A stretch of DNA of 53,188 nt from a virus. The DNA is taken from IMG/VR virus record IMGVR_UViG_3300032236_000387, positions 1 through 53,188 of that record, one strand, 5' to 3'. Below the pieces are notes generated by a model. It saw nothing but the letters and a program-made list of their open reading frames with translations. It was not told the origin of the DNA and made no database searches. Positions 1 through 53,188 of this stretch are shown one piece after another. A program made the translations under genes and the position numbers. How positions within the stretch are numbered: position 1 is the stretch's first letter; each line of letters opens with the position of its first letter.

Positions 1-70
1 GACCTTTTCCTCGAAGGCGGAGGCCAAAGCAGAGGCCAAACGCCGCGGCCTGAAGGCTTGGAATTACTGA
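1..70 (+). CDS. 3' fragment of the small early gene repeated at 52977-53135
   Basis: The last 23 codons (including TGA at 68-70) of a 52-residue protein whose complete copy lies at 52977-53135. It is incomplete here only because the window is opened inside the gene; it is not a pseudogene. The visible part is Lys/Ala/Glu-rich and predicted helical, ending in Trp-Asn-Tyr. Function unknown. Confidence 0.7.
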   Translation, partial: TFSSKAEAKAEAKRRGLKAWNY

Positions 71-78
71 AACCAGCA

Positions 79-94
79 GGGGGCCACGGCCCCC
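79..94 (+). terminator. GC hairpin with CACG loop between two early genes
   Basis: GGGGGC (79-84) pairs with GCCCCC (89-94) around the loop CACG. No U-run follows, so it may be a processing or attenuation hairpin, not a full terminator. The same type of hairpin with UACG or UUCG loops follows genes at 1321 and 17791, so this phage uses C(UNCG)G-like GC hairpins repeatedly at gene ends. Confidence 0.45.
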
Positions 95-122
95 GTTCAG
101 AACCTTAATCAAGGAAAAAATC

Positions 123-509
123 ATGCGACTTGGAACCCAAACCGGAAGCCTCATCAACCATGTGCTTACGCATGGTGTTAACCCGACAGTGCCGGAAGTC
201 GGAGCACCGGCCACGATCTGCTCGTGGTCCGACCGTCAACCAGCCACAGTGTTTCGTGTGTTCATGGTTGGAAAGTCTGTGATCGTCGAGACACGCGATG
301 ACGACTATGTCCGGGTGGACACGAATGGGATCAGCGAATCCCAACAGTACGAGTACAAAACCATGGTCAATGGCTGCAAGCGTTACTGGAAGATCACTGA
401 CAAGGGCATACAGGCAGTCGAGCGCAACGAGAACGGTCGGTACGTTAAAGGCCCAAGTGGTGCTGTGGTGTTCGGACGCCGTGAGAAGTTCCACGATTAT
501 TCATTCTGA
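123..509 (+). CDS. conserved phage hypothetical protein, 128 aa
   Basis: Begins MRLGTQTGS and reads as a compact mixed alpha/beta protein without signal peptide or membrane segment. I recall similar openings in betaproteobacterial and pseudomonad phage proteins of unknown function, but no catalytic motif is visible. The ATG at 123 follows the ribosome site AAGGAAAAAATC. It is the first gene after the terminal repeat and, in the circular order, belongs to the transcription unit started by the promoter at 52908. Expressed presumably early. Confidence 0.75.
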   Translation: MRLGTQTGSLINHVLTHGVNPTVPEVGAPATICSWSDRQPATVFRVFMVGKSVIVETRDDDYVRVDTNGISESQQYEYKTMVNGCKRYWKITDKGIQAVERNENGRYVKGPSGAVVFGRREKFHDYSF

Positions 510-516
510 GGTAACC

Positions 517-624
517 ATGAAAAAGCTTAACGATATGACCCCGATGGACTGGCTGTTTGTGGCGGTGTACCTGATGGGGGTGGTGGTCTGTCTCTGTGAC
601 CTGATGGTGTGGCGACCATACTAG
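517..624 (+). CDS. small single-pass membrane protein, 35 aa
   Basis: The ATG at 517 is preceded by GAGGTAACC, a good ribosome site, and lies 7 bases after the previous stop. Residues about 12-28 (WLFVAVYLMGVVVCLCDL) form one hydrophobic helix, so it is probably an inner-membrane peptide. Small early membrane peptides in phages often modulate the host or exclude superinfection, but nothing here shows which. Confidence 0.6.
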   Translation: MKKLNDMTPMDWLFVAVYLMGVVVCLCDLMVWRPY

Positions 625-637
625 GGTTTGTCCCTAG
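621..637. repeat. inverted repeat CTAGGG-TTTGT-CCCTAG
   Basis: A perfect 6-bp inverted repeat with loop TTTGT overlaps the stop codon of the small membrane protein gene and precedes an A-run and promoter P1. Nearly the same element (TAGGG-TTTGT-CCCTA) sits at 52109-52123 before promoter P3, where it is followed by six T and looks like a weak terminator. Here no T-run follows on the + strand. Confidence 0.5.
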
Positions 638-645
638 AAAAAAAT

Positions 646-708
646 CTGCATCAGTGCTTGACAGACTCTAACTGTTTGTTAGATACTTCTCTCACTGCAC
701 TGATGCAG
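646..708 (+). promoter_or_regulatory. early promoter P1 with operator, framed by an 11-bp inverted repeat
   Basis: TTGACA (658-663), 16-base spacer, TAGATA (680-685, preceded by TG as an extended -10). The spacer and -10 contain the inverted repeat TCTAAC (667-672) / GTTAGA (678-683), a likely repressor operator. The whole element lies between CTGCATCAGTG (646-656) and its exact reverse complement CACTGATGCAG (698-708). The transcript leader can form CTGCA-CTGA-TGCAG. Three sister promoters lie at 1357, 52145 and 52908. Confidence 0.8.
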
Positions 709-727
709 GTTAATCAAGGAGAACGAA

Positions 728-1315
728 ATGGCAATCCGCGGAACAGCACCAATCGAGCACCCAGCACAATACGCAGCGGTTACCCGCCAGCGCATTATCG
801 CCAACGCCAAGATTACGTTTTGCCGCACCTACCCTGATGCGAATCAGATCATTGAGTGGGTGGAAAGCTTCAAAGAGTATGACTACAGCGGCATCATTTC
901 GTACCCTGCCAATTTCGGCGGTTCCCTGTCCCGCGCATTCGATACCTACGGCAAGCTGACCGAGGGCCAAGTTAACGCTGTTCGCAAGATCATGGCCACG
1001 CAGGCTGCACGCAAGGCCGAGTGGGCATCGAAAGAGGCCGCGCTGAACGCTAACCGTGAGCACATCGGCGTGGTTGGTCAGAAGGTCACCATCACCCTGA
1101 CGGTCAAGCACATCGTCGAGCTTGAGTCGATCTACGGTGCCAACTATATCCACATCTGCGAGGATGCATTCCACAACGTCATCATCTACAAGGGCAAGTC
1201 CGAATCCTTCCCCCGTAAGGGCGAGACTGCCACTGTGGTGGCCACCGTCAAAGAGCACGGTGTGCGCGATGGCGTGAAGCAGACCATCATCCAGCGCCCC
1301 AAGCTGGCCAAGTAA
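728..1315 (+). CDS. early protein of unknown function, 195 aa
   Basis: ATG at 728 follows AAGGAGAACGAA, a strong ribosome site directly downstream of promoter P1, so this is probably an abundant early protein. The N-terminal half is helical; the C-terminal part (about residues 112-190) is rich in beta-branched residues with a pattern that could be an OB-like barrel, ending in a basic tail (QRPKLAK). No catalytic motif recognised. Followed by a GC hairpin at 1321, so it is probably monocistronic. Confidence 0.75.
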   Translation: MAIRGTAPIEHPAQYAAVTRQRIIANAKITFCRTYPDANQIIEWVESFKEYDYSGIISYPANFGGSLSRAFDTYGKLTEGQVNAVRKIMATQAARKAEWASKEAALNANREHIGVVGQKVTITLTVKHIVELESIYGANYIHICEDAFHNVIIYKGKSESFPRKGETATVVATVKEHGVRDGVKQTIIQRPKLAK

Positions 1316-1320
1316 ACCGA

Positions 1321-1346
1321 GGGGGCTACGGCCCCCAAATTATTTT
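1321..1346 (+). terminator. GC hairpin with UACG tetraloop and weak U-run
   Basis: GGGGGC (1321-1326) and GCCCCC (1331-1336) enclose TACG, a stable UNCG-type tetraloop, followed by AAATTATTTT. It lies just after the stop of the 195-residue gene and before promoter P2, the position expected of an intrinsic terminator. Confidence 0.65.
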
Positions 1347-1356
1347 CACGATACGC

Positions 1357-1383
1357 TTGACAACTCTAATTTTTTGTTAGATA
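1357..1383 (+). promoter_or_regulatory. early promoter P2 of the repeated family
   Basis: TTGACA (1357-1362), 15-base spacer, TAGATA (1378-1383). It has lost one base of the spacer compared with P1, P3 and P4, and its left operator half is TCTAAT (1365-1370) in place of TCTAAC, while GTTAGA (1376-1381) is kept. This copy may therefore be regulated differently. The leader CACTGCACAGACGCAGGT matches the other copies. It drives the small-gene run from 1425, and possibly the late genes by readthrough. Confidence 0.75.
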
Positions 1384-1424
1384 CTGTCTTCACTGCACAG
1401 ACGCAGGTAACCAAGGAGATCGAG

Positions 1425-1622
1425 ATGGACCGATTCGAGAGCGCGATGGACGACAATGAAGCTAACCGGACCCGGTTGGTCGAGCAGTTCGTAACGTATG
1501 CGAACCTGCAGGCCGCGGTGGTCGCAGGGTTCGACGACGAGTGGATTGCCAACCTGATCGGCGAGCCTGTTCACTCGTGGGCAATTGACTTCGTCGGCCA
1601 CGAACTGGGAGATCTGGCATGA
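1425..1622 (+). CDS. small acidic protein, 65 aa, unknown
   Basis: ATG at 1425 follows CAAGGAGATCGAG, the ribosome site shared by the promoter-leader family. The protein starts MDRFESAMDD and is acidic and helical, with no signal peptide or metal motif. It overlaps the next gene by ATGA, which suggests translational coupling. First gene of a run of small, tightly packed genes leading to the terminase genes. Confidence 0.65.
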   Translation: MDRFESAMDDNEANRTRLVEQFVTYANLQAAVVAGFDDEWIANLIGEPVHSWAIDFVGHELGDLA

Positions 1623-1846
1623 ATCACATCCACAAGCTTCAAAACGAGGTGGTTGGGGCAAACCACCGGATCGTGGGGCTGCTTGAGCGCATCCACGAAC
1701 TCCGCGTCCACCTGCAGAGCAGCAAGTTCGGGCCGCAGTCGGATGGCACTCGCGGGGACTGGATGAGCACTACGGACATCAACCGTTGGCTGCGCTACAT
1801 CGAGGATCCTTCGAACGACGAACAACAATTTGGAATTGGAGAGTGA
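1619..1846 (+). CDS. small helical protein, 75 aa, unknown
   Basis: Starts in an ATGA overlap with the previous stop. Residues about 1-33 (NHIHKLQNEVVGANHRIV onward) form an amphipathic, probably coiled-coil helix; the C-terminal part is polar. No family recognised. Its place in a coupled small-gene run suggests an accessory role. Confidence 0.6.
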   Translation: MNHIHKLQNEVVGANHRIVGLLERIHELRVHLQSSKFGPQSDGTRGDWMSTTDINRWLRYIEDPSNDEQQFGIGE

Positions 1847-1848
1847 GC

Positions 1849-2034
1849 ATGAAAATCGATACTACAATCACCACAGATAGTGGCATTCGCGTTTCAGTGT
1901 CTGAGTGGGACGAAGGCTGCATATGGATGCACCTGCAATACCGTAACGGCAGCAGCCACTTTGTGATGACCGCACAAGAGGCCGAGCAGTTGGCGGCTAA
2001 CCTGTTGGAAACCTTGAAGGAAAATCAGTCATGA
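1849..2034 (+). CDS. small alpha/beta protein, 61 aa, unknown
   Basis: ATG at 1849 lies two bases after the previous stop; upstream GGAGAGTGAGC gives the ribosome site. It reads as three beta strands (IDTTITTDSGIRVSVSEW, then IWMHLQYR) and a C-terminal helix (AQEAEQLAANLLETLKE). This two-layer pattern is common among small phage accessory proteins. The stop overlaps the next start by ATGA. Confidence 0.65.
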   Translation: MKIDTTITTDSGIRVSVSEWDEGCIWMHLQYRNGSSHFVMTAQEAEQLAANLLETLKENQS

Positions 2035-2207
2035 ACATGGGAAGCATCTTCGATCAACTCGAAAAGGATCTGCTGGAGGAATTCAAGGCGATCACTCCGG
2101 AGCAGCGGGCCGCGGATGACGCACGGCGAAAAGCACTGCGGGAGTGGGAAGCAGCGCACACTGCGTTCGACAACGACATTGACCCTGAAGATAAGGAGTT
2201 TGAATGA
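2031..2207 (+). CDS. small acidic helical protein, 58 aa
   Basis: ATG at 2031 overlaps the preceding TGA, and its own TGA overlaps the next ATG, so it is coupled on both sides. The protein (MNMGSIFDQLEKDLLEEF at the start, ending DIDPEDKEFE) is strongly charged and probably all helical. It is short, but the double ATGA overlap and continuous packing argue that it is real. Function unknown. Confidence 0.6.
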   Translation: MNMGSIFDQLEKDLLEEFKAITPEQRAADDARRKALREWEAAHTAFDNDIDPEDKEFE

Positions 2208-2461
2208 TACGGTTCAACACACGCCAAAGGAGAGAGTCGTTGGACTTCATGAAGAAAAAATCATTTGATGAATCGAGTGAGATATTCGATCTGTTTGCCG
2301 GGTTAGCGATGCACGCAATCCTGCAGAGATCGAACCTCTCGATCACTAGGGACAGTGCCGCCGCGGAAAGGCTGGCGAAGTGGGCATATGGCCAAGCAGC
2401 CGCCATGATGGCTGTGAGGGAAGGAATCGACTTCAGCGATATCGACGAGGATGAATTATGA
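2204..2461 (+). CDS. small phage protein, 85 aa, paralogous to its neighbour
   Basis: ATG at 2204 in an ATGA overlap. Residues about 29-72 (FAGLAMHAIL, then AKWAYGQAAAMMAVRE) match the pattern of the following gene product (FALAAMHLLG, AYNIAAAMMRER). Both resemble a widespread small phage protein with the theme aromatic-Ala-x-x-A-x-x-hydrophobic and a closing A-x-A-M-hydrophobic-x-x-R. Function of that family is unknown to me. Probably a tandem duplication. Confidence 0.65.
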   Translation: MIRFNTRQRRESLDFMKKKSFDESSEIFDLFAGLAMHAILQRSNLSITRDSAAAERLAKWAYGQAAAMMAVREGIDFSDIDEDEL

Positions 2462-2673
2462 AATTCAACGAAGACAACTGGCCGAAAGGCGACGAGTTGA
2501 TAGACCAGTTCGCACTGGCTGCAATGCACCTACTCGGCGTGCAGAACGGCTACTACAGCGAGACAGAGCGAGCAGTTGAGGCGTACAACATCGCCGCGGC
2601 AATGATGCGTGAGCGCCGACTCCGGATCAAAGAACTGCAGGAGAACGTCAGAGTAGGAGAGCAACCATGGTAA
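2458..2673 (+). CDS. small phage protein, 71 aa, paralogue of preceding gene
   Basis: Starts in an ATGA overlap. The core DQFALAAMHLLG followed by AVEAYNIAAAMMRER parallels the preceding protein and the widespread family of small phage proteins described there. The C-terminus is helical and basic. It overlaps the next gene by 7 bases. Confidence 0.65.
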   Translation: MKFNEDNWPKGDELIDQFALAAMHLLGVQNGYYSETERAVEAYNIAAAMMRERRLRIKELQENVRVGEQPW

Positions 2674-2873
2674 CGCGCAAGAAAGCCTCGGTTGAGCCTC
2701 CAGTCCCCCAGTACTCAATGCCCATGGAGGTTCATGATTGGATAGAAAGAGCAAACGCAACCATCCAGCATATGCGCGGAGAGATACAGAGGATGAAGCA
2801 GGAAGTGTTCGAGTTGAAGCAATACAAAGCATGGGCAGAGCGCAGGATACTTCGCAGCGAACAAGAAGATTGA
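2667..2873 (+). CDS. small coiled-coil protein, 68 aa
   Basis: ATG at 2667 with GAGAGCAACC upstream. After a basic, proline-rich start (VTRKKASVEPPVPQ), residues about 22-66 form a long heptad-like helix (MRGEIQRMKQEVFELKQYK), so it probably oligomerises. It lies immediately before the small terminase gene, where small coiled-coil genes are common in phages. Role unknown. Confidence 0.6.
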   Translation: MVTRKKASVEPPVPQYSMPMEVHDWIERANATIQHMRGEIQRMKQEVFELKQYKAWAERRILRSEQED

Positions 2874-2880
2874 GTTACAC

Positions 2881-2903
2881 TCCCCCCAACCAAACAGGGG
2901 GGA
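2881..2903 (+). promoter_or_regulatory. 7-bp GC hairpin masking the terS ribosome site
   Basis: TCCCCCC (2881-2887) pairs with GGGGGGA (2897-2903) over a 9-base loop. The G-tract is also the only plausible Shine-Dalgarno sequence for the GTG start at 2907. No U-run follows, so it is not a terminator. It could restrain translation of the small terminase, or act in packaging-site recognition. Confidence 0.5.
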
Positions 2904-2906
2904 ATA

Positions 2907-3389
2907 GTGAAGCTTGGAAGGCCAGAAAGTTACTCAGACCAACTAGCAGATGAGATCTGTCACAGACTCTCAGGCGGAGAGTCGCTGAGATCAATCTGTG
3001 CAGATCCACGCATTCCCAGTCAGCAGACTGTTTATTCATGGCTGATCAAAAAGCCTGCTTTTCTGGAGAAATACACACGCGCTCGTGAAGCACAGGCGGA
3101 GACGATGGCCGATGAAATCGTGGCCATTGCAGACGAAACGCCCATCACCACGCCGGTGTACAACAAGGATGGCGAGCAGATCGACATCAAGCTGGACTCA
3201 GCGTATGTCCAGTGGCAGCGCCAGCGCATAGACGCCCGGAAATGGACTGCATCTAAACTTCGACCCAAGAAGTATGGCGACCGCACACTGGTGGCCGGTG
3301 ACGCCGAGAATCCCCTGCAAGTGGGAATCAATGAAACGGTGTTCGGGGAGATCCTGAAAAACCTGAAGATGTCTCGGCAGGTCGAATGA
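2907..3389 (+). CDS. terS: terminase small subunit
   Basis: 160 residues, GTG start. N-terminal helix-turn-helix region (residues about 6-48: YSDQLADEICHRLSGGESLR, then TVYSWLIK) followed by an arginine-rich helix and the ending KWTASKLRPKKYGD. This layout is typical of Sf6 gp1-like small terminases, which bind the packaging site and feed DNA to the large subunit as an oligomeric ring. It sits directly upstream of terL. Its ribosome site is inside a hairpin, and its stop is followed by the first of two 17-bp palindromes. Confidence 0.85.
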   Translation: MKLGRPESYSDQLADEICHRLSGGESLRSICADPRIPSQQTVYSWLIKKPAFLEKYTRAREAQAETMADEIVAIADETPITTPVYNKDGEQIDIKLDSAYVQWQRQRIDARKWTASKLRPKKYGDRTLVAGDAENPLQVGINETVFGEILKNLKMSRQVE

Positions 3390-3390
3390 A

Positions 3391-3407
3391 GTGTAATCGG
3401 ATTACAC
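3391..3407. repeat. 17-bp palindrome, copy 1
   Basis: GTGTAATCGGATTACAC, two 8-base arms around a central G. It lies two bases after the terS stop codon, with AA/TT extending the arms on each side. Identical copies occur at 3423, 14729 and 30236, and the reverse-complement form at 44247. This perfect conservation suggests a protein-binding site. Confidence 0.85.
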
Positions 3408-3422
3408 TTTGTACCCGGTAGG

Positions 3423-3439
3423 GTGTAATCGGATTACAC
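3423..3439. repeat. 17-bp palindrome, copy 2, abutting the terL start
   Basis: Same 17-mer as copy 1, extended by G/C to 19 bp (3422-3440). The next base begins the terL ATG (3441), so the palindrome fills the usual ribosome-site region and could control terL as an operator or as an RNA hairpin next to the start codon. Start-to-start distance from copy 1 is 32 bases. Confidence 0.85.
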
Positions 3440-3440
3440 C

Positions 3441-4871
3441 ATGGGTGCAGTAGAGGCCATCCTTTCTGATCCGAATCTGCCGCAGGAATTCGGCAGATTG
3501 AACCAATACGACCAGATCTATTTCAACTGGCGCTCGCAGTGGTATCAGAAGGCGCACAAGCACCAGATCGAACCTGACGGTGACTGGTGGAATGTCTTTC
3601 TTTTATTGGCCGGGAGGGGAGCGGGCAAGACCAGAGCAGCAGCGGAAGCATTGGGTGAATGGGCCTGGGAGCAGCCGGGGTCGCGCTGGCTCGTTTCAGC
3701 GCCAACCAGTGGTGACGTCAGGGGAACCTGCTTCGAGGGCGATAGCGGCCTGCTGAACGTCATTCCAAAGGAATTGGTGGCGGACTACAACAAGTCGCTC
3801 CATGAGATCAAACTGGTCAATGGATCGTTCATCAAGGGAATTCCAGCCAGCGAGCCTGAACGGTTCCGCGGTGGCCAATGGCATGGTGCTTGGTGCGACG
3901 AGTTGGCCGCGTGGGAGTATTTGCAAGAAGCGTGGGACCAGATTCAATTCGCGGTGCGGTTGGGTAAGCGAACGCGCATCATTGCATCGACGACGCCAAA
4001 GCCTAAGCCATTGATCATGGAGCTAGTGGGCAGGAACGGCGACGATGTTGCCGTGACGATGGCGAGTACCTACACGAACATTGCCAATCTGGCTCCGACG
4101 TTCCAAAAGCAGATTCTGCAGTACGAGGGCACCAAGCTAGGACGGCAGGAGATCCACGCCGAGCTGATCGACGTCGAGGAAGGTGGCATCGTCAAGCGCG
4201 ACTGGTTCCGGTTGTGGCCAGACGGCAAACCGTTCCCGAAGCTGGAATACATCATCCAGAGCTACGACTGCGCCACGTCGGACAAGACATACAACGACCC
4301 GACCGGCTGCATTACGCTGGGCGTGTTCAAGCCTATGGATGGCGGTATGAGCGTAATCATTCTGGACTGCTGGCAAGACCACCTGCAGTACCCGGATCTG
4401 CGCCCTAAAGTAATCGCCGAGTACGAAATGGTGTTCGGGCAAGGAAAAGACAAAAAGCTGGTTGATCTGGTGCTGGTCGAAGACAAGAGCGCAGGCATCA
4501 GCTTGATTCAGGACTTGCAACGGGCGCACCTTCCGGTCCATGCCTACAATCCGGGCCAAGCAGACAAGGTGCAGCGGTTAAGCATTGTGGCCAACATCAT
4601 TAAGGCTGGCCGGGTTTGGGTGCCGGAGTCGGGCGTGAGGCGCGGTTATGTAAGGGACTGGGCTGAAGGGATGGTCACCCAGATCTGCAGCTTTCCAGAG
4701 GGGGCAACACACGATGAATTCGTGGACTGCATCAGTCAGGGGCTGCGGTATCTAAGGGATGCCGGGTGGATCAGCATTGATGCGCCACCGAGGGAGGAGA
4801 TCGAGCAGGAGGACATCACGGATGCCGAGATCTACAACCTGAAGAACAAGGCCAATCCATATGCACAATGA
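3441..4871 (+). CDS. terL: terminase large subunit
   Basis: 476 residues. An ATPase domain carries Walker A GRGAGKT (58-64), Walker B with DE (153-154: WCDELAAW) and the coupling motif ASTTPKPKP; the C-terminal RNase H-like nuclease begins at SYDCATSDKT and includes VEDKSAG. This is the motor that cuts and packages phage DNA at the portal. No Shine-Dalgarno sequence is visible within 12 bases upstream; the 17-bp palindrome occupies that space, with GGTAGGG further up. The gene overlaps the next one by 11 bases. Confidence 0.95.
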   Translation: MGAVEAILSDPNLPQEFGRLNQYDQIYFNWRSQWYQKAHKHQIEPDGDWWNVFLLLAGRGAGKTRAAAEALGEWAWEQPGSRWLVSAPTSGDVRGTCFEGDSGLLNVIPKELVADYNKSLHEIKLVNGSFIKGIPASEPERFRGGQWHGAWCDELAAWEYLQEAWDQIQFAVRLGKRTRIIASTTPKPKPLIMELVGRNGDDVAVTMASTYTNIANLAPTFQKQILQYEGTKLGRQEIHAELIDVEEGGIVKRDWFRLWPDGKPFPKLEYIIQSYDCATSDKTYNDPTGCITLGVFKPMDGGMSVIILDCWQDHLQYPDLRPKVIAEYEMVFGQGKDKKLVDLVLVEDKSAGISLIQDLQRAHLPVHAYNPGQADKVQRLSIVANIIKAGRVWVPESGVRRGYVRDWAEGMVTQICSFPEGATHDEFVDCISQGLRYLRDAGWISIDAPPREEIEQEDITDAEIYNLKNKANPYAQ

Positions 4872-5070
4872 CGGTATGTTCGTGGATATGTCGGACAAGT
4901 CCTACGTTAAGGTGGTGCATCTGGATGGGGTGCGGATTACGGCGTTTGACAATGTATTCGAGATTACGGCCAAGCCGGGTTCGGACATCTGGGAGCAGTA
5001 CGCGGTGCAGATGCTGAAGGATTGGATCAGGTGGCGCAAGAAGCAGTTGCTCGAGTCGGAAGGCCAATAG
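4861..5070 (+). CDS. small protein of unknown function, 69 aa
   Basis: Overlaps the end of terL by 11 bases. The product has beta strands (KSYVKVVHLDGVRITAFDN) then an amphipathic, lysine-rich helix (MLKDWIRWRKKQLLE). No family recognised. Later in-frame ATGs (4876, 4888) could be the true start because no clear ribosome site precedes 4861. It lies between terminase and a giant multidomain gene. Confidence 0.6.
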   Translation: MHNDGMFVDMSDKSYVKVVHLDGVRITAFDNVFEITAKPGSDIWEQYAVQMLKDWIRWRKKQLLESEGQ

Positions 5071-5082
5071 GATAATCGCGGT

Positions 5083-8000
5083 ATGAGCGACAAGCACTTG
5101 ATGGGGATCAACGTGACGACCGACCGCAAGGCTGGCCGTCGTTACGCTGATCTGATCGTGGATGGCCACAAGGCGTATGAGTCGCGCAATGGAGATACGC
5201 TTAGACCGTATGTAGGCAAGCGTGTGGCCATTGTCCGGACCGGAGAGGGACCAGCAAAGGCCATTGGTGAAGTGACGGTCGGCGAGCCGATGGTGGTGAA
5301 CCAAAAGCAGTTTAGGGGCATGGAGCATCACCATCTGGTGCCAGAGGGATCGTCGTTTGACATTAAGACGCCGACCAAGCATTTGTACCCGATGCATAAC
5401 CCGGTGCGCTATGAGCAGGAATACGATGTTGGGCACGGGATCATTGCCCGGAAGGTGCATAAAGCAGAAGGCGGATCAGTGAGCGAACCAAAGAAGACCG
5501 TCAAGGCGTACAAACTGTTCCGGGTCCATCCCAAGCATCCCGGCAAACTGTTCCCGCTGTTTGTGGACTCGAACACTCCGGTGGCCATGAACGAGTGGGT
5601 GGCCGCGAAGGAAGGCGAGATGGCCAATGGCAAGGTCAAGTCGAAGCTGGGGCCGCTGGCGTACAGGCCGGGATGGCACGCTGGGGATTTGCCAATTGCC
5701 ACGCACATCGGGGAGAAGTCGCACAAGGATCTGAAGGCACCCGACCGCAGGCCAGCAAACCATGCATGGGCCGAGATCGAGATGCCCGATGATGTGGATT
5801 GGCAGTCGGAAGCGAACAAGCGCGGCGTGAACGCTAAAGGCAAGTTCATTCCGAGTCGGGCGCACATCACCGATCAACTACCTCATGAGGGGCACTATCG
5901 GTACAAGACCAACCCGAACATGACGGGGAACTGGCTCATTGGCGGGGCCATGAAGGTCAACAAGGTGCTGACCGATGACGAGGTCAAGAAGATCAACGAG
6001 CAAGCCGGTGCAAAGGATTTGCCAAGGGCGGCACCGTTTGATGCCAAGCATTTTGGGTTTAGGGATGGCGGCGTAGTGGGGCCAGAAGAGTGGGTGGCCG
6101 AGGAGCACGTCAATCATCATCACATCGTACATAAGGCGGAAGGCGGACTAATGGATACTTCACTGGCGCAGATGCGTATGGCGTTATCGCGCCAGAGCAA
6201 TCCCAAGATGATGGACAGTGTTGGGTTGAATGAAGCTCTGGACATGAAACCTAAGATGTTCATCAATCCCAACTCGAAGACGCAGGGCAATCCTGACGTG
6301 GGTGGGGTTCCAAGTAACGCCAGCCTGCCGATTGGCGGAATTGATGCCAATCCGATGGCTCAAGGCCAACAGATGGTTCCTAAAGCACCGCAGGCGCAAG
6401 CGCAGCCACAAAGTCCGCCGGGTAATCCTGCGCCGATGACGGGATCGCCACCGGATGGTCAACAGGGCGGACCCAAAGGAAATCTATTGGCTCTGACCTC
6501 ACAAGGGCAAGCATTGAATGCGTTGAAGCCAGCGCCAATGGCTGATGGTGGATTAGCCAAGTTCAAAGCCGCGATGATGTTCAAGCGCGATCAGGCAAAA
6601 CACCGGATGTACGCAAAAGGCGGGAAGGTTTACGAAGAGACTGAAAAGCCCAAGCGCATCAAGTTCAACGCAAAAGGTCATGGCGGTGTCAGCGGGATTG
6701 TGGTGCCGCGTCATATGTGGGAAGGAAGCCAGCACGCTGAAGGGATGGAGAAGGTCAACGCGGCAAGGGCTGCGGTTTATGGAGGTGAGAAGCGTTCACC
6801 GTTGGGGATCAATCAAGTGGGTCGTATTCACCGGGATACGCTCAATGATCATTTCAAGAAACCAATTGAGCAGCAGCAGGCCGATGAGCAGGCCGCGTTA
6901 GAACGCTTACGGAAAGCCAAGCATATTGGCCGCGGGGCGAACACGCTGGATGAAAGCGAGAAGCTAGACACGGTCAGGCATGAGCGCGATGCACAGGGCC
7001 GTACCCATGTGGGGTATGCGTCTAAGGGTGTGGCGGGGCATTCGTTATACACGTCAGGACACGGTGACGAGCAAGAGCACCACGTCATCAATACCTGCCC
7101 CGGCCAGACGGTCGGATGCGGCGGTGGTATTGATAAGAGCGGAGTTGTGGATACCAGTAAGGGAACGTGTTTTGCGCCCAATGCGGAGTCGCAGTATGTA
7201 AACGCGGCGGTACGTCGGGCAAGCCATGAGCAGGCCAAGCATGACCCGGCAATGACGCGGGATTGGATTTTGGCGCACACTGGGTCATTGAGGGGTGTGT
7301 CGAACACCGCGGACAAAAAGAATGTCCGGACGTTGTTCAGGCCAAACGTGGTGGACGAAACTGACGTGTCATCGCGTCATGCAATTCGGCATTTGAATGA
7401 GCAACGTAAAGCTGCAGGCAAACCACCGATTATTGCCAACTCGTATGGCAAGACCACGGAACTGCATGACCCGGAGAACGGGTATTACGTTACGCACTCG
7501 AACGTCGGGCCTAAGACCAAACACGGCAAATCAATTGAAGAGAACATTGGGCGAGACAAGCAGCGTGTTCGATCAACGATTCTGGCCGCGGACGCCAGCG
7601 GAAAAAACTTTACAAACGAACAGGGTAACAAGACGCCACCCAAGGGTTCGTACATGGTGACCGATGTGAAGCGTGGATCGCCGTTGTCAAAAGCGATGCA
7701 GGAACACATTACGCACGCCAAGTATTGGTCAACGCCAAAACCCGTAGAAAGCCTCAGTGACGAGGAAAAAGCTGAAGGTGAAGAGAACCATTACAACGGT
7801 CATGGGAAGCCTACAACGCCGGACAAGTCGCACTATGGGCATACGACGCTGAATGGGCAGCGGTACGACTACCAAAAGCAACACGTTTTGCACCCAAGGC
7901 TGGTGCAGGTTGGAAAGAATCCAGATGGTAGTGATCACATGATCCCTACCGATTCACGGTTTAAGGATGAGGATTTCCTTCCGAAAAATCGGTACATGAC

Positions 8001-8391
8001 CAAGAATGGCAAGAAAGCTGGTCATATCTTGATGACTACGCCAACAGAATCAACCAGTAATTTGGCCCATCACACGTCGTTTACGCACCATGTAAACGAT
8101 AATCATATAGAGTATGCCAAAAACCATAACGGGGAGTATGAGATTGATCCCCCAGCACAACAGGAAGCCAGCATGGGCAAAGAGTACGTTGCTCCACAAG
8201 AAGTGAAGATTGCAAAGAGAGTTGTGAAGAAAGCCATGGGTGGATCAATTGAATCCGATGAGGGATTAAATGACGACAATTTCCATGCATTCCCAGAGCG
8301 CAATTTTGCAGCGCAACACCACTTGGCGCATCGTGCGGGGATTCAGGACATCACTGATATGCCCCATGAGCACCTGCACAATAAAGGCTGA
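5083..8391 (+). CDS. large multidomain (polyvalent-type) phage protein, 1102 aa
   Basis: Residues about 1-125 resemble an ASCH/PUA-fold domain (DLIVDGHKAYESRN). About 138-330 match a domain I know from phage and conjugative-element polyvalent proteins (KLFRVHPKHPGKLFPLFVD; YRYKTNPNMTGNWLIGGAMK). About 360-500 is a Pro/Gln/Gly linker. About 520-1060 contains NTCPGQTVGCGGG and KGTCFAPNAESQY, a C-P-G-x3-C-type pattern loosely like mycophage L5 Gp88 proteins. Linkers carry HKAEGG, AKGGKV and KKAMGG motifs shared with virion proteins. Polyvalent proteins are thought to be injected with DNA to protect it; that role here is inference. The stop overlaps the portal start. Confidence 0.7.
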   Translation: MSDKHLMGINVTTDRKAGRRYADLIVDGHKAYESRNGDTLRPYVGKRVAIVRTGEGPAKAIGEVTVGEPMVVNQKQFRGMEHHHLVPEGSSFDIKTPTKHLYPMHNPVRYEQEYDVGHGIIARKVHKAEGGSVSEPKKTVKAYKLFRVHPKHPGKLFPLFVDSNTPVAMNEWVAAKEGEMANGKVKSKLGPLAYRPGWHAGDLPIATHIGEKSHKDLKAPDRRPANHAWAEIEMPDDVDWQSEANKRGVNAKGKFIPSRAHITDQLPHEGHYRYKTNPNMTGNWLIGGAMKVNKVLTDDEVKKINEQAGAKDLPRAAPFDAKHFGFRDGGVVGPEEWVAEEHVNHHHIVHKAEGGLMDTSLAQMRMALSRQSNPKMMDSVGLNEALDMKPKMFINPNSKTQGNPDVGGVPSNASLPIGGIDANPMAQGQQMVPKAPQAQAQPQSPPGNPAPMTGSPPDGQQGGPKGNLLALTSQGQALNALKPAPMADGGLAKFKAAMMFKRDQAKHRMYAKGGKVYEETEKPKRIKFNAKGHGGVSGIVVPRHMWEGSQHAEGMEKVNAARAAVYGGEKRSPLGINQVGRIHRDTLNDHFKKPIEQQQADEQAALERLRKAKHIGRGANTLDESEKLDTVRHERDAQGRTHVGYASKGVAGHSLYTSGHGDEQEHHVINTCPGQTVGCGGGIDKSGVVDTSKGTCFAPNAESQYVNAAVRRASHEQAKHDPAMTRDWILAHTGSLRGVSNTADKKNVRTLFRPNVVDETDVSSRHAIRHLNEQRKAAGKPPIIANSYGKTTELHDPENGYYVTHSNVGPKTKHGKSIEENIGRDKQRVRSTILAADASGKNFTNEQGNKTPPKGSYMVTDVKRGSPLSKAMQEHITHAKYWSTPKPVESLSDEEKAEGEENHYNGHGKPTTPDKSHYGHTTLNGQRYDYQKQHVLHPRLVQVGKNPDGSDHMIPTDSRFKDEDFLPKNRYMTKNGKKAGHILMTTPTESTSNLAHHTSFTHHVNDNHIEYAKNHNGEYEIDPPAQQEASMGKEYVAPQEVKIAKRVVKKAMGGSIESDEGLNDDNFHAFPERNFAAQHHLAHRAGIQDITDMPHEHLHNKG

Positions 8392-10823
8392 TGATGGACG
8401 ACATCAATATTGATGAGCAGGAAGACGGGTCGGCAATTGTCGACCTGCCTGAGATGGATGCGGAAGAGCAGCCAGACGGGTCGGCAATTATTGAACTTGA
8501 AGATGGACCGGAATTTAATCCGGACTTTTACGACAACCTAGCGGATTCGATTGATGCAGGCGTTTTATCTACTCTCTGCTTCCGTTACCTCGACCTACTG
8601 GAGAGCGACAAGCAAGCCAGAGAGTTGCGAGACAAGCAGTACGAAGAAGGAATCAAGCGCACCGGGTTGGGCAATGACGCGCCGGGAGGCGCTACGTTCA
8701 TGGGTGCGTCAAAGGTTGTCCACCCTGCCATGGCGGAAGGGTGCGTAGACTTTGCTGCACGGGCAATTAAGGAACTGTTTCCGCCTGATGGTCCGGTCAA
8801 AGCCAAGATTATTGGTAAACAGGATGATTTAAAGACAGCAATTGCTGAACGGAAAGTAGATTTTCTGAATTGGCAAATTACGGAACAAATTGAAGAGTTC
8901 AGGGACGAGCAGGAGCAATTGCTGACACAGCTACCGTTGGGTGGCTCGCAGTACATGAAAGTCTGGTACGACGAAGAAAAAAAGAAACCGTGTGTTGAAT
9001 TTCTTCCAATTGACCGGGTAATTTTGCCGTTTGCGGCTACCAACTTTTACACCGCACAACGCGCTGCGGAAGTTCACGAAATTACGCAGTGGGAGCTGGA
9101 GCGCCGTATTTCGTCGGGGATGTACCGAGACATTAGCTATGTCAAGGCTACAGAAACGATTGAAGAAGGAAAAGTTCAGCAGGCTACCAATAAAATTGAA
9201 GGCAAGAAGTTTGAAGATAACAAGGATGGACTGCGAAAGGTCTATCACATATATACTTGGTTGGAGTTAGACGACGATAAAAAAACTAGAGGTAAGAACG
9301 CGCCATACATTTTGATGATTGACGAACTGGACAACGAAGTTGTTGGTTTGTACCGGAATTGGGAAGAAAGCGATAAGACCATGACCAAGCTTGACTGGGT
9401 TGTGGAATTTAAATTTATTCCGTGGCGGGGTGCATATGCGATTGGACTACCTCATCTTATTGGTGGTCTATCTGCCGCGCTTACTGGCTCTTTGCGTGCT
9501 TTGCTGGACTCAGCTCACATAAACAATGCGGCGACCATGCTCAAGCTCAAAGGAGCGAAGATCAGTGGTTCCTCGCAGCAGATTGATGTCACGCAGATTG
9601 TTGAGATTGAGGGCGCACCGGGTGTGCAAGACATCAGGCAAATTGCTATGCCGATGCCGTTCAACCCTCCCAGCCCGGTTCTGTTTGAGCTTCTAGGGTG
9701 GCTAGACAAGGCTACAAGCAGCGTTGTCACCACGGCTGAAGAGAAGATAGCGGACATTTCTGCAAACGCGCCTGTGGGCACTACGCAGGCTCTGATTGAG
9801 CAGGGATCACAAGTTTACTCGTCGATCCACGCACGATTGCACGCATCGCAGGCAAGGGTGCTAAAGATTCTGTGCCGGTTGAATCGGTGGTACTTTGACG
9901 ATATGCAAAAGTCGGACATTGTGTCTGACTTGGATATTACGCGGGAAGACTTTGCAAAGAACACGGACGTTGAGCCTGTCAGCGATCCGCATATCTTCTC
10001 TGAGACTCAACGGATGGCGCAGAACCAAGCGGTTCTGGCGTTGGCGGATAAGCACCCACAACAGTTCAAGATGAACAATGTGATTGCTCGGGTGCTCAAG
10101 CAGATGAAGATCCCGAACATCAATGAGTTGATGAACGAGGTTCCGGCACCTGAACAGCGCACTAGCGCGGATGAGAACGCGGCGATGCTGATCGGGCAGA
10201 CAGCGTATGCATATATTCAACAGGATCACATCGCACACATTCAAGATCACTTGCAGTTTGCAATGAGTCCGTTCTTGGGCCAGTCACCGTTTGCAGATCC
10301 GGGGTACTTGAACAACCTGATTGAGCATATCAAACAGCACATGACGTTGTGGTATCTCAATCGATCCAATGGATACGTTGAAAAGAACGTGGGCAGGCCG
10401 GTTACAAATTACGAAGATCCAAATTACACGTCAGAGATTGACAAGTTGTACACAATTGTTGGCGGCCATGTGATGTTGGATACGCAACAAGTGTTCAGCC
10501 AGTTTATGCCTAGCTTCCAGAAAATTATTGAAATGAGCCAGAAAAAGAATCAGGCTCCTGATAAGCTGCCGCCAGATGCTCAAGTGGTTAAAGACACCAG
10601 CATGGCTGAGACGCAACGCAAAACGCAGAAAGATCAAGCTGATATTCAGATTGCTCAATCTAAGATTCAAAGCGATATGCAAAAGCACGTTATCGATAAC
10701 CAGACAAAAGTCCAGATCGAAAACGCCAAATTGACGCATGAGACAATACAAACGGTTGCTCAAGCTCAACAACCGGCACCAATGCCACAACCGCCACAAG
10801 GAGAACCAAATGGCAACGTCTGA
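8391..10823 (+). CDS. portal protein
   Basis: 810 residues, a typical size for P22-like portals, which form the dodecameric DNA channel. After an acidic N-terminal tail with EDGSAIVDLPE and PDGSAIIELED, the body begins with a YLDLLESDKQAR helix, contains the GASKVVHPAMAEGCV motif, and ends in a Gln-rich helical barrel (DIQIAQSKIQSDMQK). It follows terminase and precedes scaffold and capsid. The N-terminal DGSA tag recurs in the scaffold. The start is one of two adjacent ATGs (8391 or 8394). Confidence 0.85.
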   Translation: MMDDINIDEQEDGSAIVDLPEMDAEEQPDGSAIIELEDGPEFNPDFYDNLADSIDAGVLSTLCFRYLDLLESDKQARELRDKQYEEGIKRTGLGNDAPGGATFMGASKVVHPAMAEGCVDFAARAIKELFPPDGPVKAKIIGKQDDLKTAIAERKVDFLNWQITEQIEEFRDEQEQLLTQLPLGGSQYMKVWYDEEKKKPCVEFLPIDRVILPFAATNFYTAQRAAEVHEITQWELERRISSGMYRDISYVKATETIEEGKVQQATNKIEGKKFEDNKDGLRKVYHIYTWLELDDDKKTRGKNAPYILMIDELDNEVVGLYRNWEESDKTMTKLDWVVEFKFIPWRGAYAIGLPHLIGGLSAALTGSLRALLDSAHINNAATMLKLKGAKISGSSQQIDVTQIVEIEGAPGVQDIRQIAMPMPFNPPSPVLFELLGWLDKATSSVVTTAEEKIADISANAPVGTTQALIEQGSQVYSSIHARLHASQARVLKILCRLNRWYFDDMQKSDIVSDLDITREDFAKNTDVEPVSDPHIFSETQRMAQNQAVLALADKHPQQFKMNNVIARVLKQMKIPNINELMNEVPAPEQRTSADENAAMLIGQTAYAYIQQDHIAHIQDHLQFAMSPFLGQSPFADPGYLNNLIEHIKQHMTLWYLNRSNGYVEKNVGRPVTNYEDPNYTSEIDKLYTIVGGHVMLDTQQVFSQFMPSFQKIIEMSQKKNQAPDKLPPDAQVVKDTSMAETQRKTQKDQADIQIAQSKIQSDMQKHVIDNQTKVQIENAKLTHETIQTVAQAQQPAPMPQPPQGEPNGNV

Positions 10824-10956
10824 TCAAGAACAGAAGTCGGTGCTGGTAAAACAGCACAAGCGTCTGGCACAAGGGGAAAAGCTTGATGGAACCAACATGG
10901 GTCCAAAGGGTGAGAAAGCTAAATCAGGAGGTCTATCACACGCCAAGAAAAAATGA
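10810..10956 (+). CDS. small basic protein, 48 aa
   Basis: ATG at 10810 after CAAGGAGAACCAA, inside the 3' end of the portal gene in another frame (14-base overlap). Very rich in Lys, Gln and Gly and ending SHAKKK. Probably disordered and possibly nucleic-acid binding. The strong ribosome site and the ATGA overlap with the next gene support that it is translated. Confidence 0.6.
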   Translation: MATSDQEQKSVLVKQHKRLAQGEKLDGTNMGPKGEKAKSGGLSHAKKK

Positions 10957-11132
10957 TTGAAGCACTGATCCATCGGATCAAAATACGCCAAAACGAGTTG
11001 CAGCTATCGTTAGCTCAAGGCGTTCCCATGAACTGGGAGGCGTATCAACGTATCGTTGGTAACTATCAAGGTCTGCAAGCAGTGCTTGATATTATTGACA
11101 ATATGCTGGAAGAAGAGAAAGAGTTTGATTAA
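10953..11132 (+). CDS. small helical protein, 59 aa, head module
   Basis: ATG at 10953 overlaps the previous stop by ATGA, with TCAGGAGG further upstream. The product is helical throughout (LIHRIKIRQNELQLSLAQG, then AVLDIIDNMLEEEKEFD) and acidic at the end. Small helical proteins at this position are common between portal and scaffold in related phages; role unknown. Confidence 0.6.
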   Translation: MIEALIHRIKIRQNELQLSLAQGVPMNWEAYQRIVGNYQGLQAVLDIIDNMLEEEKEFD

Positions 11133-11136
11133 CCAT

Positions 11137-11150
11137 GCGCTGAAAAGCGC
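11137..11150 (+). terminator. small hairpin with GAAA tetraloop
   Basis: GCGCT (11137-11141) pairs with AGCGC (11146-11150) around GAAA, followed by GTTTATG. The stem is short and the U-run poor, so it may be an RNA processing or stability element ahead of the chaperonin gene rather than a terminator. Confidence 0.35.
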
Positions 11151-11185
11151 GTTTATGCACCTGAAATATGGTGTGAGGAAAGAAA

Positions 11186-11638
11186 ATGACTGAAAAAGAA
11201 AAGATCCCTACGATTGAGGGCGTACAGCGTACGCCTGATTCCGTTGAATTGTCTTGGGCATTTCCTGAAGTGGGGCCGGGACAGCGTCCGTTCGGAGGGC
11301 GCGTCATCGTTCAGTTACGTCGGATCAAGAAAAAAGTTGGTCGGATTGTGATCGTGGACGAAACCAAAGAGAACGAGAAGTGGAACAACATGATCGGCAA
11401 GATTGTGGCGTTGGGTCCGCTTGCGTTCAAGAACCGGGACACCATGAAACCATGGACTGAAGGGTCATGGGCTGAGATTGGTGACTTTGTTCGGGTTCCA
11501 AGATGGGGTGGTGACCGTTGGGAGCGTGCTGTTCCCGGTGAAGACGGTGAAGATCCTGTTTTGTTTATGACAATCAACGACCATGAACTGATTTCGGCCA
11601 TCACAGATGACCCGTTGTCGTTCAAGGCTTACGTTTAG
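11186..11638 (+). CDS. GroES/Cpn10-like co-chaperonin
   Basis: 150 residues. A beta-barrel pattern close to Cpn10: GRVIVQLRRIKKKVGRIVI, then NNMIGKIVALGPLAFKN (the G-K-I-V-A-L-G-P strand) and a GDFVRVPRW strand. Phage co-chaperonins such as T4 gp31 cap host GroEL to fold the capsid protein. Its position just before the scaffold and capsid genes fits this. It is longer than host GroES (about 97 residues), with N- and C-terminal extensions. An alternative is a virion protein with the same fold. Confidence 0.7.
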   Translation: MTEKEKIPTIEGVQRTPDSVELSWAFPEVGPGQRPFGGRVIVQLRRIKKKVGRIVIVDETKENEKWNNMIGKIVALGPLAFKNRDTMKPWTEGSWAEIGDFVRVPRWGGDRWERAVPGEDGEDPVLFMTINDHELISAITDDPLSFKAYV

Positions 11639-11647
11639 GGGTAAAAA

Positions 11648-12613
11648 ATGGCTGAAAATACCGAAAAAACTGAAGAATTAGACGTTGTAGAGGCCAAGGA
11701 TGGCTCTGCAGTGGTTGATGTTCCCGAAAGTTTGCTTGGCGATGACGATTCCGATGTCAAATCTAACGGTGATGCTGGTGTTGATGCGGATGCGGATGAT
11801 CCGGGTGATGATGAAGAGTTGCGAGCAGCAAAACGCAACCGTCGTCGAGCCAAAAAAGACTTGGTTCGCAAGACAAACCAAGAGAAAGACGTTCGGTTGG
11901 TTCAATTGCAACGTGAGAATGAAGAATTCAAGCGTCGTCTGAGTCAATTAGAACGCAACACCAAAGCGGAACACGTTGTTAGGATTGAAAAGAACATTGA
12001 GGACGCTCAAGTGCGTCTTGAATACGCCAAGATGAAGCTTTCAGAGGCCACATCAAACAATGATGGTCAGGCCATGGTTGAGGCGCAGACGCTTTTTTCG
12101 ACTGCTCAAGACGAAATCAAGCAACTCAACGGAATGAAGGTTCAAGCCGACCGGGAAGTTAACGCTCCGCAACGTCAAGACAACGATGTTGACCCAAACG
12201 TGCGACGGCACGCTCAACAGTGGATGAAGCGTAATCCTTGGTACACGGCTGGAGGCACTGATCCAGATAGCCGAGTGGCCAAGAAGATGGATGAGCTAAT
12301 GGCTGCTCAAGGTTGGGATCCAACGGATCGTGATTACTGGGATGAGCTTGATAGCCGTTTGCAAAAGGAATTACCTCACCGTTACAATGCAAACGGTGAA
12401 GATGATAACCGTGGTGTTAGACGACCAAGGAATGTTGTGGGAAGTGCGGGACGCGAAGCATCGGCTGCTTACGGTGGATCTAACCGATCCCAGTTTGTTT
12501 TGTCGCCTGAAAGGGTGAAAGCAATGAAAGATGCAGGTGCTTGGGAAAATCCTGAGAGGAAGGCCAGAATGATCAAACAGTTCATGGCCTACGACCGAAC
12601 CAACCGCAATTGA
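11648..12613 (+). CDS. capsid scaffolding protein
   Basis: 321 residues. The acidic N-terminus contains KDGSAVVDVPE; residues about 56-170 are a highly charged coiled coil starting with a basic cluster (AAKRNRRRAKKDLVRK), followed by a helical C-terminal region ending in basic residues (MIKQFMAYDRTNRN). This low-complexity coiled-coil plan and its place between portal and major capsid fit a scaffold that nucleates procapsid assembly. Its N-terminal tag is shared with the portal. Confidence 0.75.
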   Translation: MAENTEKTEELDVVEAKDGSAVVDVPESLLGDDDSDVKSNGDAGVDADADDPGDDEELRAAKRNRRRAKKDLVRKTNQEKDVRLVQLQRENEEFKRRLSQLERNTKAEHVVRIEKNIEDAQVRLEYAKMKLSEATSNNDGQAMVEAQTLFSTAQDEIKQLNGMKVQADREVNAPQRQDNDVDPNVRRHAQQWMKRNPWYTAGGTDPDSRVAKKMDELMAAQGWDPTDRDYWDELDSRLQKELPHRYNANGEDDNRGVRRPRNVVGSAGREASAAYGGSNRSQFVLSPERVKAMKDAGAWENPERKARMIKQFMAYDRTNRN

Positions 12614-12630
12614 ACTAAGGAACAAATACC

Positions 12631-13176
12631 ATGGAATCTCGTCTCAAAAAATCTTTGAACGCTGGTGGCAGACAGGACCGTGAAAACGGGGAGGCAAGTC
12701 ATTCAGCGCCTGAAGAAAAGTTCGCTTCTACACAGGAACGTAAAAAAATGTGGAGTGAGGAGTGGACGCAATCAGCATTGCCAAAACTGCCCAACATGGA
12801 TGGGTGGCACCTTTGCTGGCTTTCAACAACCAACAGCTACGACTCCATTGATAAGAGGATTCGTCTTGGGTACGTTCCCGTTAAATCGGAAGAGTTACCC
12901 GGATATGAGGACTATCGAGTGAAGTCGGGTGAGCACGTTGGATATATCTCATGCAACGAGATGTTGCTGTTCAAAATTCCGATGGAAATTTTCCAAGAGG
13001 TGATGGTTCATATGCATCACGATAAACCTCGTGAAGAAGCAGAGAAGATCGTCGTCCAAATGGAAAATTTGCAAGGGGCAAGGGATAGTAACGGTCGGCG
13101 GTTGGTGAATGTTGAAGGTGAAGGTATTGGCTCTATTGACAAGCAACCAAACAAAATTCCCGTATTTGCGGGATAA
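12631..13176 (+). CDS. head-module protein of unknown function, 181 aa
   Basis: ATG at 12631 after AAGGAACAAATACC. A polar N-terminus (residues 1-40) precedes a globular domain with GWHLCWLSTTNSYDSIDKR and GYISCNEMLLFKIPMEIFQ. The ending GSIDKQPNKIPVFAG is short and extended. I recall similar proteins between scaffold and capsid genes in environmental podoviruses; function is unknown. Confidence 0.65.
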   Translation: MESRLKKSLNAGGRQDRENGEASHSAPEEKFASTQERKKMWSEEWTQSALPKLPNMDGWHLCWLSTTNSYDSIDKRIRLGYVPVKSEELPGYEDYRVKSGEHVGYISCNEMLLFKIPMEIFQEVMVHMHHDKPREEAEKIVVQMENLQGARDSNGRRLVNVEGEGIGSIDKQPNKIPVFAG

Positions 13177-13191
13177 CCTTCTGGAGTTAAC

Positions 13192-13782
13192 ATGAGTTCA
13201 ACCTCTGCTCCGTTTGGTCTGCGCCCTGCGTTCCACCCTTCCGGATTGGATCGCGCACAAGCGCTGGCTGGCGGTATTCTTAGTGGCTATACAAGCAACA
13301 TTCTGAAAGGTCAGCCTGTTCTGTATAGCGCATCAAACGGTTATATCACTGCTTACACCACGAACTCGACCGCTGCTGCATGGTCTGGCTCGTTCCAAGG
13401 TGTTGAGTGGACCGATACGACTGGTCGTCGCCGTGTTTCTAACTATTGGCCTGCAAACACCGCCTACACTACGGGTTCTTGCGTAGCTTATTTCTACAAC
13501 GACAACAACATCGTTTACGAAATCCAAGCTGATGGTTCGATGGCTCAGACCACGATTGGTAACGAGTACAACTTTACGAACGTAACTAACGGTTCGACCA
13601 CTACCGGCCTGTCGGCAGCAACTTTGGGTGCTTCGACTGCTGTTGGTAACGGTGTCCAAGGTTGTATGCGTGTCGTTGACTTGGGACAAGGCGTTGACAA
13701 CGCTTGGGGTGATTCATACACGGTTGTCCGTGTTGTGAATTCGTATTCACAATTCTTTGGCCAGTTTACTGCCATTGCTTAA
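13192..13782 (+). CDS. probable virion (head) structural protein, 196 aa
   Basis: ATG at 13192 after GGAGTTAAC. Starts SSTSAPFGLRPAFHPSG and is rich in Ser, Thr, Gly, Tyr and Asn with short beta strands, typical of capsid decoration or head-filament proteins. It lies immediately before the major capsid gene. It could also be a head completion protein. No catalytic motif. Confidence 0.65.
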   Translation: MSSTSAPFGLRPAFHPSGLDRAQALAGGILSGYTSNILKGQPVLYSASNGYITAYTTNSTAAAWSGSFQGVEWTDTTGRRRVSNYWPANTAYTTGSCVAYFYNDNNIVYEIQADGSMAQTTIGNEYNFTNVTNGSTTTGLSAATLGASTAVGNGVQGCMRVVDLGQGVDNAWGDSYTVVRVVNSYSQFFGQFTAIA

Positions 13783-13796
13783 TTAGGAGGTAAATC

Positions 13797-14711
13797 ATGG
13801 CCGCCCCAATGCGAAGTACAGACTTCCGGTCAATTGTTGAGCCAATTCTCAACGAATGTTTTGATGGAGTCTATGATCAGCGCGCTGATGAATGGAGTCG
13901 AGTTTTCCGTGAGGAAGATGGTATTCCCCGCAACTATCACGAAGAGCCGGTCCTTTACGGATTTGGCGCTGCACCACAACTCCCTGACGGTACGCCTGTT
14001 ACCTATCAGCAGGGTGGTGTGTTGTTCCTTCAGCGTTACCTCTACAAAGTGTACGGGCTTGCCTTTGCACTGACGAAGGTTCTTGTTGAAGACGGCGACC
14101 ACATCCGTATCGGTCAGGTTTATGCTCGTCACTTGGCTCAGTCGCTGGTGGAAACCAAAGAACTGCTGAGTGCGAACATTCTCAATACGGCCTTCAACTC
14201 GTCGTACCCCGGCGGTGACGGTGTGTCGCTGATTAACACGGCGCACCCAATTGTTTCTGGTACGTTCAGCAACCAGTTGGCGACTGCTGCGGTTCTTTCG
14301 CAGACTTCGCTTGAGCAAATGCTCATCCAGATTCGTCAGGCTGTGGACAACAACGGTAAGCGTATTCGTCTGGTTCCACGTCAACTGATCGTGGCACCCG
14401 GCAATATCTTCCAAGCTGAAGTCCTATTGAAGAGCGTGCTGCGTGCCGGTAACGCAAACAACGACATCAACCCGATCAAGTCTATTGGCTTGCTCGACGA
14501 AGGTGCCGCTGTTCTGTCCCGTCTTACGTCGGCGACTGCATGGTGGGTTCAGACTGACGCTCCAGAGGGCTTTAAGCTCCTGATGCGTCGTCGTCTGGAG
14601 AAAACCATGGAAGGCGACTTTGAAACGGACACGATGCGCTACAAGGCTACTGAGCGTTATGCTGTGGGCTTCACTGACCCACGTTGCGCTTACGGTACGC
14701 CCGGAGTGTAA
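13797..14711 (+). CDS. major capsid protein (HK97-fold type)
   Basis: 304 residues. The GGDGVSLINTAHPI stretch, a long helical spine segment before it (HLAQSLVETKELLSANILN) and the later APGNIFQAEVLLKSV and ATAWWVQTD strands follow the usual order in HK97-fold major capsid proteins. Strong ribosome site AATTAGGAGGTAAATC. It is followed immediately by a long intrinsic terminator, consistent with a highly expressed gene ending a transcription unit. Confidence 0.85.
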   Translation: MAAPMRSTDFRSIVEPILNECFDGVYDQRADEWSRVFREEDGIPRNYHEEPVLYGFGAAPQLPDGTPVTYQQGGVLFLQRYLYKVYGLAFALTKVLVEDGDHIRIGQVYARHLAQSLVETKELLSANILNTAFNSSYPGGDGVSLINTAHPIVSGTFSNQLATAAVLSQTSLEQMLIQIRQAVDNNGKRIRLVPRQLIVAPGNIFQAEVLLKSVLRAGNANNDINPIKSIGLLDEGAAVLSRLTSATAWWVQTDAPEGFKLLMRRRLEKTMEGDFETDTMRYKATERYAVGFTDPRCAYGTPGV

Positions 14712-14761
14712 AGAACGGGACCAAGGGGGTGTAATCGGATTACACCCTCTTGGTTCTTTTT
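14711..14761 (+). terminator. strong intrinsic terminator containing palindrome copy 3
   Basis: CCAAG (14721-14725) pairs with CTTGG (14749-14753), and AAGAA (14711-14715) with TTCTT (14754-14758) across a 5-base bulge. The core is the 17-mer GTGTAATCGGATTACAC (14729-14745) extended by GG/CC, with CGG as apical triloop. A T5 run ends the element at 14757-14761. About 20 paired positions in all make this the longest terminator-like stem in the structural module. Confidence 0.85.
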
Positions 14762-14796
14762 GAAACCTGAGTGGTTCAAGCCACAAGGAATCTAAA

Positions 14797-16044
14797 ATGC
14801 CTTTATTTTCAGATGATCTTTTCTTGGGTTCTGGTGCTACCTATATGGGCACTGGCAACCAAGCCGCAACCTCGGTTTTTACCGGGACCATTTCTACCAC
14901 CACGTTGACGGTTCAAACCGTTCAGTCTGGCGATCCTTTGGTCGTTGGTCAGTTCATCGTTGGTTCTGGTGTGACTGCAAACAGTTACATCACTGCATCA
15001 CTTGGCCAAAACGCAAACGGTTTGAGCCAATACACTTTGTCGCAGTCATCGACTGTTTCGTCGGCAGTGGTGATGTATGCATCGGGTAACGCATCGTTAG
15101 GTAACCCTGCCCCAATGTCGCTAGGCGTTGGTCCGATGGGTCGTATCTATATGTGGGACTCGATCCCAGAGGCGAAACAAGCAAATAACATTGCTACGTC
15201 GCAGACTCCCGCGGCTGCAGGCAGCCTCACGCTGACGGCTGGAACGTCGGTTACCACGCTGGTTCGCAGTGATGGTACGACTGCATACGTTCTAGATGTG
15301 CCGCGTGGTTTGCGGATTACAACTGCCACTGCTGCTGCTTCGACTTTGGCAGGTGTTGCAATCACAGGCACTGGTGGTCAAATTTCGTTTACGTCGCAGA
15401 CTGGTTTGGTTTCAGGCCAATACCTGACCATTTCTGGTACTTACGGCGGAACGGGTTCGATTACGGGTTATTCAAACCCAACGACGTACATTTTGACTGC
15501 AGTTACATCAACGACTGCCACGCTGACTACTACAGCCGGTGCGGCAGTTGTGACTACGGCAGGTACGCCAACGGGTCTGACCTATACCTTGGGTGTTGCT
15601 CCGCAAACGGCAACGATCAGTGGTTACGATTACTACGGTCAGGCGATGACCCAAACAATCACGACCAGTTCGTCTGTTTCGACTGCAGTGAACACCACCA
15701 AAGCGTTCTATCAAGTCACATCGATTTCGATTGGTGGCGCGACTGGAACGGCGCTAACGGTTGGTACAACTGACGTGTTGGGAATCCCAGTTCGAGTAAT
15801 CGATGGTGCTTACATCGTAAACTCTGGGTACAACAACACTGTTGCATTCGATTCCCCAACCGCGTTTGTAAAAGCGGATATGACGAACCCAGCTACATCA
15901 TCTACGGGTGACGTTCGCGGTACGTTGAATCCATCAAGTGCTCCTGATGGAACCAAACGCTTGGTTGTAGCCATTGCGGTTCCGGCAATTGCATCTGGCC
16001 CCAACTCGACTCGTCAGGGCACGCTTGGCGTGACTCAGGCTTAA
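14797..16044 (+). CDS. virion structural protein with Ig-like decoration module, 415 aa
   Basis: Ser/Thr/Gly-rich beta protein. Residues about 25-90 form one beta module (TTLTVQTVQSGDPLVVGQF). Residues about 185-265 hold a second, starting GTGGQISFTSQTGL and ending TTAGTPTGLTYTL, that recurs twice in the gp10-like protein at 32213. The C-terminal part (GDVRGTLNPSSAPDGTKRL) looks like the conserved virion body. It follows the capsid terminator and may be a head decoration or minor capsid protein. Confidence 0.65.
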   Translation: MPLFSDDLFLGSGATYMGTGNQAATSVFTGTISTTTLTVQTVQSGDPLVVGQFIVGSGVTANSYITASLGQNANGLSQYTLSQSSTVSSAVVMYASGNASLGNPAPMSLGVGPMGRIYMWDSIPEAKQANNIATSQTPAAAGSLTLTAGTSVTTLVRSDGTTAYVLDVPRGLRITTATAAASTLAGVAITGTGGQISFTSQTGLVSGQYLTISGTYGGTGSITGYSNPTTYILTAVTSTTATLTTTAGAAVVTTAGTPTGLTYTLGVAPQTATISGYDYYGQAMTQTITTSSSVSTAVNTTKAFYQVTSISIGGATGTALTVGTTDVLGIPVRVIDGAYIVNSGYNNTVAFDSPTAFVKADMTNPATSSTGDVRGTLNPSSAPDGTKRLVVAIAVPAIASGPNSTRQGTLGVTQA

Positions 16045-16056
16045 TAGGAGGCTGAA

Positions 16057-17772
16057 ATGGCTAATTTTCAACCAATGGTGAAGATGTACACCGATGAGCC
16101 ATCAGTTAGTCTGGTGAAGCTCAAGAAAGGTGGTAAGGTCAAAGCCAAGAAGCATGACGAGCATCACGGTCACCATTCGATGCATCCGGGGCACATGAAA
16201 GGCGCTCACCATGCATTCGAGGCGGAGAAGGGCGCATCGCCCAAAAAACCGTCGCTGCATGAGCGCCATAAAGCAATGAACCCGCAGCTTTACAAAAAAG
16301 GCGGAAAAGTTGCTCACAAGGTTGACGGCGGCATTATGCCAATGGCACCTAGTGGCATGGGCGGCGGGATGACTGGTGTGGGCAATGCTTCGCCGACCAT
16401 GAACCGTGCAATGAGTCCATCGGCAATTGCCAACATGGAACCTGCTGCACGGGCTACTCGGGCAGCGCAAGTTAAGCGTGCTCTGCTGGGCATGAAGAAG
16501 GGTGGTTCTGCAGACCACAAAATGATTGAGAAGTTGGAAAAAGAACTTCACCATCACGAAAGTATGTCTGCGGAAAAGGCCCATCATAAAGCTCATGGCG
16601 GCAAGGTTCACCATATCAGCGGTCATCCAGACGGCACCCATGAGCATCACAAGGCCATGGCCAAGCATTACGCTGAAAAGTGTAAGCATGGCGGTTCGGC
16701 GCATATGCACAAGATGCACGAGCACCACAAGCATCAAGCCAAGATGTGCAAGGGTGGCAGCTATGCTTCGGGTGGCTCGACCAATGAGAAAGGTGCTGGC
16801 GCATCTGGTGAAAAGGTTGATCAGTTCCAGACTCGGACCACGCTTAAAAACAGCGTGAAGCCGTTTGTTTCGCGTGCTGACACCTCGAAGCCTGATCACT
16901 CTCCTGCTCACACTGGCGAGATCCACAAGGGCAATGGCGGCGGTTATAAGCATGGTGGTCGGATGCACCACAAGGCTGATGGCGGTCACATGATTGGCGA
17001 CAAAGTCCCAAGCGTGAAGAACAAGCACTATGCAAAGGGTGGCCGTGCGACCGGCAGCATGATCCCAAGCGGAACGAACGAAAGTGAAACCCGCGGCAAG
17101 ATCAAGTTTGGCGGCACGATTGAGGACAACGAGCATTACTACGAAAACACCGATATGCACACGGCGCAGCCAGACCACTCAAAAGGTGGTACGGGTGGTG
17201 TCAAGATGGGCAACGCCGGTGGATTCAAACGTGGTGGTCGGATGCATCACAAAGCCGATGGCGGAACGATTGACAAGTTTGTCACCCGTAACACCATTGA
17301 AGGTGGTGACTGGGAGAATCGCCCAGCCAACACCACCAAACCCGGCAAGAGCGACACCAAAACCGGCCAAGTGAAGCTTGCTAACGCAGGCGGATATAAG
17401 CACGGTGGCAAAACCTCGAAGCACTATGCTTCGGGCGGTGGCGTGAATGAGATGGGCAACGCTATGAAGATGCCTGCTCGCGTGAAACACGGTCCAGTGG
17501 CCAACACGCTTCAGTCGGGCACTTATGCACGGGGTGGCAAGGTAGATGAAGAGAAACCCAACCTTCGTCTAGTCAAGACCCATACCGGGCCGCATGGTCA
17601 CGTTGCCAAGATCTACAAAGACCGTGATTATGGTGAGCATCGTGTGAGGTTCTACGATCCTGAAGGTAAACACCACCACAAGGCGGATTACCACACGGAT
17701 GATGTGCAGGACGCGCATGATACGGCGATGTATGAGTTGAATCGCGCTACGGACTGGAAGAAAAGCAAGTAA
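16057..17772 (+). CDS. histidine/lysine-rich virion protein with repeated KGG motifs, 571 aa
   Basis: Ribosome site TAGGAGGCTGAA. The protein carries about a dozen K-x-G-G motifs (KKGGKV, YKHGG, FKRGG, YARGGKV) and clusters of His (HDEHHGHHSMHPGHMKG). Residues about 250-480 contain three imperfect tandem repeats, each closing with GNxGG, a KxGG motif and HHKADGG or a variant. The last about 85 residues look globular. It is extremely basic and could bind DNA or metal inside the virion. A GC hairpin follows at 17791. No enzyme motif. Confidence 0.65.
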   Translation: MANFQPMVKMYTDEPSVSLVKLKKGGKVKAKKHDEHHGHHSMHPGHMKGAHHAFEAEKGASPKKPSLHERHKAMNPQLYKKGGKVAHKVDGGIMPMAPSGMGGGMTGVGNASPTMNRAMSPSAIANMEPAARATRAAQVKRALLGMKKGGSADHKMIEKLEKELHHHESMSAEKAHHKAHGGKVHHISGHPDGTHEHHKAMAKHYAEKCKHGGSAHMHKMHEHHKHQAKMCKGGSYASGGSTNEKGAGASGEKVDQFQTRTTLKNSVKPFVSRADTSKPDHSPAHTGEIHKGNGGGYKHGGRMHHKADGGHMIGDKVPSVKNKHYAKGGRATGSMIPSGTNESETRGKIKFGGTIEDNEHYYENTDMHTAQPDHSKGGTGGVKMGNAGGFKRGGRMHHKADGGTIDKFVTRNTIEGGDWENRPANTTKPGKSDTKTGQVKLANAGGYKHGGKTSKHYASGGGVNEMGNAMKMPARVKHGPVANTLQSGTYARGGKVDEEKPNLRLVKTHTGPHGHVAKIYKDRDYGEHRVRFYDPEGKHHHKADYHTDDVQDAHDTAMYELNRATDWKKSK

Positions 17773-17790
17773 TTGCACTTCAAGTAAGTA

Positions 17791-17808
17791 GGGGGGCTTC
17801 GGCCCCCC
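17791..17808 (+). terminator. GC hairpin with UUCG tetraloop
   Basis: GGGGGGC (17791-17797), TTCG loop, GCCCCCC (17802-17808); flanking AAGT and ACTT can extend the stem with one bulged A. Very stable, but followed only by ACTTGTT, so it could be a partial terminator or an RNase barrier protecting the upstream messenger. Confidence 0.6.
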
Positions 17809-17827
17809 ACTTGTTAAAGGAAAAAAA

Positions 17828-20461
17828 ATGTCTCAATTGTCGGTTTATACTGGCCCAACGTCCAACACAGACAACCAGCTACGTCTTCAGCAGGCGCAGC
17901 GATCTGGCGCGTATGACCCTGTTGACAAGGTTCGTGTATCGACGCCTCAATCGTTGATTGACACCGACTTTGAGTATGGGCAACAGCCGACAAAATGGGA
18001 ACAAATTTCCCTCCAGAACAATCGTCAGTCGCTTTATTACCTGCCAAACGCCGCGCTGCCAGTTTCAGCGATTACAGGTAACCAAGCCAACTTGTATCAA
18101 TTGGTCATTACGTTTGCTTCAAACGTAACCATTGCTACCGGCACTCCGTTTTTCATTGAAGACACAATTGATCCAAATGCTCAAGGATGGGCATATGTGG
18201 TCGCAGGTGTCTCCGCTGGTACATCGATTACTGTTCAAGTACAGAACCAAGTAACGACGGTCAATAATTACTCTGCAGCATCAACGTATTGCTATCAGGG
18301 TTACACATATTCAAACTGCGGTATTGCCCTGACCGGGACGACGGCATTTACGTTTGTTGGATCAACGGTAAGCGTCACCACATCATTCCCTCATGGGTTG
18401 TCGGCAAATTCGGCAATCTTTATTACGGGAACAACTGGCCCAAGCACGGCAACTCAGATTAACGGGGCGCAAGTTGTTGCGACAACGCCAACTGCCAATA
18501 CGTTTACGTTTACCAACGTCAACGGAACCCCTTCGACCACGATTGCCAACACTGCAGGTCAAACCAACTTGTATGCCCGTCCAGTAGGTTGGGTTGACTG
18601 CCATGCTTATGATGGATCGGTCAACTTTACTGCTGGTGCAAACACACCTAATCAGCAGTTGTTCCGCCAGACTCGTCGGTACTTCCGTTATCAATCTGGA
18701 AAGGGCATTCAGTTTTCTACTGGAACGATCCTTAAGCCACAAATTGCATTTACGACGCTAACTTCGTCTGGAACTACTGTCACTGTAACGAGTAAAACTC
18801 CCCACAATTTGACAGTTGGAACTTACGTTCAAGTTTCTGGTTTTGACCAATCTGCTTACAACGGTATTTTTAAAATTGTTACTGTTGCAACCGCATTGGT
18901 ATTTACTTACACAGCGTTGTTTGTACCATCGGCATCACCGGCAACAAGTACTGCTCCTTTGATTCCGCACGTCAGCCCATATTCATGGTACGGGGCGAGC
19001 AACAAAATTGGATTTTTTGACAGTCAAAACGGAATGTTTTTCCAATTTGATGGTCAGGTTTTGTATTGCGTGCTTCGCAACAGCGTAAATCAAATTACTG
19101 GGACTGTAACTGCAACTCAAAATAGCTCATTGGTAACGGGTAGCAGCACTCAATTTACAACCCAGTTGCTTGTTGGTGATTACATTGTTATTCGAGGGCA
19201 AACGCATCGAGTAACAACGATTACCAGCGATACTCAGTTGTATGTTACGCCTGAATACCGCGGGGCAACAATTGCTAACGCGCTAGTATCCAGAATTGTT
19301 GAAACAAAAGTGCCTCAATCGCAATGGTGGGACGTTTGCGACGGGACTAATTCAATCTCCAACCCGTCGGGGTACAACCTTGATCTAACCAAAGTACAGA
19401 TGTTTTACATCGACTACTCTTGGTACGGCGCAGGAGTAGCCCGGTTTGGGTTCCGTGCGACCAATGGCCAGATCATTTATGTGTACGGGTTCCAGAACAA
19501 CAACGTGCAGTATCAAGCTTATATGCGGTCGGGGAACCTGCCGTCGCACTATGAGCAAAACACTGTATTGCCATTGACTACCATCACCTCAAGCATTGGT
19601 ACAAGCGACACGACAATCAACGTGTTGAGCACTTCTGGATTCAATCCGGCGGGAGGCACGGCCCGAATTATTGGAAATGGTCTTTCAGGAACAATTGAAT
19701 ATGTGACATATACCGGGTTGACATCAACTAGTTTGACTGGATTGACCAGAGGAACAACCGGAGGATCTGCTGCATCAGCGTTTACATATTCAGCAAGCGC
19801 ACCAATTTCAGTTGAATATGCATCGCCAGATTCTGCGGCTATGTTGTCCCATTGGGGTTCGTCGGTGGTGATGGATGGTGGATACACGTCAGACGTATCG
19901 TTGATTTACAACTACGGTATGACATCTTCCATTTCGACATCAAGTGCGACCGCTGTGCCAATCATGGCCATCCGTGTTGCTCCATCGGTGGACAACGGCA
20001 CTGTAGGTACATTCGGTGTCAAAGAGATTATCAACCGTCTGCAGTTGCAGATGCGTGAGATCGCTATGTTGACCACGACTAGCTACTTGGTTCAATTTAT
20101 TTTGAACGGTGTGATTGGGGGCACAAGCGGGTTTACTTCGTTTGCCTCACCAACTCAGAACAACACCAACACAACGTCGATTGTTCAAGTGGCCACGAAC
20201 ACCAATACGGCAACCACCATTACCGGCGGCGAGTCGATTGCGGCGTTCTTCACCAATACGGCTGGTCAAACGACGTTGGACTTGACTGCGGTTGCACCGT
20301 TCGGAAACAGCATTTTGGGTGGTGGTTTGACAAACACTGTACCGACAGGTCAAGCAGGAACATACCCTGATGGTCCGGACATTTTGTATGTAACAGTGAG
20401 CCAAATTGGTACAAACGGAACCGCATTTGCCCGTTTGTCTTGGCAAGAGTCGCAGGCTTAA
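17828..20461 (+). CDS. large virion structural protein, 877 aa
   Basis: Ribosome site AAAGGAAAAAAA. Beta-rich throughout, with inserted modules of the type TSFPHGLSANSAIFITG and TSKTPHNLTVGTYVQVSG (residues about 185-240 and 315-370), which are small sandwich-like inserts shared in style with other virion proteins here. The centre (YSWYGASNKIGFFDSQNGMF) and the later YIDYSWYGAGVARFGF segment are aromatic-rich. Probably a structural tail or head-fibre protein; exact role unknown. Confidence 0.65.
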   Translation: MSQLSVYTGPTSNTDNQLRLQQAQRSGAYDPVDKVRVSTPQSLIDTDFEYGQQPTKWEQISLQNNRQSLYYLPNAALPVSAITGNQANLYQLVITFASNVTIATGTPFFIEDTIDPNAQGWAYVVAGVSAGTSITVQVQNQVTTVNNYSAASTYCYQGYTYSNCGIALTGTTAFTFVGSTVSVTTSFPHGLSANSAIFITGTTGPSTATQINGAQVVATTPTANTFTFTNVNGTPSTTIANTAGQTNLYARPVGWVDCHAYDGSVNFTAGANTPNQQLFRQTRRYFRYQSGKGIQFSTGTILKPQIAFTTLTSSGTTVTVTSKTPHNLTVGTYVQVSGFDQSAYNGIFKIVTVATALVFTYTALFVPSASPATSTAPLIPHVSPYSWYGASNKIGFFDSQNGMFFQFDGQVLYCVLRNSVNQITGTVTATQNSSLVTGSSTQFTTQLLVGDYIVIRGQTHRVTTITSDTQLYVTPEYRGATIANALVSRIVETKVPQSQWWDVCDGTNSISNPSGYNLDLTKVQMFYIDYSWYGAGVARFGFRATNGQIIYVYGFQNNNVQYQAYMRSGNLPSHYEQNTVLPLTTITSSIGTSDTTINVLSTSGFNPAGGTARIIGNGLSGTIEYVTYTGLTSTSLTGLTRGTTGGSAASAFTYSASAPISVEYASPDSAAMLSHWGSSVVMDGGYTSDVSLIYNYGMTSSISTSSATAVPIMAIRVAPSVDNGTVGTFGVKEIINRLQLQMREIAMLTTTSYLVQFILNGVIGGTSGFTSFASPTQNNTNTTSIVQVATNTNTATTITGGESIAAFFTNTAGQTTLDLTAVAPFGNSILGGGLTNTVPTGQAGTYPDGPDILYVTVSQIGTNGTAFARLSWQESQA

Positions 20462-20462
20462 T

Positions 20463-20978
20463 ATGCCAAGCAAATCTCCAGCCCAGCATCGTTTGATGGA
20501 AGCAGCCGCCCACACAAAGGGCGGTGTTGGTGGTGTTCCTCAATCTGTCGGCAAAGAGTTTGTCCGCGCCGACAAAAACATGAAGGAAGGTGGTCTGTAT
20601 GCCAATATCCATGCAAAGCGTAAAAGAATCGCTGAAGGCTCTGGTGAGCATATGCGTAAAGTGGGGGCAAAAGGAGCGCCAACTGCTGGAGCCTTCAAAG
20701 CAGCAGCAAGAACAGCTAAAGGAAAAGCTGACGGAGGCCCAAGTCTGGCTGTCGAGAGGGGCGAAAAACTCTCAACAGAACGTGGCGCAGGACTTACCGA
20801 AAAAGGACGAGCCAAGTACAACCGGGAAACCGGATCTCACTTGAAAGCTCCGCAGCCACAAGGTGGGTCGCGCAAAGATTCATTTTGCGCGAGAATGTCA
20901 GGGGTGGTGAAGCACTCGAAGGGTGATGCGCCAAGAGCCAAAGCTTCGTTAAAACGCTGGGATTGCCCCGGCTGGTAA
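20463..20978 (+). CDS. two-part small phage protein with SFCARM motif, 171 aa
   Basis: ATG at 20463 follows the preceding TAA by one base. Residues 1-40 (PSKSPAQHRLMEAAAHTKGG, then PQSVGKEFVRAD) match a short domain common in phages. Residues about 105-171 contain YNRETGSHLKAP and SFCARMSGV, ending KRWDCPGW, like the DUF6321-type proteins seen in marine phages. The product therefore looks like a fusion of two small conserved domains. Probably virion-associated; no activity known. Confidence 0.65.
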   Translation: MPSKSPAQHRLMEAAAHTKGGVGGVPQSVGKEFVRADKNMKEGGLYANIHAKRKRIAEGSGEHMRKVGAKGAPTAGAFKAAARTAKGKADGGPSLAVERGEKLSTERGAGLTEKGRAKYNRETGSHLKAPQPQGGSRKDSFCARMSGVVKHSKGDAPRAKASLKRWDCPGW

Positions 20979-20988
20979 GGAGAGGATT

Positions 20989-21423
20989 GTGAGTGATTTT
21001 TTCAAGGCTTATGATCCAAACCGAATGGCTGAAATTATCAAGTCTCCAAAGGAGAAAAATGTGGATGCTGCTCGTAAGTTGTACGCAAAAGAGTACATGA
21101 AAAAAGGCAAGACGGCGAAAGAGTCAAAAGGAGCCATGGAGCACGCCTACGGTGAAGTAGAAAAAAAACATGGAAAAGAAATGCTTGAAAGGCTCAAGTC
21201 TTACCATGATAAAAATCAATCAGGGGATGATGAATCCAGCTCTTCAAAAGAAAAGCAGGAAATGATCTATCGTCCTGTAAGAAAGAAAAACAAAGAAGAA
21301 GAAGATAAAGAGAAGGCAAAGCCTACTCCTCATGGGATCAAGCCTAACATTGACTGGTACAAGAAAGGCGGGAAGATCAGCACGGCGGAACACGGGAATT
21401 CCAAGCACAAGCACTGCTGGTAA
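20989..21423 (+). CDS. charged virion-module protein ending in KKGGK motif, 144 aa
   Basis: GTG start at 20989 with the excellent ribosome site AAGGAGAGGATT. The first about 65 residues are helical (MAEIIKSPKEKNVDAARKLY), followed by a long Glu/Lys-rich linker and a C-terminal WYKKGGKIS motif and HKHCW ending. The KKGGK motif recurs in five other proteins of this genome. Function unknown. Confidence 0.65.
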   Translation: MSDFFKAYDPNRMAEIIKSPKEKNVDAARKLYAKEYMKKGKTAKESKGAMEHAYGEVEKKHGKEMLERLKSYHDKNQSGDDESSSSKEKQEMIYRPVRKKNKEEEDKEKAKPTPHGIKPNIDWYKKGGKISTAEHGNSKHKHCW

Positions 21424-21431
21424 GGTGAGCC

Positions 21432-22505
21432 ATGGCGTATAGCGGCACCGTCGGTCAAACGACAATCACTGTCCAGCAATTTATTGATCAGGGTGCCCGT
21501 CTCGCCGGTAAGCTTGCGGAAGAACTGACGGTTGAGCAGGTTCAGGGTTCTAAACAGGCTCTGTTCTTTGTTCTAAGCAACCTGATCAATCAGGGCATTA
21601 ACTACTGGGCCATCAATCAGCAGGTCTATGGACTGTTGCCCAATCAGTTTGAATACCTGCTGCCGGTAGGTGGAGTAGACGTTTTGAACGTCTTGTATCG
21701 CACGATGACGCGGCCAAGCGCATCGTATGCGGCAAGTGATGGTAGCAACACGTCGAACATTTACGACGGCAACATCACGACGTACAACCAGATGACCGTG
21801 GCCAACGGTAGCTACACGGCCTACTACGGAACGACGAATACTCAGTACATCGGTTCAATTGGTTTCATGCCGTATGTGGCCAATAATGGCACGGCAACAT
21901 GGAACTACTATCTGCAGTGTTCTGCCGATGGCACGACTTGGACAACGCTGTACACGGGAACTTCGGTTACTGTGACTGGTGGCCAGTGGATATTCCAGAA
22001 CATTGATCCCGGCGCGAACGTCGCGTATTACCGGATTCAAGCGTTTGGCGGGACTACTCTGGCGTTGTATGAGTTTTATTTGGGAACGAATTCAACCGAG
22101 ATCATGATGGCTCGGCTGAACAGGGACGATTACACGAACCTTCCAAATAAAAATTTTACAGCCAATCAGCCGTATCAATTTTGGTTTAATCGCACGATCC
22201 CGCAGGCGACAATTACGTTGTGGCCAACGCCATCAAATGCTTTTGTTCAGATGGTGGTTTGGTATTCGCGCCAGATCATGGACGTTGGCGATCTGAATGG
22301 TTCTCTTGAAATTCCGCAGCGATGGAATCAAGCTATTCAGTATTTGCTGGGTCATCAGATGAGCCTGATACTTCCAAGTGTTGAGCCTGCGAGGATTCAA
22401 TACCTTGAAGGTCAGGCTGAGAAGTACTTTATGATGGCCGAGAACGAAGAACGCGATAAGTCTCCGATCTACTGGGCACCCAACATTTCGGTGTATACAA
22501 GGTAA
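21432..22505 (+). CDS. head-tail adaptor-like protein with inserted discoidin-like domain, 357 aa
   Basis: The helical N-terminus (QQFIDQGARLAGKLAEELTV) and C-terminus (IPQRWNQAIQYLLGHQMSLI) resemble adaptor proteins of the P22 gp4 / tail-tubular type that join portal and tail. Between them, residues about 85-215 look like a discoidin/F5-8C-type carbohydrate-binding domain (IYDGNITTYNQ; CSADGTTWTTLYTG; AYYRIQAFGG). The insertion may expose a glycan-binding face on the tail neck. The gene overlaps the next one by one base. Confidence 0.65.
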   Translation: MAYSGTVGQTTITVQQFIDQGARLAGKLAEELTVEQVQGSKQALFFVLSNLINQGINYWAINQQVYGLLPNQFEYLLPVGGVDVLNVLYRTMTRPSASYAASDGSNTSNIYDGNITTYNQMTVANGSYTAYYGTTNTQYIGSIGFMPYVANNGTATWNYYLQCSADGTTWTTLYTGTSVTVTGGQWIFQNIDPGANVAYYRIQAFGGTTLALYEFYLGTNSTEIMMARLNRDDYTNLPNKNFTANQPYQFWFNRTIPQATITLWPTPSNAFVQMVVWYSRQIMDVGDLNGSLEIPQRWNQAIQYLLGHQMSLILPSVEPARIQYLEGQAEKYFMMAENEERDKSPIYWAPNISVYTR

Positions 22506-22882
22506 TGCCACGCTTTCTAAACACGGTTGGCAATGCAGTAATTGCGATCTTTATCTGCGACAGATGCAAGATGAAGAGGCCGATCATTGAAGCAATGCCA
22601 GACCCCAATTTTCCGGGTCTGAAAGTGTGTACGCACGGGTGTGCAGACCAGAAAGATCCGTACCGTTTACCGGCTAGACAAACAGAGCGGATTGCTCTTC
22701 AATACCCTCGGCCAGATGTCAGTGTTGCAGCAAATGATGATGGTTTGGTTGTAACGCCTACTGGAAACAGTGGAGTGAAGGGAGATCAGACTCAGGTGTA
22801 CATCAGTACCCAGAACAGCACCGCCACACCAAAACAGAATGGCAACGTAGACATCATCACGCCGAACCCAACGAGCCAATAA
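22505..22882 (+). CDS. small cysteine-containing phage protein, 125 aa
   Basis: N-terminal CDRC and later CTHGC pairs (residues about 18-21 and 42-46) suggest a zinc site. The region up to about residue 70 (ending RIALQYPRPD) is the conserved-looking part; the rest is low-complexity Asn/Thr/Gln. Overlaps the previous stop by one base. Similar proteins occur beside adaptor genes in environmental phages; function unknown. Confidence 0.6.
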   Translation: MPRFLNTVGNAVIAIFICDRCKMKRPIIEAMPDPNFPGLKVCTHGCADQKDPYRLPARQTERIALQYPRPDVSVAANDDGLVVTPTGNSGVKGDQTQVYISTQNSTATPKQNGNVDIITPNPTSQ

Positions 22883-22883
22883 A

Positions 22884-25037
22884 ATGAGTGGACAAGTAAC
22901 GATTCTCCAGCTTCCGACCGCCAGTGCTCTGACGGGTGCTGAAGCGGTTCCGATTGTCCAAAATGGGGTTACGGTACAGACAACGGCCAGCGCAATTTCA
23001 GGGGCTGGTGCGCTTAACTATCCATTCCTGACGGTTGGCTCGACATCTGGCTTGACGCAGGCACGCTATATGGCCGCGGGGACCGGGTTGTCCCTTACGG
23101 ATAATGGCGCAGGCTCCACCCTGCAGATAAACATGACTGGAGCGGCGTCTGCGCTCAATTCAGCATCCACTGGATTGATCGTCAAGACCGGCGGTAGCAC
23201 GATCTCCAGCGTGTCTCTGACGGTCGGTAGTGGCCTTACCATTACCAATGCAGATGGGACCGCAGGGAACCCTCTGATTGGTCTTAGCACGAACTTGCAG
23301 AACCTTTCCAGCCTGTCTGGAACGGGATTGATGACTATCAGCGGTAGCACGTTTGGCCAAACGTCGATTACTGGCACCAGTGGTCAGATATCAGTGGCTA
23401 ACGGTAGCTCTGCGCCTGTAATTAGTCTGGCTACGACTGGGGTATCGGCGGCGACTTACACGTTGCCTACGGTTGTTGTAGACGCTTATGGACGCATCAC
23501 ATCGGCGTCAAATGCCACGACGACTGGTGCCGGGAACGTGGTTTTGTCTGTTGGGCCAACGCTGACTGGGACGCCGACCGCCCCAACTCCTACATTAGGC
23601 ACCAATAATACTCAAATTGCCACGACTGCTTTTGTTGTTCAATCTGTCAGCGCGGCTGGTGGCGGAACTGTTTCAACGGTATCTGTAGTTACTGCAAATG
23701 GGTTTTCTGGATCGGTAGCAAACCAGACTACAACTCCCGCAATCACCCTTGCAACGACCATTACCGGGTTGTTGAAAGGAAGCACGAGCGCAATTGTTGC
23801 AGCTACCGCAGGAACAGATTATTTGGCTCCGCCTAGCGGAACGGCGTTATTAAAAGCCAACAGTGGTGGCGCATTAGCAAACGCTGTAGCAGGCACTGAT
23901 TATCTGGCACCACCCAGTGGGACTGCGCTACTGAAAGCCAATAGTGGCGGAGCACTGGCCAATGCGATATCAGGAACGGATTATGCTCCTGCCACGTCTG
24001 GAACCTCGATACTTTATGGAAACGGGTCTGGTGGATTTAGCAACGTAACCATTGGATCTGGACTTAGTTTTTCTACTGGAACTCTGACTTCAACGGGGAG
24101 TGGCGGAACGGTGACATCCGTAAGTTTTACGGGTGGAATCATCAGTGTTGGGAATGCAACCACGACGCCTGCCCTGACTGTTGCAGGCACATCCGGCGGC
24201 ATTCCTTATTTTAGTTCTGGCACAACGTGGGCATCCAGTGCTGTATTAGCATCCAATGCTTTGATGATTGGCGGTGGCGCAGGAGCAACCCCGGCAACAA
24301 CGACAACGGGTACGGGTGTATTGACTGCATTGGGAAACACAACCAATGCTGCAAGTGGCATTGTTGTCAAAGATGCAAATGCCAATATCACTACAAATCA
24401 AATTTTTGAAGGTTACTCGAACGTAGCCGCTGCAGGTACAACTACTACACTTACAGCAGCTTCAGTTCCAAATTATGTCGTTACCGGGTCTGGCGGACAA
24501 ACGTATCAGTTGCCTGATGCAACTACCCTGCCAAATGGAGCGGATTTTACATTTAACAACAACCAATCTAGCGGAACAATTGTTGTTAACAATAATTCTG
24601 GCACCACCATTGTTACTGTTCAATCTGGTTCATTTGTAACTGTCAGCTTATTAAGCAATTCAACAGCAGCAGGTTCTTGGGACAATCATGCAGGCATTCC
24701 AGCCGGAACCTCATGGTCTACCAACACATTGAGTACGGGAGCGGCGATCACATCAACGCAAGCCGTCACTGGTAGTAGATTGATTTCGACGGTAGCTACG
24801 GGCACAGCACCGCTGACGGTTACCAGCACCACTCAAGTGGCAAACTTGAATGCAGCGACTGCTGGAACGGCTACAAATTCTACAAACGTAGCTCTTTCAG
24901 CAGGCACCGGGGCAACCAATTATCTGACGTTTTCGGCGACTGCTACGGGTAACCAACCGTTAACAACCAACACGTTATTGACATACAATTACACCAATAA
25001 TGCTCTGACTGCAGGCGTTACTGGCGGCACTTTCTAA
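22884..25037 (+). CDS. tail fibre / receptor-binding structural protein, 717 aa
   Basis: Almost entirely Ser/Thr/Gly/Ala beta repeats. An exact-style tandem duplication, GTDYLAPPSGTALLKANS, occurs twice in a row around residues 310-355 with a third partial copy. This pattern is typical of phage fibres with repeated shaft units. The C-terminal part is a series of short strands. No intramolecular chaperone motif was recognised. It begins a block of fibre genes ending near 27459. Confidence 0.7.
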   Translation: MSGQVTILQLPTASALTGAEAVPIVQNGVTVQTTASAISGAGALNYPFLTVGSTSGLTQARYMAAGTGLSLTDNGAGSTLQINMTGAASALNSASTGLIVKTGGSTISSVSLTVGSGLTITNADGTAGNPLIGLSTNLQNLSSLSGTGLMTISGSTFGQTSITGTSGQISVANGSSAPVISLATTGVSAATYTLPTVVVDAYGRITSASNATTTGAGNVVLSVGPTLTGTPTAPTPTLGTNNTQIATTAFVVQSVSAAGGGTVSTVSVVTANGFSGSVANQTTTPAITLATTITGLLKGSTSAIVAATAGTDYLAPPSGTALLKANSGGALANAVAGTDYLAPPSGTALLKANSGGALANAISGTDYAPATSGTSILYGNGSGGFSNVTIGSGLSFSTGTLTSTGSGGTVTSVSFTGGIISVGNATTTPALTVAGTSGGIPYFSSGTTWASSAVLASNALMIGGGAGATPATTTTGTGVLTALGNTTNAASGIVVKDANANITTNQIFEGYSNVAAAGTTTTLTAASVPNYVVTGSGGQTYQLPDATTLPNGADFTFNNNQSSGTIVVNNNSGTTIVTVQSGSFVTVSLLSNSTAAGSWDNHAGIPAGTSWSTNTLSTGAAITSTQAVTGSRLISTVATGTAPLTVTSTTQVANLNAATAGTATNSTNVALSAGTGATNYLTFSATATGNQPLTTNTLLTYNYTNNALTAGVTGGTF

Positions 25038-25046
25038 GGAAGGCAG

Positions 25047-25727
25047 ATGGCACAATCTGGATTTACCCCAATATCGCTGTACTACAGCACAACGGCTTCT
25101 GCTGTTCCGGTCAACACTAACTTGGCCAATGGCGAGTTGGCAATTAACATTACCGACGGGAAACTGTATTACAAAAATAACTCTGGGGTAGTTACCCTTC
25201 TAGCTTCTAGTGGTACAGCTTCGTTTCCGGGCGCAGGCATTGCCAATTCAACCGGATCGGCATGGGGTACATCTTATTCAACTAGCGGAAGTGGTACAGT
25301 CGTTGCGCTTACAACAAGTCCTTCGTTTACCACTCCAGTATTAGGTACGCCAACATCGGGAAACCTTGCCAACTGTACAGCAGACGGTACAAACTCGGTC
25401 GGTTACTTAAACATCCCGCAGAATGCCCAAACTGGCAGCTATACGACTGTACTTTCCGATGCGGGTAAGCATATTTACCATGCTTCAGGGGCTGGTGCTG
25501 CAACGTACACAATTGCGGCAAACTCTTCTGTTGCGTATGTAATTGGAACAGTGATCTCGTTTGTAAACCTGTCAACAACATCAATCAGCATTGCAATCAA
25601 TACTGATACCATGTACTTGGGCAACAGCGGAACTACGGGCACCCGGACATTGGCTCAATACGGAGTTGCTAACGCGCTTAAAATCACCAGCACCGCTTGG
25701 ATCATCACCGGGACTGCTTTGACATGA
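25047..25727 (+). CDS. tail fibre protein, 226 aa
   Basis: Starts AQSGFTPISLYYSTTASAVP and then NLANGELAINITDGKLYYKN, a pattern very common at the N-termini of environmental phage fibre proteins. The rest is a beta-rich shaft (AGAATYTIAANSSVAY). Ribosome site AAGGAAGGCAG. ATGA overlap with the next fibre gene suggests translational coupling of fibre subunits. Confidence 0.7.
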   Translation: MAQSGFTPISLYYSTTASAVPVNTNLANGELAINITDGKLYYKNNSGVVTLLASSGTASFPGAGIANSTGSAWGTSYSTSGSGTVVALTTSPSFTTPVLGTPTSGNLANCTADGTNSVGYLNIPQNAQTGSYTTVLSDAGKHIYHASGAGAATYTIAANSSVAYVIGTVISFVNLSTTSISIAINTDTMYLGNSGTTGTRTLAQYGVANALKITSTAWIITGTALT

Positions 25728-26959
25728 GTGGCATTCTTAGCGCTTTTGTAGGTGGGGGATATGGATCAAAACCCGGTGCCCCTACGATTGGGACTGCAAC
25801 TGCGACTGGCTCATCAACTGCAACGGTGGCTTATACAGCCCCTGCAAACAATGGCGGTCTTGTAATTACTAGCTACACGGCAACATCAAGTCCGGGTAGC
25901 ATCACAGGAACATTGAACCAAGCCGGATCAGGAACAATTACGGTTTCTGGGTTGAGTCCGAGTACGTCTTACACTTTTACCGTAACTGCAACCAATGCCG
26001 CTGGAACAGGACCGGCAAGTGCGGCAAGTAATAGCATTACTACCAGTGCGGTTACAGGAGCAACATTTACAAATACCGCCGGAACTTTTTCATTTATTGT
26101 TCCTGCTGGAGTCACCTCAATCTCAGCGATTGTTCAATCTGGTGGAGGTTCAGGCGCTTGGGGAGCTTCGGGTGGCGGTGGTGGCGGCGGCGGTGGTGGT
26201 GGTTTGGCTTTTTATAACAATTTGACAGTTTCTTCGGGGCAATCCTATAGTTACACCGTTGGAGGAGGTGGTGCTAGGCCAACTGCTTGCAACAATGGAA
26301 ATGACGGTGGAGACAGTAGATTTAATCTTAATACTTGCGGTTCGCTTTATATATTAGCCGTTCGAGGCGGTGGAGGCGCTACTGCTGCAAACGGCGGTTG
26401 CGGAGGTTCGGGTCGAGGCGGTAACTACAGCCCAATTTCTGGTGTTTGTGCTAGTAAATATGGTTCTGGAACCGGAGGAGTTGGAGGAAATAGAACTGGG
26501 GGTCTAAGCGGCGGCGGAGGTGGTGCTTCCGGGGGAGGACTTCAAGCCTGCGGAAATTATACTAACAGCGGCGGTATTGGAGGAACTTACACGACTCTAA
26601 CCGGAAACGGTCGCGCTGCTGCTTGTAGCTCTGGTGGCGCAGGAGGTGGATCAACTGCTAGTGGAGGCGGCGGTGGTGGTGGAACCGCGTTTGGACAATT
26701 TGGCAGGGGAGCAACTGGAGGTGCAAATTCAGGCGGCCCTGACGGAACCGGAGGCAGACCGGGTAGTAGCGGATTTGCTGGTTACACGGGCAGTTGCAGC
26801 ACTTGCCCAACTTTTTCAGGAGCGCGTGGGGGGGATTATGGCGGTGGCGGCGGCGGAGGTAGCAATTCCGTTGGTCCCGGAGGCGCTGGAGCAGGCGGTT
26901 ATGTAAGGATTATTTACCCCGGAACCACGAGACAGTGGCCTACGACTAATATTCCTTAA
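25724..26959 (+). CDS. tail fibre with FN3 domain and glycine-rich adhesin tip, 411 aa
   Basis: ATG at 25724 in an ATGA overlap. Residues about 17-105 form a fibronectin type III domain (PGAPTIGTATATGSSTATV; LSPSTSYTFTVTATNAAG). Residues about 145-400 are dominated by polyglycine runs, with up to eleven consecutive Gly near residue 155. Such glycine-rich domains build polyglycine II lattices in T-even-like gp38 adhesins and similar tips. Likely receptor-binding tip. No chaperone domain seen. Confidence 0.75.
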   Translation: MSGILSAFVGGGYGSKPGAPTIGTATATGSSTATVAYTAPANNGGLVITSYTATSSPGSITGTLNQAGSGTITVSGLSPSTSYTFTVTATNAAGTGPASAASNSITTSAVTGATFTNTAGTFSFIVPAGVTSISAIVQSGGGSGAWGASGGGGGGGGGGGLAFYNNLTVSSGQSYSYTVGGGGARPTACNNGNDGGDSRFNLNTCGSLYILAVRGGGGATAANGGCGGSGRGGNYSPISGVCASKYGSGTGGVGGNRTGGLSGGGGGASGGGLQACGNYTNSGGIGGTYTTLTGNGRAAACSSGGAGGGSTASGGGGGGGTAFGQFGRGATGGANSGGPDGTGGRPGSSGFAGYTGSCSTCPTFSGARGGDYGGGGGGGSNSVGPGGAGAGGYVRIIYPGTTRQWPTTNIP

Positions 26960-26985
26960 TTTATTTTTTAAGCAACGGAAAAAAA

Positions 26986-27459
26986 ATGAAATTGTTTATC
27001 AAAGTTGTTAACGGGCAAACCGTTGACCATCCTGTTTTTGAGGAAAATTTGCTGCAGGCATTCCCAGACGGAATTCCTAGTGAATACGAACCTTTTGAAA
27101 GAATCCAACCAACACAAATTCCAAAGACATATGAAAAATCAATTTGTGAATATGTAAAAAACAACAACGGGGTCTGGAGTGATTCTTGGTCTATTCGAGA
27201 AATGACGGACGAAGAAAAGCAAATCAAAACCAACGAGCTAATTGAAAACGCAGAAAGTTATAAAAGATTTCGGTTGACAGTTGCAAACCGAAACGCTGTT
27301 GTGGCAATGGCCAACTCTGATTTGGCTGCCCTATCCGCTTGGAATTTGTGTATTGAAAAATTAAAAGCATATTCCGTTATATCGGTAGACCCCCTTATTC
27401 CTCCTTTGCCAAAATTACCAATCATGGACGAGTCTGGAAAATGGGTTGAGCCAGAATGA
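26986..27459 (+). CDS. tail-fibre-associated small protein, 157 aa
   Basis: Starts KLFIKVVNGQTVDHPVFEEN and contains REMTDEEKQIK. I recall this type beside fibre genes in cyanophages and other environmental phages, where a fibre-assembly role has been suggested. Codons here are noticeably more A/T-rich than in the packaging module, which continues into the next gene and hints at exchange of this cassette. ATGA overlap with the oxygenase gene. Confidence 0.6.
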   Translation: MKLFIKVVNGQTVDHPVFEENLLQAFPDGIPSEYEPFERIQPTQIPKTYEKSICEYVKNNNGVWSDSWSIREMTDEEKQIKTNELIENAESYKRFRLTVANRNAVVAMANSDLAALSAWNLCIEKLKAYSVISVDPLIPPLPKLPIMDESGKWVEPE

Positions 27460-28106
27460 GCGATTCAATTTTTAATATTGAACATTTTGTTTATTTTCCA
27501 TCAAGCATTTCAACCGTTGATGGGTTTGGTTTTTTAGATTTAGTGAGCGCTGTTGCGAATGAAGAGCTTGAAAAAACAAAAATTCAACATCCAAAGTTAG
27601 ACGAAATCTACCCAGTACGCATAACAGGAAACTTGGTTGAAAACGCTCGCTTGCAAGAATTTAATGATTTTGTTGCTACATCCGCTTGGCAAGTCTTGAC
27701 TCATCAAGGCTATGCAACCGAAAACATGGGAATGTTTTTAAGCGAAATATGGGTTCAAGAGCACCACAAGCATTCTTTAATGGAACAACACGTCCATGGC
27801 TCAGGATTGCAAATGATTGGATTTTACTTTTTGAATGCGCCAGAGAATTGTTCTAAAGCTATTTTTCACGACCCGCGTCCCGGTAAGGTTCAAACAAACC
27901 TTCCAGAAAAAGATGTCTCTCAAGCCACTTTTGGTAGCAACATGGTAAATTTTTCTCCAAAACCGGGAATGTTACTGTTGACCAATTCTTGGCTTCCGCA
28001 TTCGTTTACTCGTCATGCATCAGAAGAGCCTTTGTTGTTTGTGCATTTGAACCTTGGGGTTCAATTTGGCATTAGACCATCTACGCAGTCGGCAGAAGTT
28101 ATTTAG
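27456..28106 (+). CDS. putative 2OG-Fe(II) oxygenase, paralogue 1, 216 aa
   Basis: Contains the pattern of the PF13759/TIGR02466-type putative dioxygenases: H112-V-H114 with GLQMIGFYFL, then AIFHDPRPG, and near the end H182 with SFTRHASEEPLLFVHLNLG. These would supply iron ligands and the 2-oxoglutarate-binding Arg of a double-stranded beta-helix enzyme. The substrate is unknown. It is coupled to the fibre-associated gene, which suggests modification of a fibre protein or a host target. A second paralogue of identical length lies at 49890. Confidence 0.75.
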   Translation: MSDSIFNIEHFVYFPSSISTVDGFGFLDLVSAVANEELEKTKIQHPKLDEIYPVRITGNLVENARLQEFNDFVATSAWQVLTHQGYATENMGMFLSEIWVQEHHKHSLMEQHVHGSGLQMIGFYFLNAPENCSKAIFHDPRPGKVQTNLPEKDVSQATFGSNMVNFSPKPGMLLLTNSWLPHSFTRHASEEPLLFVHLNLGVQFGIRPSTQSAEVI

Positions 28107-28122
28107 ACATTTTGGAGATGTT

Positions 28123-28275
28123 ATGAATTACACCCTTCCCATTGAACTTATCAATCAAGTTCTTGGCTATCTTGGTGGCCGACCGTATCAAGAAGTTTTC
28201 CAATTAATCAATCTTATTCAAAGCTCGGCCAAGGTTCAAGAAGAACCAAAACCGTCAGAACCTGATCATGTCTAA
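28123..28275 (+). CDS. small protein at head of lysis cassette, 50 aa
   Basis: ATG at 28123 after TTTGGAGATGTT. The product NYTLPIELINQVLGYLGGRP followed by a polar Glu/Pro tail is amphipathic rather than membrane-spanning. It overlaps the next gene by 8 bases. Proteins with this opening are frequent in phage structural regions; function unknown. Confidence 0.55.
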   Translation: MNYTLPIELINQVLGYLGGRPYQEVFQLINLIQSSAKVQEEPKPSEPDHV

Positions 28276-28465
28276 GCCTGCGACTGCTGCTGAAATTGAT
28301 GCCAAAATCATGGCGCACATTGATGTGTGCGCGGTTAGGTACGAAGGCATTGAAAAGGAAACCAAGGGTATCCACGCTCGCATCAAGCGTCTGGAACAAA
28401 TCGTCATCAGCGGATCAGGGGCCATCATTCTGCTGTTGTTGACCATCATCCTAAAGGTTCATTAA
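28268..28465 (+). CDS. XhlA-like small membrane protein, 65 aa
   Basis: A charged helical N-terminus (GIHARIKRLEQIV) leads into one C-terminal hydrophobic helix (residues about 46-64, GSGAIILLLLTIILKV). This layout resembles hemolysin XhlA-type holin accessory proteins, which sit at the membrane with the N-terminus in the cytoplasm. It overlaps both neighbours in the lysis cassette. Confidence 0.6.
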   Translation: MSKPATAAEIDAKIMAHIDVCAVRYEGIEKETKGIHARIKRLEQIVISGSGAIILLLLTIILKVH

Positions 28466-28800
28466 TGGCCGAGCCAGTGAGCAGCACGGCAGCAGCGAAG
28501 GCGGCGGCAGGGATTGGTGGCCTGTTCGGAGGGCTTGCAATACTAACGTTCCTCAAGCCTCACAATTTGCGGGATGCTGCCATTCGAGGTGGAGTAAGCA
28601 CCGGGTCGGCAATTATTGGGGCCGCTCCGCTTACCAAGTATCTTGGAATGGACCCCCACGATTGGGAATTTGCTTTAACGATGGGCGCTGCTATTGGGTT
28701 TTCTTCTTGGTTTGTGTTGTCTGCGGTGGGCAACTATTTCAAGAAACACGAGGGTGAAGACATCATGGAAGTGGTGAAGTCCGTAAAGGACTCCAAGTAA
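28465..28800 (+). CDS. probable holin-like membrane protein, 111 aa
   Basis: Hydrophobic segments at about residues 14-31 (AGIGGLFGGLAILTFL), 44-54 (weak) and 70-90 (FALTMGAAIGFSSWFVLSAV), then a charged C-terminal tail. This fits a small two- or three-pass inner-membrane protein of holin type. It overlaps both neighbours by one base. It could alternatively be a pore regulator, because a second holin candidate follows the endolysin gene. Confidence 0.6.
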   Translation: MAEPVSSTAAAKAAAGIGGLFGGLAILTFLKPHNLRDAAIRGGVSTGSAIIGAAPLTKYLGMDPHDWEFALTMGAAIGFSSWFVLSAVGNYFKKHEGEDIMEVVKSVKDSK

Positions 28801-29132
28801 TGTACGGTGAAACCTACGGGCTAACGTTTTGGTTGGTTTGGGCGTGGGCATCTCACAATGCCGTGTGGGTCAATGCTGCAGCACACCTGTGTATGTTTAG
28901 TGGGATCCTGTGGATGGTGTTCCACAACCCGGACCAGCCTTGGTACTACAAGAACCCTATGTGGTTTGCTGGGTTGGCAAGCCTGTTGTGTTTCATCTCA
29001 ATTGGGTTTCAGTTTGCGTTTGGCGAAGATTTCCCATTCAGTTACAAAAACATTGGGTTGATAGGCGAAACGGTATTCAACTGTTGCTGGGCGTTTTTCT
29101 TTGTATCCTATTTGATACAACAGAGGAAGTAA
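28800..29132 (+). CDS. three-pass membrane protein in lysis cassette, 110 aa
   Basis: Three aromatic-rich hydrophobic stretches: about residues 8-42, 54-74 (MWFAGLASLLCFISIGFQF) and 86-105 (GETVFNCCWAFFFVSYL). No signal peptidase site. No family recognised. One-base overlap with both neighbours marks it as part of the lysis operon; possibly an antiholin or second pore protein. Confidence 0.55.
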   Translation: MYGETYGLTFWLVWAWASHNAVWVNAAAHLCMFSGILWMVFHNPDQPWYYKNPMWFAGLASLLCFISIGFQFAFGEDFPFSYKNIGLIGETVFNCCWAFFFVSYLIQQRK

Positions 29133-29293
29133 TGGATGTTATTGACCACCTGCTTCGTTTTTGGCCGGTCTTTGCCGGGATGATCACTGTTGTGATTGTT
29201 CTGGCTCAACATCATCAACGAACTGCTGTACTGGAAGAAAAAGTAAAAATGTTATTCGACCTGTACAACAAAATGAAAGACAAAAATGGCTGA
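29132..29293 (+). CDS. small membrane/coiled-coil protein, spanin-like, 53 aa
   Basis: ATG at 29132, one-base overlap with the previous gene, SD-like AGAGGAAGTA. N-terminal hydrophobic helix (FWPVFAGMITVVIVLAQHH, residues about 9-26), then a coiled coil (LEEKVKMLFDLYNKMKDK). A type II membrane protein with a short periplasmic coil resembles a miniature i-spanin; no outer-membrane spanin lipobox partner was found. Overlaps the endolysin gene by 8 bases. Confidence 0.55.
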   Translation: MDVIDHLLRFWPVFAGMITVVIVLAQHHQRTAVLEEKVKMLFDLYNKMKDKNG

Positions 29294-29795
29294 CTTCAAT
29301 CCAGCTTTTGAAAAAATGCTGCACGATGAAGGCGGCATGAAACTTACCAATATTCCGGGCGACCGAGGGGGAATGACTTATGCTGGAATCGCAAGAAACG
29401 CCAATCCTCAATGGGCAGGATGGGCGTTCGTGGATAAGGAAGACTGGGGATTGGCTACTCCATTGGTTCGTGAGTTTTATAAAACTAGTTTCTGGGACCG
29501 CATCCGAGGTGACGATATTGCAGTCCAGCCTATTGCAGAAACGATATTCAATTTCAGCGTTAACGCGGGAATTGGAGTTGCAATCAAGCTCGCTCAAGTC
29601 ATTGTCAACGTCACCCCAGACGGTGCCATCGGACAAAAAACCCTTGAACGACTGAACATTTGCACTGAAACCAATTTTGTTGCGTCTTATGCGCTGGCTA
29701 AGATTGGAAGGTACGCAGCCATCTGCAACAAGGATAAAACCCAATCAAAATTCCTGTTGGGTTGGGTCAACCGAACCCTTGAAGGACTTAAATAA
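29286..29795 (+). CDS. endolysin, GH108-type N-acetylmuramidase
   Basis: 169 residues. Begins FNPAFEKMLHDEGGMKL; E15 in the EGG motif is the expected catalytic glutamate of GH108 muramidases. YAGIARNANP and the C-terminal peptidoglycan-binding part (VNVTPDGAIGQKTLERL) complete the two-domain plan, as in phage N4 gp61-like lysozymes. No signal peptide, so it needs a holin to reach the cell wall. One-base overlap with the next gene, a holin. Confidence 0.85.
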   Translation: MADFNPAFEKMLHDEGGMKLTNIPGDRGGMTYAGIARNANPQWAGWAFVDKEDWGLATPLVREFYKTSFWDRIRGDDIAVQPIAETIFNFSVNAGIGVAIKLAQVIVNVTPDGAIGQKTLERLNICTETNFVASYALAKIGRYAAICNKDKTQSKFLLGWVNRTLEGLK

Positions 29796-30232
29796 TGGAC
29801 TTGCTGGGGATCGGCAACATCATTGAGGGTGTTGGGAAGATTGCCGGTGATTTGATCACCACTGATAAAGAGAAAATGACCCTTGAGTTGGAGGGGCGCA
29901 AACTTGATATCGAACAAGCGAAGGTCGAGCAGACAACTGATCTGGCCCAGATTGAGGTCAACAAAATCGAGGCCGCGTCGAGCAGTTTCTTTGTCTCTGG
30001 ATGGCGTCCTGCTGTGGGTTGGCTTGGTGTACTTGGTCTTGCTTATCAGTACTTGGGTTATCCCCTGATGCAGTGGATTTGGGCGTTTGCACAAGGGATG
30101 GACTGGATACCAAAAGGATTACAACCACCTCCGGATCTTGAAACAGAACAGCTTATGGTTTTGCTTTCTGGTCTGCTCGGGTTTGGTGGGATGAGAAGTT
30201 TTGAGAAGTCCAAAGGAGTCGCGTCGAAGTAG
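29795..30232 (+). CDS. holin of the GTA/3TM type, 145 aa
   Basis: The central segment FVSGWRPAVGWLGVLGLAY is the signature of the 3TM holin family (PF11351-like), followed by a second hydrophobic stretch (YPLMQWIWAFAQG) and a third (LMVLLSGLLGFGGMRSF). The N-terminus is amphipathic. It would form the lesion that releases the upstream endolysin. Palindrome copy 4 starts four bases after the stop and could end this unit. Confidence 0.8.
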   Translation: MDLLGIGNIIEGVGKIAGDLITTDKEKMTLELEGRKLDIEQAKVEQTTDLAQIEVNKIEAASSSFFVSGWRPAVGWLGVLGLAYQYLGYPLMQWIWAFAQGMDWIPKGLQPPPDLETEQLMVLLSGLLGFGGMRSFEKSKGVASK

Positions 30233-30235
30233 CAA

Positions 30236-30252
30236 GTGTAATCGGATTACAC
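30236..30252. repeat. 17-bp palindrome, copy 4
   Basis: GTGTAATCGGATTACAC between the lysis cassette and the next structural module. CAA and TTG can lengthen the stem after a two-C bulge, but no U-run follows, so it is poor as an intrinsic terminator. The flanks differ from the other copies while the 17-mer is unchanged, which favours a binding site. Confidence 0.85.
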
Positions 30253-30304
30253 CCTTGTGATTCATTGATGTCAGTGGGAAAATGCCTATAAAGATGGGGA
30301 AACT

Positions 30305-30949
30305 ATGACGACATTCGCACCCTCTTGGGTAATGACCTATGATTCGCTGACATCAACGGTCCTACAGTATCTTGAACGTACTGACACGGCGGTCGTTAAC
30401 GCTATTCCTACGTTCATCACGCTTGCTGAATTTGAGATCGCTCAAGAGATCAAGACGCTCGGGCAGCTACAGGTTGTAGGCTCTACCCTTACTGCAGGCA
30501 GTCCAACGCTCCAAAAGCCTGCTAGGTGGCGTAAAACGGTATCTATGAACCTGACAACCAGTTCAGGATCTAGGTCGCCGATTCTGCTTCGCAAATACGA
30601 GTATCTGGTCAACTATTGGCCAAAAAATTCTAGTACTGGGCAGCCTCTGTACTACGCGGACACTGATTGGGACCATTGGTATCTGGCTCCAACGCCTGAC
30701 CAAGCGTACACGTTCGAGGTGCTCTACTACGAACGGATCGCTCCGTTAAGCTCGACCAATCAAACCAACTGGTTGACCCAAAACGCTCCGACCGCGATGT
30801 TGTTCGGCACGCTCTTGCAGGCGATGCCTTTCTTAAAAAACGATCAGCGAACAATTTTTCAGCAGAAATACACTGAAGCCATTCAATCGCTTAAGACTGA
30901 GGACGTGGCTCGCGTCGGTGACCGTCAGTCAATAGCCGTGGACTCATAA
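30305..30949 (+). CDS. tail adaptor-like protein, 214 aa
   Basis: Helical N-terminus (DSLTSTVLQYLERTDTAVVN; ITLAEFEIAQEI), a beta core with LLRKYEYLVNYWP and WYLAPTPDQAYTFEVLYY, and a helical end. This matches phage adaptor proteins of the gp4 type that attach beneath the portal. The ribosome site is GGGGAAACT. It begins the second tail module after palindrome copy 4. The discoidin-bearing protein at 21432 may be a distant relative. Confidence 0.65.
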   Translation: MTTFAPSWVMTYDSLTSTVLQYLERTDTAVVNAIPTFITLAEFEIAQEIKTLGQLQVVGSTLTAGSPTLQKPARWRKTVSMNLTTSSGSRSPILLRKYEYLVNYWPKNSSTGQPLYYADTDWDHWYLAPTPDQAYTFEVLYYERIAPLSSTNQTNWLTQNAPTAMLFGTLLQAMPFLKNDQRTIFQQKYTEAIQSLKTEDVARVGDRQSIAVDS

Positions 30950-30950
30950 T

Positions 30951-32213
30951 ATGACTACCTCTTACGTCAATCCGTACACGGGACAGACGGTCAGCCCATC
31001 GCAGGTTGGCTACGAAAGTCTCACGATCAGCACTGACACAATCCTTCAGTGGCCAATAAATGGCACCACTGGATATGTCGTTGCCAACATTATCGATGTT
31101 GTAGCTACGGCCAGCGGGTTGAATCTTTACCTACCCGTGGCCAGCGCAGTATCGGTTGGTCAAGCGTTCATCATTCGGAACATCGGGACGGTATCTCAGT
31201 ATTCGTTCACGGTTGTCAATAATGCTGGCACCACGATCATCAATATTCCGGTTGCTCCGACAACCTCGACTGTCAACACTTATTACATTTACCTCACTGA
31301 CAATTCGACCACTTATGGAACGTGGTCAACAATTGCCATGGGGATTGGTACTTCGGCTGCAAACTCGGCAACTCTTGCCGGGTTGGGTCTGAAGGCAATT
31401 ACCAATACGTTGAATTCAAACCTTCCAGTAACGACCAATCCATCAACTGGATACACATTTACTGCGTTGGATAGGGCAGCGCTATATGTATGGTCGAGTG
31501 GCGCAGGAACCCTAAATTTACCAACCGTGGCCAGTGTTGGTGCCGGGTGGTTTGTAGCCATCAAAAATGATGGAACAGGAATTCTTACGGTTGCTCCGCA
31601 AGGTGCAAGTAAAATTGATGGAACGGCAAGTTCGGTTCAGATTCAAATTGCCAACTCAAGCGTGTTTGCAACGGATGGGACCGATTGGTACACCTATGCA
31701 TTGGCGCAGACAAACGTATTCAACTACACCCAGTTGTTGCTAAGTGTTACTGGCGCTGCATCGACAATTACATTGACTGCGGCACAGGCAAAAAACGTCA
31801 TCCAAAATTATGCTGGGACGCTTTCTTACAATACAACCATTTATTTGCCGCAAACCGTTCAGTTGTATTCGATTAAAAATTCAACAAGCGGTTCTTATAC
31901 GTTGAGTTTTGCTGTTTACGGAGTTAGCGGCGGAACAACAATTTCGGTTTCTCAGGGAACCAACGCAATTTTGATTTGTGATGGCACGAACGTATACAGC
32001 GGAACGTCGTCCACGCAAAGCTTTGCAACATCCTTGACAGTTGGAAATGGATCTGCAGCGGCACCATCTGTAAACTTCTCTGGTGATTCAACCACCGGGA
32101 TATTCTTGGCCGCATCTGGTCAACTTGGGTTTGCAGTGGGCGGTGTATCTGCAGGAGCGGTTACAGCAAGTGGACTGTTGCTTACGGTTGGCATCAATAG
32201 CGGTACGTTCTGA
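30951..32213 (+). CDS. beta-rich tail/fibre structural protein, 420 aa
   Basis: Repeated short strands with Ser/Thr/Gly/Asn. It holds two similar blocks of the type LNLYLPVASAVSVGQAFIIR and LNLPTVASVGAGWFVAIKN, plus NTTIYLPQTVQLYSIKN, suggesting repeated shaft units. The C-terminus FSGDSTTGIFLAASGQLGFA is a sequence common in environmental phage fibres. It sits between the adaptor and the gp10-like hub genes. Confidence 0.65.
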   Translation: MTTSYVNPYTGQTVSPSQVGYESLTISTDTILQWPINGTTGYVVANIIDVVATASGLNLYLPVASAVSVGQAFIIRNIGTVSQYSFTVVNNAGTTIINIPVAPTTSTVNTYYIYLTDNSTTYGTWSTIAMGIGTSAANSATLAGLGLKAITNTLNSNLPVTTNPSTGYTFTALDRAALYVWSSGAGTLNLPTVASVGAGWFVAIKNDGTGILTVAPQGASKIDGTASSVQIQIANSSVFATDGTDWYTYALAQTNVFNYTQLLLSVTGAASTITLTAAQAKNVIQNYAGTLSYNTTIYLPQTVQLYSIKNSTSGSYTLSFAVYGVSGGTTISVSQGTNAILICDGTNVYSGTSSTQSFATSLTVGNGSAAAPSVNFSGDSTTGIFLAASGQLGFAVGGVSAGAVTASGLLLTVGINSGTF

Positions 32214-34774
32214 TGACGATTAAAGTCGCAGTACTTCAGGTTGGCGCTGGAATCCAGCGAGATGGTACAGTATTTGCCGCTCCAACTTATGTAGATGGCC
32301 AGTGGGTTCGATTCCAGTACGGTCGCCCCAGAAAAATGGGTGGTTATTCTGGTGCATTTTTGAATGCACAGGGAATCAGCCGAGGAATGATTCTTAGTTC
32401 TCAAAACGGTCAAACGTGGGTTGTGTCCGGGTTTAACAACGGACTACAGCAATGGACAATCAATAACGATGCTGCAATTGGTACGGGTCCAACACAGATT
32501 TATGTGATTGGCTCGATTACAACGTCGTCAATTACGTCTGCTGGTGCCGGGTATGTTGCAGGTACTTATACTGGAGTGGCTCCTGTTACGACCAGTGGTA
32601 ACGGTACTGGAGCCACCTACACCGTGGTGGTTTCTGGCGGAAAAGTAACGTCAGCCACTTTAACGGCTAGTGGAAACGGATACGGATATGGCGATACGTT
32701 CAGCTTTGCAAACTCAGATATTGGTGGGAATTCGCTATCTTCAGTAGCGGTAATCGGAACGGCTGGGCAATTTTCCTGCACTGCTACAACCACCCTTGTG
32801 GCTGGTCAAACGGTTATTGTTACGGGTACTTTGACTGGCACGGCAACCGGCGTGTCGTCTGGAACGTACTACGTCATTACTGGCGGAACCACGTCGTTTA
32901 CGTTGTCGAATACGCTAGGTGGCACAGCAATTACCACGACGGCTGGAACCACCACGGGGCTGACATTTAACCCGGTGAATGCGTTTCAAGGGACTATAAA
33001 TTCGGTCACATATTACGGTGTGAACGTAGCCCCATCGAGCAATTATTTTCAATCAAGCTCCAGCACTCTTTGGCAGTTTGACTATGGATATGATCCGTCA
33101 GGGACTGGAAATAACAATCTGATCGCGCATCCGGGGCAGAATCTTCAATACATCGACAGCACGACCAATACCCGACCGCTGATTGGTCCGTTTACCGGAA
33201 CTGCTTTGACTCCGGTTGGTGTTTTTACGGCCACCGGGACGACGACCAATGGGTCACCTAACGTCACGTTCTCAAGCATCAATGTGGCCATGGGCGCGGG
33301 GGTTAGTGTCAGTGGGACGGGGATACCGTCAAGCACGAAAATTGTTTCGTCGAACTACGTCAGCAATAGCTTCAATCTGGCCGGGGTTGCTGTTACCGGG
33401 ACCGCAGGCCAATTCTCTTGTAGTGCCACTACGCTTACGTCCGGTCAGGCAATCACGGTCACCGGCACGCTGACAGGCAGCGCCACGGGCATCGCCGCGG
33501 GAACCTATTACATCATTGCCACAAACGGAACAACGACCTTCACGTTGTCGAATACATCTGGCGGGTTTGCAATTGTCACGACTGCTGGAACGACCGCTGG
33601 GTTGACGTTTACCGCGTTCGTAGCCAGCACATGGACCGTGGTTCTCAGCGCCAATGCGACTGCGTCTGGAACCGTCACATTGACCTTTGACAACAACATC
33701 AGCGTGTCTGGTGGTGTTGTGATGTTGTACCCATACTTGTTTGTCTATGGCAACAACGGGTTGATCCAGAACTGTTCTGCGGGAAACTTTAACAACTGGA
33801 CTTCGGCGGATTCAAACGCCAACAACGTGGCCTCTACGAAGATCGTGAAGGGGCTTCCACTGCGAGGTGGTACTACGTCACCGGCTGGGCTTTTTTGGAG
33901 CCTAGACGGCGTTATACGGGTCACCTATGCCCCGCAGGCTGTAGGCACGTCCACAATCTACTGGCGATATGATCTGGTCACACAGCAGTCATCTATCATG
34001 TCCAGTTCGTGTGTGATCGAGTACGACGGAATTTATTACTGGGCTGGGGTAGATCGATTCTTGATGTACAACGGCGTTGTTCAAGAAGTGCCCAATACCC
34101 AGAATCTAAACTGGTTTTTTGATGGACTCAATACGTCACAACGCCAGAAGGTGTGGGTCAGCAAAATTCCGAGGTGGGGCGAGATCTGGTGGTTCTATCC
34201 TCGGGGTAGCGCGACTGAATGCAACGACGCCATCATCTATAACATCAGAGAAAAATGTTGGTATGACGCCGGGTTGGCCGATGGTGCCAATCGATCTGCA
34301 GGCACGTTTTCAGAAGTGTTCAAAAAGCCGGTGTGGGCTGGCGACGTGGCCAACTCCACTGGCAACTACACTTTGTGGATTCACGAGCAGGGAACCGATC
34401 AGATTTATCTGAACAACGTAAATGCCATCAACTCGTACTTTGAAACGAACGTCATTGGTACGGGCACTGGGCTGGTGGGTACTGCAAGTGGCCTTGGGGA
34501 TAATTTGTGGACTCGTCTGGAGCGTGTTGAACCTGATTTTGTTCAGTCTGGCCAGATGAGTTTGACGGTCACGGGTAAAGGTTACGCGGATGATGTAGAT
34601 CGAGCCTCAACGCCCTATGTTTTTGATGCATCCACCCTTAAAATAGACATGAAGGAACAGCGCCGGGAGATGCGGTTGCGGTTCACCAGCAACACCCAAA
34701 ACGGGAATTACTTCATGGGCCGGGTGGTGATGAGTGTCGATACTGGCGATGTCCGCGGAACGGCAAACCCATGA
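32213..34774 (+). CDS. P22 gp10-like tail hub / DNA stabilisation protein, 853 aa
   Basis: The start (YVDGQWVRFQYGRPRKMGGY) and the C-terminal half (VVMLYPYLFVYGNNGLIQN; YYWAGVDRFLMYNGVVQEVP; KIPRWGEIWWFYP) follow the beta-propeller-like hub proteins of P22 gp10 type, which plug the tail after packaging. Between them, residues about 178-255 and 390-470 are two copies of a decoration module (AGQFSC opening, TTAGTT closing) also found at 14797. It overlaps the previous stop by one base. Confidence 0.7.
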   Translation: MTIKVAVLQVGAGIQRDGTVFAAPTYVDGQWVRFQYGRPRKMGGYSGAFLNAQGISRGMILSSQNGQTWVVSGFNNGLQQWTINNDAAIGTGPTQIYVIGSITTSSITSAGAGYVAGTYTGVAPVTTSGNGTGATYTVVVSGGKVTSATLTASGNGYGYGDTFSFANSDIGGNSLSSVAVIGTAGQFSCTATTTLVAGQTVIVTGTLTGTATGVSSGTYYVITGGTTSFTLSNTLGGTAITTTAGTTTGLTFNPVNAFQGTINSVTYYGVNVAPSSNYFQSSSSTLWQFDYGYDPSGTGNNNLIAHPGQNLQYIDSTTNTRPLIGPFTGTALTPVGVFTATGTTTNGSPNVTFSSINVAMGAGVSVSGTGIPSSTKIVSSNYVSNSFNLAGVAVTGTAGQFSCSATTLTSGQAITVTGTLTGSATGIAAGTYYIIATNGTTTFTLSNTSGGFAIVTTAGTTAGLTFTAFVASTWTVVLSANATASGTVTLTFDNNISVSGGVVMLYPYLFVYGNNGLIQNCSAGNFNNWTSADSNANNVASTKIVKGLPLRGGTTSPAGLFWSLDGVIRVTYAPQAVGTSTIYWRYDLVTQQSSIMSSSCVIEYDGIYYWAGVDRFLMYNGVVQEVPNTQNLNWFFDGLNTSQRQKVWVSKIPRWGEIWWFYPRGSATECNDAIIYNIREKCWYDAGLADGANRSAGTFSEVFKKPVWAGDVANSTGNYTLWIHEQGTDQIYLNNVNAINSYFETNVIGTGTGLVGTASGLGDNLWTRLERVEPDFVQSGQMSLTVTGKGYADDVDRASTPYVFDASTLKIDMKEQRREMRLRFTSNTQNGNYFMGRVVMSVDTGDVRGTANP

Positions 34775-35016
34775 TAACGTATGACCCCAGAGGGATGACG
34801 TGGGATCAGTACTGCAAACTGATGGCCGAGTTGTTTGCCGGTAACCAACTGGGGTTTGTCGGCGAGGAAAATTGGCGGCAGTGGGTAGACGGGATGAACG
34901 GGATTGGATACTTCGTTCAGTCTGGAAATCCTGACCATCGTCCGTATGAGAACTGGCAAGACTGGGCGATGGCTCTTGCTGGAATAATGTCAATCCAGCC
35001 AACACTCAATCCATAA
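34771..35016 (+). CDS. small conserved phage protein, 81 aa
   Basis: Starts ITYDPRGMTWDQYCKLMAEL and continues WRQWVDGMNGIGYF. Aromatic- and acidic-rich, globular, without a membrane segment. I recall similar small proteins next to gp10-like genes in environmental podoviruses. ATGA overlap with the hub gene suggests coupled expression. Function unknown. Confidence 0.65.
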   Translation: MITYDPRGMTWDQYCKLMAELFAGNQLGFVGEENWRQWVDGMNGIGYFVQSGNPDHRPYENWQDWAMALAGIMSIQPTLNP

Positions 35017-35017
35017 A

Positions 35018-35389
35018 ATGCAACCATCAGAAATCATCAACGCAGACTCGCAACAGAGAGGCTTGGACCCTAAAGCGGTTCTGATTTCTGTACGGCAGAT
35101 TTTAAAAAACGGTGGGCACTTGCTGCACGCCGGTAACACTGCGTTGTTGCTTCAAAGGATTGGTCCGCAGGTCTTTGCCACTCATCTATTTACGAGTGAT
35201 CAGCCTATAGCTTTATCACGGGCGATGATTCAATTCTTTCACCAAATTTCAGGTCAAGGAATTCATCGTCTTTATGGGAAGGCGGACAATGTTCAAATTA
35301 TTCAACTTTTGCAGAATTTGACCAAAGGGGTGAGTGCAACCATGCATCCATCTGACCGTCCCGAATACAACTGGATGATTCAATTATGA
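35018..35389 (+). CDS. small virion-module protein, 123 aa
   Basis: ATG at 35018, one base after the previous stop. Helical, starting QPSEIINADSQQRGLDPKAV and ending in ATMHPSDRPEYNWMIQL. No catalytic motif. It lies between the tail hub and the giant cysteine-rich protein, with which it overlaps by 4 bases (ATGA). Possibly an internal virion or chaperone-like component. Confidence 0.6.
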   Translation: MQPSEIINADSQQRGLDPKAVLISVRQILKNGGHLLHAGNTALLLQRIGPQVFATHLFTSDQPIALSRAMIQFFHQISGQGIHRLYGKADNVQIIQLLQNLTKGVSATMHPSDRPEYNWMIQL

Positions 35390-37392
35390 CTAGTTATTCG
35401 GGAAGCGCTGGTAGGCAAAACAAAGGCGCAAAGGTTGTCAGTTCGTACAGCGGTGCTGGTCAGATCGTTAATGGTCAGGGCATTCGTGATTATCACGGCG
35501 GCGGAGCAATTGTTCACATTGGTCTGGCTCTGTTGGATGTCGCCACTGGTGGAGCCACGGCGTTTCTTTGTGCTCTTGATGAAGCATCAGATGCTGCGTG
35601 TCTGATTGATGCGGCGGCAAACTCGTTTGAAGCCATTGATAATGTAACTGGTCTTCCTTCTGAAGTAGCAAGCACATTTACTCCCGGCGACTTTATTGCC
35701 AATCCATGTTGTGCTTTTAGTTTTGGATGCGATGCAAGGGCTGGGCTGTCTTGTGCTAGTCAGGTAGGTTCTTCAACGAACGCAGCTGATGGCGCGAGCA
35801 CAATTGGATGTGATGCCAGAGCAGGGATGACTTGCACTGTTAATGGCGGTTTATCTACTTGCACCGTTACTGGCGGTTCTGCAGCTTGCACTGTAAACGG
35901 TGGATTGCCGTCGTCTTGTACAGTGGGTGGTGGGGCTGCGGCTTGCACCTTGTCGGGGGGATCGGTTAATTGCACCCTGTCTGGCGGTGCCGGGAATGAC
36001 ACTTTCAACTGTGACACAGTTGATTCTGGATCTAAATGTGACACGCTAAAAGGCGGATCCGAATCTTGCACGTTGCAGGGCGGCTCTGGAAACGACACTC
36101 TTTGCGCGTGCTGCACTAACTGTTGCTGTGATTGTTGCAACTGTGATTGCTGTAAATGCGATTGCTGTAACTGCGATTGTTGTAACTGTGACTGCTGTAA
36201 ATGCTGCTGTGATTGTTGCAATTGCGACTGCTGCAACTGCGACTGCTGTAACTGTGACTGCTGTAATTGCTGCTGTGATTGTTGTAATTGCGACTGTTGC
36301 AATTGCTGTTGCGATTGCTGTAACTGCGATTGCTGCAATTGTTGTTGTGACTGCTGTAATTGCTGTGACTGTTGCAACTGTGATTGCTGTTGTTGTGATT
36401 GCTGTTGCGACTGCTGCTGTTGCGACTGTTGCTGCTGTGATTGCTGCTGCTCTGATTGCAAATGCAAATCGCACAAGTGCAAGTCCAAAAAATGCAAGAC
36501 CAACTGCAAACCTGCAAAAGCCGGTTCAACGACGACTAATATCAATCAACCCGCACAAACTTTTTTATGCGGAAAGGCAGATGTTTTGACCAATCGCGGC
36601 GGAAATTACAGTGCTGATCAACTTCAAGGATTGAAGCAGATCGGAACTGAGGCTCTTCCAACTGCTCCCAATATGGGAGGTCTTGGTTTTGCGGAAGCAG
36701 GAACGGTAAAAGCAGATGTGACGCAACAACCATCGAAGGTTGAAAGTCTGAACGATTTGACAAAGCTTTCTGATCCGTTTAACGACAAAGCATTTTGCAC
36801 TGCTCAGTTCAATGCTAAATATGTAGAGGCTCCACCAGAGATGTTGCACAACACTGGCGTTGGAAATAAAGCGCCCGGATTGTCGTCATTGAAGCAAATC
36901 CACCAGTCAATTGTTGGTCACGCTGAAGGTGGTCTGCCGCATAAGTATGCAGCGGCAGCACCCAAGGGGCATAAACCAGAGTTTGTGACCGGGTTGACCG
37001 GGTACTACGCTTGTGGTGGCGGCACGGGACAGTCGGATGATATTCCGGCAATGCTGCATGACGGAGATTACGTCATGGATGCTGAGACAGTGTCTGCGCT
37101 TGGTGACGGTTCCAGCAAAGCAGGTATGCACGTTTTGGAAGGTTTCCGTAAACAGATACCTCATAAAGCTGGCGGAGGGTCAAACCCGGTTCCGGCCAAA
37201 ATCGCTGATGGAGAGTATGTGTTCCCGGCTGCGTTTGTCACTTCCCTCGGCGGAGGTAACAATAAGAAGGGTGCAGAAATTCTTGACGGTTTACGAGAAA
37301 AGTTGCGAGCACATAAGCGAGGCGCTCCATTGGATTCAATCCCACCAAAAGCAAAATCCCCGATTGACTACATCAAAAAGGGTGGTAAGTAA
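35386..37392 (+). CDS. hyper-cysteine-rich internal virion protein, 668 aa
   Basis: Residues about 145-240 are repeats of C-T-(V/L)-x-G-G, two reading GGAGNDTF and GGSGNDTL like RTX beta-roll turns with a Cys in each turn. Residues 240-374 contain 83 Cys in 135 residues, mostly in the pentad C-D-C-C-N and shorter CCCD units, closing with a Lys-rich KCKSKKCK tail. The C-terminal part has two DG(D/E)YV blocks (IPAMLHDGDYVMDAETVSAL; IADGEYVFPAAFVTSLGG), common in environmental phage virion proteins, and ends in KKGGK. It precedes ejection-type proteins. Metal binding or disulfide cross-linking is plausible but unproven. Confidence 0.8.
   Translation: MTSYSGSAGRQNKGAKVVSSYSGAGQIVNGQGIRDYHGGGAIVHIGLALLDVATGGATAFLCALDEASDAACLIDAAANSFEAIDNVTGLPSEVASTFTPGDFIANPCCAFSFGCDARAGLSCASQVGSSTNAADGASTIGCDARAGMTCTVNGGLSTCTVTGGSAACTVNGGLPSSCTVGGGAAACTLSGGSVNCTLSGGAGNDTFNCDTVDSGSKCDTLKGGSESCTLQGGSGNDTLCACCTNCCCDCCNCDCCKCDCCNCDCCNCDCCKCCCDCCNCDCCNCDCCNCDCCNCCCDCCNCDCCNCCCDCCNCDCCNCCCDCCNCCDCCNCDCCCCDCCCDCCCCDCCCCDCCCSDCKCKSHKCKSKKCKTNCKPAKAGSTTTNINQPAQTFLCGKADVLTNRGGNYSADQLQGLKQIGTEALPTAPNMGGLGFAEAGTVKADVTQQPSKVESLNDLTKLSDPFNDKAFCTAQFNAKYVEAPPEMLHNTGVGNKAPGLSSLKQIHQSIVGHAEGGLPHKYAAAAPKGHKPEFVTGLTGYYACGGGTGQSDDIPAMLHDGDYVMDAETVSALGDGSSKAGMHVLEGFRKQIPHKAGGGSNPVPAKIADGEYVFPAAFVTSLGGGNNKKGAEILDGLREKLRAHKRGAPLDSIPPKAKSPIDYIKKGGK
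36121..36456 (+). repeat. 15-bp coding tandem repeat array (C-D-C-C-N units)
   Basis: Degenerate tandem copies of TGY GAY TGY TGY AAY, with some units shortened to CCCD or CCCCD and a few Asn replaced by Lys. The third codon positions vary between T and C while the amino-acid pattern stays almost constant, which suggests selection on the protein and not only recent slippage. All six frames are open here, producing long spurious reading frames. Confidence 0.85.
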
Positions 37393-37394
37393 AA

Positions 37395-38525
37395 ATGCCT
37401 AATAGTCTTACTCAGTCGTCGCAAACTAAATCGACGTGCGCCCCGCAGTACTACAACGATTACCTGCAAGGGATCGTTCAAAAGGGTCAACAGGCAGAAT
37501 GTAAAGCTCAGTATGTTGGAGCCACGCCTCTCCAACAGAAAGCTTTTACGGACATCTGTAAGACCGCTGGAGCGCAAGCGCCAAATTATGCGACTGCTCA
37601 AGGATATGTTGGGTGCGCTGCAGGAAAAGACATTTCTGGTGCCGCCACTCCATTCCTGACTGCCGCAACCTCGGCAAGTCCATTGTGCGCGGCCAAGCCA
37701 CTAATTTGCCAATCTTCCAATCTAAATTTAGGTGAAGTCGCTGGGCAGTACATGAACCCATTTATCAGATCTGCCGTACAGCAGATGTCGGATATTGGGC
37801 AGCGGAACATTATGCAGAACATTGACCCGGCAGCAATGGCCGGGTTGGTTGGTTCTGGGCAGTTTGGCTCGCAACGCGGTGCCCAAGTTATGGGGCAAGT
37901 TAACGCAAACGCAGAGCAGGATCTGAATAGTCAGATTGCCAATATGCTTTCGTCCGGGTACGGGCAAGCATTACAGGCCGCTGGAACCAAACAAGGTGCT
38001 TTGACCAACCTTGCAAACACCACGGCAACGGCGCAGCAGGCACAAAATGCTGCGGAAAATACTGCGGCTACCACGGCTGCAAATGCTGCTGCAGCGTGCG
38101 CTACGGCGAAGGAACGAGCGGGTCTAGCAGCAGGCACGTTGGCCGGTCAAGCGGCGGCAACCAACATCAATTGCATTAATGCGCTGGCTACGCTTGGCGC
38201 TCAGTGTCAGACCATTAAACAAAACGCCCAGTGTTACGACTTCAACAAGCTTTCAAAAGAAGCTGCGTTGATGCAAGGCGTCAGTGTTCCGACATCAACC
38301 AAGACGACGATGTGTATGTCTCCGTTGTCTACGGCGGCATCTCTGGCATCGATTGCAAAAGGTGTGGCCTGTAGCAAGGGGTTGTCTTGTGCGTTATGTA
38401 AAGCGTGGTGCAAAGTTTCTAGCATTTTTGGATGTCATGCCAGAGGCGGTCTGATTACGGCAGGCGGTGCCGTGGGTTGCCGATCTACTCGTAATCTTGG
38501 CGGTCTACCGCGTGGGGGAAGATAA
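37395..38525 (+). CDS. internal virion protein with unusual cysteines, 376 aa
   Basis: Gln/Ala/Gly-rich helical protein (QYYNDYLQGIVQKGQQ; IDPAAMAGLVGSGQFGSQRG), like ejection proteins found between tail hub and lytic-domain genes in podoviruses. About 20 Cys residues are scattered through it, clustering at the end (CSKGLSCALCKAWCKV), which is striking next to the hyper-cysteine protein. The C-terminus HARGGLITAGG resembles the KGG motif family. It overlaps the next gene by one base. Confidence 0.65.
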   Translation: MPNSLTQSSQTKSTCAPQYYNDYLQGIVQKGQQAECKAQYVGATPLQQKAFTDICKTAGAQAPNYATAQGYVGCAAGKDISGAATPFLTAATSASPLCAAKPLICQSSNLNLGEVAGQYMNPFIRSAVQQMSDIGQRNIMQNIDPAAMAGLVGSGQFGSQRGAQVMGQVNANAEQDLNSQIANMLSSGYGQALQAAGTKQGALTNLANTTATAQQAQNAAENTAATTAANAAAACATAKERAGLAAGTLAGQAAATNINCINALATLGAQCQTIKQNAQCYDFNKLSKEAALMQGVSVPTSTKTTMCMSPLSTAASLASIAKGVACSKGLSCALCKAWCKVSSIFGCHARGGLITAGGAVGCRSTRNLGGLPRGGR

Positions 38526-40369
38526 TGGCCGAGAAACAGGATTATTCAGCCGCGCTAGGTGGACTTGATAACTCTAAGCTTCCACTCTATGGGCGCGGTG
38601 ATAAGGATCTCGAAGAGCTTCAGAAAGCTCGGGAAGACGCCCTATCCGCGCTCCAGAAGCGATATGAGCAACCCAACTGGTTCAAGGTAGCGGCAGGGTT
38701 TGCCAAGCCGCAGCTAGGCGGTTTTGCGGCGTCTCTGGGTAGTGCTGCCGAGGCGCTCGGGGAGAATGTCGAGCAACAGCGTGCCCAAGAACTTCCGATT
38801 GCTCAGATGAAGCTGGCGATCAAGCAGGGCAATATGCTGCTGAAGTCTCAAGCAGATGTGGCTGATGACATCAAGAAGTGGCGAGAGTCGCACCCCGGTC
38901 AAACGCCATCGGCTCAACTGGTTGGTGAGTGGGCTGCACGCGCACCTGAGTCGAACACGGTTAAGTCTCTGCAGGAAGAACTGAATTTTCAGCAAAAACA
39001 AGCACAGCAGACATTGGAGCGCATCAACCACAAGAGGGCTGCGAATATTCCGTTGGATGAGCAGGATCGAGCATTCCTTGCTCAGAAACCTGAAGGCCAG
39101 CCACGGGCAGAAAGGCCACAAGAGGCTCCTGCAATTCCGTCCGGACCTGCCGCGACTTCTGCGATAACCCCGCCCAAGCTTGCGATGGAACCAGTCAATG
39201 TCACTGAACCATCAAAACCTGAAGTAAAACAGGAAGAAAAAGCATCAGCCGTGCTTCCTAGTGGGGCACGGGTTAACAAGGATGTTCTTGGTTTGCATCA
39301 GCAGGGTATTCCGATCATCAGTAACATCCGGACCCAAAAAGAACAAGATGCGCTCAAGCACCATCAAGATGAAAATGGCAACTGGTACACCAAAGAAGGC
39401 CGACCAGTATCGGATGTTACAAAGCATTTGACTGGTGATGCGATTGATCTTGATCCAAAGAAAAATCTCAACGCGGAGCAACGAAAGCTACTCGAAGAAA
39501 ATGGATGGAAGCAGCCCAACCCCAAGGGAGATGCGAACCACTGGGAGCGTGTGAAGCCAGCCAAACTTGCAGAGGCCAAGCCTGCACAAGTAAAACTCGA
39601 TGAAAATAAACCGCCCCAGTTTTATCCGCCGAGTTTGAAGAAGCCAGACATTACCGGACTTGGTCCGGACGATGTGGCCATGAGAACTGCTGGGTACAAG
39701 AAAAGCGCAGAAGTGATGGAGACTCCTTACGCGGAAAAAATGGCCAGCTTGGCTCCTCTTGTTTCTGGGAATGACTATACCCGTGTCAAAAATTCATACG
39801 ACACTGCGATTGGAATGATTGAGAACAACCAAGATATGGCAAAAAAAGTTTTTGCCATGTTGCGTCAAGATCCAATCAAGGCTGCTCTTAACGAAGGTAT
39901 CGGTGTTCATGCCGGGTCGATCACGGCCAACATTAACTTACCTGTCAAGGCGTTTTTAGATGCCGGTCTAAGCGAAAGAGAAAAGCACTACGCAGATAAA
40001 TTGTTTAGTTCTTTGGTGAACATTGCAACGGCCAACTTACGAGCGCAAGGCGTATCAATGGGCAAGGTGCCGCAGCAGGAATACATGAAGGCAATGTCTG
40101 GGTTTGTGAACCCGGATCTGACTGCTCCTGCTGCTTTGAATATGCTTCATCACAGCCGTGCTGATTTTGATCAGAGCAAAGAGTATTACGACATTGTCAT
40201 GAAGGAAATGAGGGACAAAGTCGATATGTCACACACTTCGACTCCATACTCAGACATTCATCATAATTCGTCCGACTTGGCCAAGATTCACAAGAAGTAC
40301 TCTGCGATTCACAAACGATATGATGATGACTATCAGAATGCGTTAAGACCGCAAGGAAACAAACCATGA
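38525..40369 (+). CDS. internal virion protein with M15-type peptidase domain, 614 aa
   Basis: Residues about 245-345 contain H301-L-T-G-D-A-I-D308 and N-H339-W-E341, the zinc-binding plan of M15/VanY-type D,D- or L,D-peptidases. The surrounding text (SGARVNKDVLGLHQQGIPI; EENGWKQPNP) also fits. The N-terminal about 200 residues are helical and charged, the C-terminal about 230 helical (KVFAMLRQDPIKAALN). As an ejected protein it could open peptidoglycan at the entry site. A linker of Pro/Glu/Lys separates the domains. Confidence 0.7.
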   Translation: MAEKQDYSAALGGLDNSKLPLYGRGDKDLEELQKAREDALSALQKRYEQPNWFKVAAGFAKPQLGGFAASLGSAAEALGENVEQQRAQELPIAQMKLAIKQGNMLLKSQADVADDIKKWRESHPGQTPSAQLVGEWAARAPESNTVKSLQEELNFQQKQAQQTLERINHKRAANIPLDEQDRAFLAQKPEGQPRAERPQEAPAIPSGPAATSAITPPKLAMEPVNVTEPSKPEVKQEEKASAVLPSGARVNKDVLGLHQQGIPIISNIRTQKEQDALKHHQDENGNWYTKEGRPVSDVTKHLTGDAIDLDPKKNLNAEQRKLLEENGWKQPNPKGDANHWERVKPAKLAEAKPAQVKLDENKPPQFYPPSLKKPDITGLGPDDVAMRTAGYKKSAEVMETPYAEKMASLAPLVSGNDYTRVKNSYDTAIGMIENNQDMAKKVFAMLRQDPIKAALNEGIGVHAGSITANINLPVKAFLDAGLSEREKHYADKLFSSLVNIATANLRAQGVSMGKVPQQEYMKAMSGFVNPDLTAPAALNMLHHSRADFDQSKEYYDIVMKEMRDKVDMSHTSTPYSDIHHNSSDLAKIHKKYSAIHKRYDDDYQNALRPQGNKP

Positions 40370-41325
40370 CCGATCAAGAAAAGGAAGATCAAGAGGCCGC
40401 TGAAGCTGCTAACGAGTATTTTCGGGAACAACATCCTCATCACGCTGAAAACAACAAGAATGTTTATTCCGGAATGTCTTTTGAAGACAAAAAGGAAGAG
40501 CCAAAAAAAGAACCTGCTCCTGACTGGATGGTGCCTGCGGGTGCCGCAACTGGCGCTGCTGCAGTTCACACCGATGCACTTCGTCGTTTTCTAAGTGGAG
40601 TTGCAAAGCCAGCCGAATCAGTCTACGCGCCGGTAAATGTTCAACCGCGGTACAGTGCTCCTCGCGCAGAACCAGCAATGGGTGGGCTTAGTTCTGTCGA
40701 GTTCGAGAGCAATGTTGACAAGATCATGCATAGCTTGAGGGGCGAAGGGCAACCCAGCGGTGAACAGAAGCGTAAAGGTGCCAACTGGAAGACCAACCGG
40801 GAAGCTCTGGCAACTGAGCACAATCTGAAACAACCCGGCGCTGGGCAGGCAATCGTGAATGCCGGTGAAATGGCTCCAACACGAGGTGGCCTTGCAGTTC
40901 CAGAACACGTCGCATATGAGATCGAGGAAGAGGAATTGCGGCGTCGGGCAGTAGAGCAGGCAAGGCGCGAGGAAGCTGCAGCGTTAGCTAAAGCACAAGC
41001 AGAGGCCAGATCTGCCGAGACGGCACAAATGAGAGCGGCTGCCGAGGCGAAAGCTGCTCAACAAGGGAAAGCACTTGGTGTTCTCAAAGGTGCGGCCAAG
41101 GTTGGTTTAGGCGCTCTTGGCGGAGCGTTTGCAGGCAAAGACTTTTACGATGCCTACCAAGAGTACAAGGCCAAAGGGTACAGCGACGAAATGATTTCCA
41201 AGCTTCTATCTGGAGCAGGTGGAACCTTAATGATGGTTCCAACTCCATTCACTGAAGTTGGAGGGGCTGCTTTAATGGGGGCTGGGATGGCGTATCCCCA
41301 CGTTGCGAAACGCCTACGGCAGTAA
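40366..41325 (+). CDS. internal virion/ejection-type protein, 319 aa
   Basis: Acidic N-terminus, a long Ala/Glu/Arg/Gln helix (residues about 185-235: ELRRRAVEQARREEAAALAK) and a Gly/Ala-rich hydrophobic C-terminal segment (LGVLKGAAKVGLGALGGAFAG; SKLLSGAGGTLMM) that could insert in a membrane. This plan fits proteins ejected to form the DNA-entry channel, though the identity is inference. Last gene of the late module, followed by a strong terminator. ATGA overlap with its predecessor. Confidence 0.6.
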   Translation: MTDQEKEDQEAAEAANEYFREQHPHHAENNKNVYSGMSFEDKKEEPKKEPAPDWMVPAGAATGAAAVHTDALRRFLSGVAKPAESVYAPVNVQPRYSAPRAEPAMGGLSSVEFESNVDKIMHSLRGEGQPSGEQKRKGANWKTNREALATEHNLKQPGAGQAIVNAGEMAPTRGGLAVPEHVAYEIEEEELRRRAVEQARREEAAALAKAQAEARSAETAQMRAAAEAKAAQQGKALGVLKGAAKVGLGALGGAFAGKDFYDAYQEYKAKGYSDEMISKLLSGAGGTLMMVPTPFTEVGGAALMGAGMAYPHVAKRLRQ

Positions 41326-41374
41326 ACCAGACGTACAGCATCGCCACAAGTACAAACAGAAACCAGTATTTCAC
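41249..41374 (-). CDS. possible small membrane protein, antisense to late gene end, 41 aa
   Basis: On the minus strand a GTG at 41374 follows GAGGAGAGATC, a good ribosome site, and opens a 41-residue frame beginning with one hydrophobic helix (KYWFLFVLVAMLYVWFTAV) and a polar Pro/Gln tail. It lies downstream of the minus-strand operon and overlaps the end of the opposite late gene. Most of it is antisense to a real gene, so it may be chance. Confidence 0.3.
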   Translation of the reverse strand: MKYWFLFVLVAMLYVWFTAVGVSQRGDTPSQPPLKQPLQLQ

Positions 41375-41392
41375 GATCTCTCCTCGGTATTT

Positions 41393-41419
41393 CCCCCGGC
41401 TGGTGCCGGGGGTTTTTTT
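41393..41419 (+). terminator. strong intrinsic terminator ending the late module
   Basis: CCCCCGGC (41393-41400), loop TGGT, GCCGGGGG (41405-41412) and T7 (41413-41419). It stops + strand late transcription where it meets the convergent minus-strand operon. On the minus strand only GGGAAATA follows the stem, so it works mainly in one direction. Confidence 0.9.
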
Positions 41420-41640
41420 CACTTGAGCTTGGGTCTGATTTCTTTGATTTTTGTGGCCACCAAGTGGTTGTACTCTTGGGCAATGGACACGCAGGTTTCA
41501 AGCTCTTTCGCTTCTATTCTTGGTTTGGCCTTCTCGATGAAAAGGTTGGCCAACTTGAATAGATCCTCTTCGAGAAAGTTGTAGTTCTCGATGAGGTGAG
41601 CCTCGCGGAATACCTCGTTAACTTCATCCTTTGTCAGCAT
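41419..41640 (-). CDS. small acidic/basic helical protein, 73 aa
   Basis: I choose the ATG at 41640 because TTGGAG sits 6 bases upstream; a TTG at 41652 would remove this ribosome site. The product (LTKDEVNEVFREAHLIENYN, ending KIKEIRPKLK) is all helical. Last gene of the minus-strand recombination operon, overlapping the RecB-like gene by 17 bases. Function unknown. Confidence 0.65.
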   Translation of the reverse strand: MLTKDEVNEVFREAHLIENYNFLEEDLFKLANLFIEKAKPRIEAKELETCVSIAQEYNHLVATKIKEIRPKLK

Positions 41641-42430
41641 ACTGATCTCCAAAATCGTGTTTCAATTTCCACAGTTTCAATAGGCACTGGAACATTTCCC
41701 AGCCTTTTCGTAGCTTCTCTTCCGGCCACTCAAAGACAACAACCAGACCCGGATGAGTCACCGATGCGAAGACGTTAGCGCACCGGGCATGAGACAAGTT
41801 AAGACCATGCCGGTAGGCAGCTAACTGCATCAGGTTCTCGTCATAGGCGTTGATTTCATCGTCGGGGCCAAATTCCTTGGTCTTGGCATCAACGACAATC
41901 CCGACCGGCGCTGTTTCACTTTGGACGCAGTGCAGGTCAACTTTGCCGCCGTACCCCATGGGGCTGGCAAACGACTTCTCAACTTTCCATTCCTCGAACG
42001 GATGGGTTCCAAAATGATCAAACACGCTTTCTTCAAAAGCTTTCGCAATTTCGACGTGTTCGACCTTACGGTTACCGGAGTACCATTTTTCAATCGACTC
42101 ATGAACTCTGGTTCCCCGCTCTGCTGCGCTTTTTCCTGTTTCTTTTGAGTCCGCCTTAATACGAGCGATCAGGGACTTCTCAGTCTCGTTAGGGGTCCGC
42201 GGCAGGGTCAGAGCAGCGAGAAGCATTTGTTCGAGCTTCCACTCCTCCAGACCCGGTTTGTGCAGCAGTCTGTTGATCGTGGTGACCGATGGCACCAGAT
42301 TCATCTTGCGTGCATCACGCAGCGTTGTAGGGCGGTTTGAACCGTCTTTAGCCAGCACGGTGTACTGAGGGGAGCCATCCCCCCCGTACCAATGAGCCGA
42401 GTCGAACGATCTTGCGATGATGGTGGTCAT
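41624..42430 (-). CDS. RecB-like PD-(D/E)XK exonuclease, 268 aa
   Basis: Nuclease motifs appear in order: RGTRVH with H110, GGKVD with D165, VDAK with D181 and K183, and QLAAYRHG with Q202 and Y206. This is the RecB/Cas4-like layout of phage recombination exonucleases, which resect DNA ends. Together with the SSB-like protein upstream it forms a recombination/replication operon. No [4Fe-4S] cysteine cluster was seen, so it is not Cas4-like in that respect. ATGA overlap with the upstream gene. Confidence 0.75.
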   Translation of the reverse strand: MTTIIARSFDSAHWYGGDGSPQYTVLAKDGSNRPTTLRDARKMNLVPSVTTINRLLHKPGLEEWKLEQMLLAALTLPRTPNETEKSLIARIKADSKETGKSAAERGTRVHESIEKWYSGNRKVEHVEIAKAFEESVFDHFGTHPFEEWKVEKSFASPMGYGGKVDLHCVQSETAPVGIVVDAKTKEFGPDDEINAYDENLMQLAAYRHGLNLSHARCANVFASVTHPGLVVVFEWPEEKLRKGWEMFQCLLKLWKLKHDFGDQYADKG

Positions 42431-42795
42431 GCAGCCTTTCTCCCCGGACGTTTCTTCGGAGTCCCATCCAGTTTGTAACCGTAGGGAGCCTCAAGGCTGA
42501 AAGCTGCACAATCCAAAATTTCAACCAGCATTTCTTCATCCACAGAAGCTTCATACAGGCGCTGGGCCATCAAATAACCTTCTAGCACCCAGATCTGGCG
42601 TATGGCGTCTTCGCGTGAAAACTGTCGGCCAAGTTGCAGATCGAAGGATGAAGGATCAACGCAAGCACTCATGCCCTTGATGGTGTAACCGTTTTCCAAA
42701 GTCAGGATACACAGCGTGCTGCGCCCATCTGGCAGAACCAGATAGGACTCGTCTGCAATTTTGGATTCAATAAGTTCGATAGTGACCTTGTTCAT
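42427..42795 (-). CDS. N4 Gp49 / Sf6 Gp66 family protein, 122 aa
   Basis: The central part CILTLENGYTIKGMSACVDP followed by SFDLQLGRQFSREDAIRQIW and LEGYLMAQRL matches the N4 Gp49/Sf6 Gp66 family pattern (LxNGfxVxGxSacVdp, then IWxLEGYLL). The family is common in phages but its function is not established. It is flanked by SSB-like and exonuclease genes, which suggests a part in DNA metabolism. Confidence 0.75.
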   Translation of the reverse strand: MNKVTIELIESKIADESYLVLPDGRSTLCILTLENGYTIKGMSACVDPSSFDLQLGRQFSREDAIRQIWVLEGYLMAQRLYEASVDEEMLVEILDCAAFSLEAPYGYKLDGTPKKRPGRKAA

Positions 42796-42804
42796 TTTTT
42801 TTCC

Positions 42805-43437
42805 TCAAAAAGGGATATCAGAATCTTCGTCTTCGTCCACCCTAATTAGGGTGTTTTTTTGTGGCTTGCCAATCTTCTCCCATTCAGGCGACGAAGAGAT
42901 CTTGGCCTTCAGATTGTCACTGAACGTCTCGAACAGCGTCAGATCAGGTTCCTGAAGGTTGAAGATCTCGTTCGCATTGATGGCCTGCGGTAGGCCGTTC
43001 TGTTTGATAATGGCAGGGACTGGTGTCACGCCTTTGGCGTTCGAGTAGATGTTCCCGTTGTTTCCCTCACTTTCGATGATGTTCAACATACACCACGCGC
43101 CTAGAACATTTTTGAGATCGAACCGGCGCATTTCCTCCTGCGTGAATGGCTTCCCACGCCACGACTGAAGGTCGAGTCGAAGGTTGGCTTTCTCAGACCA
43201 CGAGAGGGTGTAGTTCTTGAAGATGGCAAACGAGCGACCGTCCATCATCTGCAATGGCTGTCCACTGTCGTCTGTACCATGAATCTCCCAGCCAATCATG
43301 ATTTTGTGCTGGTACTTCACCTGACCCATGTACTCGCTTTTCTGCGTGCCCAGATCGATAATCCGATAGCATCGAGCGAGGTGCAAACCGGGTGGGCAAC
43401 GCTCAAACTGACCACCACTTTCAACGATAAAACTCAT
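42805..43437 (-). CDS. single-stranded-DNA-binding protein (SSB-like), 210 aa
   Basis: A beta-rich body (ARCYRIIDLGTQKSEYMGQV; KIMIGWEIHGTDDSG) followed by an acidic tail ending DEDSDIPF, the same kind of C-terminal tip used by bacterial SSB to recruit partners. First gene of the minus-strand operon with exonuclease and Gp49-like genes. The body does not closely resemble classic SSB, so it may be a phage-specific OB-fold family. Ribosome site AAGGAAAAACC. Confidence 0.7.
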   Translation of the reverse strand: MSFIVESGGQFERCPPGLHLARCYRIIDLGTQKSEYMGQVKYQHKIMIGWEIHGTDDSGQPLQMMDGRSFAIFKNYTLSWSEKANLRLDLQSWRGKPFTQEEMRRFDLKNVLGAWCMLNIIESEGNNGNIYSNAKGVTPVPAIIKQNGLPQAINANEIFNLQEPDLTLFETFSDNLKAKISSSPEWEKIGKPQKNTLIRVDEDEDSDIPF

Positions 43438-43548
43438 GGTTTTTCCTTAAAAAACGTCTACTTAGACTGAATCCGGTCAGATGACCGTGAACGAAGTATA
43501 GCACAAATCAAATTCTGTGTTAGACTGTGATCACAGAACGAGGTGACC
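43438..43548. promoter_or_regulatory. divergent control region with operators
   Basis: The minus strand has an extended -10, TGCTATACT, with a weak -35 (CTAACA) 17 bases upstream, for the SSB operon. The + strand has TGTGTTAGACTGTG (43516-43529), also found at 49858. CTGTGATCACAG (43525-43536) is a perfect 12-bp palindrome and a third CTGTG lies at 43515. Smaller inverted repeats are CGGTCA-GA-TGACCG and GTCTACTTAGAC. This is the switch between the SSB operon and the Cro-like gene. Confidence 0.7.
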
Positions 43549-43749
43549 ATGACGCTACACGACTACTTCACAGAAGAGCCTTACGGGGCAAAAAAGGAGA
43601 TGGCTGACTATCTAGACATCACACCAACGTGGCTTGGGCTGTTGATCCGCAAGGCGCGGCGTCCATCTGCAGAGCTTGCGAAACGGATTGAAAAAGCTAC
43701 GCAGGGGTTGGTTCCTGCGTCAGAATTGCGGCCCGACTTGTTTAACTAA
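43549..43749 (+). CDS. Cro/YdaS-like helix-turn-helix regulator, 66 aa
   Basis: A compact HTH: KKEMADYLDITPTWLGLLIR, with the recognition helix around TPTWLGLLIRKA, then ELAKRIEKAT and a short tail. Size and plan match Cro-like or YdaS-like phage repressors. It sits directly beside the palindrome CTGTGATCACAG, which may be its operator (autoregulation). I choose ATG 43549 over an upstream GTG because GAGG is 5 bases before it. Confidence 0.75.
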   Translation: MTLHDYFTEEPYGAKKEMADYLDITPTWLGLLIRKARRPSAELAKRIEKATQGLVPASELRPDLFN

Positions 43750-43758
43750 AGGAAGACG

Positions 43759-44535
43759 ATGAAAGTTCAGATTGATTCGATACGGATTGATGGTGGCACG
43801 CAGTGCCGGGTAGTGATCGACCAGCCTACGGTCTATCAGTACGTTGAGGCCATGAAGGAGGGAGACGAATTTCCCCTAATTGAGACAGTGTTTGATGGGT
43901 CTACTCACTGGTTGACTGACGGGTTCCATCGTTATCACGCGATGAAGCTGATCGGCATCAAGCAGGTTGATGTTAAGCACACACAAGGTACGCAGCGTGA
44001 CGCTCAGATCGCTGCTTTGTTTGCCAATGCTAAACATGGTAAGCCACTGACCAACGAGGACAAACGCAACAAGGTCAAGATGGCGTTGGAAATTGACGGG
44101 TTTGACGACAAGTCCGACCGGGAGATCGCCACGCTATGTGGTGTGTCTGCGCCCTTTGTTGCTTCGATTCGCAACCCGAAAGTTAAAGAGAAGCAGGATC
44201 AGAACCGCGAAAAGAGCATCAAGGCGAAGGTTGAAAAGGATCAAGGGTGTAATCCGATTACACTCAAAGAGACGATTCGGGAGCCAGAGGAAGGTTGCAA
44301 CCCTGATGATGAGGAAATTTTGGCGTCTGAATTGGCGATGCAGGCCGATCAAGATGCGATGTACAAGCTTCTGGAATCGGACGATGCCCTGAAGACCGCC
44401 TACGACGAGATCAAGCGATTGAACCTAGTTAAGGCCGGTCTAGAGGCAAGGATCGCTGGTTTAATGAACGAGAAGAACGAAGCGATCAAGATGGTCAAGA
44501 GTCTTCAATCTCAGTTGGATAAACGTAAAAAATGA
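43759..44535 (+). CDS. ParB-like DNA-binding protein, 258 aa
   Basis: ParB N-domain pattern: DSIRIDGGTQCRVV, then DGFHRYHAMK (54-63), followed by an HTH (DREIATLCGVSAPFVASIR, about 120-138), a charged linker and a coiled-coil C-terminus (IKMVKSLQSQLDKRK). ParB proteins bind parS-type palindromes; phage relatives can act in partition, gene control or as nucleases. Copy 5 of the genome's 17-bp palindrome lies inside this gene. No ParA ATPase gene was seen. ATGA overlap with the helicase gene. Confidence 0.75.
   Translation: MKVQIDSIRIDGGTQCRVVIDQPTVYQYVEAMKEGDEFPLIETVFDGSTHWLTDGFHRYHAMKLIGIKQVDVKHTQGTQRDAQIAALFANAKHGKPLTNEDKRNKVKMALEIDGFDDKSDREIATLCGVSAPFVASIRNPKVKEKQDQNREKSIKAKVEKDQGCNPITLKETIREPEEGCNPDDEEILASELAMQADQDAMYKLLESDDALKTAYDEIKRLNLVKAGLEARIAGLMNEKNEAIKMVKSLQSQLDKRKK
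44247..44263. repeat. 17-bp palindrome, copy 5, inside the ParB-like gene
   Basis: GTGTAATCCGATTACAC, the reverse-complement form of the 17-mer at 3391, 3423, 14729 and 30236. It encodes part of residues 163-168 (GCNPIT). Location of a dispersed palindrome in a parB-like gene recalls bacterial chromosomes and plasmids, where parS sites lie in or near parB. Confidence 0.85.
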
Positions 44536-46055
44536 CACAAACCCTAGCGCACAGTGAGCGTGATGATGGATTCCCGGCCCCAAGAAAATTTCAGATCGAT
44601 GCACATGAAGCTCTCAGGCAGGGGGTCAGAGATGGTCACAAGAATCAGATCATCATGGCCCCCACCGGGGCAGGTAAGACGTATCTTGGTCTGAGGATTT
44701 GCAACGAGGCAATAAACAAGGGTAAGCGTGCGGTTTTCCTGTGCGACCGCACCACCCTCATCAATCAGACATCTGATGTGGCTGATCGCTACGGGATGAC
44801 CGATCACGGCATCATTCAAGCGAAACACTGGCGTCGTCGGCCAGAAGCGCCCCTACAGATCGCCAGCGTCCAAACTATCGCCAAGCGCGAGTTCTGGCCA
44901 CAGATGGATGTATTGGTTGTGGACGAGGCTCACACGACGTACAAGGCGTGGACCGAATTTGCGTTGGCCACGAACGCTGTGGTGATTGGTCTGTCGGCCA
45001 CGCCGTTCACAACCGGACTTGGAAAGATTTTCACCAACATCGTGAACGCGACAACCATGCATGAGTTGGTCGGACTTGGGGTGTTGGTCCCGATGCGGGT
45101 TTTTTCCTGCCACAAGCCAGACATGGAAGGCGCTGAAATCAAGAACGGTGAGTGGACCGACCGGGCCGCGGAAGAGCGTGGTTTGGCCATCGTCGGGGAT
45201 GTGGTCGCGGACTGGCACAAGTTCGGTGATAACCGAAAGACAATTGTGTTCGGAGCCACGATCAAGCACTGCGAGGAGCTATGTCGTCAGTTCATCGAGT
45301 CTGGCGTAATGGCTGCGCTGTTTACCTCAGAAACGGATGCCAAAGAGCGCCAGATCCTTTTGGAGGAGTACCGCAAGCCTGACGGCCACCTGAAGGTTCT
45401 GATCAGCGTAGAGGCGCTTGCAAAGGGTTTTGACGTGCCTGATGTGGGTTGTATCTGCGATGCGCGGCCATTGCGGAAGTCGTTATCGACGGCAATCCAG
45501 ATGTGGGGCCGAGGGTTGCGCTCGTCGCCAGACACAGACAAAAAGGATTGTCACCTGCTGGATTTTTCGGGGAACATTGTTCGTTTCTTTGAGGACTTCA
45601 ACGACGTTTACTTCAACGGGTTGGCTTCGTTGGATGACGGTGACAAGCTGGACAAAAAGGTTCGGGAAAAGGAAGAGTTCCCTGAGAAAAATTGTCCCAA
45701 GTGCGGGTATAAACCTTTTCATAAGCGTTGTATGTCTTGCGGCCATGAGAGCGTGAGCAGACAGATGACCGAGGCGTTACCCGGCAATATGCAGGAGATC
45801 TTCATTGGGGAGGGTGGTGAAAAGAAAAAGCTGGCAGACGATTCACGCCACCTGTGGCGGCAACTTTGTGCCTACGCGGCGATTCACAGCAAGCCAGAGA
45901 CGATGAAGGGACGAGCTTGGCATTTGTTTAAAACCATCACCGGGCAGACAACGAATTGGCAGTTCGACCATACTCCGACCGAGATCACGACGAACACATG
46001 GAACAAGATCAAGCAGTTAAACATAGCCTACAAAAAAGGGAGGGCGCAGGCATGA
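44532..46055 (+). CDS. DEAH-box superfamily 2 helicase, 507 aa
   Basis: Motif I APTGAGKT (43-50), motif II DEAH (131-134), motif III SAT (155-157), then a helicase C-domain (VLISVEALAKGFDVPDVG; QMWGRGLR). Near residues 390-410 a CPKCG...CMSCG zinc ribbon is added, and a C-terminal helical domain follows. The layout resembles phage UvsW/RecG-like or Rad25-type helicases used in replication start or recombination. It follows the ParB-like gene in one operon. Confidence 0.85.
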   Translation: MTQTLAHSERDDGFPAPRKFQIDAHEALRQGVRDGHKNQIIMAPTGAGKTYLGLRICNEAINKGKRAVFLCDRTTLINQTSDVADRYGMTDHGIIQAKHWRRRPEAPLQIASVQTIAKREFWPQMDVLVVDEAHTTYKAWTEFALATNAVVIGLSATPFTTGLGKIFTNIVNATTMHELVGLGVLVPMRVFSCHKPDMEGAEIKNGEWTDRAAEERGLAIVGDVVADWHKFGDNRKTIVFGATIKHCEELCRQFIESGVMAALFTSETDAKERQILLEEYRKPDGHLKVLISVEALAKGFDVPDVGCICDARPLRKSLSTAIQMWGRGLRSSPDTDKKDCHLLDFSGNIVRFFEDFNDVYFNGLASLDDGDKLDKKVREKEEFPEKNCPKCGYKPFHKRCMSCGHESVSRQMTEALPGNMQEIFIGEGGEKKKLADDSRHLWRQLCAYAAIHSKPETMKGRAWHLFKTITGQTTNWQFDHTPTEITTNTWNKIKQLNIAYKKGRAQA

Positions 46056-46279
46056 AGAACGAAGCGTGGCGTAAATGGTGGGCGATCCTGCATGGGAATC
46101 AAACACCGGCAGGTAAGTACAACCCACTGGAAGAGCATATGTGGGAAGCATGGTCAGCGGCATGGGATGCTTGCTGTAATCAGAATTGCAACGAGGGAAG
46201 AGAATGTCCACAGAGAAAGTCAAGCCAGTTTGTCAACAGTGCCGAATTAATCCGGGATCAGTCAAAGTCCCAACCTTGA
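46052..46279 (+). CDS. small protein, 75 aa, unknown
   Basis: ATGA overlap with the helicase gene. Trp-rich helical N-terminus (NEAWRKWWAILHGNQ; MWEAWSAAWDACCNQNCNEG) with a CC...C...C cluster. No family recognised. Overlaps the next small gene by 76 bases, which is unusual, so one of the two ends may be misjudged. Confidence 0.55.
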   Translation: MKNEAWRKWWAILHGNQTPAGKYNPLEEHMWEAWSAAWDACCNQNCNEGRECPQRKSSQFVNSAELIRDQSKSQP

Positions 46280-46362
46280 AAGGAAACAACTTTAGGTGGA
46301 AGTGCATTACTTGTCACGAAAGGAAGGGACAAAGTGGATTTAAAGACAAAGCAATCGGATGA
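46204..46362 (+). CDS. small zinc-ribbon protein, 52 aa
   Basis: ATG at 46204 after GAGGGAAGAGA. Product STEKVKPVCQQCRINPGSVK, then RWKCITCHERKG: two C-x2-C knuckles 20 residues apart form a classic zinc ribbon. It overlaps both neighbours in different frames. The perfect C4 pattern and the ribosome site argue that it is translated. Confidence 0.6.
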   Translation: MSTEKVKPVCQQCRINPGSVKVPTLKGNNFRWKCITCHERKGQSGFKDKAIG

Positions 46363-46564
46363 AGCCGACGCATTGGCTGTTGCTTATTCCAGCGGGTTTG
46401 TTGAAGGAAAGAAGCGACGGCCTTGGGTGGGGCTGACCGACGTAGATGTGATCAAGATCATGAAGGAAAACAAGGAGGCGTTTGAAGACGCATCAAGGGT
46501 GTACTACACGAGGATGATCGTCAGGACCGCTGAAAAACACTTGAGGGAGAAAAACAATGGATAG
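46334..46564 (+). CDS. small protein with RPWVGLTD motif, 76 aa
   Basis: GTG start at 46334 after AAGGAAGGGACAAA. Contains RRPWVGLTDVDVIKIMKEN and ends HLREKNNG. The RPWVGLTD block recurs in the product of the gene at 47050, and the ending resembles the LKEKN ends of three downstream genes. Probably an accessory protein; no function seen. Confidence 0.6.
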   Translation: MDLKTKQSDEADALAVAYSSGFVEGKKRRPWVGLTDVDVIKIMKENKEAFEDASRVYYTRMIVRTAEKHLREKNNG

Positions 46565-46784
46565 AGAAGAGATCATCCGCATGGCGCGGGAGGCTGGGAT
46601 TCCGGGGGCGTGGGACTTGAATTGGTTTGACCCATATCTTGATAGCTTCGCCGCCCTTGTTGCCGCGCATGAGCGGGAGGAATGCGCCAAGGTTTGTGAT
46701 GATGCAAGAGATAATTCAAGCAACCCCGCTCATACCGTATGCATTAACTTGGCACATCGCATTCGCGCAAGGGGAACGAAATGA
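46557..46784 (+). CDS. conserved small phage protein, 75 aa
   Basis: Begins DREEIIRMAREAGIPG and continues LDSFAALVAAHEREECAKVC, a pattern I know from many betaproteobacterial phage and prophage genes of unknown function. This is one of the better clues to the host group. ATGA overlap with the next gene; 8-base overlap with the previous one. Confidence 0.7.
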   Translation: MDREEIIRMAREAGIPGAWDLNWFDPYLDSFAALVAAHEREECAKVCDDARDNSSNPAHTVCINLAHRIRARGTK

Positions 46785-47053
46785 AATGGAAAACCGAAAG
46801 GCCAAATCGCAATCAATTGTGGGGCATGAGTCCAAGTCAGTTTAAGACAATGCTCAAACGGAAAGGTTACAAAGTTGACCGTGATTTTTTCAAGCAGGCT
46901 GCTGTTGCACACAAAAACAACAGGGCGTATCGGTTTAGGTATTGGTCTTTTCCAGAGTTTTTTGTTGACGTTTCCTGCCCGTTAAATGAATTTGACCGAT
47001 GGGCAAATAGCACTGACCGCGTTTTAACCTTTAACGATTGGATTGAATTATGA
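46781..47053 (+). CDS. small basic/aromatic protein, 90 aa
   Basis: ATGA overlap at both ends. Rich in Lys, Arg, Phe and Trp (WGMSPSQFKTMLKRKGYKV; AYRFRYWSFPEFFVDVSC), globular with a probable helix-strand pattern. No motif recognised. Its A/T-richer codons differ from the helicase gene. Confidence 0.6.
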   Translation: MKWKTERPNRNQLWGMSPSQFKTMLKRKGYKVDRDFFKQAAVAHKNNRAYRFRYWSFPEFFVDVSCPLNEFDRWANSTDRVLTFNDWIEL

Positions 47054-47457
47054 CCGACCGCGAACTAATGCAACAGGCGCTGGAAAATATTTGCGGTGCG
47101 AAACTGTGCGAAATCAACAGCATGAGTAGCCGTAACGAAATGATTCGCCTGTTGGATAAATCCATCACCGCCCTGCGCGATAGGCTGGCGCAGCCAGAGC
47201 AGGATCCGTTTGAATATTGGAACGCCGTCGAGGGCTGGGTAAAGATTGACGAAGTGCGTGAACACTTTAAGTCTGTCAATTGCGGAACTATTTACAAAAA
47301 ACCCGGAGAAGGCCGGGTTCCCCTTTACGCCGCCCCACCACAGCGCCCGTGGGTCGGGCTGACGGATGAGGACAGACAAGCATTGGCGGCAGAGCAACAC
47401 AGTTGGGAATGCTTATGTTCTGCGGTTGAGGCAAAACTTAAGGAGAAGAACACATGA
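47050..47457 (+). CDS. composite small phage protein with PLYAAPP motif, 135 aa
   Basis: N-terminal helices (DRELMQQALENICG) then VPLYAAPPQRPWVGLTDED, a linker found in many phage proteins of unknown role. It ends AKLKEKNT, encoded by a junction sequence shared with the next genes. The parts look modular, as if assembled from exchangeable blocks. ATGA overlaps on both sides. Confidence 0.65.
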   Translation: MTDRELMQQALENICGAKLCEINSMSSRNEMIRLLDKSITALRDRLAQPEQDPFEYWNAVEGWVKIDEVREHFKSVNCGTIYKKPGEGRVPLYAAPPQRPWVGLTDEDRQALAAEQHSWECLCSAVEAKLKEKNT

Positions 47458-47702
47458 ACTGGTTTCCTGAACACAAATGCGGGTTGTATTTGAACCACAA
47501 TGAACATCGAGACGTATATGAAACGGTTGAAGAATATTATGAAGCCGAAGACTTTATCTCCCCCGAGGAAAGGAACAAAGCCATAGCAGAGGACAACGTA
47601 TGGGTTTTGCAGTGGTATCCCAACACACCTATCGGGTTTAACCGCATGGCCGCTTCTACATTGGAGGCCATCAAAGCCAAACTCAAGGAGAAGAACGCGT
47701 GA
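47454..47702 (+). CDS. small acidic protein, 82 aa
   Basis: Starts NWFPEHKCGLYLNHNEHRD and has an acidic middle (YETVEEYYEAEDFISPEERN), ending AKLKEKNA. The stop is followed in frame overlap (GTGA) by a GTG start. No known family. Shares the AAGGAGAAGAAC junction sequence with its neighbours. Confidence 0.6.
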   Translation: MNWFPEHKCGLYLNHNEHRDVYETVEEYYEAEDFISPEERNKAIAEDNVWVLQWYPNTPIGFNRMAASTLEAIKAKLKEKNA

Positions 47703-47827
47703 AAACGATAGTCTGTATTTTTGTTTGGCTGCTAGTGCCAGTCGCTTTCGTTTCGGTTTGTTATGACGTAGCAAAAGAGTTTGTTGAACAAAAACTCAGT
47801 ACCATGCTCAAGGAGAAGAACACATGA
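47699..47827 (+). CDS. small single-pass membrane protein, 42 aa
   Basis: GTG at 47699 overlaps the previous TGA, with AAGGAGAAGAACGC as ribosome site. Residues about 4-24 (IVCIFVWLLVPVAFVSVCY) form one membrane helix, and the protein ends with STMLKEKNT, again on the shared junction. Very short, but coupling and the ribosome site make it credible. Confidence 0.55.
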   Translation: MKTIVCIFVWLLVPVAFVSVCYDVAKEFVEQKLSTMLKEKNT

Positions 47828-47994
47828 GAACTAAACAAGAAATTAAACACGAACTTCTAGAATTGTACGGTGCAAACGAAGCTTTAGGCTTGGTGGCAAA
47901 TATGATTCATGAGGAATGCATGGAAAAGATGAAACGGATGTTTATGTTGAATCAAATGCTTAAAGAGATGGATGATGAGGAGAAGAGCACATGA
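47824..47994 (+). CDS. small helical protein, 56 aa
   Basis: ATGA overlap with the previous stop, preceded by the AAGGAGAAGAACAC junction. Product RTKQEIKHELLELYGANEAL onward is all helical and charged, Met-rich in the second half. Ends with ATGA overlap into the next gene. Unknown function. Confidence 0.55.
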   Translation: MRTKQEIKHELLELYGANEALGLVANMIHEECMEKMKRMFMLNQMLKEMDDEEKST

Positions 47995-48161
47995 TAGTTA
48001 ACGGAAAAATTGTCCCAGATTGGGATAAGTCAAAAATATCAACAGGTTACCAACGTCCTGCTCAATTTAAAATGGTGACTTGGGATATGGGCCGGTTGCA
48101 AGGCTGGTTGTTAGGTCAGAACAAGTTAAAGCGTTCGTTTTTTGAAAGGATTATTCGATGA
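47991..48161 (+). CDS. small basic protein, 56 aa
   Basis: ATGA overlap; GAGGAGAAGAGCAC supplies the ribosome site. Product IVNGKIVPDWDKSKISTGYQ onward is basic and ends FFERIIR. No motif. Overlaps the next gene by ATGA. Codon composition is A/T-rich like its neighbours. Confidence 0.5.
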   Translation: MIVNGKIVPDWDKSKISTGYQRPAQFKMVTWDMGRLQGWLLGQNKLKRSFFERIIR

Positions 48162-48340
48162 AACTCGTAATTGCTGAAGGTGCTTTTGATTCGTTTGAGG
48201 GCACGCAGGAGGAATTGGATGCATTGATCGCCAAGATTCAAGAGATGATCAATCAACCTGATTTTGAATCTAAAAGCACGCCGCTAACTGAAGAGGAAAG
48301 TCAGGTTATATTGCGTCGTCACCACAATTTAAGATCATGA
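48158..48340 (+). CDS. small acidic protein, 60 aa
   Basis: ATG at 48158 in an ATGA overlap with the previous stop. The N-terminal strand (KLVIAEGAFDSFEGTQEELD) and a helix (DALIAKIQEMI) give a small alpha/beta unit. It ends LRRHHNLRS and overlaps the next gene by ATGA. Function unknown. Confidence 0.55.
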   Translation: MKLVIAEGAFDSFEGTQEELDALIAKIQEMINQPDFESKSTPLTEEESQVILRRHHNLRS

Positions 48341-48591
48341 GTGATGACAAACCTTTCATTATTTCTTTTAAAGAGCCATATCTCAGTGACTGGGATATGA
48401 GGAAAGCGAAACATAGTGAAGTGACAAAAATTATCAACGTCGCCGGAGTAGACGAAGAACGAAAAATGAAACTAGTGAAAGTCCGGATTCACAACAACAT
48501 TTTCAAGGCGTATGTTGATTGTGTGACGGGTAGCTTGTATATCCCCAAAACCGGGGTTTGTTTGTCGAGCACACAACTATTCATGAGGTGA
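48337..48591 (+). CDS. small protein, 84 aa
   Basis: ATGA overlap with its predecessor. Mixed alpha/beta with basic stretches (SDWDMRKAKHSEVTKIIN; MKLVKVRIHNNIFKAYVDC). No recognised motif. It precedes the primase-like gene by one base and is probably translated with it. Confidence 0.55.
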   Translation: MSDDKPFIISFKEPYLSDWDMRKAKHSEVTKIINVAGVDEERKMKLVKVRIHNNIFKAYVDCVTGSLYIPKTGVCLSSTQLFMR

Positions 48592-48592
48592 T

Positions 48593-49459
48593 ATGGACTT
48601 CATCGATTTTGCGAGGAGCCATGGGTTACAGATCACGGCCCTGTACCCATCGGAAAAAATCAAACGCTGCGGGACCACACTGAAGCCGCGGTCGGACAAT
48701 GGCGCGTATTTTTGGGATGGGACTCGGGGATGGATCATGGACTGGTCGGGAGAGGCCAAGGTGGTCTGGTACTCAGATTCCAAACCATGGACAGAGGCAG
48801 ACAAGCAGGCATGGCGCGACCGCAGACGCGCTCAATCCACTGAGCAGAGCAAACGGTACGAGGAGGCCGGTAAACGGGCGCAGGAGACGCTACAGCGTGC
48901 CCAGATGGCCGATCACAACTACTTCGAGTACAAGGGTCTGAAAGGGACTCAGGGGCTGGTGATTGGTGATGCATTGTTGATCCCGATGAGGAATGTTCAC
49001 ACGAACGCTTTGCAGGGCTACCAGCGAATCGTGTGGGTTCCGCATGAGTTGAAGTACGAAAAGAAGATGCTGCCGGGTATGAGGGCGCGTCATGCGGTTC
49101 ACTACCTCGGTGGCCGATCCAGCGAGTACTGGTTGGTGGAAGGATACGTTACCGGGTTAAGTCTTCACGCTGCCCTAAGAAGCTGCGGGTCGAAGGCATC
49201 GGTGATTGTGTGCTTCTCGGCGAACAACTTGATTCAGGTGGCCGGTCAGTTGAATGGTCAGGTCTTTGTGTTTGCGGACAACGACAAGTCGCAGACCGGG
49301 CAACAGGCTGCAGAGCAGACCGGACGACCTTGGACCATGGCGGACGAGGAAGGATTCGACGCCAATGATTTACACGTTAAAAGCGGGTTGTTTGCGGTGG
49401 TGAAAAAAATCATGGAACTGAAGAAAAAGCACTTGACGGAGGTATCAAGGGCCGCTTAA
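48593..49459 (+). CDS. Toprim-domain primase-like protein, 288 aa
   Basis: The C-terminal half has a Toprim plan: WLVEGYVTGLSLHAALR with the conserved Glu, and VFVFADNDKSQTG with the D-x-D pair. Before it, LLIPMRN and GYQRIVW segments fit the primase-like phage family that binds an RNA-primer template. The N-terminal about 60 residues (DFARSHGLQITALYPSEKIK) look like the start of phage primase-helicases, but no helicase domain follows. Probably works with the DEAH helicase upstream. A structured RNA region follows. Confidence 0.75.
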   Translation: MDFIDFARSHGLQITALYPSEKIKRCGTTLKPRSDNGAYFWDGTRGWIMDWSGEAKVVWYSDSKPWTEADKQAWRDRRRAQSTEQSKRYEEAGKRAQETLQRAQMADHNYFEYKGLKGTQGLVIGDALLIPMRNVHTNALQGYQRIVWVPHELKYEKKMLPGMRARHAVHYLGGRSSEYWLVEGYVTGLSLHAALRSCGSKASVIVCFSANNLIQVAGQLNGQVFVFADNDKSQTGQQAAEQTGRPWTMADEEGFDANDLHVKSGLFAVVKKIMELKKKHLTEVSRAA

Positions 49460-49462
49460 AGT
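49433..49462 (+). promoter_or_regulatory. possible promoter for the structured RNA
   Basis: TTGACG (49433-49438), 18-base spacer, TAAAGT (49457-49462), overlapping the end of the primase-like gene. The -35 is good and the -10 mediocre. Start would be near 49470, giving a transcript of about 120 bases ending at the T-run at 49585-49592. Confidence 0.4.
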
Positions 49463-49469
49463 CCGCACA

Positions 49470-49592
49470 TCGATGGCTGGAACCCATTGAGAAAGAGCAG
49501 TTAAGCCTGATCCCGACCCCGGAAGGGGTGCCTCAGAAGCCACAAGTTTCTGGGTGGTTCCACCGGGGTCAGACTTAACTGCTCTTTTTTTT
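49470..49592 (+). ncRNA. predicted structured small RNA, cloverleaf-like
   Basis: AAAGAGCAGTTAAG (49492-49505) pairs perfectly with CTTAACTGCTCTTT (49574-49587). After one mismatch, CTGATCCC (49507-49514) pairs with GGGGTCAG (49565-49572). Inside lie three hairpins: ACCCC-GGAA-GGGGT (49516-49529), CAGAA/TTCTG (49534-49538/49548-49552) and GGTG-GTTC-CACC (49553-49564). This four-way junction ends in T8 (49585-49592), an intrinsic terminator. No protein frame is plausible here. Function unknown; it does not look like tRNA, tmRNA or a riboswitch I know. Confidence 0.65.
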
Positions 49593-49841
49593 ATCCCGCT
49601 GAGTTGGACGCGCACTGGCAGTAGCGACTCAGGGACACCCCTACTACGGGAAAGATGCTGAGACAGGGGAAAGGGTGGCGAAGATAGCGCCCTTGCATCG
49701 AACGGCTGTCGGGTCATGTGGCTCCGAGGAGAACATGAGAAGGCAGATCTAGGAGGGCTAGGTCTGTCCACCAAAGAGAACAGTGAAGAGAAGTGATTGA
49801 AAGTAATTGACAGTAATTGGGCCGAGCGCCCATTTTTTTTT
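49593..49841 (+). ncRNA. second predicted structured RNA region
   Basis: No protein-coding frame is convincing. Strong local hairpins are visible: CAGATCTAG (49744-49752) with CTAGGTCTG (49758-49766), 9 bp; TCATGT/ACATGA (about 49716-49739) enclosing CTCC/GGAG; AAGGG/CCCTT near 49678-49703; and CTCAG/CTGAG near 49630-49660. The region ends with a hairpin and T9. I cannot tell whether it is one RNA, a leader of the next gene, or both. Confidence 0.45.
49818..49841 (+). terminator. intrinsic terminator ending the RNA region
   Basis: TGGGC (49818-49822), loop CGAGC, GCCCA (49828-49832), then nine T (49833-49841). It lies just upstream of the shared promoter-like motif at 49858, so it separates the RNA region from the oxygenase operon. 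Confidence 0.8.
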
Positions 49842-49857
49842 ACTGAAACCCAAACTT

Positions 49858-49871
49858 TGTGTTAGACTGTG
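49858..49871 (+). promoter_or_regulatory. shared regulatory motif before oxygenase operon
   Basis: TGTGTTAGACTGTG is identical to the motif at 43516-43529 ahead of the Cro-like gene. It contains GTTAGA, the right half of the early-promoter operator, and an extended -10-like TGTTAGACT. A clear -35 is missing. It probably places the oxygenase operon under the same regulator as the Cro-like gene. Confidence 0.55.
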
Positions 49872-49889
49872 GTGATCAAAGGAGAGATC

Positions 49890-50540
49890 ATGTCGGACAC
49901 ACTTGAGGAATTTCACTACTTCACGTCGCCGGTTTACGCGGTCAAGAAACCTGAGTTTCTGGACGTTCTGAGGGCTGTGTCGGCCAAGTACTTGGCGAAA
50001 TCCAAGGCCAGAAAGAAAACGACCAAGCCGATCACGGTGATGACGGGGAATTTTGCGACTGATCCCGCGGTGGCTGCGTTTGCCCAGTATGTCTCGCAGA
50101 GCAGTTGGAACATTCTGAACGCGCAGGGATATGCGGCGGACGACGTGGTGACGTACTTCAAAGAGATGTGGTGTCAGGAACATAATTTTATGAGCCATCT
50201 TGATCCGCACTTCCATGGGGAGGGTGCCCAGATGGCTGCGTTTTATTTTCTGGATGTGCCGATCAAGAGTGCGAAGCTTTTGATCCATGATCCGCGGGAT
50301 GCCAAGATCATGGCGTCGTTGCCTGAGAAGAATCCCAAAGTTGTGTCGCCTGCCGCGCACAAGGTTGTCCTGACGCCGCAGGAGGGTACTCTGGTGATAT
50401 TCAATTCGTGGATGACGCACTCGATTTCCCGGCATCTGAACCGAGAGAAATCGATGCGGTTCATCCACATGAACCTTGGCGTTGCTCCCGCGGTGAAGCA
50501 GCGCAAAACCGTCAAAGAGCCATCAGTGGAGATCATATGA
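49890..50540 (+). CDS. putative 2OG-Fe(II) oxygenase, paralogue 2, 216 aa
   Basis: I choose ATG 49890 (ribosome site AAAGGAGAGATC), which gives exactly the length of the paralogue at 27456. The motifs align: DPH107-F-H109-GEGAQMAAFYFL, then LLIHDPRDAK, and H177 in WMTHSISRHL followed by RFIHMNLGV. It should bind Fe(II) and 2-oxoglutarate in a PF13759-type fold. Unlike paralogue 1 it is in the early/regulatory half of the genome, so the two copies may act at different infection stages. Substrate unknown. Confidence 0.75.
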   Translation: MSDTLEEFHYFTSPVYAVKKPEFLDVLRAVSAKYLAKSKARKKTTKPITVMTGNFATDPAVAAFAQYVSQSSWNILNAQGYAADDVVTYFKEMWCQEHNFMSHLDPHFHGEGAQMAAFYFLDVPIKSAKLLIHDPRDAKIMASLPEKNPKVVSPAAHKVVLTPQEGTLVIFNSWMTHSISRHLNREKSMRFIHMNLGVAPAVKQRKTVKEPSVEII

Positions 50541-50785
50541 AGTTTCGGATTCGATTCAATAAGTCTCGCGGTCAAGAGGGTCGAGGAACGGTTGATCACG
50601 TCTGGAGAGTGTTCGCCGATGAAAAAGAGTACTTGGCCAAACACGTTGTGTTGGAGGTCAAGTCGAGAAGTGAGAAGCAGGAAGGATCGGAGGATTGGAA
50701 CATCACCTGCGAGGGCGAAATGAGCATTGACCGTGCGACTTCGACGATTACGATTGGGGAGGTGTATGACGCGGTACTTAAATGA
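50537..50785 (+). CDS. small phage protein, 82 aa
   Basis: ATG at 50537 in an ATGA overlap with the oxygenase gene. Beta-rich (KFRIRFNKSRGQEGRGTVDH; WRVFADEKEYLAKHVVLEV) with conserved-looking ICEGE-like end (NITCEGEMSID). I know similar small proteins in replication regions of betaproteobacterial phages, function unknown. Overlaps the next gene by 20 bases. Confidence 0.6.
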   Translation: MKFRIRFNKSRGQEGRGTVDHVWRVFADEKEYLAKHVVLEVKSRSEKQEGSEDWNITCEGEMSIDRATSTITIGEVYDAVLK

Positions 50786-51074
50786 AGAGGAGTTCAACAA
50801 AGCGTGGGAAACCCATCTCCGGCGCAGGAATGCGTTTATTCGAGAGGGTCTAGATGAAGTAGATGCGTGGAATCTGTCGGAGCAGATGTTCGACCGAGAC
50901 ATGGAGATCGAGGGGAACGATCTGCAGGGTGGCCAGTTGAGAGTGTGTTTTGAGTGCAAGAACTACAAGAAAGGTCTATGTCAGGCGATCAGGAATTCGA
51001 AGGGTGATCCTACGGTGCCCAACAAGTTTGTCTTACAAAAATGTGATTTTTTTATGCTGAGGGGAAGCAAATGA
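50766..51074 (+). CDS. small cysteine-containing protein, 102 aa
   Basis: ATG at 50766 with GGGGAGGTGT upstream; a longer upstream start is less likely because it would overlap the previous gene much more. The C-terminal part has CFECKNYKKGLCQ and a later KCDFF, a four-Cys set that may hold zinc. N-terminus helical (EEEFNKAWETHLRRRNAF). ATGA overlap with the RuvC-like gene. Confidence 0.6.
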   Translation: MTRYLNEEEFNKAWETHLRRRNAFIREGLDEVDAWNLSEQMFDRDMEIEGNDLQGGQLRVCFECKNYKKGLCQAIRNSKGDPTVPNKFVLQKCDFFMLRGSK

Positions 51075-51523
51075 TTTTAGGGATTGATCCCGGCGCATCC
51101 GGGGCGCTGGTGCTACTGAATGTTGATGGCACGCCCATTGAATGGATGCGGATGCCGACCATGATCGTGGGGCGCTCCACGCGGGTGAACGCGGCAGCGT
51201 TAGCGAGGTTTCTCGATGACTACCACATCAAGACCGCGTATCTGGAGAACGTCCACTCGATGCCGAAGCAGGGTGTTGCTTCGTCATTCAATTTTGGGCA
51301 CGCCTGCGGGGTCATAGAAGGCGTTCTAGGCGCGTTAGTCATCCCGGTGAGGCTAGTGACCCCACAGAAGTGGAAACGCGCTGCAGGGCTGATTGGGGCC
51401 GATAAGGACGCATCCAGAGTAAAGGCCATTCAAGTGTGGCCATTCTGGTCTGAGTTGGACAAGATCGGTGAGGGGCAGGCGTATGCCGATGCCGCGTTGA
51501 TTGCGAGGTTCGGCGATGCATGA
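51071..51523 (+). CDS. RuvC-like Holliday junction resolvase, 150 aa
   Basis: RNase H-fold nuclease: GIDPGASGA with D6, YLENVHSMP with E59, and AYADAALIARFG with D140, the usual acidic set. SSFNFGHACGVIEG is the typical central helix of phage RuvC-type resolvases. It would cut branched DNA before packaging or recombination. It lies in a coupled cluster with an HNH nuclease, separated by one small gene. Confidence 0.85.
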   Translation: MILGIDPGASGALVLLNVDGTPIEWMRMPTMIVGRSTRVNAAALARFLDDYHIKTAYLENVHSMPKQGVASSFNFGHACGVIEGVLGALVIPVRLVTPQKWKRAAGLIGADKDASRVKAIQVWPFWSELDKIGEGQAYADAALIARFGDA

Positions 51524-51851
51524 CATCAACGCAGCCGTCGATTATCTGTATACCCACGGGCGCAAGTACGCCGAGGCGAAGGCCCATCGGGTGTATCTCG
51601 AAGAATATCGAAAGTCGCAAAAAGCGATGCTGATGAAGCAGGCCATGACATCGGGCGTTGCGAAGACTGCGGTGGCCGCGGAGATCGAAGCGTATTCCGA
51701 TCCGGTGTACATCGAGGTGCTAAAGGGTCTAGAAGCGTCTGTAGAGGCCGAGGAAGCCCTGCGATGGGGTTTGGTATCGGCACAGGCAAGAATCGACGTA
51801 TGGCGCTCTACAGAGGCGTCCAACCGGGTTATGGATAAGGCGGTGGCATGA
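51516..51851 (+). CDS. helical phage protein, 111 aa
   Basis: ATG at 51516 overlaps the RuvC-like gene by 8 bases. All-helical with YAEAKAHRVYLEEYRKSQKA and DPVYIEVLKGLEASVEAEEA, closing with AQARIDVWRSTEAS. This matches a family of small proteins found next to RuvC or recombinase genes in phages; the role is unknown, perhaps DNA-end binding. Confidence 0.65.
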   Translation: MHDINAAVDYLYTHGRKYAEAKAHRVYLEEYRKSQKAMLMKQAMTSGVAKTAVAAEIEAYSDPVYIEVLKGLEASVEAEEALRWGLVSAQARIDVWRSTEASNRVMDKAVA

Positions 51852-52111
51852 ACGGGAAATACTCGCAGGCGGAGCGTGACTGGGTGCAGAAAGTGAAAGA
51901 GCTGCCGTGCTCTGTCTGTGCCCAGCCGGGTCCAAGCGATGCACACCACATCAAGCAGGGGCTGCACTACACGGTAGTGGCCCTGTGCAAGTCCTGCCAC
52001 CAAGGCTCGAAGATGGGCTGGCACGGCGAGAAAGTGGCGTGGCGTCTGGCTAAGATGGAAGAGATCGATGCCCTGAACGAGACGATCAAGAACATCCATC
52101 GAACGATGTAG
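51848..52111 (+). CDS. HNH/Ref-like nuclease, 87 aa
   Basis: C21-S-V-C24, then DAHH (H33, H34), HYTVVALCKSCH (C47, C50, H51) and WHGEKVAWRL form a beta-beta-alpha HNH zinc finger. The size and layout resemble the RecA-dependent Ref-type nuclease or small phage HNH enzymes. ATGA overlap with its predecessor. It may nick DNA in recombination or packaging with the RuvC-like enzyme. Confidence 0.75.
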   Translation: MNGKYSQAERDWVQKVKELPCSVCAQPGPSDAHHIKQGLHYTVVALCKSCHQGSKMGWHGEKVAWRLAKMEEIDALNETIKNIHRTM

Positions 52112-52134
52112 GGTTTGTCCCTATAAGATTTTTT
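52109..52134 (+). terminator. weak intrinsic terminator after nuclease cluster
   Basis: TAGGG (52109-52113), loop TTTGT, CCCTA (52119-52123), then TAAGATTTTTT. The stem is only 5 bp. It overlaps the stop codon of the HNH gene and precedes promoter P3. The same stem-loop occurs at 621 before promoter P1. Confidence 0.5.
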
Positions 52135-52144
52135 CACAACACGC

Positions 52145-52172
52145 TTGACAGACTCTAACTAGATGTTAGATA
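52145..52172 (+). promoter_or_regulatory. early promoter P3 of the repeated family
   Basis: TTGACA (52145-52150), 16-base spacer, TAGATA (52167-52172), operator halves TCTAAC (52154-52159) and GTTAGA (52165-52170). The leader CACTGCACTAACGCAGGT matches P4 exactly, but the left flanking arm seen in P1 and P4 is absent. Drives the three small genes from 52214. Confidence 0.8.
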
Positions 52173-52213
52173 CTCTCCTCACTGCACTAACGCAGGTTAA
52201 CAAGGAGAGCGAA

Positions 52214-52531
52214 ATGACTGAAGTTCAAGCCACCATCCAGACCCTCGCAACCATCGAGTCGCTGGGTTCCGACATCGACGCACTGTATGTGCTCGACCAG
52301 CAGGCCAAAGCACTTGCAGAGCAAGTCAAGGCCATGAAAGACGCCATTGCCAACAAGTACGGCGAGGGCGAGCACAAGGGCGAGCTGCACAGCGTGTCTG
52401 TCAAGCTGGTCGCTGTAGCAGGCACCGTTGACTACGCCAAGCTGTGCGTGGCCTACGGCATCCAAAAGGATGTGCTCGATACCTTCCGCAAGGATGGCCG
52501 CGCTGACATCCGCGTCACCCCAGCCAAGTAA
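52214..52531 (+). CDS. early small protein, 105 aa, conserved in phages
   Basis: ATG at 52214 after AACAAGGAGAGCGAA. N-terminal coiled coil (LYVLDQQAKALAEQVKAMKD) then GEGEHKGELHSVSVKLVAV and a C-terminal RADIRVTP. Similar proteins with a helix followed by a small beta domain are common in early regions of phages, possibly DNA-binding or nuclease-inhibitor-like. Directly behind promoter P3, so probably strongly expressed. Confidence 0.7.
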   Translation: MTEVQATIQTLATIESLGSDIDALYVLDQQAKALAEQVKAMKDAIANKYGEGEHKGELHSVSVKLVAVAGTVDYAKLCVAYGIQKDVLDTFRKDGRADIRVTPAK

Positions 52532-52544
52532 TCAGGGGGCCACG

Positions 52545-52739
52545 ATGAAATTCAAACTCAACGTGGCCCGTGATGTCGACATAGATGACGGGAGTGATCC
52601 GATTTATCTGCTGAACCTCCCGGCAGGCTGGAAATTCGACAACAGGGAAGGGCGCACAAAATCGTTCCTGACGATGAAAGCACTGCGTGAAGCAGTCAAA
52701 AACGACGTAATCCCCGATGGAGAGCAAAATGGAAAATGA
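52545..52739 (+). CDS. early small protein, 64 aa
   Basis: ATG at 52545 with AGGGGGCCACG as ribosome site, the G-tract being half of the GC hairpin seen elsewhere. Acidic-basic alternating sequence (KFKLNVARDVDIDDGSDPIY; SFLTMKALREAVKND), small alpha/beta. No family recognised. Overlaps the next gene by 11 bases. Confidence 0.6.
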   Translation: MKFKLNVARDVDIDDGSDPIYLLNLPAGWKFDNREGRTKSFLTMKALREAVKNDVIPDGEQNGK

Positions 52740-52887
52740 ATGGACACGAGGATTCGACGCAGGCGTTGCTTGCCTGCTGGACGAGATCGAACGGTACACC
52801 GAGCAACGTGAGTACGAGCCACGCATCGCCATGCCATTGCAGCGCCTGCTGGATCACCTGAAACAAGAGGCTAGGGAAACTACCTAG
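52729..52887 (+). CDS. small acidic protein, 52 aa
   Basis: ATG at 52729, inside the end of the previous gene, with TGGAGAGCAAA as ribosome site. Product ENEWTRGFDAGVACLLDEIE onward is helical and acidic. TAG at 52885 lies 8 bases before the left arm of the inverted repeat around promoter P4. Function unknown. Confidence 0.6.
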   Translation: MENEWTRGFDAGVACLLDEIERYTEQREYEPRIAMPLQRLLDHLKQEARETT

Positions 52888-52894
52888 AAAAAAA

Positions 52895-52959
52895 CCTGCG
52901 TTAGTGCTTGACAGACTCTAACTCAATGTTAGATACTACGTTCACTGCACTAACGCAGG
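52895..52959 (+). promoter_or_regulatory. early promoter P4 with operator, framed by a 12-bp inverted repeat
   Basis: TTGACA (52908-52913), 16-base spacer, TAGATA (52930-52935), operator TCTAAC (52917-52922)/GTTAGA (52928-52933). It is framed by CCTGCGTTAGTG (52895-52906) and its exact reverse complement CACTAACGCAGG (52948-52959). The arms differ in sequence from P1 while remaining complementary. Drives the gene that crosses the terminal repeat. Confidence 0.8.
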
Positions 52960-52976
52960 TAACCAAAGGAACTGAA

Positions 52977-53135
52977 ATGCTCGCTTCAATCTTCAACGCA
53001 CCAGCCAAACGCTTCATCCTGATCATGCACACTGAGGCATCGATCACAACCGAAGTTCTCCGACTGACCTTTTCCTCGAAGGCGGAGGCCAAAGCAGAGG
53101 CCAAACGCCGCGGCCTGAAGGCTTGGAATTACTGA
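52977..53135 (+). CDS. small early protein spanning the genome join, 52 aa
   Basis: ATG at 52977 after CCAAAGGAACTGAA, directly downstream of promoter P4. Product LASIFNAPAKRFILIMHTEA onward starts with a strand-like hydrophobic segment and ends in a Lys/Ala-rich helix. The 3' part from 53066 is also bases 1-70. No family recognised. Confidence 0.6.
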   Translation: MLASIFNAPAKRFILIMHTEASITTEVLRLTFSSKAEAKAEAKRRGLKAWNY

Positions 53136-53188
53136 AACCAGCAGGGGGCCACGGCCCCCGTTCAGAACCTTAATCAAGGAAAAAATCA
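53066..53188. repeat. 123-bp direct terminal repeat, right copy
   Basis: Exact copy of bases 1-123. It covers the last 23 codons of the 52-residue gene, the GC hairpin with CACG loop and the ribosome site of the first gene. See the left copy for interpretation. Confidence 0.95.

Follow-up and report, generated by a model that had tools for sequence, protein, structure and literature searches.

Comparison of the window (the entire 53,188-nt stretch of viral DNA analyzed, IMG/VR record IMGVR_UViG_3300032236_000387) with related viral sequences reveals a real RNA family with no description to date, here termed RNA1 and lying between a primase-like gene and a second structured RNA (RNA2) of the Betaproteobacteria-1 family (RF02932). 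In the reading that we tentatively favor, with a probability of about 0.45, RNA1, a noncoding RNA gene of phages, serves as a terminator leader gated by a pseudoknot, which would meter transcriptional read-through into RNA2. Its structure and its status as a gene are well supported by sequence comparison; its transcription, its termination and its gating role are what we infer from the same sequences. The novelty would reside in the RNA class and in the tandem arrangement, leader RNAs with leaky terminators having precedents. The original prediction for this locus, an RNA not yet described and carrying its own terminator, stood as regards a conserved gene outside any Rfam family, but its topology had been misread: right in essence, it erred on one topological detail that is the key feature. 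Its account included neither the pseudoknot, nor RF02932 from position 49597, nor the tandem of RNA1 and RNA2.

Locus and predicted fold of RNA1

The stretch 49466-49592 folded with a minimum free energy (MFE) of -65.4 kcal/mol, compared with -37.5 ± 4.1 for shuffled sequences (z -6.9; equaled by 0/200 shuffles), and a wider piece (49460-49600) also folded better than its shuffles (z -5.7). The MFE structure comprised a 5' hairpin (P0), a 15-bp P1, a 9-bp P2 and two further hairpins, P3 and P4 (Table 1), and left an 8-nt junction strand unpaired (GGTTCCAC, 49556-49563). Several elements that had been proposed for this locus were recovered, namely the perfect 14-bp stem (49492-49505 / 49574-49587), its 8-bp continuation with one G-U pair (49507-49514 / 49565-49572), the closing T8 (49585-49592), the location in a gap devoid of protein genes, and a promoter-like site at the end of the upstream gene, which lies in the final codons of the primase coding sequence and has its predicted start near 49469. 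The interior of the structure, however, had been described as three hairpins around a four-way junction. Only two hairpins (P3 and P4) were found, together with the 8-nt unpaired strand, and RNA1 is therefore a three-way junction, to which a pseudoknot is added. The supposed third hairpin (GTGG-TT-CCAC, within GTGGTTCCAC) was not formed in the MFE structure; this segment supplies the 3' strand of a pseudoknot formed with the P0 loop.

The resemblance to a tRNA cloverleaf was likewise rejected, given the three-way junction with its pseudoknot and the lack of any covariance-model or ARAGORN call for RNA1; ARAGORN gave no tRNA gene in the window. For the window plus 32 loci related to it, RF02932 and tRNAs were the sole Rfam 15 families, and none of them lay over RNA1, where the best sub-threshold matches were at noise level. 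The Rfam c4 model, among 4227 models, did not match RNA1. Nothing pointed to the packaging or specific decoy roles that had been suggested.

Table 1. Coordinates of predicted features at the RNA1-RNA2 locus (positions in the window unless a contig is named).
Feature	Position	Strand	Basis or description
Primase-like gene, Toprim domain	48593-49459	+	upstream of RNA1
RNA1 promoter, sigma70-type	49433-49462	+	-35 TTGACG 49433-49438, 18-nt spacer, -10 TAAAGT 49457-49462
RNA1, ~124-nt structured RNA (predicted start to T8 end)	49469-49592	+	fold, homologues, covariation
P0, 5' hairpin TCGATGG-CTGGAAC-CCATTGA	49470-49490	+	MFE; loop is the pseudoknot 5' strand
Pseudoknot 5' strand TGGAAC (P0 loop)	49478-49483	+	complementarity, covariation
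P1 5' strand, terminator stem	49491-49505	+	partner 49574-49588
P2 5' strand, extending P1 past one mismatch	49507-49515	+	partner 49564-49572
P3 hairpin GACCCC-nnnn-GGGG, near-invariant	49516-49529	+	fold, alignment
P4 hairpin, variable stem, apical loop type CANAA (window: CACAA)	49530-49555	+	fold, relatives
Pseudoknot 3' strand GTTCCA	49557-49562	+	inside unpaired junction strand 49556-49563
P2/P1 3' strand and T8, intrinsic terminator	49564-49592	+	T-run in relatives
RNA2, Betaproteobacteria-1 RNA (RF02932)	49597-49714	+	Rfam 107.1 bits, gathering score 49.4
RNA2 terminator TGGGC-CGAGC-GCCCA and T9	49818-49841	+	sequence
Putative 2OG-Fe(II) oxygenase gene	from 49890	+	downstream of RNA2
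Second RNA2 class, examples	L136:6122-6339, L160:622-839, L229:9937-10155		10 more in alignment A2

Conservation among relatives and divergent versions

A search with the primase yielded 32 related viral contigs, with a similar structure behind the primase in most of them. The conserved-core pattern TTAAGNCNRAYYCCGACCCC retrieved 84 stretches in viral contigs, which together with the earlier loci amounted to 62 distinct RNA1 relatives; a first pattern, GAGCAGTTAAGNNTGA, was discarded as too short, its matches being mostly due to chance. In 62/62 relatives the outer stem kept no fewer than 11 of its 12 pairs, and in 62/62 the P0 loop showed perfect complementarity over 6-10 nt to the strand just ahead of the 3' GGGG, which is the strand of the supposed third hairpin. 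The two pseudoknot strands varied jointly (GTGGAA/TTCCAC, GTGAGA/TCTCAC, GTTGGAA/TTCCAAC, GTAGAAG/CTTCTAC and TGGTAAC/GTTACCA, with TGGAAC/GTTCCA in the window). The near-invariant core consisted of GTTAAG, CCGACCCC and GGGG; the P4 loop was CAAAA or CACAA in 37/62 relatives, on a stem of 3 to 12 bp.

Covariation was evaluated in an alignment of 53 non-redundant sequences (A1). Pairing was kept in 99.3% of the cells of P1 and P2, with two-sided changes in 8/20 pairs, and in 97.3% of those of the pseudoknot, with two-sided changes in 5/7 pairs and up to 33 sequences per pair. P0 was paired in 73.7% of cells (53 relatives, with indels in the alignment at this position), and 5/6 of its pairs showed two-sided changes. 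Over the whole structure there were 124 two-sided cells, compared with 35.9 ± 5.2 in shuffles that ignore relatedness, and sliding the partner strands destroyed the pairing signal. Moreover, P0 paired better with its own junction (-13.92 kcal/mol) than with those of other sequences (-11.38 ± 0.30 kcal/mol; 0/2000 permutations, relatedness being uncontrolled). Both features proposed to define the family, a covarying P1/P2 and a covarying pseudoknot, were found in RNA1. Stems broken without compensation in relatives had been named as an outcome that would count against the original prediction; compensatory changes were found in them instead.

The architecture also appeared ahead of RF02932 in sequences of a different kind. 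A search centered on RF02932 gave at least 119 stretches in viral contigs; among the matches listed, 74 were distinct and had enough upstream sequence, and a stem ending in a T-run was called directly ahead of RF02932 in 52 of these 74. The sequences of these stems were wholly unlike one another (AAACCCCTTAAG, AAAGCCCTTGAA, AGACCCTTTTGG and AAGGCTCCATTC, among others), and in most the P0 loop paired with a strand 8-14 nt ahead of the 3' half of the stem. This pairing exceeded 90% of shuffles for 22/35 distinct stems, some of the failures reflecting a wrong stem chosen by the script. Some entries without a terminator were threshold misses (L309, for instance, has the structure), and in L145, L151, L181 and L214, all of them ordinary R1 members, the automatic choice of stem was wrong.

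A sequence-blind finder required a T-run, a stem of 12 bp with a span of 50-170 nt and, 5' of this stem, a hairpin with a loop able to pair over 7 nt or more close to the 3' strand. Applied to both strands of the window it returned RNA1 as its single match, and it returned none in 40 random windows. In 6.4 Mb of fetched relative DNA (both strands), 70 distinct places were found, of which 37 were of the window type and 30 lay ahead of RF02932, the two sets overlapping. The remaining places were syntenic, behind the primase (L124, L127, L129, L133, L134, L135 and L148), with L104 as the one exception. The RNA1 architecture has been kept in dozens of phages despite an almost complete turnover of sequence, which makes it a good test case for the conservation of RNA by shape.

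Transcription signals, RNA2 and genomic setting

Among 49300-49950, the TTGACG/TAAAGT site was the only promoter-like site. A sigma70-like promoter (at least 9/12 consensus matches) was present in 58/62 relatives, compared with 9% of shuffled sequences, at a nearly constant distance from P1, so that the predicted start falls just ahead of P0. In the 62 relatives no such promoter was found within RNA1, at its boundary with RNA2 or in the 76 bases that follow that boundary. As no promoter was seen between RNA1 and RNA2, RNA2 would be reached by read-through; RNA2 may also have an internal promoter that is not of the sigma70 type. A GC-bearing stem followed by a T-run 5-9 long, as in intrinsic terminators, was found in 62/62 relatives. 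A further promoter-like motif, TGTTAGACT, is conserved ahead of the oxygenase gene (49860-49868, and the equivalent site in relatives) and is possibly a phage promoter or a regulator site.

The RNA1 T-run ended about 5-30 nt ahead of RNA2 (in the window, RF02932 starts 5 bases past it), and RNA2-type sequence was located behind RNA1 in nearly every member checked. The noncoding gap from RNA1 to the next ORF of at least 80 codons was mostly 210-700 nt, and 60/61 downstream stretches were related to at least one other, a figure to which shared phage ancestry contributes. In many phages RF02932 is replaced behind RNA1 by a second class of structured RNA ('CCGTACTCCGCACG...'), which had no Rfam match; its alignment (A2, 13 sequences) contained 46 predicted pairs, 10 of them with compensatory changes. 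More noncoding sequences recurred behind RNA1 in L149 and L157, L182 and L207, L210 and L231, and L159 and L168, and look like additional RNA2 classes. RF02932 also occurred in the absence of RNA1: in Acidovorax phage AP1 it comes right behind the primase, and in L125, L152 and L155, among others, right behind a gene. RNA1 thus appears to depend on RNA2, but RNA2 does not appear to depend on RNA1.

Just behind the T-run, many relatives, those of the L149 type among them, carry a sequence, D (GTTTTCCACGCC...), complementary to their own P0 (-20.97 for P0 against its own D, compared with -19.38 ± 0.43; 0/2000 permutations, relatedness being uncontrolled). D was absent from the window and its nearest relatives; it may therefore be accessory and, being confined to a subset, was not taken as a defining feature. 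Extra hairpins lie between the T-run and RNA2 in L189, L209, L216 and L234, and in the last of these the P0-complementary sequence resumes behind the inserted hairpin.

RNA1 was single-copy in each phage contig bearing it, matches on the minus strand being due to the palindrome. The unit was found behind primases and ahead of ParB/helicase genes, and also next to genes for terminase, phosphoesterase, Holliday-junction resolvase, RtcB, PAPS reductase and replication initiation; in one group the gene ahead of it is on the opposite strand. Since these contexts vary, the unit appears to be a portable module rather than the regulator of one neighboring gene. In the interval between primase and RNA1, some relatives have tRNA genes grouped in threes to fives (L124:4305-4786, L138:6221-6478). 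Repeated long hairpins flanked by CCAACACGCATGGGGA...CAGTCCCCAGCCGTGTTGG were also observed there (L157, about 5930-6160, which has more than one such unit; L147, L131 and L137) and may represent a small element, either mobile or structured.

In 84,980 bacterial genomes a 20-letter pattern matched 17 loci, none of which fitted the RNA1 model; as no convincing copy was obtained from them, RNA1 looks virus-borne. The plasmids searched gave no RNA1 match. When 369 genomes were swept with R1 and RF02932, without a positive control, nothing was found, which is no evidence of absence. In the phage collection, R1-type RNA occurred in MW202545 only, assembled from spring water, and Acidovorax phage AP1 had RNA2 and no RNA1.

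Possible function and comparison with known systems

In the gated-leader reading, host RNA polymerase would produce an abundant, stable RNA1 of ~125 nt, with leakage giving a longer transcript that spans RNA1 and RNA2. About 45-110 nt lie between the two strands of the terminator helix, and the 3' strand of the pseudoknot would emerge just ahead of the 3' half of the helix, tying the 5' end to the junction. Because the P0 pairing would hold the ends together, closure of the helix would be favored in time for termination, and if the pseudoknot aids closure in this way, termination would depend on P0 being free to pair. Capture of the P0 loop by D, by another RNA or by a protein would increase read-through into RNA2, and RNA1 in its short form may have a trans-acting role as well. 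P1 on its own is a strong terminator and may need no pseudoknot; no antiterminator competing with P1 was recognized, such as a riboswitch or attenuator would use for a ligand-dependent choice ahead of a gene, and the D pairing lies only after the terminator. The wider proposal of a widespread, protein-free phage module of two RNAs, in which a pseudoknot-gated terminator RNA, conserved in shape but not in sequence, sets the output of a second structured RNA, is put forward with more reserve.

The main rival is a self-contained RNA acting in trans as a regulator, sponge or decoy, made compact and long-lived by the pseudoknot, with RNA2 as a separate neighboring effector; we consider it possible, on the lower side of even. 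A strong promoter combined with a strong terminator would suit such an RNA, as would the near-invariant core and the presence of a single-copy module in many unrelated gene contexts, and the best argument is the conserved CANAA loop of P4 on a variable stem, as in a loop that is recognized. A free RNA, however, would not need to lie always directly before an RNA2-type stretch, as RNA1 does where this could be checked, when RNA2 can occur alone, and the divergent versions share no sequence for a common target.

The genomic setting bears on two further explanations. Location after the primase in the lineage of the window, and elsewhere by primase/helicase, ParB/helicase, Holliday-junction resolvase or replication-initiation genes, would suit a replication or recombination element, such as a transcript that primes replication, but other copies follow terminase or phosphoesterase genes or lie by PAPS reductase or RtcB, a conserved terminator would be unexpected in a primer, and no change in GC skew was seen at the site (a weak argument, the skew being positive almost throughout); we regard this explanation as improbable. 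Equally hard to sustain is the view of RNA1 as nothing more than an elaborate terminator, or an insulator, at the end of the primase operon: the perfect stem and T-run of all relatives agree with it, yet it accounts neither for a conserved promoter between the upstream gene and the stem, nor for covariation of P0 and the pseudoknot outside the terminator, nor for a unit that shifts gene contexts and in one group follows an opposite-strand gene. Coding sequence, chance or a palindrome acting as DNA is highly improbable. Two small annotated hypothetical proteins of MW202545.1 (UOF78433.1 and UOF78434.1, 5652-6109) overlie RNA1 and RNA2, and are probably spurious annotations; coding was rejected for the RNA1 core, whose lengths are evenly spread over the three phases and in which no frame is open in most relatives, and covariation between separate loops would have no reason in duplex DNA.

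The gated-leader reading, if true, would mean that a noncoding RNA controls the transcription of a second one, encoded behind it, and the orphan family RF02932 would gain a transcription context in the form of an upstream promoter and a terminator gate. RNA1 adds a large RNA family without an Rfam entry to phage genomes, which are usually annotated for proteins only, and offers a direct and cheap experiment on the possible control of intrinsic termination by a 5' loop-junction pseudoknot.

As regards known systems, RNA1 shares with tRNAs and tRNA-like RNAs a multi-branched form and a long closing stem, but differs in its junction, in the pseudoknot and in the absence of a tRNA call. The ornate RNAs GOLLD and ROOL are structured noncoding RNAs found by comparison and present in phages, and we know of no established function for them; RNA1, in contrast, is about 125 nt long, ends in a terminator and matched no model. 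RF02932 is itself a phage-borne structured RNA that sits directly behind RNA1 on the same strand in the window and many relatives, yet RNA1 lies outside its model and has no similarity to it; a search on Betaproteobacteria-1 / RF02932 found nothing within the literature searched.

The CI RNA of phage P4 and the c4 RNA of P1/P7 are antisense RNAs that serve in immunity and target protein operons; their loops are complementary to flanking leaders, and they influence termination or read-through. By sequence, RNA1 has a promoter and an intrinsic terminator, and with a read-through transcript it would resemble the c4 and IsrK type in this respect; it differs from CI and c4 RNA in lacking a model match and in that the first partner of its loop lies in the same RNA. 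Regulation, by pairing, of a downstream protein gene for an antirepressor, a trait of c4 and IsrK, was not found either, the next stretch being RF02932 or another structured RNA, followed by various genes.

In IsrK of Gifsy-1, as reported (PMC4825925), a phage promoter gives rise to a short RNA that ends at an intrinsic terminator, and a fraction of transcription reads through into the orf45-anrP protein genes; the short RNA is complementary to its own read-through transcript, with alternative structures and action in trans. The sections consulted describe no loop-junction pseudoknot like that of RNA1. IsrK, which has no Rfam match in RNA1, is the best parallel to the layout of RNA1, with the difference that what lies downstream of RNA1 is a noncoding RNA and not protein genes.
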